A stretch of 41,459 nucleotides of DNA from an uncultured Verrucomicrobiota bacterium (GTDB lineage Bacteria > Verrucomicrobiota > Verrucomicrobiia > Opitutales > Seribacteraceae): positions 1-41,459 of the forward strand of contig CACFTI010000020.1 in assembly GCA_902569115.1 (NCBI GenBank). Direction: 5' to 3'. The translations under genes and the position numbers were made by a program. Positions 1 through 41,459 of the stretch are shown here, one piece after another; position 1 is the first letter of the stretch, and each line of letters begins with the position of its first letter. The notes under the pieces are model-generated. The model did no database searches. It saw only the letters and a list, made by a program, of their open reading frames with translations, and was not told where the DNA came from.

Positions 1-1
1 T

Positions 2-1396
2 CAGACACCTAAAATGTGTGATCTCGTTATCGCTGAGGCGCACATCAGAGATTTACTGCAAAACGCACCAATCAATCTATCGGAAGAGCAAAGAAATGGT
101 TTTAACGGTTTAGCAAAATGGATGAAATCCAAAGATTGCTACTTGCGAAAATTAGGTATCAACGCGGTGGAATTGCAACCCATTCATCAATTTGATTCCA
201 GAAATAAGGAGGAATATCACTGGGGCTACATGCCGGTGAACTTTTTCTCTCCTGCCTCTGATTATTCGACTTCCGCTAGGTTGGCACAGGAAGAGTGCAA
301 GCAACTCATCGATTCTTTTCATGGGGCAGGCGTAGCTGTGATTCTCGATGTGGTATACAATCATTTTGGTATCCCAAACCACTTACTCAATATAGACCGC
401 GAAATCTACCTGCAGACGGACGGATTGGGAAGATTGACCAATCATAGTGGTTGTGGAAATGATCTAAATTGTGATGGAGAACCCGTTAAAAAAATGATTA
501 TCGATAGCCTCAAACACTGGGTATTGAAATATCATGTGGATGGATTCCGCTTTGACTTGGCTGAACTATTGGGAATCGAACTACTTAAGGAAATAGAAAG
601 TGAATTAAAAAAACTGAATCCAAATATAATCCTAATTGCGGAACCTTGGAGTTTTCGCGGGAGACTTCCCGAAAAGATGAACCAAAGTGGATACGCTCTT
701 TGGAGTGACCGTTGCCGAGAATCTTTATTAGGATTTGTAAGCGGTAAAGTTGAAAAAGAAGAAATAGTCAAGTTGATGATGGGGAAACTGGATGTGGAAA
801 ATTGTTTTCCCTGGCAGTCGGTTCATTATGTCGAATCACACGACGACTATACTTTTATTGATAGAATTTGTTCAGATTGCGATAATGGCGGGCTCAATCC
901 GGATGCCAACGCGATGAAAAAAGCCACATTGGCAATGGTCATTCTGCTTCTTTCACCGGGAATTCCGATGCTATCTGCTGGTCAAGATTTCCTGCGTAGT
1001 AAAAGAGGTATTCGAAACACCTATCAGAATGGAAATGTTAACGCTTTAGACTACAGAAGACTGGAAAAATATCAGTCTATTCATAATGAAATTAGAAAAA
1101 TTATTACTTTTAGGCTTTCACAAAGTGGACGCTTCACCAGACCCGAAACTTTTAAAAAAATTGAGTATACCAGTAATTTACTAGAAGGAAGGAACATCTT
1201 GTCTTTATCTGCAAGACATCAAGAGCAGGGGGAAGAATTCCTTTTTGTATGCAACTCATCGAACGAAAATGCTAGAATCCAAATTCCCGAGTTTTGGCTG
1301 AATGGAAAAATAATCCTACCCGAGCCAGCGGGATTATCTTATGAATTAAAACTGGCTGCGTGGGGATATGCTTTAATGAGGAAGGAGGTTATCTAG
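2..1396 (+). CDS. Pullulanase/isoamylase-type GH13 glycogen debranching enzyme, 5'-truncated by window edge
   Basis: Hydrolyses alpha-1,6 branches of glycogen or starch-like glucans. The four GH13 regions are visible, numbered from the Met at 14: DVVYNH (Asp112), GFRFDLAEL (nucleophile Asp181), LIAEPW (acid/base Glu210) and VESHDD (Asp277). The pullulanase-like HSGCGND lies near residue 145. The frame is open back to base 2, and the sequence begins just before the EAHIRDL strand that follows the N-terminal CBM48/E-set domain in this family. The Met at 14 is therefore probably internal and the real start lies outside the window. The 3' end overlaps the convergent phosphatase gene by 8 nt. Together with malQ further on, it suggests glycogen or maltodextrin turnover. 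Pullulanase and GlgX/isoamylase cannot be separated here. Confidence 0.88.
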   Translation, partial: QTPKMCDLVIAEAHIRDLLQNAPINLSEEQRNGFNGLAKWMKSKDCYLRKLGINAVELQPIHQFDSRNKEEYHWGYMPVNFFSPASDYSTSARLAQEECKQLIDSFHGAGVAVILDVVYNHFGIPNHLLNIDREIYLQTDGLGRLTNHSGCGNDLNCDGEPVKKMIIDSLKHWVLKYHVDGFRFDLAELLGIELLKEIESELKKLNPNIILIAEPWSFRGRLPEKMNQSGYALWSDRCRESLLGFVSGKVEKEEIVKLMMGKLDVENCFPWQSVHYVESHDDYTFIDRICSDCDNGGLNPDANAMKKATLAMVILLLSPGIPMLSAGQDFLRSKRGIRNTYQNGNVNALDYRRLEKYQSIHNEIRKIITFRLSQSGRFTRPETFKKIEYTSNLLEGRNILSLSARHQEQGEEFLFVCNSSNENARIQIPEFWLNGKIILPEPAGLSYELKLAAWGYALMRKEVI

Positions 1397-2336
1397 CCCA
1401 TTCCCCACGGCCCAACCTCGATGCCACTCCGTATCTGAGGTTATATTGAGAATGTAACAAAAGGCTTTTCGACAGGACTTTCATCATTTCCTCAATAATA
1501 AGGCATGCAATAGGAAAAACATCTCCCCGATCTACAGGTAGTTCAGGATATTCAGCTAATCTCTCCTTCATGCTCAAACGAGACGAATGCTCAAAAAGGT
1601 CAGAAATCTCCCTAAATTGAACCTCTCGACACATATTAAAATCAAAAGGGCGGCATCTTGATAGGATTTTGCGGATAAAAAAAATAGCTCCACCTAACCC
1701 AATTAACGGAATCCCCGGATCAAGAATGAAGCCACAATTTCGAACTTCATTACATACAACTTCCCGCAAGGATTCTATATCTTTCGCCGAAAGCGGGAAT
1801 TGATTATCAGAAGTAAGCTGGTTGGACATGGAAAGTACCCCGAGAGGTAAACTTTTGTTGAGGGTAGGGCACCGATCCTGCATTTGAATAAGTTCAAGAC
1901 TGCCTCCGCCAAGATCAAATGCATGAAAAGACTCACAACCTGATAATTGTGGATCCTGTAAAAGCCCTTCAGCAATCAATGCAGCTTCTTCATTTCCGGA
2001 TAATATGTGCAATGGATGGGAAAAACTGCTCTGAATTTCATCTGCCAAAAGCTTCGAGTTGGGTGCTTTTCGCATAGCCTCAGTAGCCACCATCGTCACA
2101 TATTGAGCACCCTCTTCCTCACAAATTTTCAATAGATCTGAAAGTATTTGGGACAAATCTTCCCGAATTTTTTTTGATATCCGCCCATCTTCAATTGATT
2201 CCAAATTAATCAATCGACATGAAAAGCTTTTCTCCCTGATTTTTTGAACATCCCCATCTCTTGAAACTGAAGCAAGTAAGACCTTGGTCGAATTTGAACC
2301 TAAATCAATGACCCCAACCTTTACACTTGGATCCAC
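1389..2336 (-). CDS. Ppx/GppA-family phosphatase (exopolyphosphatase-like)
   Basis: A 315-residue single-module member of the sugar kinase/Hsp70/actin-fold Ppx/GppA family, which hydrolyses polyphosphate or pppGpp. The N-terminal phosphate loop VGVIDLGSNSTKVLLA begins at residue 7, and the second loop AFDLGGGSLELI lies near residue 145, preceded by VATEAMR. The length matches short Ppx1-like proteins that lack the C-terminal HD domain of E. coli Ppx and GppA. The start codon is GTG at 2336-2334 and shares one base with the TAG of rsmI, so translation is probably coupled. It is the last gene of the minus-strand run. Polyphosphate versus pppGpp preference cannot be read from the sequence. Confidence 0.85.
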   Translation of the reverse strand: MDPSVKVGVIDLGSNSTKVLLASVSRDGDVQKIREKSFSCRLINLESIEDGRISKKIREDLSQILSDLLKICEEEGAQYVTMVATEAMRKAPNSKLLADEIQSSFSHPLHILSGNEEAALIAEGLLQDPQLSGCESFHAFDLGGGSLELIQMQDRCPTLNKSLPLGVLSMSNQLTSDNQFPLSAKDIESLREVVCNEVRNCGFILDPGIPLIGLGGAIFFIRKILSRCRPFDFNMCREVQFREISDLFEHSSRLSMKERLAEYPELPVDRGDVFPIACLIIEEMMKVLSKSLLLHSQYNLRYGVASRLGRGEWAR

Positions 2337-3028
2337 TACAGCACAAAACCTTCTGGTGCGACCACGATAGTAAACTCACCCTTACCACTGGTGTCTTTCG
2401 ATTTGCCACTGACTTCTGAGATTGTGCCTACGACAAAACTTTCATGAATCTTTGTTATTTCCCTTGCCACACACATGAACCGGTTTCCTCCAAAAATTCC
2501 CGCCAGAACTTCATAGGTAAAAGGCATTTTGTATTTTGATTGGTAAAAAATTAAAGATCCTTCGAAATCTTTCCATTTTTCCAACAAATTCCCAAAAGCA
2601 ACCCTTCCCTTGGGAGGAAATCCAAGAAAAAGAAAATTGTGCGTGGGCAGACCGGAAGCTGCAAGTGCGGTAATTGCTGCATTGGGTCCTGGAACGGGAA
2701 TAATTTTCAAGCCCTGACTTCGGCACTCTCGGACTATAGAAAAACCAGGATCACTAATTCCCGGGTAACCAGCATCGGACACCAAAACTATTTTTTTGCC
2801 ATTCCTTATTTCTAAACTAAGAAATTTTGATTGTTTGCGTTCATTTTCCTCACGATAAGAAATGAGGGGCTTGTGAATATCTAAATGAGCGAGAAGCTTT
2901 CGGGTAATCCGAGTATCTTCGCATGCGATAAGATCGCAGTTTGAAAAGGCGTCTTTCATTCGTGCCGAAAGATCCTGTAGATTACCAATTGGCGTAGCTA
3001 CAAGATACAATAATCCCTTTTCACTCAT
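2336..3028 (-). CDS. rsmI: 16S rRNA (cytidine-1402-2'-O)-methyltransferase RsmI
   Basis: Methylates the ribose of C1402 in the decoding centre of 16S rRNA, using SAM. Diagnostic tetrapyrrole-methylase-fold motifs are visible: YLVATPIGNLQDLS at the N terminus, CEDTRITRKLL near residue 36, SYREENE, VLVSDAGYPGISDPG near residue 82 and VPGPNAAITALAASGLP near residue 112. At 230 residues it is shorter than E. coli RsmI (about 286), and the missing part is the C-terminal extension. ATG at 3028 is chosen because the family N terminus follows at once. The start codon sits inside an inverted repeat (3018-3039). It lies 30 nt after the small lipoprotein gene in the same run. Confidence 0.93.
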   Translation of the reverse strand: MSEKGLLYLVATPIGNLQDLSARMKDAFSNCDLIACEDTRITRKLLAHLDIHKPLISYREENERKQSKFLSLEIRNGKKIVLVSDAGYPGISDPGFSIVRECRSQGLKIIPVPGPNAAITALAASGLPTHNFLFLGFPPKGRVAFGNLLEKWKDFEGSLIFYQSKYKMPFTYEVLAGIFGGNRFMCVAREITKIHESFVVGTISEVSGKSKDTSGKGEFTIVVAPEGFVL

Positions 3029-3058
3029 TATGAGTAAAAGAGTTGAAAGTTTTAAGAC

Positions 3059-3229
3059 CTATCGGTTAAACCCTCCTCCGCGGTCAAATCCACCCGGAAG
3101 ACTGTATTCCCAACTCGCCGGACGACCTTGTGGCATGCGATCATCATCGGGAGAAGCAGTGAAACAACTCGTTGTGCTTAGTAGCACAAAAGAGATTATA
3201 AGTAACTTACAAATAAAAGAGATTTTCAT
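3059..3229 (-). CDS. Small predicted lipoprotein (56 aa)
   Basis: A 57-codon reading frame that starts 5 nt after the stop of the coiled-coil gene and ends 30 nt before rsmI, filling an otherwise empty gap. The product begins MKISFICKLLIISFVLL, a short basic N terminus plus hydrophobic core, followed by the lipobox-like STTSC with Cys22. This is a plausible signal peptidase II site. The mature part is about 35 residues, rich in Gly, Pro, Asp and Arg, ending GGFDRGGGFNR, and is probably disordered. No Shine-Dalgarno sequence is obvious, as for many genes here. Position in the operon and the signal-peptide pattern are the only support. Function unknown. Confidence 0.62.
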   Translation of the reverse strand: MKISFICKLLIISFVLLSTTSCFTASPDDDRMPQGRPASWEYSLPGGFDRGGGFNR

Positions 3230-3234
3230 TAAAA

Positions 3235-4632
3235 TTAAAGGTTTTGTTCTTCTTCTGGAATTATATAAACAGAATCTCCCGGGCGTAGATTTTGCGGTTC
3301 ACCAAAACGAGGCAAAATGTATGCAAGAAGAAATCCATCCCTCGAACTCTGAACTCGAATACGGGCAGCTTCTCTTTTGTCCTTCCAAACGGTAAATACT
3401 GTCCCCTGAGAGACTCCTCGTTCTACGCCAAAAGGTAAAAGCATCATTCCGCTTTCACTATCAACCCTAGAGATAGTTGAAGGAGCTCCCAATTCAGAGA
3501 TCTGCTTCTTTTGAGAAACCGAGAACATATCAAGATCATTAATAGCTGGGGGTAATGAATCATTTTTCTTGATCATAAAAGGGTTAACCTCTTCAGAAAC
3601 CCCGGCATCCGCAACCTCACCGCCTTGTTGTTTAGCTAGCATTTCTTCGATACCTCTTTTATAACCGTCCGCATCTGCTTTGGTAATTTCTTTTTGCTTG
3701 GACTCTAGCGTTCTTTTATGCTCGTCAGCAAGGGCGATGATCTCTGCATTGTGGGTCTCTTTTAAATTATTAATATTGTTATTTAATTCAGATATCTGAT
3801 CATTTAAAACTCTCTTTTCTTCGGTCGCGGCTTCTTCAAACGCGACTTTTTCACCTGTTATCTTCTCAAGGTCTTGGTTAAGGCCCTCAATGCGAATTTC
3901 GGCATCAGCTAATTCATCCTCCGCTTTTTCTTTCCCGGCTTTTTCAACGGCGAGCAGGTTTTGAAATTTACGCAGTTCTTCATCCCTAGCCAGGATCATC
4001 TCACGCAGATTGGATACCTCCTTATACCTGTCATGCCGATCCTTATAGAACATCCCTATTACCGTTCGGAGTCTTTGCTGCCTTGATACTCCTTTGGTAA
4101 TTGTTCCATCTTCCTGTTTTGTGTCGGCAAATGGATACTTAGTTTCATCTGAAAATGGATCGCCAAAGCCAATGGTCGATTCGAGTTTGTATCCGTCCGA
4201 AATTCTCCAAATTTTAGATTCCGCATCCCAATATAAAGAACCAGGACCATACTCCTTACTTTTATCAGACAGGATATCGCTATATTCTTGATTACGATAA
4301 ACCTTATCTTCTGACATACTCAATTCTTCCAGCGCCAGGGCCAGTGGGTTTTCTGTACCCTCAGGAAGGGGTTGGTTTGATTCAAATACATCATTGAATG
4401 CCCTCTTTTTTTCAGACACATCTTTCCACTGAGCTTCTTTTTCAGATTGTAAGACAATGTAAGCATCGTCAATCACTTCAGAAAGAAACGCAGTCTGCTG
4501 ATTGGATACAGTATCAAACTTTAGCCAAATCAAACCTGATAACGCGATTAAACCTGCGATACCAAGTAATCGAAAAAGAACGGCAAGGACTCTCATGCTA
4601 AAAAATATGAAATGACGACGAAGACTATGCAA
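3235..4632 (-). CDS. Membrane-anchored coiled-coil protein of unknown function
   Basis: Not recognised as a named family. From the N terminus: a basic stretch and one membrane helix (about residues 14-37); an extracytoplasmic region (40-200) with many acidic residues; a long heptad-like segment (about 200-335) rich in Glu, Lys, Leu and Ala, predicted to be coiled coil; an Asn/Pro linker; and a compact C-terminal domain (about 390-460) with short strands such as VSQGTVFTVWKDKREAARIRV. That last part resembles small beta domains found in surface or flagellar-associated proteins, but the similarity is weak. A second in-frame Met13 (at 4596) directly precedes the membrane helix and could be the true start. 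It is followed after 5 nt by the small lipoprotein gene, suggesting a joint role at the cell envelope. Confidence 0.7.
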   Translation of the reverse strand: MHSLRRHFIFFSMRVLAVLFRLLGIAGLIALSGLIWLKFDTVSNQQTAFLSEVIDDAYIVLQSEKEAQWKDVSEKKRAFNDVFESNQPLPEGTENPLALALEELSMSEDKVYRNQEYSDILSDKSKEYGPGSLYWDAESKIWRISDGYKLESTIGFGDPFSDETKYPFADTKQEDGTITKGVSRQQRLRTVIGMFYKDRHDRYKEVSNLREMILARDEELRKFQNLLAVEKAGKEKAEDELADAEIRIEGLNQDLEKITGEKVAFEEAATEEKRVLNDQISELNNNINNLKETHNAEIIALADEHKRTLESKQKEITKADADGYKRGIEEMLAKQQGGEVADAGVSEEVNPFMIKKNDSLPPAINDLDMFSVSQKKQISELGAPSTISRVDSESGMMLLPFGVERGVSQGTVFTVWKDKREAARIRVQSSRDGFLLAYILPRFGEPQNLRPGDSVYIIPEEEQNL

Positions 4633-4652
4633 GTTGATTATTTCAATTCTTT

Positions 4653-6857
4653 CTACGCATAAGTTCTAATTTGATAAACTTGAGCTCGATTTAATCCATG
4701 TGTTGATAAAATTTCGAGTTCAAGAGACTTGATTTCTACAGGATCAAAACAATGAACTGCCAAAGCCAGGGAATTTTCCTTTTGATGAATAATCATCTCG
4801 GAAGCTTGATTTTCTTTTGTGATGTAAATTTTATATTCCCGCACCAGTGAACTGAAATTATCCTCTTCAAACGATTTAGGGTCTCCAGAGTAAATAAAAT
4901 CATAACTGGGATCGAAACTTATTTCTATGCGGGAAATTTCTATGGGTTGCTTCCATTCCAAATCAACAAATTCAGAATATTTGAAATTTGTAGGTTTTGA
5001 AACCCATAATTGAGGTAAATGATTTGGTCTAAAATAGTTATTAACCAAGTTTCCTGCCTCGTAATCTTCAGGTGCAGGTGACAATGTAATCATGGGCGAT
5101 GATGAAACCTTTGGAGAAGTCGTAAGAATGGGATAAAATTCAGTCATTGACTTAGCTTGATTTAAATAAGAACCCCTTTTTTTATCGTGTAAAACATAAC
5201 CAACCAGTCCCCTTTCATAAAGGGGGATAACAAAATCTTCATTGGAATGAATTTCCAAAAAATGCCATCCCTTGTTTTTAATTGGTAAATCCAAGTTTAT
5301 TTCAAGTTGTTTTTCTCCACTGGCAATCTTTACATTGTCTACAAATATGCAATTGCCGGGAAGTGAATGATGGTATCCAGAACCTTCCATCAGTTTGATC
5401 GAAAAGTCCTGATGATTTTGACCCATTAGTTCAACGCTTAGATTTTCCAGGAAGGATGATCCGACTGGAAATTGAATAAGGCAATGAGCAGTCTTAATCT
5501 TTTGGTCTATTTCAGAAAGACAGTCGGATGGCCCTAAGACAGTTGATGAGGCCGTAGCAGTTGCTCCAATTGATAAATTGTCCGTATCTTCCTTTCCATC
5601 CCTTGAAAAAAGTTGATTTAATCTGGCAAGTTTACTCTGTAAGCCATCAATATATCCCCCCTTACAAATTGTTTTCGGTAAACGATTTTGAGAAACTGCA
5701 GAAACAATCATTATTGCTGAGGCAATCGCCATTTGTGCAGCAACCACTGGCATAGAAAGGCTGCGGGAGGATAATTCAGAGCAACTAGCCGAAGAACCTG
5801 CCAACAAAAGGTTTTTAAAATCGGATGAAATCAAACATTGTGGCTTAATTTCAACAGGATGAGGTAGTAATTTGCTTTCTTCAACTCGTGATACTATTGA
5901 AAAATCCTCTCTAAGTAGGGTTCTTGCCAGCACTACTACACCTTCAAGCGACTCACTGCGTTGTAAATCATCAAGAGCTATACGGTGCAATCCATTAGCC
6001 CGAAAAACTGGTTTCGTTGAAATTTCGTCACTGATTGTAACTAACCTTAATTTTTTAAAAACTTTTCGAAAAGAAGATCGGTTTTTCAGGAAATCCCATG
6101 CACAAAAAGCAAGTTCGCTTGCCTCAACTTCCTTTGGAGTAGCAGGGCCCTCCCATTCAAGTAAATGAACACCTGTGGGCGATCTTTCCAGTGATTCCAT
6201 CAAGTTCAACCTTGCGGATAAATGGTTTTCCTCCCATTTCAATCGCACCCAATCAGGTAAGGAAAAAGAATAATCATCTTTTCCCTCTGCAATCTGAATC
6301 AAACAAGCTACCTTGGATGTCTTTGAGGGGATATCTCGACCCACATTACCAAATTCATTCAGGTCAACTCCTTTCTCTCCATCTGCTCCGGACAATTCTG
6401 CTAATCTCCCAATCCCCGTGCAATCAAGGTAATATTTACCACCAAACGATTTTCTTTCATTAGTAAGATTATCTCTTGAAATAACCGCATTAATACTACC
6501 TGAAGCCGTTTTAACTTCCTCTACTTCCGAGTTAAGGAAAAGTTTTACTTTATTTTCTGCCTCGACCCAATCTCTCAGCGCACGAGAAATTCCTAAGTAT
6601 GTTCCTTCCTTGTTAGACTTAAAAAAAAGGGGCCAAACTTCATTCAGGATTCCACTCTCTCTCTGGTAGACTTGAGGTATCAGATTGGTTTGATCGATTG
6701 ATTGTCGCTGATTTGGACCAATTCTGCCTCCCAAGAGTGATTTTTTCTCTACCAAATGTACTAATTGATTTTCTCTGGCCGCAGTGATTGCTGCGCAAAT
6801 ACCGGCAAGTCCACCACCCACCACAACTAAATCTGCTCTTTCAGAAGAAATTTTCAT
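4653..6857 (-). CDS. FAD-dependent oxidoreductase with C-terminal discoidin-like region
   Basis: A 734-residue flavoprotein. The Rossmann FAD-binding motif VVVGGGLAGICAAITAA starts at residue 11, with the ribose-binding acidic residue at Glu37 (HLVEKKSLLGGR). A second FAD-site motif, CLISSDFKNLLLAGSSAS, lies in the middle. This matches the FAD_oxidored group of flavoproteins common in Planctomycetes and Verrucomicrobia, whose substrates are largely unknown. The last part (about residues 600-734) contains WVSKPTNFKYSEFVDLEW and alternating strands, reminiscent of F5/8-type discoidin carbohydrate-binding domains. No clear signal peptide or membrane segment is visible. It begins the minus-strand run and is divergent from the respiratory operon. 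A substrate cannot be assigned. Confidence 0.75.
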   Translation of the reverse strand: MKISSERADLVVVGGGLAGICAAITAARENQLVHLVEKKSLLGGRIGPNQRQSIDQTNLIPQVYQRESGILNEVWPLFFKSNKEGTYLGISRALRDWVEAENKVKLFLNSEVEEVKTASGSINAVISRDNLTNERKSFGGKYYLDCTGIGRLAELSGADGEKGVDLNEFGNVGRDIPSKTSKVACLIQIAEGKDDYSFSLPDWVRLKWEENHLSARLNLMESLERSPTGVHLLEWEGPATPKEVEASELAFCAWDFLKNRSSFRKVFKKLRLVTISDEISTKPVFRANGLHRIALDDLQRSESLEGVVVLARTLLREDFSIVSRVEESKLLPHPVEIKPQCLISSDFKNLLLAGSSASCSELSSRSLSMPVVAAQMAIASAIMIVSAVSQNRLPKTICKGGYIDGLQSKLARLNQLFSRDGKEDTDNLSIGATATASSTVLGPSDCLSEIDQKIKTAHCLIQFPVGSSFLENLSVELMGQNHQDFSIKLMEGSGYHHSLPGNCIFVDNVKIASGEKQLEINLDLPIKNKGWHFLEIHSNEDFVIPLYERGLVGYVLHDKKRGSYLNQAKSMTEFYPILTTSPKVSSSPMITLSPAPEDYEAGNLVNNYFRPNHLPQLWVSKPTNFKYSEFVDLEWKQPIEISRIEISFDPSYDFIYSGDPKSFEEDNFSSLVREYKIYITKENQASEMIIHQKENSLALAVHCFDPVEIKSLELEILSTHGLNRAQVYQIRTYA

Positions 6858-7039
6858 TAATTCAGACTGATCGAAGCATAAAAAAATTCAATCACAGAAA
6901 AAGTTGTGAATCACTACTAATGATGGACATTAAGTTTTATTAATAGTACCCCTTTAGAATTTTTAATATTGTAGCCAATTATTCAAAAATTTAGTAATGA
7001 TATTTTCGTTATTTCTCTTTCTCGCCGACACAAACTTTA
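6858..7039. promoter_or_regulatory. Divergent intergenic region between FAD oxidoreductase and actA
   Basis: An AT-rich 182-bp spacer between two divergently transcribed units, so it must hold promoters for both. Several TATAAT-like hexamers can be picked out around 6950-6970, but none has a convincing partner at -35. No FNR/ANR-type TTGAT-N4-ATCAA box is seen. There is no Shine-Dalgarno sequence before the actA ATG. The assignment rests on position only. Confidence 0.4.
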
Positions 7040-7780
7040 ATGCGTAATATCTTCCCACGTTGGACTAACACAATACCGGTTAAACTTATAATTTCCTTAG
7101 GTCTAATTGGAGGAGTTGTAACCGCTGGCATCACTTATTACGCAACTCCAAAATACACAAGAGTAGGCTACCAACCATCACAACCGGTAGAGTATAATCA
7201 CGAATTTCATGCCGGTCAACTGGGTCTTGACTGCAGATATTGCCACAACGGAGCGGATAAATCATCCCATGCCAACATACCAGGAGCAAACACATGCATG
7301 TCCTGCCACAAGAATGTAAAAGCTGATTCCCCGTTGCTCGAACCAATCCGCAACTCTTACTTCGGCGAAGACACAAATAGAGACGGACAGCTATCTGAGG
7401 AAGAAGACATCAATGGCGATGGCTTATTGACATCTGGTCCTGCAGTCCCCTGGGTACGCATCCACAAAACTCCTGATTATGTCTATTTTAATCACGCCAT
7501 TCATGTTAATCGAGGTATAAGTTGCGTTGAATGCCACGGTAGGATTGATCAAATGGAGGTTGTTCATCATTCAGAACCTCTAAGTATGTCCTTTTGTCTG
7601 GAGTGCCATCGGAAACCCGAAGAGTCTCTCCGCCCCATGGATGAGGTTACCAATTTAGCTTGGCAGGTTCAGCACAACCAAGAAGAATCTAAGGATCTGG
7701 CTCAAATTCACGCCGGATTGAAAATTAAGGAGAATTGGGGAGTTAATCCCCCGCTCAGTTGCACAGGCTGCCATAGATGA
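7040..7780 (+). CDS. actA: ActA, pentahaem cytochrome c subunit of alternative complex III
   Basis: Electron-carrying subunit of the quinol-oxidising alternative complex III. One N-terminal membrane helix (about residues 13-34) is followed by a periplasmic domain with five CXXCH haem sites: CRYCH (65-69), CMSCH (86-90), CVECH (162-166), CLECH (186-190) and CTGCH (241-245), with extra His residues (NHEFHAG, NHAIHV) as distal ligands. Five haems match the family. Between haems 2 and 3 lies an acidic insertion (about 108-132) with a perfect EF-hand-like loop, DTNRDGQLSEEE, and a second partial one. It is the first gene of the operon and overlaps actB by 4 nt (ATGA). Confidence 0.93.
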   Translation: MRNIFPRWTNTIPVKLIISLGLIGGVVTAGITYYATPKYTRVGYQPSQPVEYNHEFHAGQLGLDCRYCHNGADKSSHANIPGANTCMSCHKNVKADSPLLEPIRNSYFGEDTNRDGQLSEEEDINGDGLLTSGPAVPWVRIHKTPDYVYFNHAIHVNRGISCVECHGRIDQMEVVHHSEPLSMSFCLECHRKPEESLRPMDEVTNLAWQVQHNQEESKDLAQIHAGLKIKENWGVNPPLSCTGCHR

Positions 7781-10700
7781 TCCAAACTACTCAAAACTCT
7801 GAAGAAATCCAAGGTAAGCATTACTGGAAAAGCCTTGACGACTTAGCGGATACACCTGGTTTCCGAAGTTGGGTTGATAGTGAATTCCCTGAAGGTGCCA
7901 GTCTCATGGACGGGGTGCAAAGAAGAGGATTCTTGAAAGTGATGGCAGCTTCCTTCGGACTTGCGGGTCTTGGTATGACCGGATGCCGTCGCCCTGAACA
8001 TACGATCCTTCCTCATGGTAGAAGCCCCGAAGAACTTATCCCGGGCATCCCGGCTTATTACTCCAGTTCCAGACCAACTTCAGCAGGCTTTGTTCCTCTC
8101 ATCATTGAGTCGCATGAAGGTCGTCCAACCAAAATTGAAGGAAACTCGAGTTACAAGCTCAGTGGAGGTAGCACAGATGTCTACACACAAGCCAGCATTT
8201 TAGATCTTTATGATCCCGACCGTTCCCGTGGATCTTTTATAAACGAAAATGAGTCCCAGGGAAATGAATCCTCCGCAAGATGGAAAAAGACTCCTTCCGC
8301 AGAGATAAGAAATAATTTAGCAAATATTGAAAATTTTGATCGGGTTGCCATTTTATCTGACTCAAATTTTTCATCCCTGCGCAAATCGTTATTCCAAAAA
8401 TTAGGGCAGAAAGGAGTCAAAGTATTTACGCACGACCCGATAGATTTTCACAATCCTGAAAATTGCTTATCCAAGGCTCTTGGCATTGACTCTAGCCTTC
8501 GAGCAATTCCAAATTTTTCTAAGGCAAAAACTGTCTTATCATTGGATTCCGATTTCTTAGGCCATAGAGAACCAAATTCCTCTGTCAACACCAAGCAATT
8601 CATGCCTGGAAGGAAAGTCCTCTCTCCGTCTGATGCCAAAAAGATGAACCGGCTCTATTCCGTTGAATCTGATCTATCAATAACAGGCGGAGTTGCCGAC
8701 CATCGCCTTCGTCTGTCGTCTTCAGAAATTGAAGGGTTCTCTGCCCTAATTCTAATTAAGTTATTAGAATTATCCGGCGAAAAAAAACCCAAACTCCTTG
8801 AACAACTGACTTTGCTCTCTCAAGGATTGGATAATCACGAAAAGTGGGCAACTGAATCTGCCAAGGATCTCTTCGAAAAACCAAAGCAATCGGTTGTTGT
8901 TGCTGGAAGTCATTTACCCAGTTCTGTACACTTACTTACCTATAAGATTAACCAAATTCTGGGGAATCAATCCACATGTCTTGAATATCTAAAGGTTGAT
9001 AATTTCGCTGGAAACCTTTCATCACTCTGTGAATCGCTCGAGAAAGAGGAAATTGAAACCATTATTTTCCTCGGAGGCAACCCGGTATACCATTGTCCTT
9101 CCGTTGATTGGGTAGATCTTCTCAAATCTACAAAAAACAAGTATCGCTTGGGTCGTTCAATCGATGAAACTTCACAGGTTTGCGACTTTCATATTGGTCA
9201 GTCACATTTCCTAGAATCTTGGGATATGGGAACCAATTGGTCGGAAGACATTTGTTCTCCCGTCCAACCGATCATCGCTCCTCTTTTCGACACTTGTTCC
9301 GATACTGAAATCCTTTCAAGTTTATTAGGTGAAAATAAAAATTCTCACGATCTTTTGCTTGAATTTTTCGAATCCGATGCCGGTGTATCTCAGAAATTTG
9401 AAGATTTCCTAAAACAAGGCGTAGCAAATGTTGAACCTTCATTATTAGCTAACCTACCAAACCCAGATGAAGCGGTTTTAGAAATAAGTACTGATGTCAT
9501 AACCTTATCAGAAAATTCACTTGAAGTTCTTTTGATTCCAGATTTCCACACTTGGGATGGTCAGTTTTCAAATAACGGATGGATGATGGAATGTCCTCAT
9601 CCAATTACCAAACTGACTTGGGATAACGCACTTTTGATTAGTCCAGTTCTCGCCAAAAAACTTGAGGAGAAATATCCAAACTTAGGTCTATTACCTGAGG
9701 CTACGATGCTTAACAAAAACGGCCAAATTGCTCCAGATGCGGCAGTTTTTAAAGATGGCAAACAGCAAGCCCCTATCGTTAGACTTAGAGTTGGCGATCA
9801 TCACGAAATTAAAGCACCTCTTTGTGTGCAACCTGGTTTAGCTGACTACACAGTTGTTTCAACCATAGGGCAGGGACGATCCCGGGTTGGAAGAGTCGGC
9901 TCTGGCACAGGTTTCGACACCTGTTCCTTGATGCATACTGATTCCAATCGAATCAGCAGGGGTGCGACCATCGAACCAACTGGTGATTTTCATATTCTTG
10001 CCAATGTTCAGGAACATTGGTCTATGGAGGGTAGGGCTATCGTTAGGGAAACAAATGCTAAATATTATTCTGAGCATGAAGATTTTGCTCAAAAAATGGG
10101 AGCAGAATCACATTCTCCTCCGATGTGGGGTAAAGATCAGGATGCCAGTATTGCAGAAAAAGCCACTACCACTCCCAGAGGAAACTCGGCCTACGAACAC
10201 CCCGACCACACTTACGAACACTCAGAAACATTTGGACTGCACCAATGGGGGATGAGTATTGATCTCAACCAGTGTACCGGTTGCAGTGCTTGCGTTGTGG
10301 CATGCCAAAGTGAAAACAACATTCCCATAGTAGGTAAAGATCAAGTTCTTCGAGGTAGAGAAATGCACTGGATAAGACTTGATAGATATTTCTCTTCTAC
10401 CGAGAGAGAAGGTGCTGAGTTGCCATCTGATGTTCAGGTTTCTTTTCAAGGCGTGGCGTGCATGCACTGCGAAACAGCCCCTTGTGAGTCAGTTTGCCCT
10501 GTAAATGCTACTGTACACGATGAAGAGGGACTTAATGCAATGGCCTACAACAGATGCGTGGGCACCCGATATTGTGCAAACAACTGTCCTTATAAAGTAC
10601 GACGGTTCAATTTCTTTGATTGGAACAAAAGAAATACGGATGAACTATACCAAGGGCCTCTAGGTGAAAAAAATGACTCCCTAGTCGACATGGGTAAAAA

Positions 10701-11163
10701 TCCGGATGTCACTGTACGAATGAGGGGTGTAATGGAAAAATGCACCTACTGTGTTCAAAGAATTCAAGAAGCCAAAATCAGGACTAAGGTTAATGCACAA
10801 CGTGATGCCAAACTTAGCACTGGTAGTGATGGTGCTGACTTAAATCTAGAGGTTAAAGATCTGAAAGTCCCTGATGGAACTATCCGAACAGCCTGCCAAC
10901 AAGTTTGCCCTTCTGATGCAATTATTTTCGGAGATTTATCTGACCCCGAAAGCGAAGTAAGTAAAATGAAGAATAATCCCAGGGATTACTCTGTACTTGG
11001 ATATTTAAATACCCGTCCACGCACCACATTCCTGGCCAAGGTCAGGAATCCAAACCCGAAAATGCCGGATTACTCCAAAAAACCTCACTCGTACCGTGAA
11101 TACAGCGATAAAGCTTACCCTGCTAATCATGGTGATTCGAAGAAGGAACAATCTACACATTAA
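7777..11163 (+). CDS. actB: ActB, molybdopterin-oxidoreductase-like/iron-sulfur subunit of alternative complex III
   Basis: Large peripheral subunit, 1128 residues, a natural fusion of an MPT-oxidoreductase-like half and a ferredoxin-like half. The N terminus carries a Tat motif ([14 protein letters not shown], Arg49-Arg50) with a lipobox-like Cys at residue 70 (GLGMTGC), suggesting Tat export and possibly lipidation. The C-terminal half has 15 cluster cysteines: 833/836/839/843, 895/898/903/907, 927/933/937, 989/992 and 1040/1044. In RCVGTRYC a Thr replaces one Cys. This count fits three [4Fe-4S] plus one [3Fe-4S] cluster, as known for ActB. The middle region is highly acidic and Ser-rich, as usual for the cofactor-free MPT-like domain. 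Confidence 0.93.
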
Positions 11164-11165
11164 TT

Positions 11166-12578
11166 ATGGGAACGGTGACTGAAAAAACAGATCAACCAGC
11201 TGTACTTGCAAAGGTAAAACCTGCTCCATGGAGGGATCCTCCTTTGGTTGAAAACCGTAGATCTTTTCACTGGGTTACAGAGAAAATTTGTGGAATTGTT
11301 GAATCGAAGACACCTGTATGGTGGTGGTGGTGCTTTATCACAGCCCTTTGCATTGCAAGTTTCACTGGCATGGGTCTTATTTATCTCGTATCAACCGGCG
11401 TTGGTGTTTGGGGTAATAACAACCCTGTCAATTGGGGGTGGGCTATCGTAAACTTTGTTTTTTGGATCGGAATTGGCCATGCGGGCACACTGATATCTGC
11501 AGTTCTTTGCCTCCTTAAACAGAAATGGAGAACTTCGATAAACCGTGCATCTGAAGCGATGACTGTTTTTGCCGTGCTCTGTGCAGGTATCTTCCCTCTA
11601 TTTCATGTTGGCCGAGTTTGGTTTGCCTGGTGGTTATTCCCCATTCCCAACGCCAATGCAATTTGGCCACAATTTCGGAGTCCCCTGGAATGGGATGTGT
11701 TTGCAGTTTCTACTTATGCAACTGTCTCGATTTTATTTTGGTACATGGGAATGATACCAGACTTGGCGGTGTTAAGGGATCGGGCAAAAGAAACATGGAG
11801 AAAATATTTTTATGGTGTTCTCTCAATGGGATGGAGAAATGCAAACAATCATTGGAGAAACTTTGAAATGGCTTACTTGTTGTTGGCAGGTTTATCCACT
11901 CCTTTGGTTTTATCCGTCCATACGATCGTTTCCTTTGACTTTGCTGTAGCCAATCTGCCTGGTTGGCATACCACTATTTTCCCACCTTATTTTGTTGCTG
12001 GTGCGATTTTCTCCGGCTTCGGCATGGTGCTCACCTTGCTACTCCCACTGCGTGCTATTTATGGTCTCCATGATCTATTGACACAAAGGCACATCGACAA
12101 CATTTGTAAAATCACTTTAGCAACCGGGAGCATGGTTGGCTACGCCTACGCGATGGAATTTTTCATAGCATGGTACGGTGCGAACTCCTATGAAGGTTTT
12201 GCATTTATCAACAGAGCATTCGGAAATTATTGGTGGTCTTATTGGATAATGGTTTCTTGCAATGTTATCAGCCCACAGCTCTTTTGGTTCAAAAAGATTA
12301 GGGAGAACATTCCACTTGTTTGGATAATTTCAATTTTTGTCAACATTGGCATGTGGTTTGAAAGATTCGTGATTGCAAACACAACTCTATCCCGTGACTT
12401 CCTTCCATCCAGTTGGGGGTATTATTCTCCGACTGTTGTAGATTTATTTACTTTCTTTGGAACCTTTGGATTTTTCTCAGTACTTTTTCTTCTTTTCTTA
12501 CGATTCCTTCCTCTTATGCCGATGGCAGAGGTGAAAATGGTTATGCCACAAGCTGACCCCCATGGAGGTAAACATTAA
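11166..12578 (+). CDS. actC: ActC, NrfD/PsrC-like membrane subunit of alternative complex III
   Basis: Polytopic quinol-binding subunit, 470 residues, with about ten hydrophobic segments beginning [19 protein letters not shown] near residue 51. Family-typical pieces include [15 protein letters not shown] (a conserved His in the membrane near the quinol site), [17 protein letters not shown] and the late [20 protein letters not shown]. The start ATG lies 2 nt after the actB stop. It is paired with actF as the second NrfD-like subunit, as in characterised alternative complex III, where quinol oxidation at ActC feeds electrons to ActB and ActA. Confidence 0.93.
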
Positions 12579-12584
12579 TTTACC

Positions 12585-13136
12585 ATGAGCAAAGTCATGG
12601 ACATTAAGTATGGGATTTCCGCAACCTTTAATTCGGCGAAGGATATCTATGAAGCGGCAGGTAAAGTTCGTGATAAAGGTTTCACAAGTTGGGAGTGTTA
12701 CACACCCATGCCTATTCACGGACTTGACGGACAAATGGGGTATGGCAGATCGAAAGTTCCCTGCTTTACATTAGCAGGTGGTATCACTGGATTTTTTACA
12801 GGAATGCTAATCGTTTGGTTTATGAATGCTTTTGATTACCCCTTAATTGTTGGAGGGAAGCCTTATTTTAGCCCAATTTATCCTTTTCCTGTGTTTTATG
12901 AACTCACAATTCTTTTTGCTGCTTTTGGTACCTTGTTTGGGATGTTTTTCCTAAACCGTTTACCTCGGCACAACCATCCCGTTTTCGAACACAAAAATTT
13001 CGGTAGAACCGGGGATGACAAGTTCATGATCGTAATAGAAATAGAAGACCCATTATTTGATGATGAAGACACTGAATCCTTCCTCAAAGATCTCGGTGGT
13101 AAATCTGTTTCCATTATTCGAGAGCCAATTGAATAG
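12585..13136 (+). CDS. actD: ActD, two-helix membrane subunit of alternative complex III (DUF3341)
   Basis: A 183-residue protein with a cytoplasmic N-terminal alpha/beta part (YGISATFNSAKDIYEAAGKVRDKGF), then GYGRSKVPCFTLAGGITG and two membrane helices at about residues 58-82 and 102-123. The C-terminal tail (DDKFMIVIEIEDPLFDDEDT) completes the DUF3341 pattern. Known members form the ActD subunit next to ActC. It lies between actC (6-nt gap) and actE (directly adjacent), which fixes the identity. Confidence 0.92.
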   Translation: MSKVMDIKYGISATFNSAKDIYEAAGKVRDKGFTSWECYTPMPIHGLDGQMGYGRSKVPCFTLAGGITGFFTGMLIVWFMNAFDYPLIVGGKPYFSPIYPFPVFYELTILFAAFGTLFGMFFLNRLPRHNHPVFEHKNFGRTGDDKFMIVIEIEDPLFDDEDTESFLKDLGGKSVSIIREPIE

Positions 13137-13787
13137 ATGAGATATTTCATTCCAATATTTTTTATTCTTGTTGTCACTGTAGTTTCAATCATGGGATTAA
13201 GGGGTGATTTAACCGAAAATACCCCACTGGAAGTTTTTCCAGACATGGATCGTCAGGCTAAATACAAATCTCAAACACAAAATGATTTCTATGGAGATAA
13301 AAAAGCGGATCGCTTACCTGTAGCAGGAACCGCCATCAGGGGTACTGCGCTTGAAATAAACAATGTATTTTCAGAAAACCCTGCTTTCAGTAATTTGGCT
13401 TTCAGAACTGGAAAAAGTGATGATGAATCATGGGTAAATAAAATCCCTGATGAAGCGGTTATTGACATGTCGTTAATGCGCCTCGGAAAAGAAAGATATG
13501 ACATCCATTGTGCTATATGTCATGGCACATACGGAAATGGAAATGGTGTTATGAAAGAATTCTTGGGCGTTGCTCCTAGAAATCTATCTGACCCTGAGTT
13601 AACTAACTATCTAGAGCCTGCAGGACCTATCCCAGATGGGAAAATTTTCCACACAATTAGTATGGGAGCCGGAAACATGCTTGGACTTAAAGATAAACTT
13701 TCCCCTAAAGAACGTTGGGCTATCGTGCTCTATGTGCGAACACTTCAATCTTATGTGAGCGAAGCACATTCGTCGGCCAAAAACTAA
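13137..13787 (+). CDS. actE: ActE, monohaem cytochrome c subunit of alternative complex III
   Basis: A 216-residue protein with one N-terminal hydrophobic helix (about residues 3-20) and one haem site, CAICH (125-129), followed by the GTYGNGNG loop. Met181 in GAGNMLG is the likely sixth ligand. The family signature EVFPDMDRQAKYKSQ follows the membrane helix. The only cysteines are those of the haem motif, so unlike lipidated ActE proteins this one must be held by its helix. The start codon follows the actD stop immediately. It probably passes electrons from ActA to the downstream cytochromes. Confidence 0.9.
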   Translation: MRYFIPIFFILVVTVVSIMGLRGDLTENTPLEVFPDMDRQAKYKSQTQNDFYGDKKADRLPVAGTAIRGTALEINNVFSENPAFSNLAFRTGKSDDESWVNKIPDEAVIDMSLMRLGKERYDIHCAICHGTYGNGNGVMKEFLGVAPRNLSDPELTNYLEPAGPIPDGKIFHTISMGAGNMLGLKDKLSPKERWAIVLYVRTLQSYVSEAHSSAKN

Positions 13788-13789
13788 AA

Positions 13790-15094
13790 ATGAGTGACCA
13801 ATCAAAAGATTCTCAGTCAGGATTTGACTTACAAACCAAACTTCTAGGTGGAGCTGTCATCGGATTGGGAGTGGGATTAATTGGTCTGTTTTATGGTTTG
13901 TCCTCAGGTGATAAAAGTCCCTTCCTCGGATGGCTGTGGGGATCATCATTTTGGTTAAGCATAGCCATTGGATTATTAATGCTGATTATGATTTTCAGGA
14001 TATTTAATTCCCATTGGACTCCAATTGTTCGTCGTCAACAGGAGCACGGACTCGCAGCTTTTCCGTGGCTTGGGCTATGTCTACTACCCCTGATACTCGT
14101 TGGATGGTTAGGTGGCGAACAAGCAGGTATACTTTGGACTTGGATTAATCCAGATGCTCAAACAATTGAGGCTAGAAGCATTACGACTGTATCTGAGGAT
14201 GTTCTTCACCAAAAAAAAGCAGGTTACCTAAATCTTGGCTTCTTTACCATTAGACTTATTATTTATTTTGGGATTTTTTGTGGTCTCAGTTATTGGTTAA
14301 GGAAAGTTTCCTTTAATCAAGATAAGGATGGTGATCCGATGTGGTCACGCTTAGGCGTAAAGATCTCAGCTGCCGGTATTCCTGCAGCTGCATTAGCCCT
14401 TACCTTTGGTGCCTTTGATTTATTTATGAGTCTAGAATACCAATGGTTTTCTACGATGTATGGTGTTTGGTACTTTGCTTCGGGTATAAGGTCAGCCCTC
14501 GCTGTTACTATTATAGTTTGCTTCTATCTCTCCTCTAAAAATAGAGCTCTCAACGGACTCTACAAACAAGCCCATCAATATGACTTGGCATGCCTATCAC
14601 TCGCTTTCACCGTCTTTTGGGCATATATCAGTTTCTCTCAGTACTTCCTCATTTACAGTGCCAATATTCCTGAAGAAACATTTTGGTATGTCATTCGGGA
14701 GATCAATCCAAACACAGGCGAACAATCAGGCTGGTTTTGGGTAAGCATGGGTTTAATTTTTGGTCATTTCTTCTTTCCCTTCCTTTATCTGCTTTTTTAT
14801 CAAAATAAAATTAATGGTCCCAGACTTGTATTTATCGTGTCATGGATTCTAGTTTTTCACTTATTAGACCTCTATTGGAACATAATCCCTGGGCGTGAAA
14901 TTTCACCCGGAGCCTATGTTGGCTTTGAAGCCAGACCAGTTTTGGGCTCTCATTTACTATGGGGCATTTTCAGTCTTGTAGGCATTGGTTGCCTATGTGC
15001 ATGGAGCGTACTCAAAAGCTTCAACTCCCAACTAGCAGAAATAATACCGATTCGGGATCCCCGAATTTTAGATTCTATTCATCATCATGAGTGA
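13790..15094 (+). CDS. actF: ActF, second NrfD-like membrane subunit of alternative complex III
   Basis: Polytopic membrane subunit of about 434 residues with roughly ten helices, paralogous to ActC. Typical pieces are WLWGSSFWLSIAIGLLMLIMI, FPWLGLCLLPLI, FGAFDLFMSLEYQWFSTMYG and the late WNIIPGREISPGAYVGFE. An in-frame ATG upstream at 13715 lies inside actE and would add 25 non-membrane residues; ATG at 13790, 2 nt after the actE stop, is preferred. The 3' end overlaps the next small gene by 8 nt. Confidence 0.9.
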   Translation: MSDQSKDSQSGFDLQTKLLGGAVIGLGVGLIGLFYGLSSGDKSPFLGWLWGSSFWLSIAIGLLMLIMIFRIFNSHWTPIVRRQQEHGLAAFPWLGLCLLPLILVGWLGGEQAGILWTWINPDAQTIEARSITTVSEDVLHQKKAGYLNLGFFTIRLIIYFGIFCGLSYWLRKVSFNQDKDGDPMWSRLGVKISAAGIPAAALALTFGAFDLFMSLEYQWFSTMYGVWYFASGIRSALAVTIIVCFYLSSKNRALNGLYKQAHQYDLACLSLAFTVFWAYISFSQYFLIYSANIPEETFWYVIREINPNTGEQSGWFWVSMGLIFGHFFFPFLYLLFYQNKINGPRLVFIVSWILVFHLLDLYWNIIPGREISPGAYVGFEARPVLGSHLLWGIFSLVGIGCLCAWSVLKSFNSQLAEIIPIRDPRILDSIHHHE

Positions 15095-15371
15095 TCCTGA
15101 ACTTAAAAAAGCTGACGGTTGCGATATTTTCTTTTCGCTCATCATTGTGATCGTGCTATTAGCAGGTTTTTTCATTTTTCAAGCGATGAGTGAACCAGAA
15201 GAACCTCGCGATGCTGATTACTATTCTGCTCAAGAGAGAATTAAAAAAATCGCATCTCATAAGGGCATTGATTCAGAATACAATTCTCAAATAGATAGCT
15301 TTCATTTGGAGAATAACTCCTCCATGGAAAAAATCATGACCAACGTAATTAACCAATACAAAGGAAAGTGA
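15087..15371 (+). CDS. Small single-helix membrane protein between actF and the CcoN homologue
   Basis: A 94-residue protein with a short cytoplasmic N terminus, one membrane helix (about residues 14-34) and a polar, mostly helical tail with many Glu, Asn and Ser. No haem or metal motif is present. It starts inside the end of actF (8-nt overlap) and its TGA overlaps the GTG start of the CcoN homologue, so it is probably translated with both. It could be a small structural subunit such as ActG or a CcoQ-like or CcoH-like assembly helper, but no sequence similarity to these was recognised. Confidence 0.72.
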   Translation: MSDPELKKADGCDIFFSLIIVIVLLAGFFIFQAMSEPEEPRDADYYSAQERIKKIASHKGIDSEYNSQIDSFHLENNSSMEKIMTNVINQYKGK

Positions 15372-16765
15372 AGAAAACTTCAGAACAACAAATTGACCAA
15401 TCAGCCAAGTTTGCGTTCTCCTTTTTCGTGGCTTCAGCAGGTTTGTGGTTACTTGCAGCGGCATTACTTGCTTACATTGCAGCAGCTAAGCTGACCGATC
15501 CACTTTTCTTATCTTCCTGGGAATTTTTCACATACGGAAAGATCAAGATTTCACAAGCGAACGCTTTTGTTTACGGTTGGGGAGGAAATTCCATCTTTGC
15601 AGTCAGTTTATGGATAGTTGCAAGATTATCCCAATCCCCTGTACGAGGGACAATTTTCTTAATTTTTGCAGGATCAATGTGGAATTTAGCTATAACATTT
15701 GGTTTGCTTGGTATTTTGGATGGACACATGCTTGGACATGAACTCCTAGAAATGCCTAAGGAAGTATGGCCTGCTCTTTTCATATCTTACCTTATCATCG
15801 CTTTCCTGATTCTTGTTGTTTTTAGAAGTCGTCGACAAAGTGTTACGATTGCACCGCAATGGTTTATTGTTGCAGCATTGATTTGGTTCCCTTGCTTATT
15901 CCTTTTCGCATGGAATGGATTAGAGATAAACGCGGGTAGAGGTACATTACAGTCGATTCTATCTATGTGGTTCGGTCAAAACATTATTTGGCTTTGGCTA
16001 ACTCCCGTAGCATTAGGATGCGCATATTACATTATCCCATCTGTCTTAAATCGTCCCATAGATAAGTATTACTTGGCTATTTTCGGATTTTGGTGCATCG
16101 CAGGGTTGGCTCCCTGGTCCGTGGTTCACCATTTGGAAGGAGGCCCCGTGCCTATGTGGGTCCCTGCTATTGGCACAGTTATGAGCATTGCAATGGTATT
16201 CCCCATTGCTGTTGCTTCCACTAATTTTCATGCCACCGCTTTTAAAGATATTTCAAGAGTATGGAATTATTTGCCCCTACGTTTTGTTATTTTCGGCACA
16301 TTATCATACACTATATCTAGTTATATTGGTGTAATATTTTCAGTTCCTGCAGTGGCAAAGCTAACACAATTTTCAATCATCAATGAATTTCATTTCAATC
16401 AGCGTGTGTACGGTTTCTTCAGTATGATCATTTTTGGAATGGTTTATCATATTCTCCCACAAGTGACTGGAAAAGAGATCGGTACCGCTGCTAAAAACTT
16501 TCATTTCTGGACATCGGCTCTCGGCGTATTTGCACTTCTATTGGCATACCTCATCGGTGGGCTAACTCATGGTGTTTTGGCTCAACAACCTTCTTTGGCT
16601 TGGATCAATGTGATTGAGTCAGTTAAACCTTACTTTTTAATTACTGAATTCGCTTTTCTGATTCTTGGGTTCTCGCAACTCGTGTTCGTACTTAATCTTT
16701 GGAAAGTCATCGTACCAAACCCCTTCTCATGTTGTGAGAAAAATTTAGAACAAAAAACTGCTTGA
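15368..16765 (+). CDS. ccoN: CcoN homologue (cbb3-type subunit I) with altered haem and CuB ligands
   Basis: A 465-residue polytopic membrane protein with about 12 helices, starting at GTG (GTGA overlap with the upstream gene). It is clearly homologous to cbb3 oxidase subunit I: GWGGNSIFAVS, MWFGQNIIWLWLTPVALG, the VVHHLEGGPVPMW pair His254-His255, EFHFNQRVYG with His342 (high-spin haem position) and a closing NLWKVI. However, residues expected in an active oxidase are different: Gln63 (low-spin haem His), Gln204 (CuB His), Ala248 (cross-linked Tyr), Ile320 (conserved Glu) and Asn344 (second low-spin haem His). The gene is intact and coupled to its neighbours, so decay is unlikely. Function may not be oxygen reduction. 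The homology is secure; the activity is not. Confidence 0.85.
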   Translation: MKKTSEQQIDQSAKFAFSFFVASAGLWLLAAALLAYIAAAKLTDPLFLSSWEFFTYGKIKISQANAFVYGWGGNSIFAVSLWIVARLSQSPVRGTIFLIFAGSMWNLAITFGLLGILDGHMLGHELLEMPKEVWPALFISYLIIAFLILVVFRSRRQSVTIAPQWFIVAALIWFPCLFLFAWNGLEINAGRGTLQSILSMWFGQNIIWLWLTPVALGCAYYIIPSVLNRPIDKYYLAIFGFWCIAGLAPWSVVHHLEGGPVPMWVPAIGTVMSIAMVFPIAVASTNFHATAFKDISRVWNYLPLRFVIFGTLSYTISSYIGVIFSVPAVAKLTQFSIINEFHFNQRVYGFFSMIIFGMVYHILPQVTGKEIGTAAKNFHFWTSALGVFALLLAYLIGGLTHGVLAQQPSLAWINVIESVKPYFLITEFAFLILGFSQLVFVLNLWKVIVPNPFSCCEKNLEQKTA

Positions 16766-17916
16766 TGAACAATATTTTCAAGTTTGCAATTTATATATTT
16801 CTAACCTTGGCGTTTGCCTGGCTGGCCTTTTTTGTTGGTGCTAAAAACCAATACGGAGATTTAGAACCTACTTCGCAATACCTTGAAGAAAATAATTCTA
16901 TTCCCAAAGGTGCCGATCTATTTCCTCAATCTATGCCTGGTGTTGCTCAACTAGGTGCCAAAGAATACCTTTCACTTGGTTGTGTAACATGTCATACACA
17001 ACAAGTTCGTACAATTGATGCGGGATTTGATGTTGAAAGAGGGTGGGGGAAAAGACCTTCAGTTCCTCGTGACTATATTTTACAAAAAGAGGTTTTACTT
17101 GGGCATAACCGAGTTGGTCCGGACTTAGCAAATATTGGACTTCGTGGCTACACCCGCGAATGGTTGCATAAGCATTTGTTTAATCCACAAATTTTAGTAG
17201 AGGGTTCTATCTGCCAACCAAGCCCATTTCTTTACGATATAAGCAACGAAAGATCTTCAGGGGCAATAAATGCTGATAATAAAGCTGATGACAATGTTTC
17301 TACTATTTTTATTAAGCCATCTTTAAGGGCAAATCGAATTGTATCGTACTTACAATCTCTTAAACAGGATTATGAACTTCCTGAAATGTCATTTATTGAG
17401 ACCCAAGACGAAGATGATACTGAAGATATTAAATTAGCAGAGGTAGGTACTGCCAAAGATGATCAAGTTGGTTTGCCCACTTGGCTTGCTGATCAAATTG
17501 CATCGGGAAAAGAAATTTACTCTAAAATAACTCCTGGTGGAGGGATGTGCGTTGCTTGTCACTTACCAAACGGTTTAGGACAACCTGGAGCTATTCCACC
17601 ACTTGATCGCTCCGATTGGGTCCTTGGTGATAAGGAGCGTTTAATTAAGATTTCCATCCATGGACTTATGGGTGAAGTGGTTGTTAATGAAGAAAAGTAT
17701 GTTGGTGTAATGCAAGGTTTCGGACAACCTTTGGGATCCCCTTTAAATGATCAACAAATTGCAGATGTGCTGACATACATACGCAACGAATGGGGTAATT
17801 CAGTTTCCGCAATTTCTCCAGAAGAGGTAAAAGCGGTACGTGATTCAGAAAAAGATCGTGAACTAACCGCAATGTGGACTGAAGCTGAATTACAAAAAGA
17901 AAATTCTTCCGACTAA
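16762..17916 (+). CDS. ccoO: CcoO homologue fused to a second cytochrome c domain (dihaem)
   Basis: A 384-residue protein with one N-terminal membrane helix (about 6-26), then a CcoO-like domain with CVTCH (74-78), TQQVRT, a GHNRVGPDLANIG segment and HLFNPQ. Where CcoO normally has the Met ligand (an NMPAY-like motif), this protein reads GSICQPSPFLYD, with Cys151. After an acidic linker (about 205-240) comes a class I cytochrome c domain with CVACH (263-267) and a likely Met317 ligand. Canonical CcoO has one haem, so the second domain is an extra that resembles CcoP. It starts at ATGA overlapping the CcoN stop. Confidence 0.85.
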   Translation: MMNNIFKFAIYIFLTLAFAWLAFFVGAKNQYGDLEPTSQYLEENNSIPKGADLFPQSMPGVAQLGAKEYLSLGCVTCHTQQVRTIDAGFDVERGWGKRPSVPRDYILQKEVLLGHNRVGPDLANIGLRGYTREWLHKHLFNPQILVEGSICQPSPFLYDISNERSSGAINADNKADDNVSTIFIKPSLRANRIVSYLQSLKQDYELPEMSFIETQDEDDTEDIKLAEVGTAKDDQVGLPTWLADQIASGKEIYSKITPGGGMCVACHLPNGLGQPGAIPPLDRSDWVLGDKERLIKISIHGLMGEVVVNEEKYVGVMQGFGQPLGSPLNDQQIADVLTYIRNEWGNSVSAISPEEVKAVRDSEKDRELTAMWTEAELQKENSSD

Positions 17917-17925
17917 TTTATATCT

Positions 17926-18600
17926 ATGAGCATTGAAAAAATGAGCAGCGAAGAAATCCGGTCATCAGGGATGAAAGATGACAAGCTAGTTGATGAACAT
18001 GTTCGTTTAAATGAAATCAAACACGAGCCCACTAAAGGGTTCTTACAAGCACCTCTTATCTTTGTTTTTGTTTTTGGATGTCTCATTTTTGTCTGTTCTA
18101 TCCAATTGGCTCATACCACCAACGATTTCGCACTTCATCCGCCCGAAGAAATAATCGAATTAACACCGGATGAAAAAGAAGCTTTACGAATAGAAAGAAA
18201 AATTAGTTCGGGAGAAAAGATCTTTGCTGCAAGATGTGCTTCTTGCCATCAGACCAATGGCCTTGGAATAGTGGGTCAATATCCTCCACTTGCCGGCTCG
18301 GAGTGGGTTACTTCTGACCCGGGGATCATTACCAATATTATTCTCAAGGGCCTTAAAGGTGAAATCGTGGTCAAGGGAGAGACTTATGGAACAACAGCTG
18401 CAGTCAATATGGCTGCAGTAGCTATTAATGATAGCGAAATCGCTAATGTGGTATCCTATGTCCGACAAGCTTGGGGAAATAATGCTGAAGAGATTTTTGA
18501 AGATGAAGTTGCCTCCATTCGTGCTGACTCTGCTGAGAAACAAGATCAATGGACTGGAGATCAAATAATTTCCATGTATCCAGAATCATTTGCCAAATAG
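17926..18600 (+). CDS. Membrane-anchored monohaem cytochrome c (CcoP-like)
   Basis: A 224-residue protein with a polar N-terminal tail of about 40 residues, one membrane helix (about 42-62) and a periplasmic cytochrome c domain with CASCH (104-108), YPPLAGSEWV and a likely Met162 ligand. The domain closely resembles the extra C-terminal domain of the preceding gene (both have the PPL..S.WV and KGEIVV/GEVVV patterns), suggesting duplication. In-frame ATG codons at 17926 and 17941 are both possible. It ends the respiratory operon and is the likely outlet for electrons to another acceptor, or the CcoP counterpart of the complex. Confidence 0.82.
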   Translation: MSIEKMSSEEIRSSGMKDDKLVDEHVRLNEIKHEPTKGFLQAPLIFVFVFGCLIFVCSIQLAHTTNDFALHPPEEIIELTPDEKEALRIERKISSGEKIFAARCASCHQTNGLGIVGQYPPLAGSEWVTSDPGIITNIILKGLKGEIVVKGETYGTTAAVNMAAVAINDSEIANVVSYVRQAWGNNAEEIFEDEVASIRADSAEKQDQWTGDQIISMYPESFAK

Positions 18601-18655
18601 GCTTTATCCTTTCTGATTGAGGCTTATTCCTATTTAAGTTTTAATCTGCCACATT

Positions 18656-19969
18656 GTGTGGGTTAAAACTTATAGTCCATTTAGGGGTCTACTCCAAATT
18701 CTGTCCTTCTTTTTGGTAGCAGGTACATCGGGGAATGTAGAAGATCATTTCCCTGAACTAGGTGAAATTTTAAATAATGTGGAGGAGTATTCTCCAATTC
18801 TTATAGAAAAAAATTATGTGATTCAAGAGCGACTTGGACAGCAAATGATAGCGGAATCAGCTAAGGGTATGTCCCTTTCAATCAACTTATCAACGCAATC
18901 TATTCACGAAGATAGACCTAACCAATCCTTCTATCACCGTTACCGTTCTTTCGGGTCTATCTATGCAAGAAAACCCTTATTTCACTGGGGAGCATTAGAC
19001 GCACAAAGTAAGATTGCCATCAAAAATACTCACATTTCAAAATTAACATATAACGAAGCGATTTCTAATGTTATTTCTCAATCTCGCCGCAGTTACTTAG
19101 AATCAATGCTTCTACAAAAAAAAGCTGAAATCAAAAATGAATCACTACTAATTCAACGAGAATCGCTAAAGCGCGAAATAAAGCAGAACAAACTCGGGTT
19201 AAGCTCTGCTTTAGATGTAAGTGAATCAAATGCCTCTCTTCTTCAAAACGAATTACTCCTAGCTGACCTACGACAATCTCTCGATAATTCCGTCAATCAA
19301 TTCAAGTCAATTACAGGTTGGGAAGGTAATCTTACTTTTGTAGAAAAAAATAATTCAATTCACAATTTACTTTCTTCAAAGCTGATTGACGAAAAAAAAC
19401 CAGCTTTAATTGCCGGAATATCATCTAGAACGATAAAAAGAATAGAAATAGAAATAGAGATAGAAAAAAATCAATTCACCATCGCAAATAGTCAATTAAA
19501 GCCAAAATTAAACTTAGTGAGCGGTTTTTATCAGGACCAAGTTGCACTTGCTAACAGCGATGACAGTTTATTACGAAACAATTTCGTTGTTGGCCTTGAA
19601 GCTAACTGGGCAATCTGGGACTCATCAAAAAGCAAGGGTCAAAAAACTGCTGCCCTTGCACGTAAGCGAAGTCTTGAATATGCACTTGAAAGAGAATTGA
19701 AAAGTTTTCGTCTTTATATTGAAAACCTTCGGCAGAATCTTTCTTCCGCGGCAAACCGTATACAAATAAGTAATAAACTCTTGGAAGTAGCCAACAGCCG
19801 TTTTGAAACAAGCAGGCTTGAATTCGACGCAAAACGCATAAGTGAAAACAAGCATTTGGAATCTAAAATTGCATTGGATAATGCTAAAATCAAACACTTG
19901 GAATCAGTCTGCCAGTACCTTAAAAATAAAGATCTATATCTTGACGCAATCCAGCAGATCCATGAATAA
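18656..19969 (+). CDS. TolC-family outer-membrane efflux protein
   Basis: A 437-residue protein with a signal-peptide-like N terminus (hydrophobic stretch about residues 10-25). Two long helical repeats of the TolC type follow, marked by a hydrophobic pattern and motifs such as LNNVEEYSPILIEKN, NKLGLSSALDVSESNASLL and NFVVGLEANWAIWDSSKSKG. It would form the outer-membrane channel of the tripartite pump encoded by the next three genes. The start is GTG at 18656, the only one that retains the signal peptide, with no clear Shine-Dalgarno sequence. The gap after the respiratory operon is 55 nt with no visible terminator. The end overlaps the adaptor gene by 8 nt. Confidence 0.82.
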   Translation: MWVKTYSPFRGLLQILSFFLVAGTSGNVEDHFPELGEILNNVEEYSPILIEKNYVIQERLGQQMIAESAKGMSLSINLSTQSIHEDRPNQSFYHRYRSFGSIYARKPLFHWGALDAQSKIAIKNTHISKLTYNEAISNVISQSRRSYLESMLLQKKAEIKNESLLIQRESLKREIKQNKLGLSSALDVSESNASLLQNELLLADLRQSLDNSVNQFKSITGWEGNLTFVEKNNSIHNLLSSKLIDEKKPALIAGISSRTIKRIEIEIEIEKNQFTIANSQLKPKLNLVSGFYQDQVALANSDDSLLRNNFVVGLEANWAIWDSSKSKGQKTAALARKRSLEYALERELKSFRLYIENLRQNLSSAANRIQISNKLLEVANSRFETSRLEFDAKRISENKHLESKIALDNAKIKHLESVCQYLKNKDLYLDAIQQIHE

Positions 19970-21107
19970 ATCGAACAAAGTAAGAAAGCCTGCAAAAATA
20001 ATCCTGATTTTGGCGGGAATTGTCTTAGTTGTAATGGTAATACAATTAGCCCAAGAGCAATTAAAAAGGGATGCTTTCGTAAATACAGTAAAAATGGGAA
20101 GTATTCGCGACTCTGTTAGCGGTAACTTAAATGTACTACCCACGCTAAGTTTTCAGCTGAGTGCAGAGACCCAGTCAAAGGTCAAATATGCAGCTTTAAT
20201 TCCATTTGGTAAACCTATTCAAGTAGATGAGAATCAAACACTTTACCTGATGGACACAACCGACCTTGATCGAAGTTTGGAAAGAACAAAACTCTCTCAA
20301 GCATCACATCAAAAAAGATTAGAAATAGGCTCATCGATTGAATTACAACTGAAATTAGAGGAAAAAAATCTTAGTGCACTCCAGACTCTTTTTGAAGAAA
20401 ACGGTCAGGATGTTTCAGAGTTTGAATTAGAATCCAAGCAAAACCTGGTTGAGCGTTTGAGAAGACAGCATGAATTGGAAACAATAAATAATGAAGAGAA
20501 CAGCCAAGAATTTACACTTGAGATAGATAGGATACGGGAGGAGTTAAAAAAGCGAAGAATTTTAAGTCCAATAAAAGGAACACTGATCTCATCTTCAGTA
20601 AAGAAAGGTGACACAATATTTGGTGGACAAGTCATGGGAGAAGTTCAATCAAATGAAAGAATTATTGAAGTAACTTTAAACGAAGAAGACTTTGCCGGTA
20701 TAAAGGAAGGACAAAAAGTAGGTGTTACCTTGTTTTCTTTCGGAAATGAAATTTTAGAAGGTGTCGTCACCTCACTATCTGCCAATGTCAATTCAGCGAA
20801 TGGACTCCGTAAGCTATTTGTGAAATTAAATTCAAACAAAATTTTGCCCGTAGGTTCCTCTGGCAGGGCTGAAATTATAAAACAAGAGATTCAAGATGCC
20901 TTGATAATCCCAAGAAAGGCATTATTGGGAAATTCTGTTTTTACCGTGCGTGACGGGAAAGCCTGGCAAGTAAAAGTTCAGACAGGAGCCAAAAATTTAG
21001 AATATGTTGAAATAAAAAAAGGATTAAAGGCTAATGACCTTGTAATATCTGAAACCCCTCATCTCTTTTACGATGGGGAACAGGTTACTCATATTCTTAT
21101 AGAATAA
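19962..21107 (+). CDS. Periplasmic adaptor (membrane fusion) protein of ABC efflux system
   Basis: A HlyD/MacA-type adaptor of 381 residues. It has an N-terminal membrane anchor (about residues 10-27), a long alpha-hairpin region (about 90-185) with many Glu, Lys and Leu, then a lipoyl/barrel half-motif RILSPIKGTLISSSVKKGDTI and a beta-barrel and membrane-proximal region ending VISETPHLFYDGEQV. The start is taken at 19962: an earlier in-frame ATG (19842) lies deep inside the TolC gene and would add 40 residues unlike a leader. It should bridge the FtsX-like permease and the TolC protein. Confidence 0.83.
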   Translation: MNKSNKVRKPAKIILILAGIVLVVMVIQLAQEQLKRDAFVNTVKMGSIRDSVSGNLNVLPTLSFQLSAETQSKVKYAALIPFGKPIQVDENQTLYLMDTTDLDRSLERTKLSQASHQKRLEIGSSIELQLKLEEKNLSALQTLFEENGQDVSEFELESKQNLVERLRRQHELETINNEENSQEFTLEIDRIREELKKRRILSPIKGTLISSSVKKGDTIFGGQVMGEVQSNERIIEVTLNEEDFAGIKEGQKVGVTLFSFGNEILEGVVTSLSANVNSANGLRKLFVKLNSNKILPVGSSGRAEIIKQEIQDALIIPRKALLGNSVFTVRDGKAWQVKVQTGAKNLEYVEIKKGLKANDLVISETPHLFYDGEQVTHILIE

Positions 21108-21120
21108 TTTTTGCGATAAG

Positions 21121-22371
21121 GTGAAGTTTCTAAACCTGGAATTAGCATGGAAATATGTGCTTGGGCGAAAAAGAGCAATGACGATGAGCCTATTTGGCAT
21201 TGTTCTCGGTATCGCCTTTTTTGTTATCACTCAGGCACAAACATCTGGATTTGAAGCTTTTTTCATTAGAACAATCCTTGGTACAAATGGGGCTATACGG
21301 ATATCTGACCGCTTCCAAGACATGCATGGAACAGTTCGAATGTCTTCTCAGGATGGTAGGACAAAGTTTCTATTCAATTCTAGAGAAGGCACCAGATATA
21401 CAGAAGGTATTTCAAACCCAAAACTCCTACGAAGTGCCTTAAAACAATTTTCTGAAATTTCTGGTATTTCTGAAATTCTTGAGGGAAGTGCAGTCATTGC
21501 AGGAACATCAAGATCACAAAATGTGGAAATCCATGGAATTATTCCATCGGAACATGTGATGGTTTCAGATATTGAAAATCAAATTATTGAAGGAGAACTA
21601 AAAACATTTGAGTTAGAACCTATGTCTATTCTTTTGGGAAAGCGAATAGCTCAGCGATTAATGCTGCAAACAGGGGAAAGAATCACGCTCAAAGGAGGCA
21701 CAGGGAATATTCGTCTCCGTATTGCCGGAATCTTCGAAACAGGTGTCAGCCAAATTGATAAGAACCGTGCCTACATACATCTATCCACAGCCAAATCATT
21801 TCTTGGAAAAAGATTCTCAGGTTCAATCTTTCAGTTATCTATGTTCGAGCCTGAAAAAGCACCTGAAATTTCTGCTCAAATTCAGGAAACAACATCTCAT
21901 CGAGTTGTAAGTTGGCAGGAGCGAGAGCAAGTATGGCTCGATGTGTTCAAAGCGCTTAGAATTTCTTCAGCCATTACTGTATCTAGCATACTTTTACTTT
22001 CGGGATTAGGAATTTTTAATGTCTTTGCAATCATGGTTATTGAAAAAACAAGGGATATTGCAATTCTACGATCTATAGGATTTAAGCCTTCAGATGTATC
22101 CTCAGTTTTTTTATGGCAGGGAGGAATTGTACTTTTCATTGGCATCATACTTGGAACTCTTGTGGGCATTTTTTCAACTTATGTAATTTCAAGTATCCCT
22201 CTTAGAATTCGAGGTATTTTCTCTACTGATAGTTTCGTCGTAAACTGGGACCCATCTCATTATTTATGGGCAGTACTGATTGCAGTGATCTTTGTATCCA
22301 TCGCCAGTTGGATTCCAGCAAGAAGAGCTGCTAAGATTGAGCCCGCTAAGATCATTCGAGAAACATTATAA
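21121..22371 (+). CDS. FtsX/MacB-type ABC transporter permease
   Basis: A 416-residue permease with the usual four-helix layout: one helix near residues 20-42, a large periplasmic MacB-like domain (about 45-270), then three C-terminal helices beginning ISSAITVSSILLLSGLGIFN, with the conserved EKTRDIAILRSIGFKPSDV loop between helices 2 and 3 and the closing ASWIPARRAAKIEPAKIIRE. The start is GTG at 21121. Its last base is shared with the first base of the ATPase gene (TAATG). MacB proper is fused to its ATPase; here the two are separate, as in LolC/E-D. Confidence 0.88.
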   Translation: MKFLNLELAWKYVLGRKRAMTMSLFGIVLGIAFFVITQAQTSGFEAFFIRTILGTNGAIRISDRFQDMHGTVRMSSQDGRTKFLFNSREGTRYTEGISNPKLLRSALKQFSEISGISEILEGSAVIAGTSRSQNVEIHGIIPSEHVMVSDIENQIIEGELKTFELEPMSILLGKRIAQRLMLQTGERITLKGGTGNIRLRIAGIFETGVSQIDKNRAYIHLSTAKSFLGKRFSGSIFQLSMFEPEKAPEISAQIQETTSHRVVSWQEREQVWLDVFKALRISSAITVSSILLLSGLGIFNVFAIMVIEKTRDIAILRSIGFKPSDVSSVFLWQGGIVLFIGIILGTLVGIFSTYVISSIPLRIRGIFSTDSFVVNWDPSHYLWAVLIAVIFVSIASWIPARRAAKIEPAKIIRETL

Positions 22372-23063
22372 TGTCTAATTCTCAAGAAATATTACTTAAA
22401 GCTCAGGAATTACACCATTCCTTTGCTGAGGGTGTTCGTAAGAATAGAGTGCTCAAAGGTGTATCGCTACAGGTTGAAGCTGGAGAAACAACCTCTGTGG
22501 TTGGACCATCCGGTTGTGGTAAGAGTACATTACTTTACCTCTTAGGACTACTCGATCGCCCTGAAAGTGGAAATATACTTCTCCAAGGTTCAGATGTAAC
22601 CCAATCGTCTGACAAAATTAAGACTCAATTACGCAATCAATCTATTGGGTTTATTTTTCAATTTCATTTTTTAATTAAGGAACTGACCGTAATCGAAAAT
22701 GTGTCACTTCCATTACGGAAATCAGGACTTAATGCAGAGGACTCAAAGGAAAAGTCTATGCTTGTGTTACAACAACTAGGTTTGGAATCTAAGGCAACGC
22801 GTTCCGCTAATAAGCTTTCAGGAGGAGAACAGCAAAGAGTCGCCATTGCCAGGGCTATGGTTAATTCGCCCTCCTTAATTTTAGCTGATGAGCCAACAGG
22901 AAATTTGGACAGTGAAAATTCACAAAAAGTTTTTGATTTACTACAGGAGCTTGCAGAAAGAGATAACCTAGGCGTACTTATAGTCACACATAATACAGAT
23001 TTAGCCCTGAAAACTGATAATCTGATTCGTATGCAAGATGGTCTGATTGTTAAAGATTCGTAA
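22371..23063 (+). CDS. ABC transporter ATP-binding protein (LolD/MacB-type)
   Basis: A 230-residue nucleotide-binding subunit with Walker A GPSGCGKST (residues 45-53), a Q-loop (IFQFHFLIKEL), signature LSGGEQQRVAIARA, Walker B LILADEPTGNLD and the H-loop VTHN. The DEPTGNLD form is typical of the LolD/MacB/FtsE group that works with FtsX-type permeases. It powers the mechanotransmission pump formed with the three preceding genes. The substrate could be a lipid, peptide or small molecule and cannot be told from the sequence. The 3' end overlaps the convergent DnaJ-domain gene by 14 nt. Confidence 0.9.
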   Translation: MSNSQEILLKAQELHHSFAEGVRKNRVLKGVSLQVEAGETTSVVGPSGCGKSTLLYLLGLLDRPESGNILLQGSDVTQSSDKIKTQLRNQSIGFIFQFHFLIKELTVIENVSLPLRKSGLNAEDSKEKSMLVLQQLGLESKATRSANKLSGGEQQRVAIARAMVNSPSLILADEPTGNLDSENSQKVFDLLQELAERDNLGVLIVTHNTDLALKTDNLIRMQDGLIVKDS

Positions 23064-23811
23064 TTTTCGCACTTCTAATCTTTTCGTATGCTAAATTAAT
23101 CTTCGCTAGCTCAGAATTTGCGAATTCAATAAACTCCTTGGGCAAATCCTTACTCTTAAGTTTATCTGGGTGAAAATCTGCTGCTTTCGCATAATAAGCT
23201 TTTTTTACTGCCGCACTAGAAGAGTTGGCTGAAACATTCAACACCTCGTAGGCTTGCTCTAATGAAATCTGATTATCAGGGCTTTCATATTGAGGAGTAT
23301 ACCCATGCTTAAGCCATGACCGAACTAATCCCTCTTGTACCTTGAACCTTTCTTCTGCACGAATTAGATAACGAATTTGTAACTTATTAATATTAGATCC
23401 ATTAGACCTAGCAATTTCAAAAAGACCACCGATAAATGAAGCTGCAATATTTTGATCAAAACCAATAAGTTTCCCGACTTCCTGAAAGTCCTCATCAATC
23501 GACCTTTTGCTTGCCTTGGCTTTACGGAAAACATTTTTGCAAAACTCCTTAGTTTTCGCATCTAATCCAAAACGTACCATTAGATTCTCAGTCGTCTCAA
23601 TCTCAGTTGCAGATACTCCTCCATCTGCCTTAGCAATCTTTGCCGCGCAAGAAAAGAAATATGCAAGGTAAAGGACCTTCGCTTTTTTCTCATTTTGAGG
23701 AGTCGGGTCATCGTCATCATACAAGTGCCCAATAGCAGCTCCTGCCAATGCACCAATTGGACCTCCAAGCATTCCGACTCCAGTCCCGATCAACTTACCC
23801 CACCAGTTCAT
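23050..23811 (-). CDS. TerB/DnaJ-domain protein (DjlA-like co-chaperone)
   Basis: A 253-residue protein with three parts: a Gly-rich N terminus (KLIGTGVGMLGGPIGALAGA, residues 6-25) that could insert in or lie on the membrane; a TerB-like helical domain (about 43-165) with AKIAKADGGVSATEIE; and a C-terminal J domain (about 184-253) with the essential HPD at residues 214-216. This order is that of DjlA, an inner-membrane co-chaperone that stimulates DnaK. It stands alone, convergent with the ABC ATPase gene. Confidence 0.85.
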   Translation of the reverse strand: MNWWGKLIGTGVGMLGGPIGALAGAAIGHLYDDDDPTPQNEKKAKVLYLAYFFSCAAKIAKADGGVSATEIETTENLMVRFGLDAKTKEFCKNVFRKAKASKRSIDEDFQEVGKLIGFDQNIAASFIGGLFEIARSNGSNINKLQIRYLIRAEERFKVQEGLVRSWLKHGYTPQYESPDNQISLEQAYEVLNVSANSSSAAVKKAYYAKAADFHPDKLKSKDLPKEFIEFANSELAKINLAYEKIRSAKITNL

Positions 23812-23829
23812 TTAAAAAAAGGTAAAAAG

Positions 23830-24300
23830 CTAAGTTCTACGATATGGTTCAGGATTTGGCCCGATGGGTCTGCCGGTATTAGGAATTACCTGAACACATC
23901 GATCGTCCCATAATTCAATCATATCCATATCCTTTGCATTTGTGATTTCTAATTCAGGAAGATCATGTTTTTTTAACCATTCACGAATCGGGGGGATGGC
24001 AAGTTCAGGGTTTTGTGCACGAGCAGTAACAATCTTTACCCTGTAACCCAATTCTAACCAAATCTTCAGGCGTTTCATCATCATTGGCACAGGCTTACCA
24101 ATATGCTCAAATCCCTTCCAAGGTTCGGCCTCGGCCAATGTGCCATCCAAATCCACACCAATCCATTGCAAAGATTCGGCCTCCTCACCAAATTTATTTT
24201 CATCGGTCATAGGTAATCCTTTGGTGTGAGGAACCGAAACTTCCAAAGAAGTACCAAATAGCTTTTGTAAAAAGGAACCGAACATTGAAAACGCATTCAA
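23830..24300 (-). CDS. Small HAD-like hydrolase
   Basis: A small HAD-superfamily protein. The catalytic motif GVDLDGTLAE carries Asp50 and Asp52, VKIVTARAQ supplies the motif II Thr, and LWDDRCVQVIPNTG fits motif IV. There is no cap domain. Similar short proteins are found in phages and bacteria, with unclear substrates. The first ATG (24300) gives 156 residues. Met31 (ATG at 24210) is preceded by AAAGGA at good spacing and would start close to the usual beginning of this family, so the shorter 126-residue form is equally likely. It lies 18 nt downstream of the TerB/DnaJ start, on the same strand. Confidence 0.72.
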   Translation of the reverse strand: MNAFSMFGSFLQKLFGTSLEVSVPHTKGLPMTDENKFGEEAESLQWIGVDLDGTLAEAEPWKGFEHIGKPVPMMMKRLKIWLELGYRVKIVTARAQNPELAIPPIREWLKKHDLPELEITNAKDMDMIELWDDRCVQVIPNTGRPIGPNPEPYRRT

Positions 24301-24349
24301 TATCTAACCTTGCACAGACATTTTTTTCGAGCAAGATCAATAAATATTA

Positions 24350-24889
24350 ATGATTTTTCTAGCTGCAGATGTATCCAGTTTTTTTTCCATGCAAGGATTA
24401 GCTTGGATATTAATTGCTTGGCTCTTCATCTATATTTTTCGACCAATTACTACAATTATTCACGAACTGGGTCATGCAATCATTGCGTCAATCCTGACAG
24501 AGCAACCCGTTCAAATTAAGGTCGGGGCAGGGCAGCCCGCATTTAATTATAAGTTTAAAAGGATAGAACTACTCCTTGCACATAAAATGATGATTTCAGG
24601 ACACACCATTTTTTCAGATCTTAATCTCACCAAGATTAAACTTCTTTCTATCTTGCTTGCCGGTCCTATTTTTTCCGCCTTGGCATCATCATTTGGAGTT
24701 TTACTAATTTATCAAACCAAACTTCACCCTGCCATCGATGCAGTGATTGTTGGCTGGATCTGCACTCACCTTCTTTGTTTCATAAGAAATACCTTTCCGG
24801 CATATTTACATAATCCCGAGAATGAAGATTCGAAGGGAGTTCCCAGTGATGGCTTGCAGATTTACAGGATTTTAAAGCAATGTTCTTAA
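24350..24889 (+). CDS. M50-like membrane zinc metalloprotease homologue
   Basis: A 179-residue protein with three to four membrane helices. The zinc-binding HELGH (His38, Glu39, His42) lies inside a hydrophobic helix, as in site-2 proteases and related M50 proteins. PSDGLQ (Asp167) near the C terminus could supply the third ligand. It lacks a PDZ domain and is much shorter than RseP, resembling the compact M50B-like family proteins often annotated as uncharacterised. Met14 (24389) is an alternative start. It is convergent with the ABC exporter gene with 7 nt between stops. Protease activity is an inference from the motif only. Confidence 0.68.
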   Translation: MIFLAADVSSFFSMQGLAWILIAWLFIYIFRPITTIIHELGHAIIASILTEQPVQIKVGAGQPAFNYKFKRIELLLAHKMMISGHTIFSDLNLTKIKLLSILLAGPIFSALASSFGVLLIYQTKLHPAIDAVIVGWICTHLLCFIRNTFPAYLHNPENEDSKGVPSDGLQIYRILKQCS

Positions 24890-24896
24890 ATTCTTT

Positions 24897-26708
24897 TTAT
24901 GGAGTAATCTGCTGATCATATAATTTACGATAAATAGAACTGGACTCGTAAATTTCGTCGTGTGTGCCATCAGCAACAACCTTACCTCCATCCATAACCA
25001 GTATACGATCCGCTAATCGAACAGAACTAAAACGGTGAGCAATCATTATCGTAGTTTTTCCTTGAATGAGAGCCTTCATTGCATCCTGAATTTTCTCTTC
25101 ATTCTCTGAATCTAGAGCTGAAGTGGCTTCGTCCAGGATCAAAATGGGTGAATTGCGATAAAAAGCTCTAGCTAAGGCAAGTCTTTGTAATTGTCCTCCG
25201 GAAACTCGGGTGGCTTTTTCCCCCAATCTTGCCTGTAATTTCATTGGTAATTCATCAATGAACTCGAGAGCATTCGATGCTTTTGCGGCTTCTTCAATTG
25301 AATCTTTAGTATATTTAGATTTTCCAATTGCTATGTTTTCTTCAACCGAAACATCAAAAAGAAAAGGTTTTTGAGGAACCAAGGAAATTGACTCTCTTAA
25401 ATCTTTTAATGAAAACTTCTTTATATTTGTGCCATCAATTAGAATATTTCCACTGGTAGGGTCCTGGAAACGACAGAGCATGTTAATCAGAGTAGACTTT
25501 CCTGCTCCACTGGGACCAACCAAGGCTATGGACTCACCAGCTTTGATTGAAAGATTCAACTCGTGTAATGCGGGATTCGCTTCTTTATCCTCATGAAATG
25601 ATTCGTATGTAAAGGATACAGATTTAAATTCGATCCCATTTTGAATTATAGGAAATGAGGAAGGAGATGCTTGCTGTTTAACAGTTTCCTTGGCATGAAG
25701 AATTTCATTTAGTCTTTGGAGAGAAGCCAGGGCTTCTTTAATTTTATTATTTATTCCTCCAAGTTTCTTTATCGGATCATAAGCAATGTATAGGGCAGTA
25801 ATAACCGGCACTACAGCATCCAACCTGATCGAGGATTTTGCAGCGTGAAATATTGCAAACGAAATCCCCACAGCAGTAAGAATTTCGATGAGTGGAGTTA
25901 ATATGTGAGCATATTTTACTACCTTCATTCTTGCCTGTAGGAACTCTTCGGATGATTGCCTCAACCGTTCCTCTTCCCTAGATTCTAAATTAAATGCCCT
26001 GACTTCACGATAAGCAGATAAGTTTTCACTTAATACAGCAGTCATGCTACCGACTTTTTTCTGCATACCTAAAGCTTTTCTCATAAGCAATTCCCCAACT
26101 CTGCGTATAGGAAAAACACAGACAGGAATCACCACAAGACAAAGTAAAATAAAACTCATCCCTTCGCGCTGGATTGCCATGATCACGAGAGCAACTAGGG
26201 CACCAACAAATGTAACGGGTTGCCTGACGAGATCATTACTTACACCAAGCAGGGCAGACTGAAGTTGGGCGGTATCCGAAGTTATACGACTGAGCAAGTC
26301 ACCTTCCTGATTTTTTTGAAAAAAAGAAACTGGCAGTCTTTGAACTTTCGAAAAAACTTGTAAACGAATTTTTTCAAGCACTCGCAAACCGCAATAATTA
26401 ATCAAATAACTATTAAAGTAGCCACTTGTTCCACGAATTATAAAAACAGTGGGAAACCAAGCGATGAGATAAAATAATTCAAAATTCGAAAGAGTAGGGG
26501 AGCCTGTGCCCTGGTCTGGAAAAATCCTTGGGAATACCTGATCGACCATAAAGGGAAGACCAAACCCGCTAGAAACTCCGTATATAAGCCCACAAAACAG
26601 TGCACCAACAAAAGGTAACCAATAAGGTTTTAACAGACTGAAGTAAGGAAAAAAACTTTTATAGCCCAGAGTTTCTCCTATCGGAGCCTTAATCTTCTTA
26701 TTTGTCAT
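24897..26708 (-). CDS. MsbA-like ABC exporter (fused permease and ATPase)
   Basis: A 603-residue half-transporter with a six-helix transmembrane domain (about residues 28-310), then an ATPase with Walker A GPSGAGKST (398-406), signature VSGGQLQRLALARA (502-515), Walker B ILILDEATSALD and H-loop IAHR. It acts as a homodimer and may flip lipid A or another lipid or drug. The closest general type is MsbA/lipid A exporter, but substrate is not determined by the motifs. The start overlaps the end of malQ by 11 nt, so the two are probably co-transcribed. Confidence 0.87.
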   Translation of the reverse strand: MTNKKIKAPIGETLGYKSFFPYFSLLKPYWLPFVGALFCGLIYGVSSGFGLPFMVDQVFPRIFPDQGTGSPTLSNFELFYLIAWFPTVFIIRGTSGYFNSYLINYCGLRVLEKIRLQVFSKVQRLPVSFFQKNQEGDLLSRITSDTAQLQSALLGVSNDLVRQPVTFVGALVALVIMAIQREGMSFILLCLVVIPVCVFPIRRVGELLMRKALGMQKKVGSMTAVLSENLSAYREVRAFNLESREEERLRQSSEEFLQARMKVVKYAHILTPLIEILTAVGISFAIFHAAKSSIRLDAVVPVITALYIAYDPIKKLGGINNKIKEALASLQRLNEILHAKETVKQQASPSSFPIIQNGIEFKSVSFTYESFHEDKEANPALHELNLSIKAGESIALVGPSGAGKSTLINMLCRFQDPTSGNILIDGTNIKKFSLKDLRESISLVPQKPFLFDVSVEENIAIGKSKYTKDSIEEAAKASNALEFIDELPMKLQARLGEKATRVSGGQLQRLALARAFYRNSPILILDEATSALDSENEEKIQDAMKALIQGKTTIMIAHRFSSVRLADRILVMDGGKVVADGTHDEIYESSSIYRKLYDQQITP

Positions 26709-28245
26709 TAACTTTGAGTCTCCCTGTAATTTTAGCTTGTTCCCTCAAATAACTCGAGCTTTCAAATAGACTATTCAATTGAGTATGACTCATTCTCCAC
26801 TGCCAATTCCCACTTGCTAAACCGGGACTATTCAACCTCGCCTCAGAACCAAGACCAAGCAGGTCCTGCACAGGAACAATAACCAGGGGGGAAACGGTAC
26901 GGTAAGCAAACCTTAAAAGGTCCCAAGAAGGGTAGTCTCCGGATACATTAAGGTAGGATCGAAAATTCCCACGAATTTCCTCGTCCGCTTTATCATACCA
27001 CCCGCATGTTGTATCATTATCATGCGTCCCAAGATACAAAACTAAGTTTTTGGCCAAATTGTGAGGTAAATATAAATTCTTTGAGTCTCCATCAAATGCA
27101 AACTGTAAAACAGCCATTCCCGGCAAACCCGCTTGGTCCCTCAAAAATCTTACTTCCTCGGTTATTAACCCTAAATCTTCGGCAAGGAAAGGTCGTTGGG
27201 GGAATACTTCATTAATTTGAGACCAGAATTTAATTCCCGGACCATTTTCCCAGTGACCATCCTTGGCAATACCGCTTGAGGAGGGAATACTCCAATAATC
27301 ATGAAATGCTCTAAAATGATCAATCCTCACGATATCAAAGATTTCTACTTGTGCCTCCAAACGTTGAATCCACCAAGAAAAGTCGTCGTCTTCATGAACT
27401 TCCCACCGGTAAAGCGGATTACCCCATGATTGCCCATCTTGATTAAAGTAATCAGGGGGAACACCAGCTACATTTTGAAACGGGAAACTCTCCGAATTCA
27501 ACTGAAACAAAGATTGATTTGCCCAGACATCAGAAGAATCGGGTGCAGCATAAATCGGTAAATCGCCTAGAATTGAGATACCTTTTTCATTTGCATAAGT
27601 CTTGAGCTCAGTCCATTGAGCGAAAAATAGATACTGTAAAAATATATAAAAATTACAGTCATCAGCATATTTAGATTCAATCGTAACAAAGTCGATCGGG
27701 CTTCGATACTCTTCTTCCCAGGACCACCAGGGATGATTATTATGAGCTGATTTTAAGGTCTGAAAACATGCGAAAGCTTGGAGCCATGAATATTTTTTCT
27801 TAAACGCGTCGATACTGCCATATTTAAGTTCCAAGACATTTCGATTGCCCTGGAAGTTCAAATAAGCTGTCCGAGCTAATGTAGAAAAAACCTTATAAAG
27901 TTCTCCATAATCAGTAAATTCAGCTGGCAGTTCCTGGAGTGGAAATAAATCAGTTTCAGTCAATAGACCAATTTCTTGCAGAGGTTTCCAATCTATAAAA
28001 TAGGGGTTACCTGCATTTGAACAAAATACTTGGTAAGGAGAATCTCCAAAACCAGTTGGGCCGAGGGGACAGGTTTGCCAATATGAAAAACCTGCCATTT
28101 CAAGAAAATCGACAAGACTCCTCGCTTCTGCACCCAATGCACCAATTCCTTGAGATCCGGGTAAAGAAGAAGGATGAAGAAGTAAACCGGCTGCACGACC
28201 ATCCATCCAGGGAGGAAGGGATTGCGAGATATGCGAATTAGACAT
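26698..28245 (-). CDS. malQ: 4-alpha-glucanotransferase (amylomaltase, GH77)
   Basis: Disproportionates maltodextrins by moving glucan chains between acceptors, a partner for the debranching enzyme at the window start. A 515-residue plant/Thermus-type GH77 protein. The N-terminal LLLHPSSLPGSQGIGALG is diagnostic; the nucleophile is Asp309 (VRIDHFRAF), the acid/base Glu356 (FLAEDLG) and the third acid Asp409 (GTHDND). The 250s loop motif VAGVPPDYFNQDGQSWGNP is complete. It lies 34 nt downstream of lepB. Confidence 0.93.
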   Translation of the reverse strand: MSNSHISQSLPPWMDGRAAGLLLHPSSLPGSQGIGALGAEARSLVDFLEMAGFSYWQTCPLGPTGFGDSPYQVFCSNAGNPYFIDWKPLQEIGLLTETDLFPLQELPAEFTDYGELYKVFSTLARTAYLNFQGNRNVLELKYGSIDAFKKKYSWLQAFACFQTLKSAHNNHPWWSWEEEYRSPIDFVTIESKYADDCNFYIFLQYLFFAQWTELKTYANEKGISILGDLPIYAAPDSSDVWANQSLFQLNSESFPFQNVAGVPPDYFNQDGQSWGNPLYRWEVHEDDDFSWWIQRLEAQVEIFDIVRIDHFRAFHDYWSIPSSSGIAKDGHWENGPGIKFWSQINEVFPQRPFLAEDLGLITEEVRFLRDQAGLPGMAVLQFAFDGDSKNLYLPHNLAKNLVLYLGTHDNDTTCGWYDKADEEIRGNFRSYLNVSGDYPSWDLLRFAYRTVSPLVIVPVQDLLGLGSEARLNSPGLASGNWQWRMSHTQLNSLFESSSYLREQAKITGRLKVNDK

Positions 28246-28279
28246 AATGCATATTGTGCGAATTTTAGGCTAGAATTAT

Positions 28280-29695
28280 TTAATCAGCAAAACCCCATCT
28301 TTTGGTAAATGGATAGTAAACTAAAAAAGCCCGGCCAATGATTTCATTCTCAGGCACAAATCCCCAAGCCCGGCCATCGAGGCTATCCGTAGAATTATCA
28401 CCCATAGCAAAAAAGGCTTTCTTGCCGGTTGGATTTTCATTCGCCTTGGGCACTTTGATCGTTGCCTGATTTGTTAAGATTCCTTCCGCTCGATAACCGG
28501 GAAATGCATCATCTGGAACTGCGTTAGGATCAGACGCCAAATCTTCCACGCGTTTACGATTCCGATCAAAGGCAGTTTTTCCATTCAATGGAATACCGTT
28601 TCTGTAAACAACTCCCGGCACGCCTTTACGAACATCGGTGCCATTTGTGAAAATACTTTCGGGCACTTTCATTTGCAAAACATCCCCAGGTTCACCAACC
28701 AACCTCTTAATGTAGTATTTGTCTTCCCCGATCTGACTGACAACGCCAGTTCCAATTTTTCGATTAAATTCATCAATCGAGCCAGTCCTAAAAACTGCAG
28801 GGTCACCTGATTTCGGATGAACAAAATTATAACTGAAACGATCCACAAACAATGCATCCCCTAAGAGAATATCAAATCCCAATAAAAGATCCCCTTTATT
28901 GAAATGCTTGTCACTTAATTTCAACCGATTGCTCGGGAAACCTTGATCCTGAGTGACAATCAAAGGTAGATCCTGAAGACTCTCAACGCCGGCAAATCTT
29001 TTTGCGATTAGTTCATCCAAATCAAATTCAGCTGGTACTCGAAGCACATGATCTTTTCCTCCAACTTCAAACACATACTCACGCACAGTGGCAGGAAAAA
29101 TAAAAAAACGACCTTCCGGGAATTTGGCATCATCGAAACGAAAACTCATTTGACCTTGAAGCTTAAGGTACAAATTCCCGGAAGACTCGGCCTCCAGGCT
29201 AAAGTGAGAAGCTCCCAAAAAGAGTTTATCTACAAATCTTCCAACAAAACCTGGCGTGCTTTCTTTGTCCTCATAAACATGAGGTTGCATCCCTGAAAAC
29301 GACGGGTACATGGAATTGGTTGGAATAATGAAAGGCTGAACAAAAAAACTTCTAATTCCAATGACCACAATCGCTGCAACCAGCAACATCTCCACATTCT
29401 CAAACCAAGATTTTTTATGGTAATACAAATCTCCTGATTTCTGGAGTTGAACATCGACTTCTTTCGCTTTTTCTTCCAATTGAGTTCCTGAAAGAGGCTT
29501 TTCTGAAAGAGCTTTTTTGAGACCATCATTTGCAGATTGTAAGTTTTGAGCATCTTCTTCACTCAAAAGATCTTTTCTGTAGTCATAGACCTTTTGACCC
29601 AAGCGCAAAATTTCTTTGGAACCTTTTTTTTGGGAGCGTGTAGCTTTAACAAATTCTTTTTTTGGATTAGCGTCGTTGTTGTTTGTTTCACTCAT
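28280..29695 (-). CDS. lepB: Signal peptidase I, enlarged form
   Basis: Cleaves signal peptides from exported proteins. It has a charged N-terminal region of about 95 residues, one membrane helix (about 101-118), the catalytic Ser128 (IPTNSMYPSF), the general base Lys330 (YYIKRLVGEPGD) and the box E motif AMGDNSTDSLDGRAWGFVP near residue 437. In E. coli the Ser and Lys are about 55 residues apart; here the distance is 202, because of an inserted beta-rich segment (about 140-290). The start ATG lies within a palindrome (29686-29703). It follows lepA in the same direction, the classical lepA-lepB order. Confidence 0.9.
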   Translation of the reverse strand: MSETNNNDANPKKEFVKATRSQKKGSKEILRLGQKVYDYRKDLLSEEDAQNLQSANDGLKKALSEKPLSGTQLEEKAKEVDVQLQKSGDLYYHKKSWFENVEMLLVAAIVVIGIRSFFVQPFIIPTNSMYPSFSGMQPHVYEDKESTPGFVGRFVDKLFLGASHFSLEAESSGNLYLKLQGQMSFRFDDAKFPEGRFFIFPATVREYVFEVGGKDHVLRVPAEFDLDELIAKRFAGVESLQDLPLIVTQDQGFPSNRLKLSDKHFNKGDLLLGFDILLGDALFVDRFSYNFVHPKSGDPAVFRTGSIDEFNRKIGTGVVSQIGEDKYYIKRLVGEPGDVLQMKVPESIFTNGTDVRKGVPGVVYRNGIPLNGKTAFDRNRKRVEDLASDPNAVPDDAFPGYRAEGILTNQATIKVPKANENPTGKKAFFAMGDNSTDSLDGRAWGFVPENEIIGRAFLVYYPFTKRWGFAD

Positions 29696-29707
29696 GAGTA
29701 AAATCTA

Positions 29708-31525
29708 CTAGGTGGTACTTTTAAGAATCTGTACAAAGGCTTCCTGCGGTATGTTCACACTCCCAATTTGTTTCATTCTCTTTTTTCCTTCTTTTTGCTT
29801 TTCAAGGAGTTTTCTTTTTCTGGAAATGTCTCCGCCATAACATTTGGCAGTAACATCTTTCCTTAGAGCACTAATTGTTTCTCTGGCAATAACCTTTCCC
29901 CCAACTGACGCCTGGAGAGCAATTTTAAAAAGTTGCCGGGGTAAAATCTCTTTTAGCTTTGCACAAAGTGCCCTACCCTTTGCTTCAGCTTTGTCTTGAT
30001 GGACTATGGTCGAAAATGCATCTACAGGTTCATTATTCACTAAAATTTCCATCCTAACCAGAGAAGATTCTACATAATCGGACATATCATAATCCATTGA
30101 TCCATACCCATGGGTTATGCTTTTCAAACGATCGTTAAAATCAACTAGAATTTCATTTAATGGCAACACACAGGTCATCATGACCCGAGTCTCGTCAATA
30201 GTCTCGGTATCGTTGCAACTACCTCTTTTCTCCGTAACAAGCGCAAGTAGATCCCCAATAGAACTATTCGGCGCATGAATCCTAGCTATGATCGTAGGTT
30301 CCTGAATTCGACCAATCAAAGTAACATCCGGTAGTTCCAATGGGTTATCGATTTCGATCATTTCCCCGGAAGTCATAAAAACACGATAGATTACGCTTGG
30401 GTAGGTGGAGATTAAATCAAGATCATACTCACGCCTAAGTCTTTCCTGAATAATTTCCATATGCAATAGTCCAAGAAAACCACAGCGGAAACCAAAACCC
30501 AAGGCAACCGAAGTTTCAGATTGGAAAGTAAAGGCGGCGTCATTTAAACGGAGTTTCCCTACACTCTTCTTCAATTTCTCATAATCTGAGGTGTCCAGCG
30601 GATATAATCCGCTAAATACCATAGGGCGTACTTCCTTGTATCCAGGAAGCATTTCAGTGGCTGGCTCGTCACTCAGGGTTAAAGTGTCCCCAATTTTTAT
30701 TTCAGCCACATCCCTAATTCCTGTAACCACATAGCCAACCTCCCCTTCCTGCAATGATTCCATGGGAACAGGAGCGGGACAAAACTTGCCGATCTCCTTG
30801 ATCTGTGTCTTTCTCTGGTCGCTCATTAAGGTTAAGCTTTTGTTCAAAGGTAAAGTACCAGAAAAAACCCGAACATAGCAGATGACACCCTTAAAGGAGT
30901 CAAATTGGTTATCAAATACCAACGCACGACTCTTAGAGTGATCAGCCCAACGCGGTGGAGGTAATCTTTTGACTACGGCTTCGAGTATTTCATCCACACC
31001 AATTCCTGATTTACCACTTGCGAGAATCGCATCCTCAGCAGGGATCGCGAGTGTATCTTCAATTTGCCGCGACACGCGTTCCACATCGGCTGACGGAAGA
31101 TCAACCTTGTTGATTACCGGAATAATTTCGAGTCCTTGTGTTTCGGCAAGCTGGGCATTGGCAAGAGTTTGAGCCTCCACACCCTGAGAAGCATCAATGA
31201 GGAGCAGGGCCCCCTCACATGCAGCCAAACTTCTCGAAACTTCATAGGAAAAATCGACATGCCCGGGAGTATCAATCAGATTAAATAAATATTCCTGACC
31301 ATCTACTGCCCGATAATTTAATGAAACCGGGTGACATTTGATCGTAATCCCTCTTTCCCGCTCCAAATCCATCGAATCCAGCAGCTGTTCCTTCATTTCG
31401 CGCTCCATTACCGTACGGGTACGCTCAAGGAGTCGATCGGACAGTGTAGTCTTGCCGTGATCGACATGCGCAATGATACAAAAATTTCTGATCTTGTTCG
31501 TTTCCACCATTAAATAGTTGACCAC
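29708..31525 (-). CDS. lepA: Elongation factor 4 (LepA)
   Basis: Ribosome-binding GTPase that back-translocates or helps ribosome assembly. G motifs are present: AHVDHGKTT (G1), DTPGHVDFSYEV (G3) and NKVDLPSAD (G4). EF-4-specific segments are AFTFQSETSVALGFGFRCGFLG, GYGSMDYDM and the C-terminal domain ending NIPQEAFVQILK. The first in-frame start is GTG at 31525, with AAGGA 8 nt upstream; ATG at 31510 would remove five residues but lacks a ribosome-binding site. The length of 605 is normal. It is divergent from dapA. Confidence 0.94.
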   Translation of the reverse strand: MVNYLMVETNKIRNFCIIAHVDHGKTTLSDRLLERTRTVMEREMKEQLLDSMDLERERGITIKCHPVSLNYRAVDGQEYLFNLIDTPGHVDFSYEVSRSLAACEGALLLIDASQGVEAQTLANAQLAETQGLEIIPVINKVDLPSADVERVSRQIEDTLAIPAEDAILASGKSGIGVDEILEAVVKRLPPPRWADHSKSRALVFDNQFDSFKGVICYVRVFSGTLPLNKSLTLMSDQRKTQIKEIGKFCPAPVPMESLQEGEVGYVVTGIRDVAEIKIGDTLTLSDEPATEMLPGYKEVRPMVFSGLYPLDTSDYEKLKKSVGKLRLNDAAFTFQSETSVALGFGFRCGFLGLLHMEIIQERLRREYDLDLISTYPSVIYRVFMTSGEMIEIDNPLELPDVTLIGRIQEPTIIARIHAPNSSIGDLLALVTEKRGSCNDTETIDETRVMMTCVLPLNEILVDFNDRLKSITHGYGSMDYDMSDYVESSLVRMEILVNNEPVDAFSTIVHQDKAEAKGRALCAKLKEILPRQLFKIALQASVGGKVIARETISALRKDVTAKCYGGDISRKRKLLEKQKEGKKRMKQIGSVNIPQEAFVQILKSTT

Positions 31526-31595
31526 TCATATTTTCCTTTCGAGAAAGGGAAGGGAAAATTAAAGCGGGAAATCTTTTCTCACATATTTATTGATA

Positions 31596-32477
31596 ATGGA
31601 CAAGAAACTACTTCACGGAGTTCACACAGCTCTTATTACACCCATGAAAGATGGAAAGGTCTCCTATAGAGATCTTGAAAACCTTATTTCGAAACAAATT
31701 GATGGAAATGTTTCGGGATTGGTACCATGCGGAACTACTGGAGAGTCCCCTACCCTTTGCAAAGACGAGCACCTAGAAGTGATTCGTCAGACCATTGGCA
31801 TGGCAAACGGAAAAGTACCGGTGATAGCCGGAACGGGAGCCAACTCTACTCAGGAAGCGCTTTTTCTCACAGAAAATGCAGATCAAGCAGGAGCTGATGC
31901 TTTTCTAATTGTAGCCCCATATTACAACAAACCCTCTCAGGAAGGATTGTTTGCCCACTTCTCAGCGATTGCCAAAAGAACTGAAAAACCAATAGTTCTC
32001 TATTCCATTCCATCGCGCTGCGGTATTGAGATTGCTACGGATACTGTAAAACGCTTACGAGAAAACCACCCCCATATTTGTGCACTTAAAGAAGCCGGAG
32101 GACGGTCCAGCAAGGTTTCGGAAACGGTTGTCGCATTAGATTCGGACTTCACCGTTCTATCGGGAGACGATGGGCTGACCTTACCATTCATGGCTTGTGG
32201 AGCTAAAGGGGTTGTTAGCGTTGCCTCCAACCTTATTCCTCAAAAAGTGGTTTCTCTTGTCTCCCTTGCCTTGGAAGGGAAATTTATCGATGCCCAAAAT
32301 ATTCATCTCGAAAATTATAATTTTTTCACCGACATTTTTTGCGAGCCAAACCCTGTGCCCATTAAAACTTTATTACATTTGAAAAATGTAATTAGTTCCG
32401 CGGAAGTTCGTCTTCCTCTTTCCCCTGTATCTGCTTCAAACATGCAACTGTTGGAAAAAATCGCTTCAGATCTGTAG
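31596..32477 (+). CDS. dapA: 4-hydroxy-tetrahydrodipicolinate synthase
   Basis: Condenses pyruvate with aspartate semialdehyde, the first committed step to lysine and meso-diaminopimelate. Numbered from ATG at 31596: the GTTGESPTL substrate motif starts at residue 46, the catalytic Tyr is residue 136 (IVLYSIP) and the Schiff-base Lys is residue 165 (CALKEAGG). The length of 293 is normal. A TTG two codons upstream (31590) is in frame, but ATG is favoured. It is the first gene of a plus-strand unit with dapB and ruvA. Confidence 0.93.
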   Translation: MDKKLLHGVHTALITPMKDGKVSYRDLENLISKQIDGNVSGLVPCGTTGESPTLCKDEHLEVIRQTIGMANGKVPVIAGTGANSTQEALFLTENADQAGADAFLIVAPYYNKPSQEGLFAHFSAIAKRTEKPIVLYSIPSRCGIEIATDTVKRLRENHPHICALKEAGGRSSKVSETVVALDSDFTVLSGDDGLTLPFMACGAKGVVSVASNLIPQKVVSLVSLALEGKFIDAQNIHLENYNFFTDIFCEPNPVPIKTLLHLKNVISSAEVRLPLSPVSASNMQLLEKIASDL

Positions 32478-32486
32478 ACCTTATTT

Positions 32487-33228
32487 ATGAAGAATAAAAT
32501 ATTACTTTGCGGGTCGAAAGGAAGAATGGGGCAAGCCATTTCAAGAATTGCAGTCGATCATAATTGCGAAATAACTGCTCCCGTCGATCAGGGAGACGAT
32601 GCAGCCGAAAAAATAAATGATTGTGATGTTGTCATCGATTTCCTCCCTAGCAGATGCCACCCTACCTATGGCTGAAATTGCAGCCAATTCAGGAAAACCC
32701 ATGGTGATCGGAACGACCGGACATGACAAAGATCTTAAACAAAAAATCATTGATACTCTTGCCCCGATTCCAGTCGTTTGGGCAGGAAACTTCTCCACGG
32801 GTGTTAATCTTCTATTTTTTCTGACCCAACAGGCTGCACGCGTTCTCGATACGAATAGTGATTTCGATCCTGAAGTTTTAGAAATGCATCACCGACTCAA
32901 GAAAGATGCACCGAGTGGAACTGCAGATCGTTTGCTTGAAATAATCAAAGATTCCAGAAATGCGGCTGATTCAGATATCACTCATGGAAGGAGCGGCATC
33001 CCTGGAGAAAGAAAAAACGAAGAAATTGGGTCTCATGCGATCCGGGGAGGTGACATCGTTGGTGAGCATACCGTTATGTTTGCCGGGACTGGAGAAAGAA
33101 TCGAACTTACCCACCGAGCAACCGACCGTGTAATTTTTGCCGCTGGTGCACTCAAGGCAGCAAACTGGGTTATTCAACAACCAGCTGGACTGTACTCGAT
33201 GCAGGATGTTTTGGGACTACAGGGATAG
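32487..33228 (+). pseudogene. dapB: 4-hydroxy-tetrahydrodipicolinate reductase, frameshifted in the given sequence
   Basis: The reading frame begins with the DapB nucleotide-binding motif CGSKGRMGQAI, runs to DCDVVIDF, then leaves the expected sequence and stops at TGA after PTYG. The correct continuation (LADATLPMAEIAANSGKP) sits in the +1 frame and goes on normally through GTTGHDKDL, the catalytic EMHHRLKKDAPSGTA and the C-terminal LYSMQDVLGL. Removing one C at 32642-32643 restores DFSLADAT, which matches the DFS-x3-AT pattern of DapB and gives a 246-residue protein of normal length. Either a real one-base insertion or a sequence error. The gene lies 9 nt after dapA, which is intact. Confidence 0.88.
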
Positions 33229-33235
33229 ATAAAAC

Positions 33236-33874
33236 ATGATTGCATTTATCAAAGGACAGTTAATTGAGTGTCAACTCACACTTGCTATTTTGGAAGTCAA
33301 TGGGATTGGGTACGAAGTTCATGTTCCCTTAACGACGGTAGAGAGGCTTCCCTCTCTGGGTGATGCGGTGAAATTATTCACGCATGCAACTTATCGCGAA
33401 GATTCCCAAACTCTCTATGGCTTTATCGATCGTGAATCCAGGGATTTCTTCCGCATGATTGTTGATAAAGTTTCAGGAATCGGACCAAAAATCGCACTCA
33501 ACTTATTGGGTTCTCTTTCTTTACAGACTCTCAAAGTTTCCATCGCAAGTGGCGATGTAGCCATGCTCTCAAAAGCACAGGGATTGGGAAAAAAAACGGC
33601 TGAGCGTATTGTCGTAGAGTTGAAAGACAAAGTCTTGCCCAAAGAACTTTCTCAGGAAACTAAGGTAAGCCCTTCCAGCTTGGATACAAGCCACCATGCA
33701 GATATCAGTCAAAACCTTACGAATTTCCAGGACGCAGTATCTGCTCTCCTCACACTCGGTTATAAAGCAACTGATGCGGACTTAGCCATACGTCGTGCAT
33801 CAGAGAGCATGGATGAAAATGCAAGTACTGAGGAGTTGATCAGGTTGGCTCTCACCAAAGGAAAAGCCTCTTAA
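33236..33874 (+). CDS. ruvA: Holliday junction branch-migration protein RuvA
   Basis: DNA-binding tetramer that holds Holliday junctions for the RuvB motor. A 212-residue protein with the three usual domains: an OB-fold N terminus (MIAFIKGQLIE), two helix-hairpin-helix motifs (VSGIGPKIALNLLG, about 78-91, and AQGLGKKTAERIVVELK, about 113-129), and, after a Ser/His-rich linker, a C-terminal RuvB-binding domain with AVSALLTLGYKATDADLAI. ATG at 33236 is 8 nt after the dapB stop. Its stop overlaps the convergent thiD stop in a shared TTAA. Confidence 0.94.
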   Translation: MIAFIKGQLIECQLTLAILEVNGIGYEVHVPLTTVERLPSLGDAVKLFTHATYREDSQTLYGFIDRESRDFFRMIVDKVSGIGPKIALNLLGSLSLQTLKVSIASGDVAMLSKAQGLGKKTAERIVVELKDKVLPKELSQETKVSPSSLDTSHHADISQNLTNFQDAVSALLTLGYKATDADLAIRRASESMDENASTEELIRLALTKGKAS

Positions 33875-34614
33875 TTATTCAAGGTTGTCCGAATATACTT
33901 CTGCAAAAATTTAATACCTGCGTTTACCGCGTCTTCCAGTTCTCTACCCTCGGCAAGAAAATGGGCAATCGCACAAGCGAGTCGGCACCCAGTACCCCGA
34001 ACCGAAGTACCGCCTGCAATTTTATTTCTCTGAAAAATAATAGGTGCTTTTCCTTTCTCCACCAAAATATCTTTGCAAATCGCTCCTTTCAAATGTCCCC
34101 CCTTCAAGAGAACTGCCTCGGAACCAAAGTCAAGGCAACGGGAAGCAATCGCTTCGATTTGTATTTCCTGATCTCCGTCCAAATTCAGCAACGAAAAAGC
34201 CTCCACTAGATTGGGAGTTAACAGATCAACTTTTGGGAAAAGCAGTTCTTCCATTGCTGAAATCGTTTCATTGGAAGAAAAACTCCCTCCAGAAGAGCTT
34301 CGTAAGACTGGATCCATAACGATTTTTTGCGAAACATCACTCAAATATGTACTTACGATTCGAACAGCCTCAACACTAGGCAGCATCCCAATTTTAATTG
34401 CATTAAAATCTTCAAACGAAATGGCTTTAAACTGTGATTCCAGAATGTTTAAAGGTACATCATGATTTCCTAAAAAAACCTCATCATTTTGGGAGGTTAC
34501 CGAGGTTACGATGAACTTTGCTTTTGAACCTAAAGATATAAGAGTTTCGTAATCTGCAAAAACTCCCGCACCGCAGCTACCATCTGAGCCTCCGATTACC
34601 AAGATCTCAGGCAT
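33871..34614 (-). CDS. thiD: Hydroxymethylpyrimidine (phosphate) kinase
   Basis: Phosphorylates HMP and HMP-P to HMP-PP for coupling by ThiE. A 247-residue ribokinase-fold protein: GGSDGSCGAGVFADYETL at the N terminus replaces the usual GSDSSGGAGIQAD; VMDPVLRSSSGG and the anion-hole motif RGTGCRLACAIA are present. It is slightly shorter than typical ThiD (about 260). The start ATG shares its A with the stop of the ThiF/rhodanese gene. It is the last gene of the thiamin operon. Confidence 0.88.
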   Translation of the reverse strand: MPEILVIGGSDGSCGAGVFADYETLISLGSKAKFIVTSVTSQNDEVFLGNHDVPLNILESQFKAISFEDFNAIKIGMLPSVEAVRIVSTYLSDVSQKIVMDPVLRSSSGGSFSSNETISAMEELLFPKVDLLTPNLVEAFSLLNLDGDQEIQIEAIASRCLDFGSEAVLLKGGHLKGAICKDILVEKGKAPIIFQRNKIAGGTSVRGTGCRLACAIAHFLAEGRELEDAVNAGIKFLQKYIRTTLNN

Positions 34615-35759
34615 TACTCTTCATTCTTTAAAAATATAGGCATGTTTTCAGCACGCCACCGCATCATTCCTCCGCTGAGGTTATTTAGTTTGGTGTAACC
34701 CAGATCGGATAAGACTTTACATGCATCCAAACTTCGCACGCCCGCTTTGCAATAAATGACAATCTCTTCATCCAAAGAAACCGGTAAAGATTGTGGTGGA
34801 GTTTCCTGATGAAAATTCCCCAAAGGAATATGCAGGGAAGGCTGAATGCACTCCAGTTCCCTTTCCCAATCTTCGCGGACATCAATGATAGACAGGTGAG
34901 GATTCTCAACCACCATTTTGAGTAAGTCTGAAGGATCTATTTCATTGATTTCAATTGGGTTCTTCATAACGGGTGTGCTGCACTCTAAATTAAGTGAATA
35001 ATTTTGTAGTTCAGTGATTTCTTGATTTGTTTTGTCGGCTGACAATTTGAGCTCATCAAATTTTTGTCCCAATGCGTCATAAAGAAGAACCCTACCTGTC
35101 ATCACTTTTCCAATATCGGTAATAATTTTGATAGTCTCAAGGGCCTGTAATGAACCAATGATTCCCGGCAACACCCCAAGAACTCCAGCATCTGCACAGG
35201 AAGGCAAAGAATCAGCACCTGGAGGCTCAGGAAAAAGACAACGATAAGTTGGACCGTTTTCGAAATTGAAAACACTTAGTTGACCACTGAATTTATAAAT
35301 TGCACCAAAAACCAAGGGTTTGCCAAGAATCACACAGGCATCATTGACCAAGTAACGAGTTTCAAAATTATCACTACCATCTAAGATCACATCATATTTG
35401 TCGAATATATCTAATATATTCTCGTCGGTTAAACGGGTCGAATGAGGTTGAAGCAAAATATTTGGGTTATGCTGCCCCATGCGTTTTGCGGCAGTAATTG
35501 CTTTAAGGGACCCAACATCTTCAAGCCTGTAAACAACCTGTCGCTGAAGATTGGATTCTTCCACAATGTCATCATCGATAATTCCGATTCTGCCGACACC
35601 TGCAGCTGTTAAATATTGAAGGGCTGGACACCCCAGTCCACCTACCCCCACTAGCAAGACGGAAGCACTTTTTAGTTTCATCTGACCTTCATGACCAAAA
35701 TCACTAAGCATCAAATGCCTCTGATAAAAATTACTTTCCTCTTTGATTAAAGGATTCAA
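34614..35759 (-). CDS. thiF: ThiF/MoeB-type sulfur-carrier adenylyltransferase fused to rhodanese
   Basis: Adenylates the C-terminal Gly-Gly of ThiS and passes sulfur to it. The N-terminal E1-like domain (about residues 8-240) has the nucleotide loop GVGGLGCPALQYL, the Asp129 (DGSDNFETR) and Cys188 (LPSCADAGVLG). The C-terminal rhodanese domain (about 275-375) has the persulfide Cys337 in IYCKAGVRS. MoeB-like proteins carry two zinc-binding CXXC pairs. Here the first is reduced to TYRC (Cys174 only) and the second is absent. The gene order places it in thiazole synthesis rather than molybdopterin synthesis. It overlaps thiH by 4 nt. Confidence 0.88.
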   Translation of the reverse strand: MNPLIKEESNFYQRHLMLSDFGHEGQMKLKSASVLLVGVGGLGCPALQYLTAAGVGRIGIIDDDIVEESNLQRQVVYRLEDVGSLKAITAAKRMGQHNPNILLQPHSTRLTDENILDIFDKYDVILDGSDNFETRYLVNDACVILGKPLVFGAIYKFSGQLSVFNFENGPTYRCLFPEPPGADSLPSCADAGVLGVLPGIIGSLQALETIKIITDIGKVMTGRVLLYDALGQKFDELKLSADKTNQEITELQNYSLNLECSTPVMKNPIEINEIDPSDLLKMVVENPHLSIIDVREDWERELECIQPSLHIPLGNFHQETPPQSLPVSLDEEIVIYCKAGVRSLDACKVLSDLGYTKLNNLSGGMMRWRAENMPIFLKNEE

Positions 35760-36949
35760 CCGGCAAAACTAAGATCAGGTTTTTCAGTGGAGCACTCAAA
35801 GCCATCATCAGATAAAGCATAATTATTTGATTGATCATAGGATTGATCCCAATCCTTCCAAACCACATCATACCCGGACTGCTGAAGCTGCGAACTTACT
35901 TCTGAGACAGACCTGGAATCAGAGATTTCGAATTGCTCCAGACTCTCATCATCCCCATATCCTCCCGGGTTAGTTTTCGAACCAGCACTCATCGTGGTAA
36001 CCCCAAGAGGAAGAAGGTGGTCTCTCAATTCAGAACTCTCTCTGGTAGAGATACTAATTTCTAATTCGTGATTAAATATCCTGAAAGCACAAATGAGTTG
36101 GACGAGATCTCGATCTGCCAAACTAACCTCAGGGGGAATCTCACCAGCACAAGGTCTTAGTCTCGGAAAAGACATCGAATACTGAGTCCTCCAGTACTTT
36201 CTTTGGAGGTAGTCCATATGATGACCTGCAAAAAATGCGTCAGCTCTCCAATCCTTCGTTAAACCAAAAAGGCAACCCAAGCCGATCTTATGAACGCCTG
36301 CTTTCCCAAGCCTGTCAGGGGTTGCAAGTCTCCATTCGAAATTGGATTTCTTTCCTTTTAAATGATGTTGGGCGTAGCTCTCCTGATTGTAAGTCTCCTG
36401 ATAAACCAAAACGGCATGAAGCCCACTTGCCTTGAGAACAGCATACTCCTCTTGTTGAAGTGGCTGTACCTCTATTGATAAATTGCTGAAATAGGGACGC
36501 AGGGTAGATATTGATTGGTTTATATAATTAAGTCCTACCTTCCTAGTCGATTCACCCGTCACCAACAATACATGATCGAAACCCATTTTTTTTAAGATAC
36601 CCGCCTCTCGCAGAAGCTCAGCTTGGTTTAGGGTTTTACGAACGATCTTATTACCGAGACTAAACCCACAGTAATCACAAACATTATTGCACTCGTTCGA
36701 AAGATAAAGAGGAGCAAACAAACGAATAACTTTCCCAAACCTTTTTTGAGTTAGCGAATGACTCAACCTAGCCATTGGCTCAAGAAATTCTGAAGCAGCG
36801 ATGGGTGAAAGCAGGGCTGTAAAGTCATCTATACCACCTCTTCCTTCACGATTAATTGCCTCAGCAACTTGATTCCTTGTAATGGAAGAAATATTTTTAG
36901 AAATCACATCCCATTTTACGGAAGAAAAATATTCATTGTAAGTAGTCAC
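35756..36949 (-). CDS. thiH: 2-iminoacetate synthase ThiH (radical SAM)
   Basis: Cleaves tyrosine to dehydroglycine (2-iminoacetate) and p-cresol, for thiazole ring formation. The radical SAM motif C-x3-C-x2-C is at Cys87, Cys91 and Cys94 (NECNNVCDYCGFSLG). LLVTGESTRKVGLNYI and RLRPCAGE are typical of ThiH. At 397 residues it is slightly longer than E. coli ThiH (377), because of a C-terminal tail. It sits between thiG (16-nt gap) and thiF. Its presence, and no thiO in the operon, means dehydroglycine is made by the tyrosine route. Confidence 0.94.
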   Translation of the reverse strand: MTTYNEYFSSVKWDVISKNISSITRNQVAEAINREGRGGIDDFTALLSPIAASEFLEPMARLSHSLTQKRFGKVIRLFAPLYLSNECNNVCDYCGFSLGNKIVRKTLNQAELLREAGILKKMGFDHVLLVTGESTRKVGLNYINQSISTLRPYFSNLSIEVQPLQQEEYAVLKASGLHAVLVYQETYNQESYAQHHLKGKKSNFEWRLATPDRLGKAGVHKIGLGCLFGLTKDWRADAFFAGHHMDYLQRKYWRTQYSMSFPRLRPCAGEIPPEVSLADRDLVQLICAFRIFNHELEISISTRESSELRDHLLPLGVTTMSAGSKTNPGGYGDDESLEQFEISDSRSVSEVSSQLQQSGYDVVWKDWDQSYDQSNNYALSDDGFECSTEKPDLSFAG

Positions 36950-36965
36950 TAGTAAAGATTGCTAC

Positions 36966-37742
36966 TCAGGATAAAAAGCTGGTTAGCGGAGATGTCGGCT
37001 GAGCAAAGGAAGATTCACTTCCGATACCGGCATGAAAAGCAGTGTGCCCTGCCCTGACGGCGTCCTTAAAAGCAGTTGCCATTTTCAAAGGGTCGCCGGA
37101 AACAGCTAAGGCAGTGTTCACAAGGACCGCAGATGCACCCATCTCCATCGCTTCGGTGGCATGAGATGGACGACCAATACCGGCATCAATAATCACTGGT
37201 AATGAAGCCTGCTCAATAATGATTCTAAGAAATTCACGACTATCCAATCCTCGATTACTACCTATAGCAGATCCAAGAGGCATAACTGCCGATGCTCCTG
37301 CATCTTCTAGTTTCTTACACAGGACTGGGTCTGCGTGACAGTAAGGTAAAATAATAAAACCTTCTTTTGCTAGTTCTTCGGTAGCAAGAAGGGTTTCAAC
37401 AGGATCGGGCATCAGGTATTTGGGATCCGGATGAATTTCTAATTTCAACCAATTAGTTTCCAGTGCTTCTCTTGCCATCCGGGCAACAAAAACGGCCTCT
37501 TTTGCATCTCTTACTCCAGATGTGTTTGGTAATATTCGCACCCCTGATTTTTGAATATGAGGTAGGATAGAATCTCGAGATTCGTCGCCGATGTTTGCTC
37601 GCTTCATCGCCACCGTAACCATTTCGGTTCCTGAGTACTCAATGACTTGACTCAGAGTCTCACCTGATGAAAACTTACCAGTCCCCACAAATAATCTCGA
37701 ATCAAACTTTTCTCCCGCGATCTCTAATTTTTCACTATTCAT
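36966..37742 (-). CDS. thiG: Thiazole synthase
   Basis: Condenses 1-deoxyxylulose 5-phosphate, ThiS-thiocarboxylate and dehydroglycine into the thiazole phosphate. A 258-residue TIM barrel. The Schiff-base lysine is Lys100 in [10 protein letters not shown], and conserved motifs include [44 protein letters not shown] and [13 protein letters not shown]. One base separates its start from the thiE stop, so translation is likely coupled. Confidence 0.95.
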
Positions 37743-37743
37743 A

Positions 37744-38394
37744 TTAGTTCAAAACTAGGATTTTATCGTGCTTTTCAGATTCACTTATAAATTCCTTAAT
37801 CCTGGAATTATCTAAAGAAAGGTCCTTCGATAAGGCTGAACAAACAGCAAGACCATGATTACCTAAGCGTTGAATGGTCGTGAAGTCCTGAGAATTTATT
37901 CCACCAATTAAAAAAACTGGCATGGGATCCAAAAGATGAATGATGGTGGAATAATCATTTTCCGAAAGTTGAGGATTGAGCTCGCTCTTTGTTTTCGAAT
38001 TTCGAAACGGACCTAAACCGGCATAATCAGCGAATTCATATGTATTATCACTAATTTCATCTTCTGAATGAATTGTGACTCCAATCAGCTTAGAGTCACC
38101 GAGGATTTCTCGTGCTTTTAGAATATTCATATCATTTTTGCCTAGATGCACTCCATCCGCACCAGTTGATTTAGTAATTTCGACAGAATCATTGATAATA
38201 AGTTTTGCATCAAATTGATTACAGATCTCAACTGATTTGAATGCTTCGAGTTGCAGCTCAGTGTGAGATAGCTTTTTAGACCTTAATTGAATCAAACGAA
38301 CACCGGCTTCACAAAAAAAGGAAACCTGCTCTGCGTGAGACATTTTTATTAAGTCTGAAGTTAAACTATATAAACGCGGTAAGCTTTTACTCAT
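37744..38394 (-). CDS. thiE: Thiamine phosphate synthase
   Basis: Joins HMP-PP and thiazole phosphate. A 216-residue TIM barrel with [11 protein letters not shown] (pyrophosphate-binding region), LIINDSVEI, the diagnostic [12 protein letters not shown] near residue 94, then [23 protein letters not shown] and the phosphate motif [11 protein letters not shown]. All catalytic positions expected of ThiE can be found, so of the two ThiE-fold proteins in this operon this is the true synthase. The start codon sits in a near-perfect palindrome (38385-38402). Confidence 0.9.
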
Positions 38395-38408
38395 GAATAA
38401 AAAAACTA

Positions 38409-39020
38409 CTAAGCTAAAATTGGATTCTTTACAGATTCTAAGTAAAAATCATTAAATTTCCTGAAGGCCACAACCGGGTCACTATGTCCCCAAATTGATC
38501 CTAATAGAGCAAGACCATCGAAACCCGCCTGAGCCAAAGGAATAATTTTCTTTCTTCGAACTCCACCTAAAGCATACACTTTAGGTCTCACTGTTAACTT
38601 TGAGAGATTACTTAAAGTTTCTTTTACAAGTGATAGAGGAACTTTTGGTTCATATCCTTTCTTGGAAATTGACCGGTAAACAGGACCATAGAAAACATAA
38701 TCGAGTTGCGAATTAAACGAAGAAAGATCTTCAAGATGATGTATGGACTGACTGCGCGTACCCGAACAAACCTTTATGTCTTCTCCATCCGCGTGGTGAT
38801 AGCCTGCCAATCCGTAATCCTCCACAAGCTCGATGTGTCGGTGCATCACAATGTTTGGCCAGTAATCTTCGGGTATTGAGTCTAATAGACAGGAAATTTC
38901 CAATAGACTATGAATAGGCTTTCGAATGTGCAGTTTCTCCAGACCAGCATCAAAAAGCTTACAAATGATAACAGCTTCATTTTGCACATTTTTTGGCTGC
39001 GTGATTAAAACTATATCCAT
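38409..39020 (-). CDS. TenI-like protein (ThiE-fold, probable thiazole tautomerase)
   Basis: A 203-residue ThiE/TenI-superfamily TIM barrel lacking several ThiE signature residues. LEKLHIRKPIHSL replaces LIQLR.K, YHHADGEDI replaces GVHLG, and VFYGPVYRSISKKGYEP replaces the GPF..TKTK loop. The C-terminal YALGGVRRKKI keeps the phosphate-binding shape. This pattern fits TenI, which aromatises the thiazole carboxylate tautomer made by ThiG. It lies between thiS and thiE in the operon. A role as a second synthase is less likely. Confidence 0.75.
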   Translation of the reverse strand: MDIVLITQPKNVQNEAVIICKLFDAGLEKLHIRKPIHSLLEISCLLDSIPEDYWPNIVMHRHIELVEDYGLAGYHHADGEDIKVCSGTRSQSIHHLEDLSSFNSQLDYVFYGPVYRSISKKGYEPKVPLSLVKETLSNLSKLTVRPKVYALGGVRRKKIIPLAQAGFDGLALLGSIWGHSDPVVAFRKFNDFYLESVKNPILA

Positions 39021-39026
39021 ATGAAG

Positions 39027-39236
39027 TTACCCGCCTTGAGTAGCCTGTATGAGAATCACACGATCTTCCTCGCAAAGAAAAGTTTTTTCGAAGTCGTACT
39101 TAGAGATAATATTTCCATTAACTGCAACTGCCCACCCTCTTAAATCCTCTTTACCTAATTTTTGAAAAAGCATTGTTATGGATGAGTTTTCTGCAATTTC
39201 ATAATTCTCATCATTCAGCAGAATCTTCATAAACAA
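39027..39236 (-). CDS. thiS: Sulfur carrier protein ThiS
   Basis: A beta-grasp carrier of 69 residues ending QATQGG; the terminal Gly-Gly is adenylated and thiocarboxylated to deliver sulfur to ThiG. WAVAVNGNIISKYDF and ILIQATQGG match ThiS strands. The first two residues (MFM) offer two possible starts, 39236 and 39230. The length is normal for the family. The gene begins at the base right after the thiC stop, with no gap. Confidence 0.92.
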   Translation of the reverse strand: MFMKILLNDENYEIAENSSITMLFQKLGKEDLRGWAVAVNGNIISKYDFEKTFLCEEDRVILIQATQGG

Positions 39237-41270
<2,034 letters not shown>

Positions 41271-41325
41271 AAATTACCAAACTAGAGACATAAGAAGCCT
41301 TGGCAAACAAAAGCGATTAGTTGCT
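41271..41325 (-). promoter_or_regulatory. Spacer between the dprA-like gene and the TPP riboswitch (probable thi operon promoter)
   Basis: A short AT-rich spacer. At its dprA end a weak hairpin (41309-41327, arms AAAGC/GCTTT on the minus strand) is followed by TTTTGTTT and could end dprA transcription. A promoter for the thi operon should lie here or in the end of dprA, but no convincing -35/-10 pair was recognised. Assignment is by position only. Confidence 0.3.
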
Positions 41326-41459
41326 TTATTTTAGCTCAAATTTACCGTCAGACCTTTTTTCCAAAACTCCATTAATTTCCATCATGGAAAGAGTGGAACT
41401 GAGCTTAGAAAACTCCAAGCTTACCCTTTCGAAAATTTCTTCGAGGGATAGACATGCTC
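41326..41459 (-). CDS. dprA: C-terminal end of a DprA-like protein (5' part outside window)
   Basis: An open frame enters from the window edge on the minus strand and ends at TAA (41328-41326) after 43 codons. The peptide has the pattern of the C-terminal winged-helix domain of DprA, the DNA-processing protein that loads RecA in transformation: LSLEEIFERV, then LSSTLSMMEINGVLEKR and SDGKFELK, corresponding to the usual L..ME..G.I.R..GG.Y ending. Only this tail is visible, so another winged-helix protein is possible. Confidence 0.5.
   Translation of the reverse strand, partial: ACLSLEEIFERVSLEFSKLSSTLSMMEINGVLEKRSDGKFELK

Follow-up and report, generated by a model that had tools for sequence, protein, structure and literature searches.

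The membrane part of standard alternative complex III (ACIII) is made of ActC and ActF, subunits of the NrfD-like type, which interact with quinone and whose fold is unrelated to that of CcoN, subunit I of the cbb3-type (C-type) oxidases. A C-type oxidase has been described together with ACIII only in verrucomicrobial methanotrophs and Opitutaceae (PMC8498564). In the methanotrophs cbb3 is counted among three terminal oxidases (PMC8498564), is named in two further studies (PMC11102522, PMC10205796) and has been linked to high oxygen affinity (PMC6688271). Among the papers listed in searches of the open literature, no description was seen of a CcoN protein devoid of cofactor ligands encoded beside ACIII. 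Here we analyze a candidate for such a protein, encoded in a stretch of 41,459 nucleotides (hereafter the window, our contig G000:C20) from the 2.38 Mb, 70% complete genome of an uncultured member of Verrucomicrobiota.

Gene content of the locus

The window carries what reads as the full ActABCDEF gene order of ACIII, with ActD and ActF named by position (Table 1). Homologues of ActD occupy the same place in most of the loci that reach that far, with none detected in L117. For ActF we took the ATG that begins MSDQSK as the start, in place of the TTG at 13715 given in the ORF list. The act operon continues without a break into the genes of a 94-aa protein (with no Pfam family above the cut-off) and of CcoN-like, CcoO-like and CcoP-like proteins. 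The gene of the small protein overlaps both ActF and the CcoN-like gene, and the latter overlaps its adjacent genes, in agreement with the coupling claimed in the sequence-only reading that drew attention to it; the cytochrome partners announced there are also present, as a CcoO-like and a mono-haem CcoP-like gene. The window therefore holds the ccoNOP gene order with haem-c partners, the CcoP-like one having a single haem motif, not two. On the opposite strand the act operon is adjoined by a gene for an FAD-dependent oxidoreductase (PF12831; 4653-6857). The cytochrome genes are followed by export genes (TolC-like, HlyD-like, FtsX/MacB-like and LolD-like; 18656-23063), the order of which is the same in five other loci of the family that cover at least 18 kb (L052-L056).

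Table 1. Genes of the act operon and of its continuation in the window
Product	Position	Strand	Basis of assignment
ActA, pentahaem cytochrome c	7040..7780	+	five CxxCH; QrcA, 68.9 bits
ActB, molybdopterin-oxidoreductase-like protein with fused Fe-S domain	7777..11163	+	ncbifam
ActC, NrfD/DsrP-like membrane subunit	11166..12578	+	DsrP match
ActD	12585..13136	+	named by position; ncbifam: no match
ActE, mono-haem cytochrome c (one CxxCH)	13137..13787	+	ncbifam, CxxCH
ActF, membrane subunit	13790..15094	+	named by position
94-aa small protein, one likely membrane segment	15087..15371	+	
CcoN-like putative pseudo-oxidase subunit I	15368..16765	+	Pfam COX1, 3mk7 alignment, fold model
CcoO-like protein fused to a second cytochrome c domain	16765..17916	+	CxxCH at 74 and 263 (from TTG at 16762)
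Mono-haem cytochrome c, CcoP-like, likely membrane anchor	17926..18600	+	ncbifam, Pfam, CxxCH

Cofactor ligands and fold of the CcoN-like protein

The CcoN-like ORF starts with GTG and encodes 465 aa. In a phmmer search of PDB chains, residues 23-448 aligned with residues 20-459 of CcoN from Pseudomonas stutzeri (3mk7_A; E-value 1.1e-28), with no gap around the ligand motifs, as stated in the sequence-only reading. According to this alignment both His ligands of the low-spin haem b are replaced (H60 by Gln63 and H347 by Asn344), as are one CuB ligand (H207 by Gln204), the cross-linked Tyr (Y251 by Ala248) and the Glu of the STFEGP motif (E323 by Ile320); the other two CuB ligands (H257/H258, here His254/His255) and the ligand of the high-spin haem b3 (H345 in chain numbering, here His342) are retained. 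Four of the seven ligand or cross-link positions are changed, in addition to the Glu, precisely at the residues listed in the sequence-only reading. The protein matches Pfam COX1 with 138 bits (cut-off 34.8) and the ncbifam ccoN model with 115 bits, far under the cut-off of 583. An AlphaFold2 model (mean pLDDT 85.5; 22 sequences) folds as CcoN: the best Foldseek matches are CcoN structures (TM 0.87-0.88 to 3mk7), with a weaker match to the NOR fold (TM 0.79). On the evidence of this model the protein has the haem-copper superfamily fold and is nearest to CcoN. It would not classify as a cNOR or qNOR, which have all the haem His ligands and an FeB site; in the aligned sequence the ligands of the low-spin haem are absent.

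The CcoN-like gene was found in 30 of 42 genomes of the window's family, including all 14 of good quality. In three of the genera, which together have 28 matches, we read 25 sequences (the window included). Gln63, Gln204, Ala248, His255, Ile320, His342 and Asn344 are identical in all 25, and His254 is replaced (by Asn) in only one, L055. The agreement of all 25 sequences and the gap-free alignment of the motifs rule out sporadic mutation or misalignment, and homologues of the same clade with the canonical residues were not encountered among the family sequences read.

The three His residues, kept in 24-25 of the 25 sequences, could indicate a protein that still binds one cofactor, in the form of a five-coordinate haem b at His342, a metal at His254/His255/Gln204 or both, which would serve as a sensor, NO-handling or electron-storage site; Gln204 is moreover common to these three genera and a fourth (L052, L053). 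We consider such a function unlikely. The fourth, sister genus has lost His254, His255 and His342 as well, and no variation occurs at 224 of the 441 aligned positions, about half, across these 25 sequences, so that retention of the three His residues is weak evidence either way. Additionally, three positions near the ligands that are Gly in 74, 74 and 73 of the 74 ligand-complete homologues described below are occupied in 25 of 25 sequences by Trp208, Arg346 and Phe430, respectively, the side chains of which may fill the haem pockets.

Distribution in the phylum and repeated loss of ligands

Matches to the CcoN-like protein were found in 124 of 387 genomes searched across the phylum; the nearest named records are uncultured Opitutales, Opitutia and Verrucomicrobia. 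Some of the matches are ordinary fused cbb3 genes (L123, L126-L128); the better-matching loci form one lineage at the same position of the act operon. An ActF homologue lies upstream on the same strand, at most 905 bases away, in 66 of 68 loci. The two others are L076, which starts at the CcoN-like gene, and L131 (extended as L134), where ActF and the CcoN-like gene stand about 7 kb apart, with other genes between them, one of these for a LolD-like ATPase. According to PMC11102522, Methylacidiphilum caldifontis has a nos cluster within its act cluster, and by its position the gap in L131/L134 would fit such an arrangement.

The comparison set, after addition of named records and removal of identical ones, comprised 171 non-identical sequences of the lineage, of which 74 are ligand-complete (His/His/Tyr/His-His/His/His) and 97 lack one or more of these residues. 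Written in the order H60, H207, Y251, H257, H258, E323, H345, H347, the incomplete members vary widely (e.g. HSAQKAFI, AHSSRMRW, QQGRHIQQ, FEAADHVQ and SESSHGFV). The canonical residues in other families most likely represent the ancestral state. The Glu of STFEGP is absent from all 171 sequences, the ligand-complete ones included, and its absence is therefore uninformative about loss of function; as a sign of inactivity it was ruled out. The earlier claim that normal oxygen reduction looks impossible is supported, as far as can be judged from sequence.

A careful tree was built from 87 chosen rows, of which 27 are complete, 54 are incomplete and 6 belong to the outgroup, with the ligand columns left out. 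On this tree the incomplete group requires 5 label changes, at least four of them forced by well-supported branches, and over 200 bootstrap trees the number is 4-6 (5%-95% range). A quick tree of 111 rows (ligand columns and 18 near-duplicates left out) gave 3 changes. The placement of L120, L117, L072, L070 and other long branches is unsure. Under the assumption of no regain, the individual losses amount to 9 for H60, 10 for H207, 5 for Y251, 9 for H257, 17 for H258, 6 for H345 and 6 for H347. Two half-decayed sequences were found: L198 (HHQRHIHH) is without the Tyr and one CuB His and retains the haem ligands, and L209 (YHTRHIHH) lacks, besides the Tyr and one CuB His, one of the ligands of the low-spin haem. 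The careful tree gives no support to a single origin of the ligand-less form. It seems from the careful tree that ligands were lost independently several times, at least four, and the recurrence of ligand loss across the lineage is confirmed at the level of sequence, which makes the phenomenon wider than first noted: the window's case is not confined to one clade and appears to be one of several parallel decays of an oxidase that already belonged to the act operon.

Other CcoN genes were met in these searches. L177 and L205, metagenome-assembled records with doubtful titles naming Akkermansia muciniphila, hold complete CcoN genes of the lineage. L118, L119, L122 and L129, from other families of the phylum, hold a different CcoN-like gene, ligand-complete and with Gln at the position of the Glu, neighbored by an ORF with seven CxxCH motifs and a CcoO-like gene. 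In L121, L124 and L125, from order-level relatives, a further C-family type (motifs YYMHQGV and GTHHF) adjoins an ORF with two CxxCH motifs.

Loss of ccoS and presence of other oxidases

For the analysis of ccoS, three loci were added to the set of 171, and 5 loci had too little upstream sequence. A model built from the complete loci found ccoS directly upstream in 72 of 72 ligand-complete loci (weakest match 1.2e-20) and in 0 of 97 incomplete ones, none of which, the window's included, reached 0.01. The independently built Pfam FixS matched in 18 of 71 genomes, 17 times beside a ligand-complete gene and once, in G336, next to a canonical cbb3 gene. Because 7 of the 24 genomes that have a complete gene went unmatched, a lack of FixS matches is by itself weak evidence; with this not fully sensitive model no match was found in the window's 70% complete genome or in the 12 genomes of the family searched. 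In Rhodobacter capsulatus, according to PMC5742617, cbb3 oxidase is assembled without CcoS but is inactive. Absence of CcoS from the window's locus, together with the lack of FixS matches in the family, speaks further against retention of a single cofactor. Among the versions of a membrane partner of ACIII that had been envisaged, that of a haem-free structural subunit fits best; the one-haem version is disfavored because ccoS is absent, Trp208, Arg346 and Phe430 replace Gly and the sister genus has lost the three His residues, and nothing positive emerged for the proton-conducting version.

COX1 proteins were counted in 70 genomes: 46 carry an incomplete and 23 a complete CcoN-like gene, and the remaining one, G049, has no CcoN-like match. 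Each of the 46 genomes of the incomplete kind gave no fewer than two COX1 matches, and only one match was found in 2 of the 23 with a complete gene (G042 and G187, in neither of which a bd oxidase was found); in G428, from the same genus as these two, the sole COX1 match is again the complete gene. In this sample, then, the complete form can be the only COX1 protein of a genome and the incomplete form never is. A search of the window's genome revealed a separately encoded caa3-type cluster on another contig (G000:C1), comprising CtaB, CtaC with a cytochrome domain, CtaD, CtaE, CtaF and CtaG.

That the CcoN-like protein could still be active, as an oxidase or NO reductase working with atypical ligands, is suggested by nothing beyond its fold and the three His residues. 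It lacks the Tyr, the two ligands of the low-spin haem and one of those of CuB, no ccoS was found in the locus and the genome encodes another oxidase, and we regard such an activity as extremely improbable. Based on its sequence, the protein has very likely lost its function as an oxidase.

Retention and selection

ActC was found in 135 of the 387 genomes, 28 of them in other classes, which lie outside the comparison of act loci. In the window's order, all 56 sampled genomes with ActC (E-value at most 1e-60) have the CcoN-like gene and five other genomes have neither; in G413 the CcoN-like gene is present and ActC is unmatched at E-value 1e-60, its locus (L099) holding an ActC homologue. The notion of a maintained neighbor of the ACIII genes is thereby borne out in the order sampled. 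Elsewhere in the class, the CcoN-like gene accompanies ActC (at most 1e-150) in 34 of 36 genomes. The other two, G049 and G410, showed none in single-sequence and profile searches. It is also missing from 14 genomes of genus g41, in which the ActC match is weaker. Some genomes with ActC can thus do without the gene. In a genome of the methanotroph family, an ActC match with one in-frame TAA was seen (G193:C1:359900-360967), possibly due to an assembly error.

Loss of ligands many times and in no fixed pattern, and the two genomes of the class that seem to have ActC and to lack the gene, are what one might expect of a relict drifting towards a pseudogene and held by operon linkage alone. This explanation is highly improbable in view of the 56 of 56 retention with ActC, and several features of the sequences also oppose it: dN/dS is 0.042 for the CcoN-like gene (0.036 for ActF and 0.114 for the CcoO-like gene), as calculated from the closest pair only, synonymous sites being saturated in ten other pairs and one more pair being unusable owing to N bases; no in-frame stop occurs among the CcoN-like matches listed; and W201, P130, P260 and P262 are kept in all 64 incomplete sequences outside the window's three genera. 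The preserved structural residues and the position of the gene between act and cytochrome genes would agree with a chaperone-like or regulatory protein for assembly of the c-type cytochromes of ACIII or caa3, which is not a stable subunit itself. This we consider very unlikely, given that CcoO-/CcoP-like partners, bound to CcoN in known cbb3 enzymes, are encoded in 68 of 68 loci.

A polytopic membrane protein kept beside a complex whose proton pumping is debated (PMC8498564) could alternatively be an ion-conducting subunit, in which the old proton pathway of the oxidase couples ACIII turnover to proton movement. Glu125 and Glu128 are conserved in 24 and 25 of the 25 sequences of the three genera, respectively, but among the 64 other incomplete homologues only 25% keep Glu125 and 67% Glu128. 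The membrane part of the standard complex is, besides, already supplied by ActC and ActF, and an ion-conducting role appears distinctly unlikely.

Cytochrome partners and proposed role

Two haem-c ORFs lie directly 3' of the CcoN-like gene in each of the 68 distinct loci. The next gene after them encodes an aa3-type CtaD-like protein in 22 loci, and CtaC followed by CtaD is found downstream in 3 more (L083, L115 and L116). These 25 loci belong to five families, all outside the window's order, and include one ligand-complete locus, L083; among the loci checked from the window's order, none showed an aa3-type gene beside the act operon. From this gene order (ACIII, CcoN-like module, aa3 oxidase) we propose for the CcoN-like protein the role of a membrane scaffold that positions c-type cytochromes between ACIII on one side and the aa3/caa3 oxidase on the other. 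Operon structure and co-retention with ActC suggest that it may be a physical member of ACIII.

The CcoO-like partner has a peculiarity of its own. Cys151 (counted from the TTG at 16762) aligns with the Met of SKMPSYP in 3mk7_B, which we take to be the axial haem ligand of CcoO. This position is Met in 28 of 28 complete loci and Cys in 24 of the 25 of the window's three genera (L006 could not be aligned); in the 64 other incomplete loci it is Met in 37, Cys in 17 and another residue or a gap in 10. To judge from this substitution, the haem in the window's CcoO-like protein may have a different potential, and a plain high-potential relay through it is not assured.

Taken together, the CcoN-like protein is probably a pseudo-oxidase without haem b or copper, kept as a membrane scaffold of cytochrome c at ACIII. 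In the ancestor, the act operon would have been extended by a working C-family oxidase (ccoS, ccoN, ccoO, ccoP), which together with ACIII formed a quinol oxidase. Where the ligands decayed, another terminal oxidase, usually of aa3/caa3 type, would have been able to carry out O2 reduction; the cross-linked Tyr, the CuB and haem ligands and CcoS would have been lost, and the fold and the two cytochrome genes kept. The remaining role of the CcoN fold would be that of a membrane scaffold, supporting a CcoO/CcoP-like module of cytochrome c that is joined to ACIII. In the window's organism electrons might pass from menaquinol through ActB/ActA/ActE and the c haems of the module to the caa3-type oxidase encoded on G000:C1. 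In this scheme we infer the absence of the cofactors, the order of the losses and the electron relay. We tentatively speculate, as a possibility of less than even likelihood, that ACIII, the pseudo-cbb3 module and aa3 form a megacomplex, in which the emptied oxidase is a permanent membrane bridge and the c-haem module was re-tuned in some lineages (Met to Cys in CcoO).

Homologues in the methanotroph family

All six genomes searched in one other family of the phylum (f12) contain the AMO/pMMO family and by this content are verrucomicrobial methanotrophs. The five CcoN-like sequences read from this family lack the ligands, with the strings SESSHGFV (L120, L131, L220 and L221) and ADAAHLQT (L117), and in L120, L131 and L117 an aa3-type CtaD follows the CcoN-like module. 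An AlphaFold model of the L120 protein (mean pLDDT 84.2) resembles CcoN with query-normalized TM 0.85-0.86. To judge from these sequences, the "cbb3 oxidase" beside ACIII of methanotrophs appears to be the same kind of ligand-less protein, and if the f12 sequences stand for the published strains, it is not an oxidase. Because Pfam COX1 still matches such proteins (50 bits for a methanotroph-family homologue, above the same cut-off as for the window protein), genomes that encode them may be credited with a high-affinity cbb3 oxidase, and a correction of their annotation would follow. If our reading is true, a catalytic respiratory subunit turned into a scaffold several times in parallel, with ccoS gone from the locus each time, which would amount to a natural experiment on the uses of the CcoN fold beyond catalysis; the role of the ACIII partners becomes testable in cultured relatives.

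Comparison with known systems

The window's protein and CcoN of P. stutzeri (3mk7) are alike in predicted fold, in length and in the ccoN-ccoO-ccoP gene order, at about 21-22% sequence identity, but the former lacks the ligands of the low-spin haem b, one CuB His, the Tyr and the Glu. Unlike canonical cbb3 loci, the window's locus has no ccoS, and its CcoP-like partner is mono-haem. With the ACIII and aa3/caa3 systems of Flavobacterium johnsoniae and Rhodothermus marinus, as presented in PMC8552683, it shares the ActABCDEF order; an aa3-type oxidase just downstream is a feature of the 25 of 68 loci from other verrucomicrobial families, whereas here the act genes are followed by the module of CcoN-like, CcoO-like and cytochrome c proteins. 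The CcoN-like protein would resemble the NrfD-like ActC and ActF (PMC8076601) in being a membrane subunit without redox cofactors. A further published counterpart is the "cbb3-type oxidase" beside ACIII of methanotrophs and Opitutaceae (PMC8498564, PMC6688271 and PMC11102522), encoded by a homologous gene next to the act genes. In these papers it is described as a terminal oxidase, whereas the f12 sequences that we read are without the ligands, and the Opitutales sequences of the lineage are in part ligand-complete and in part not.
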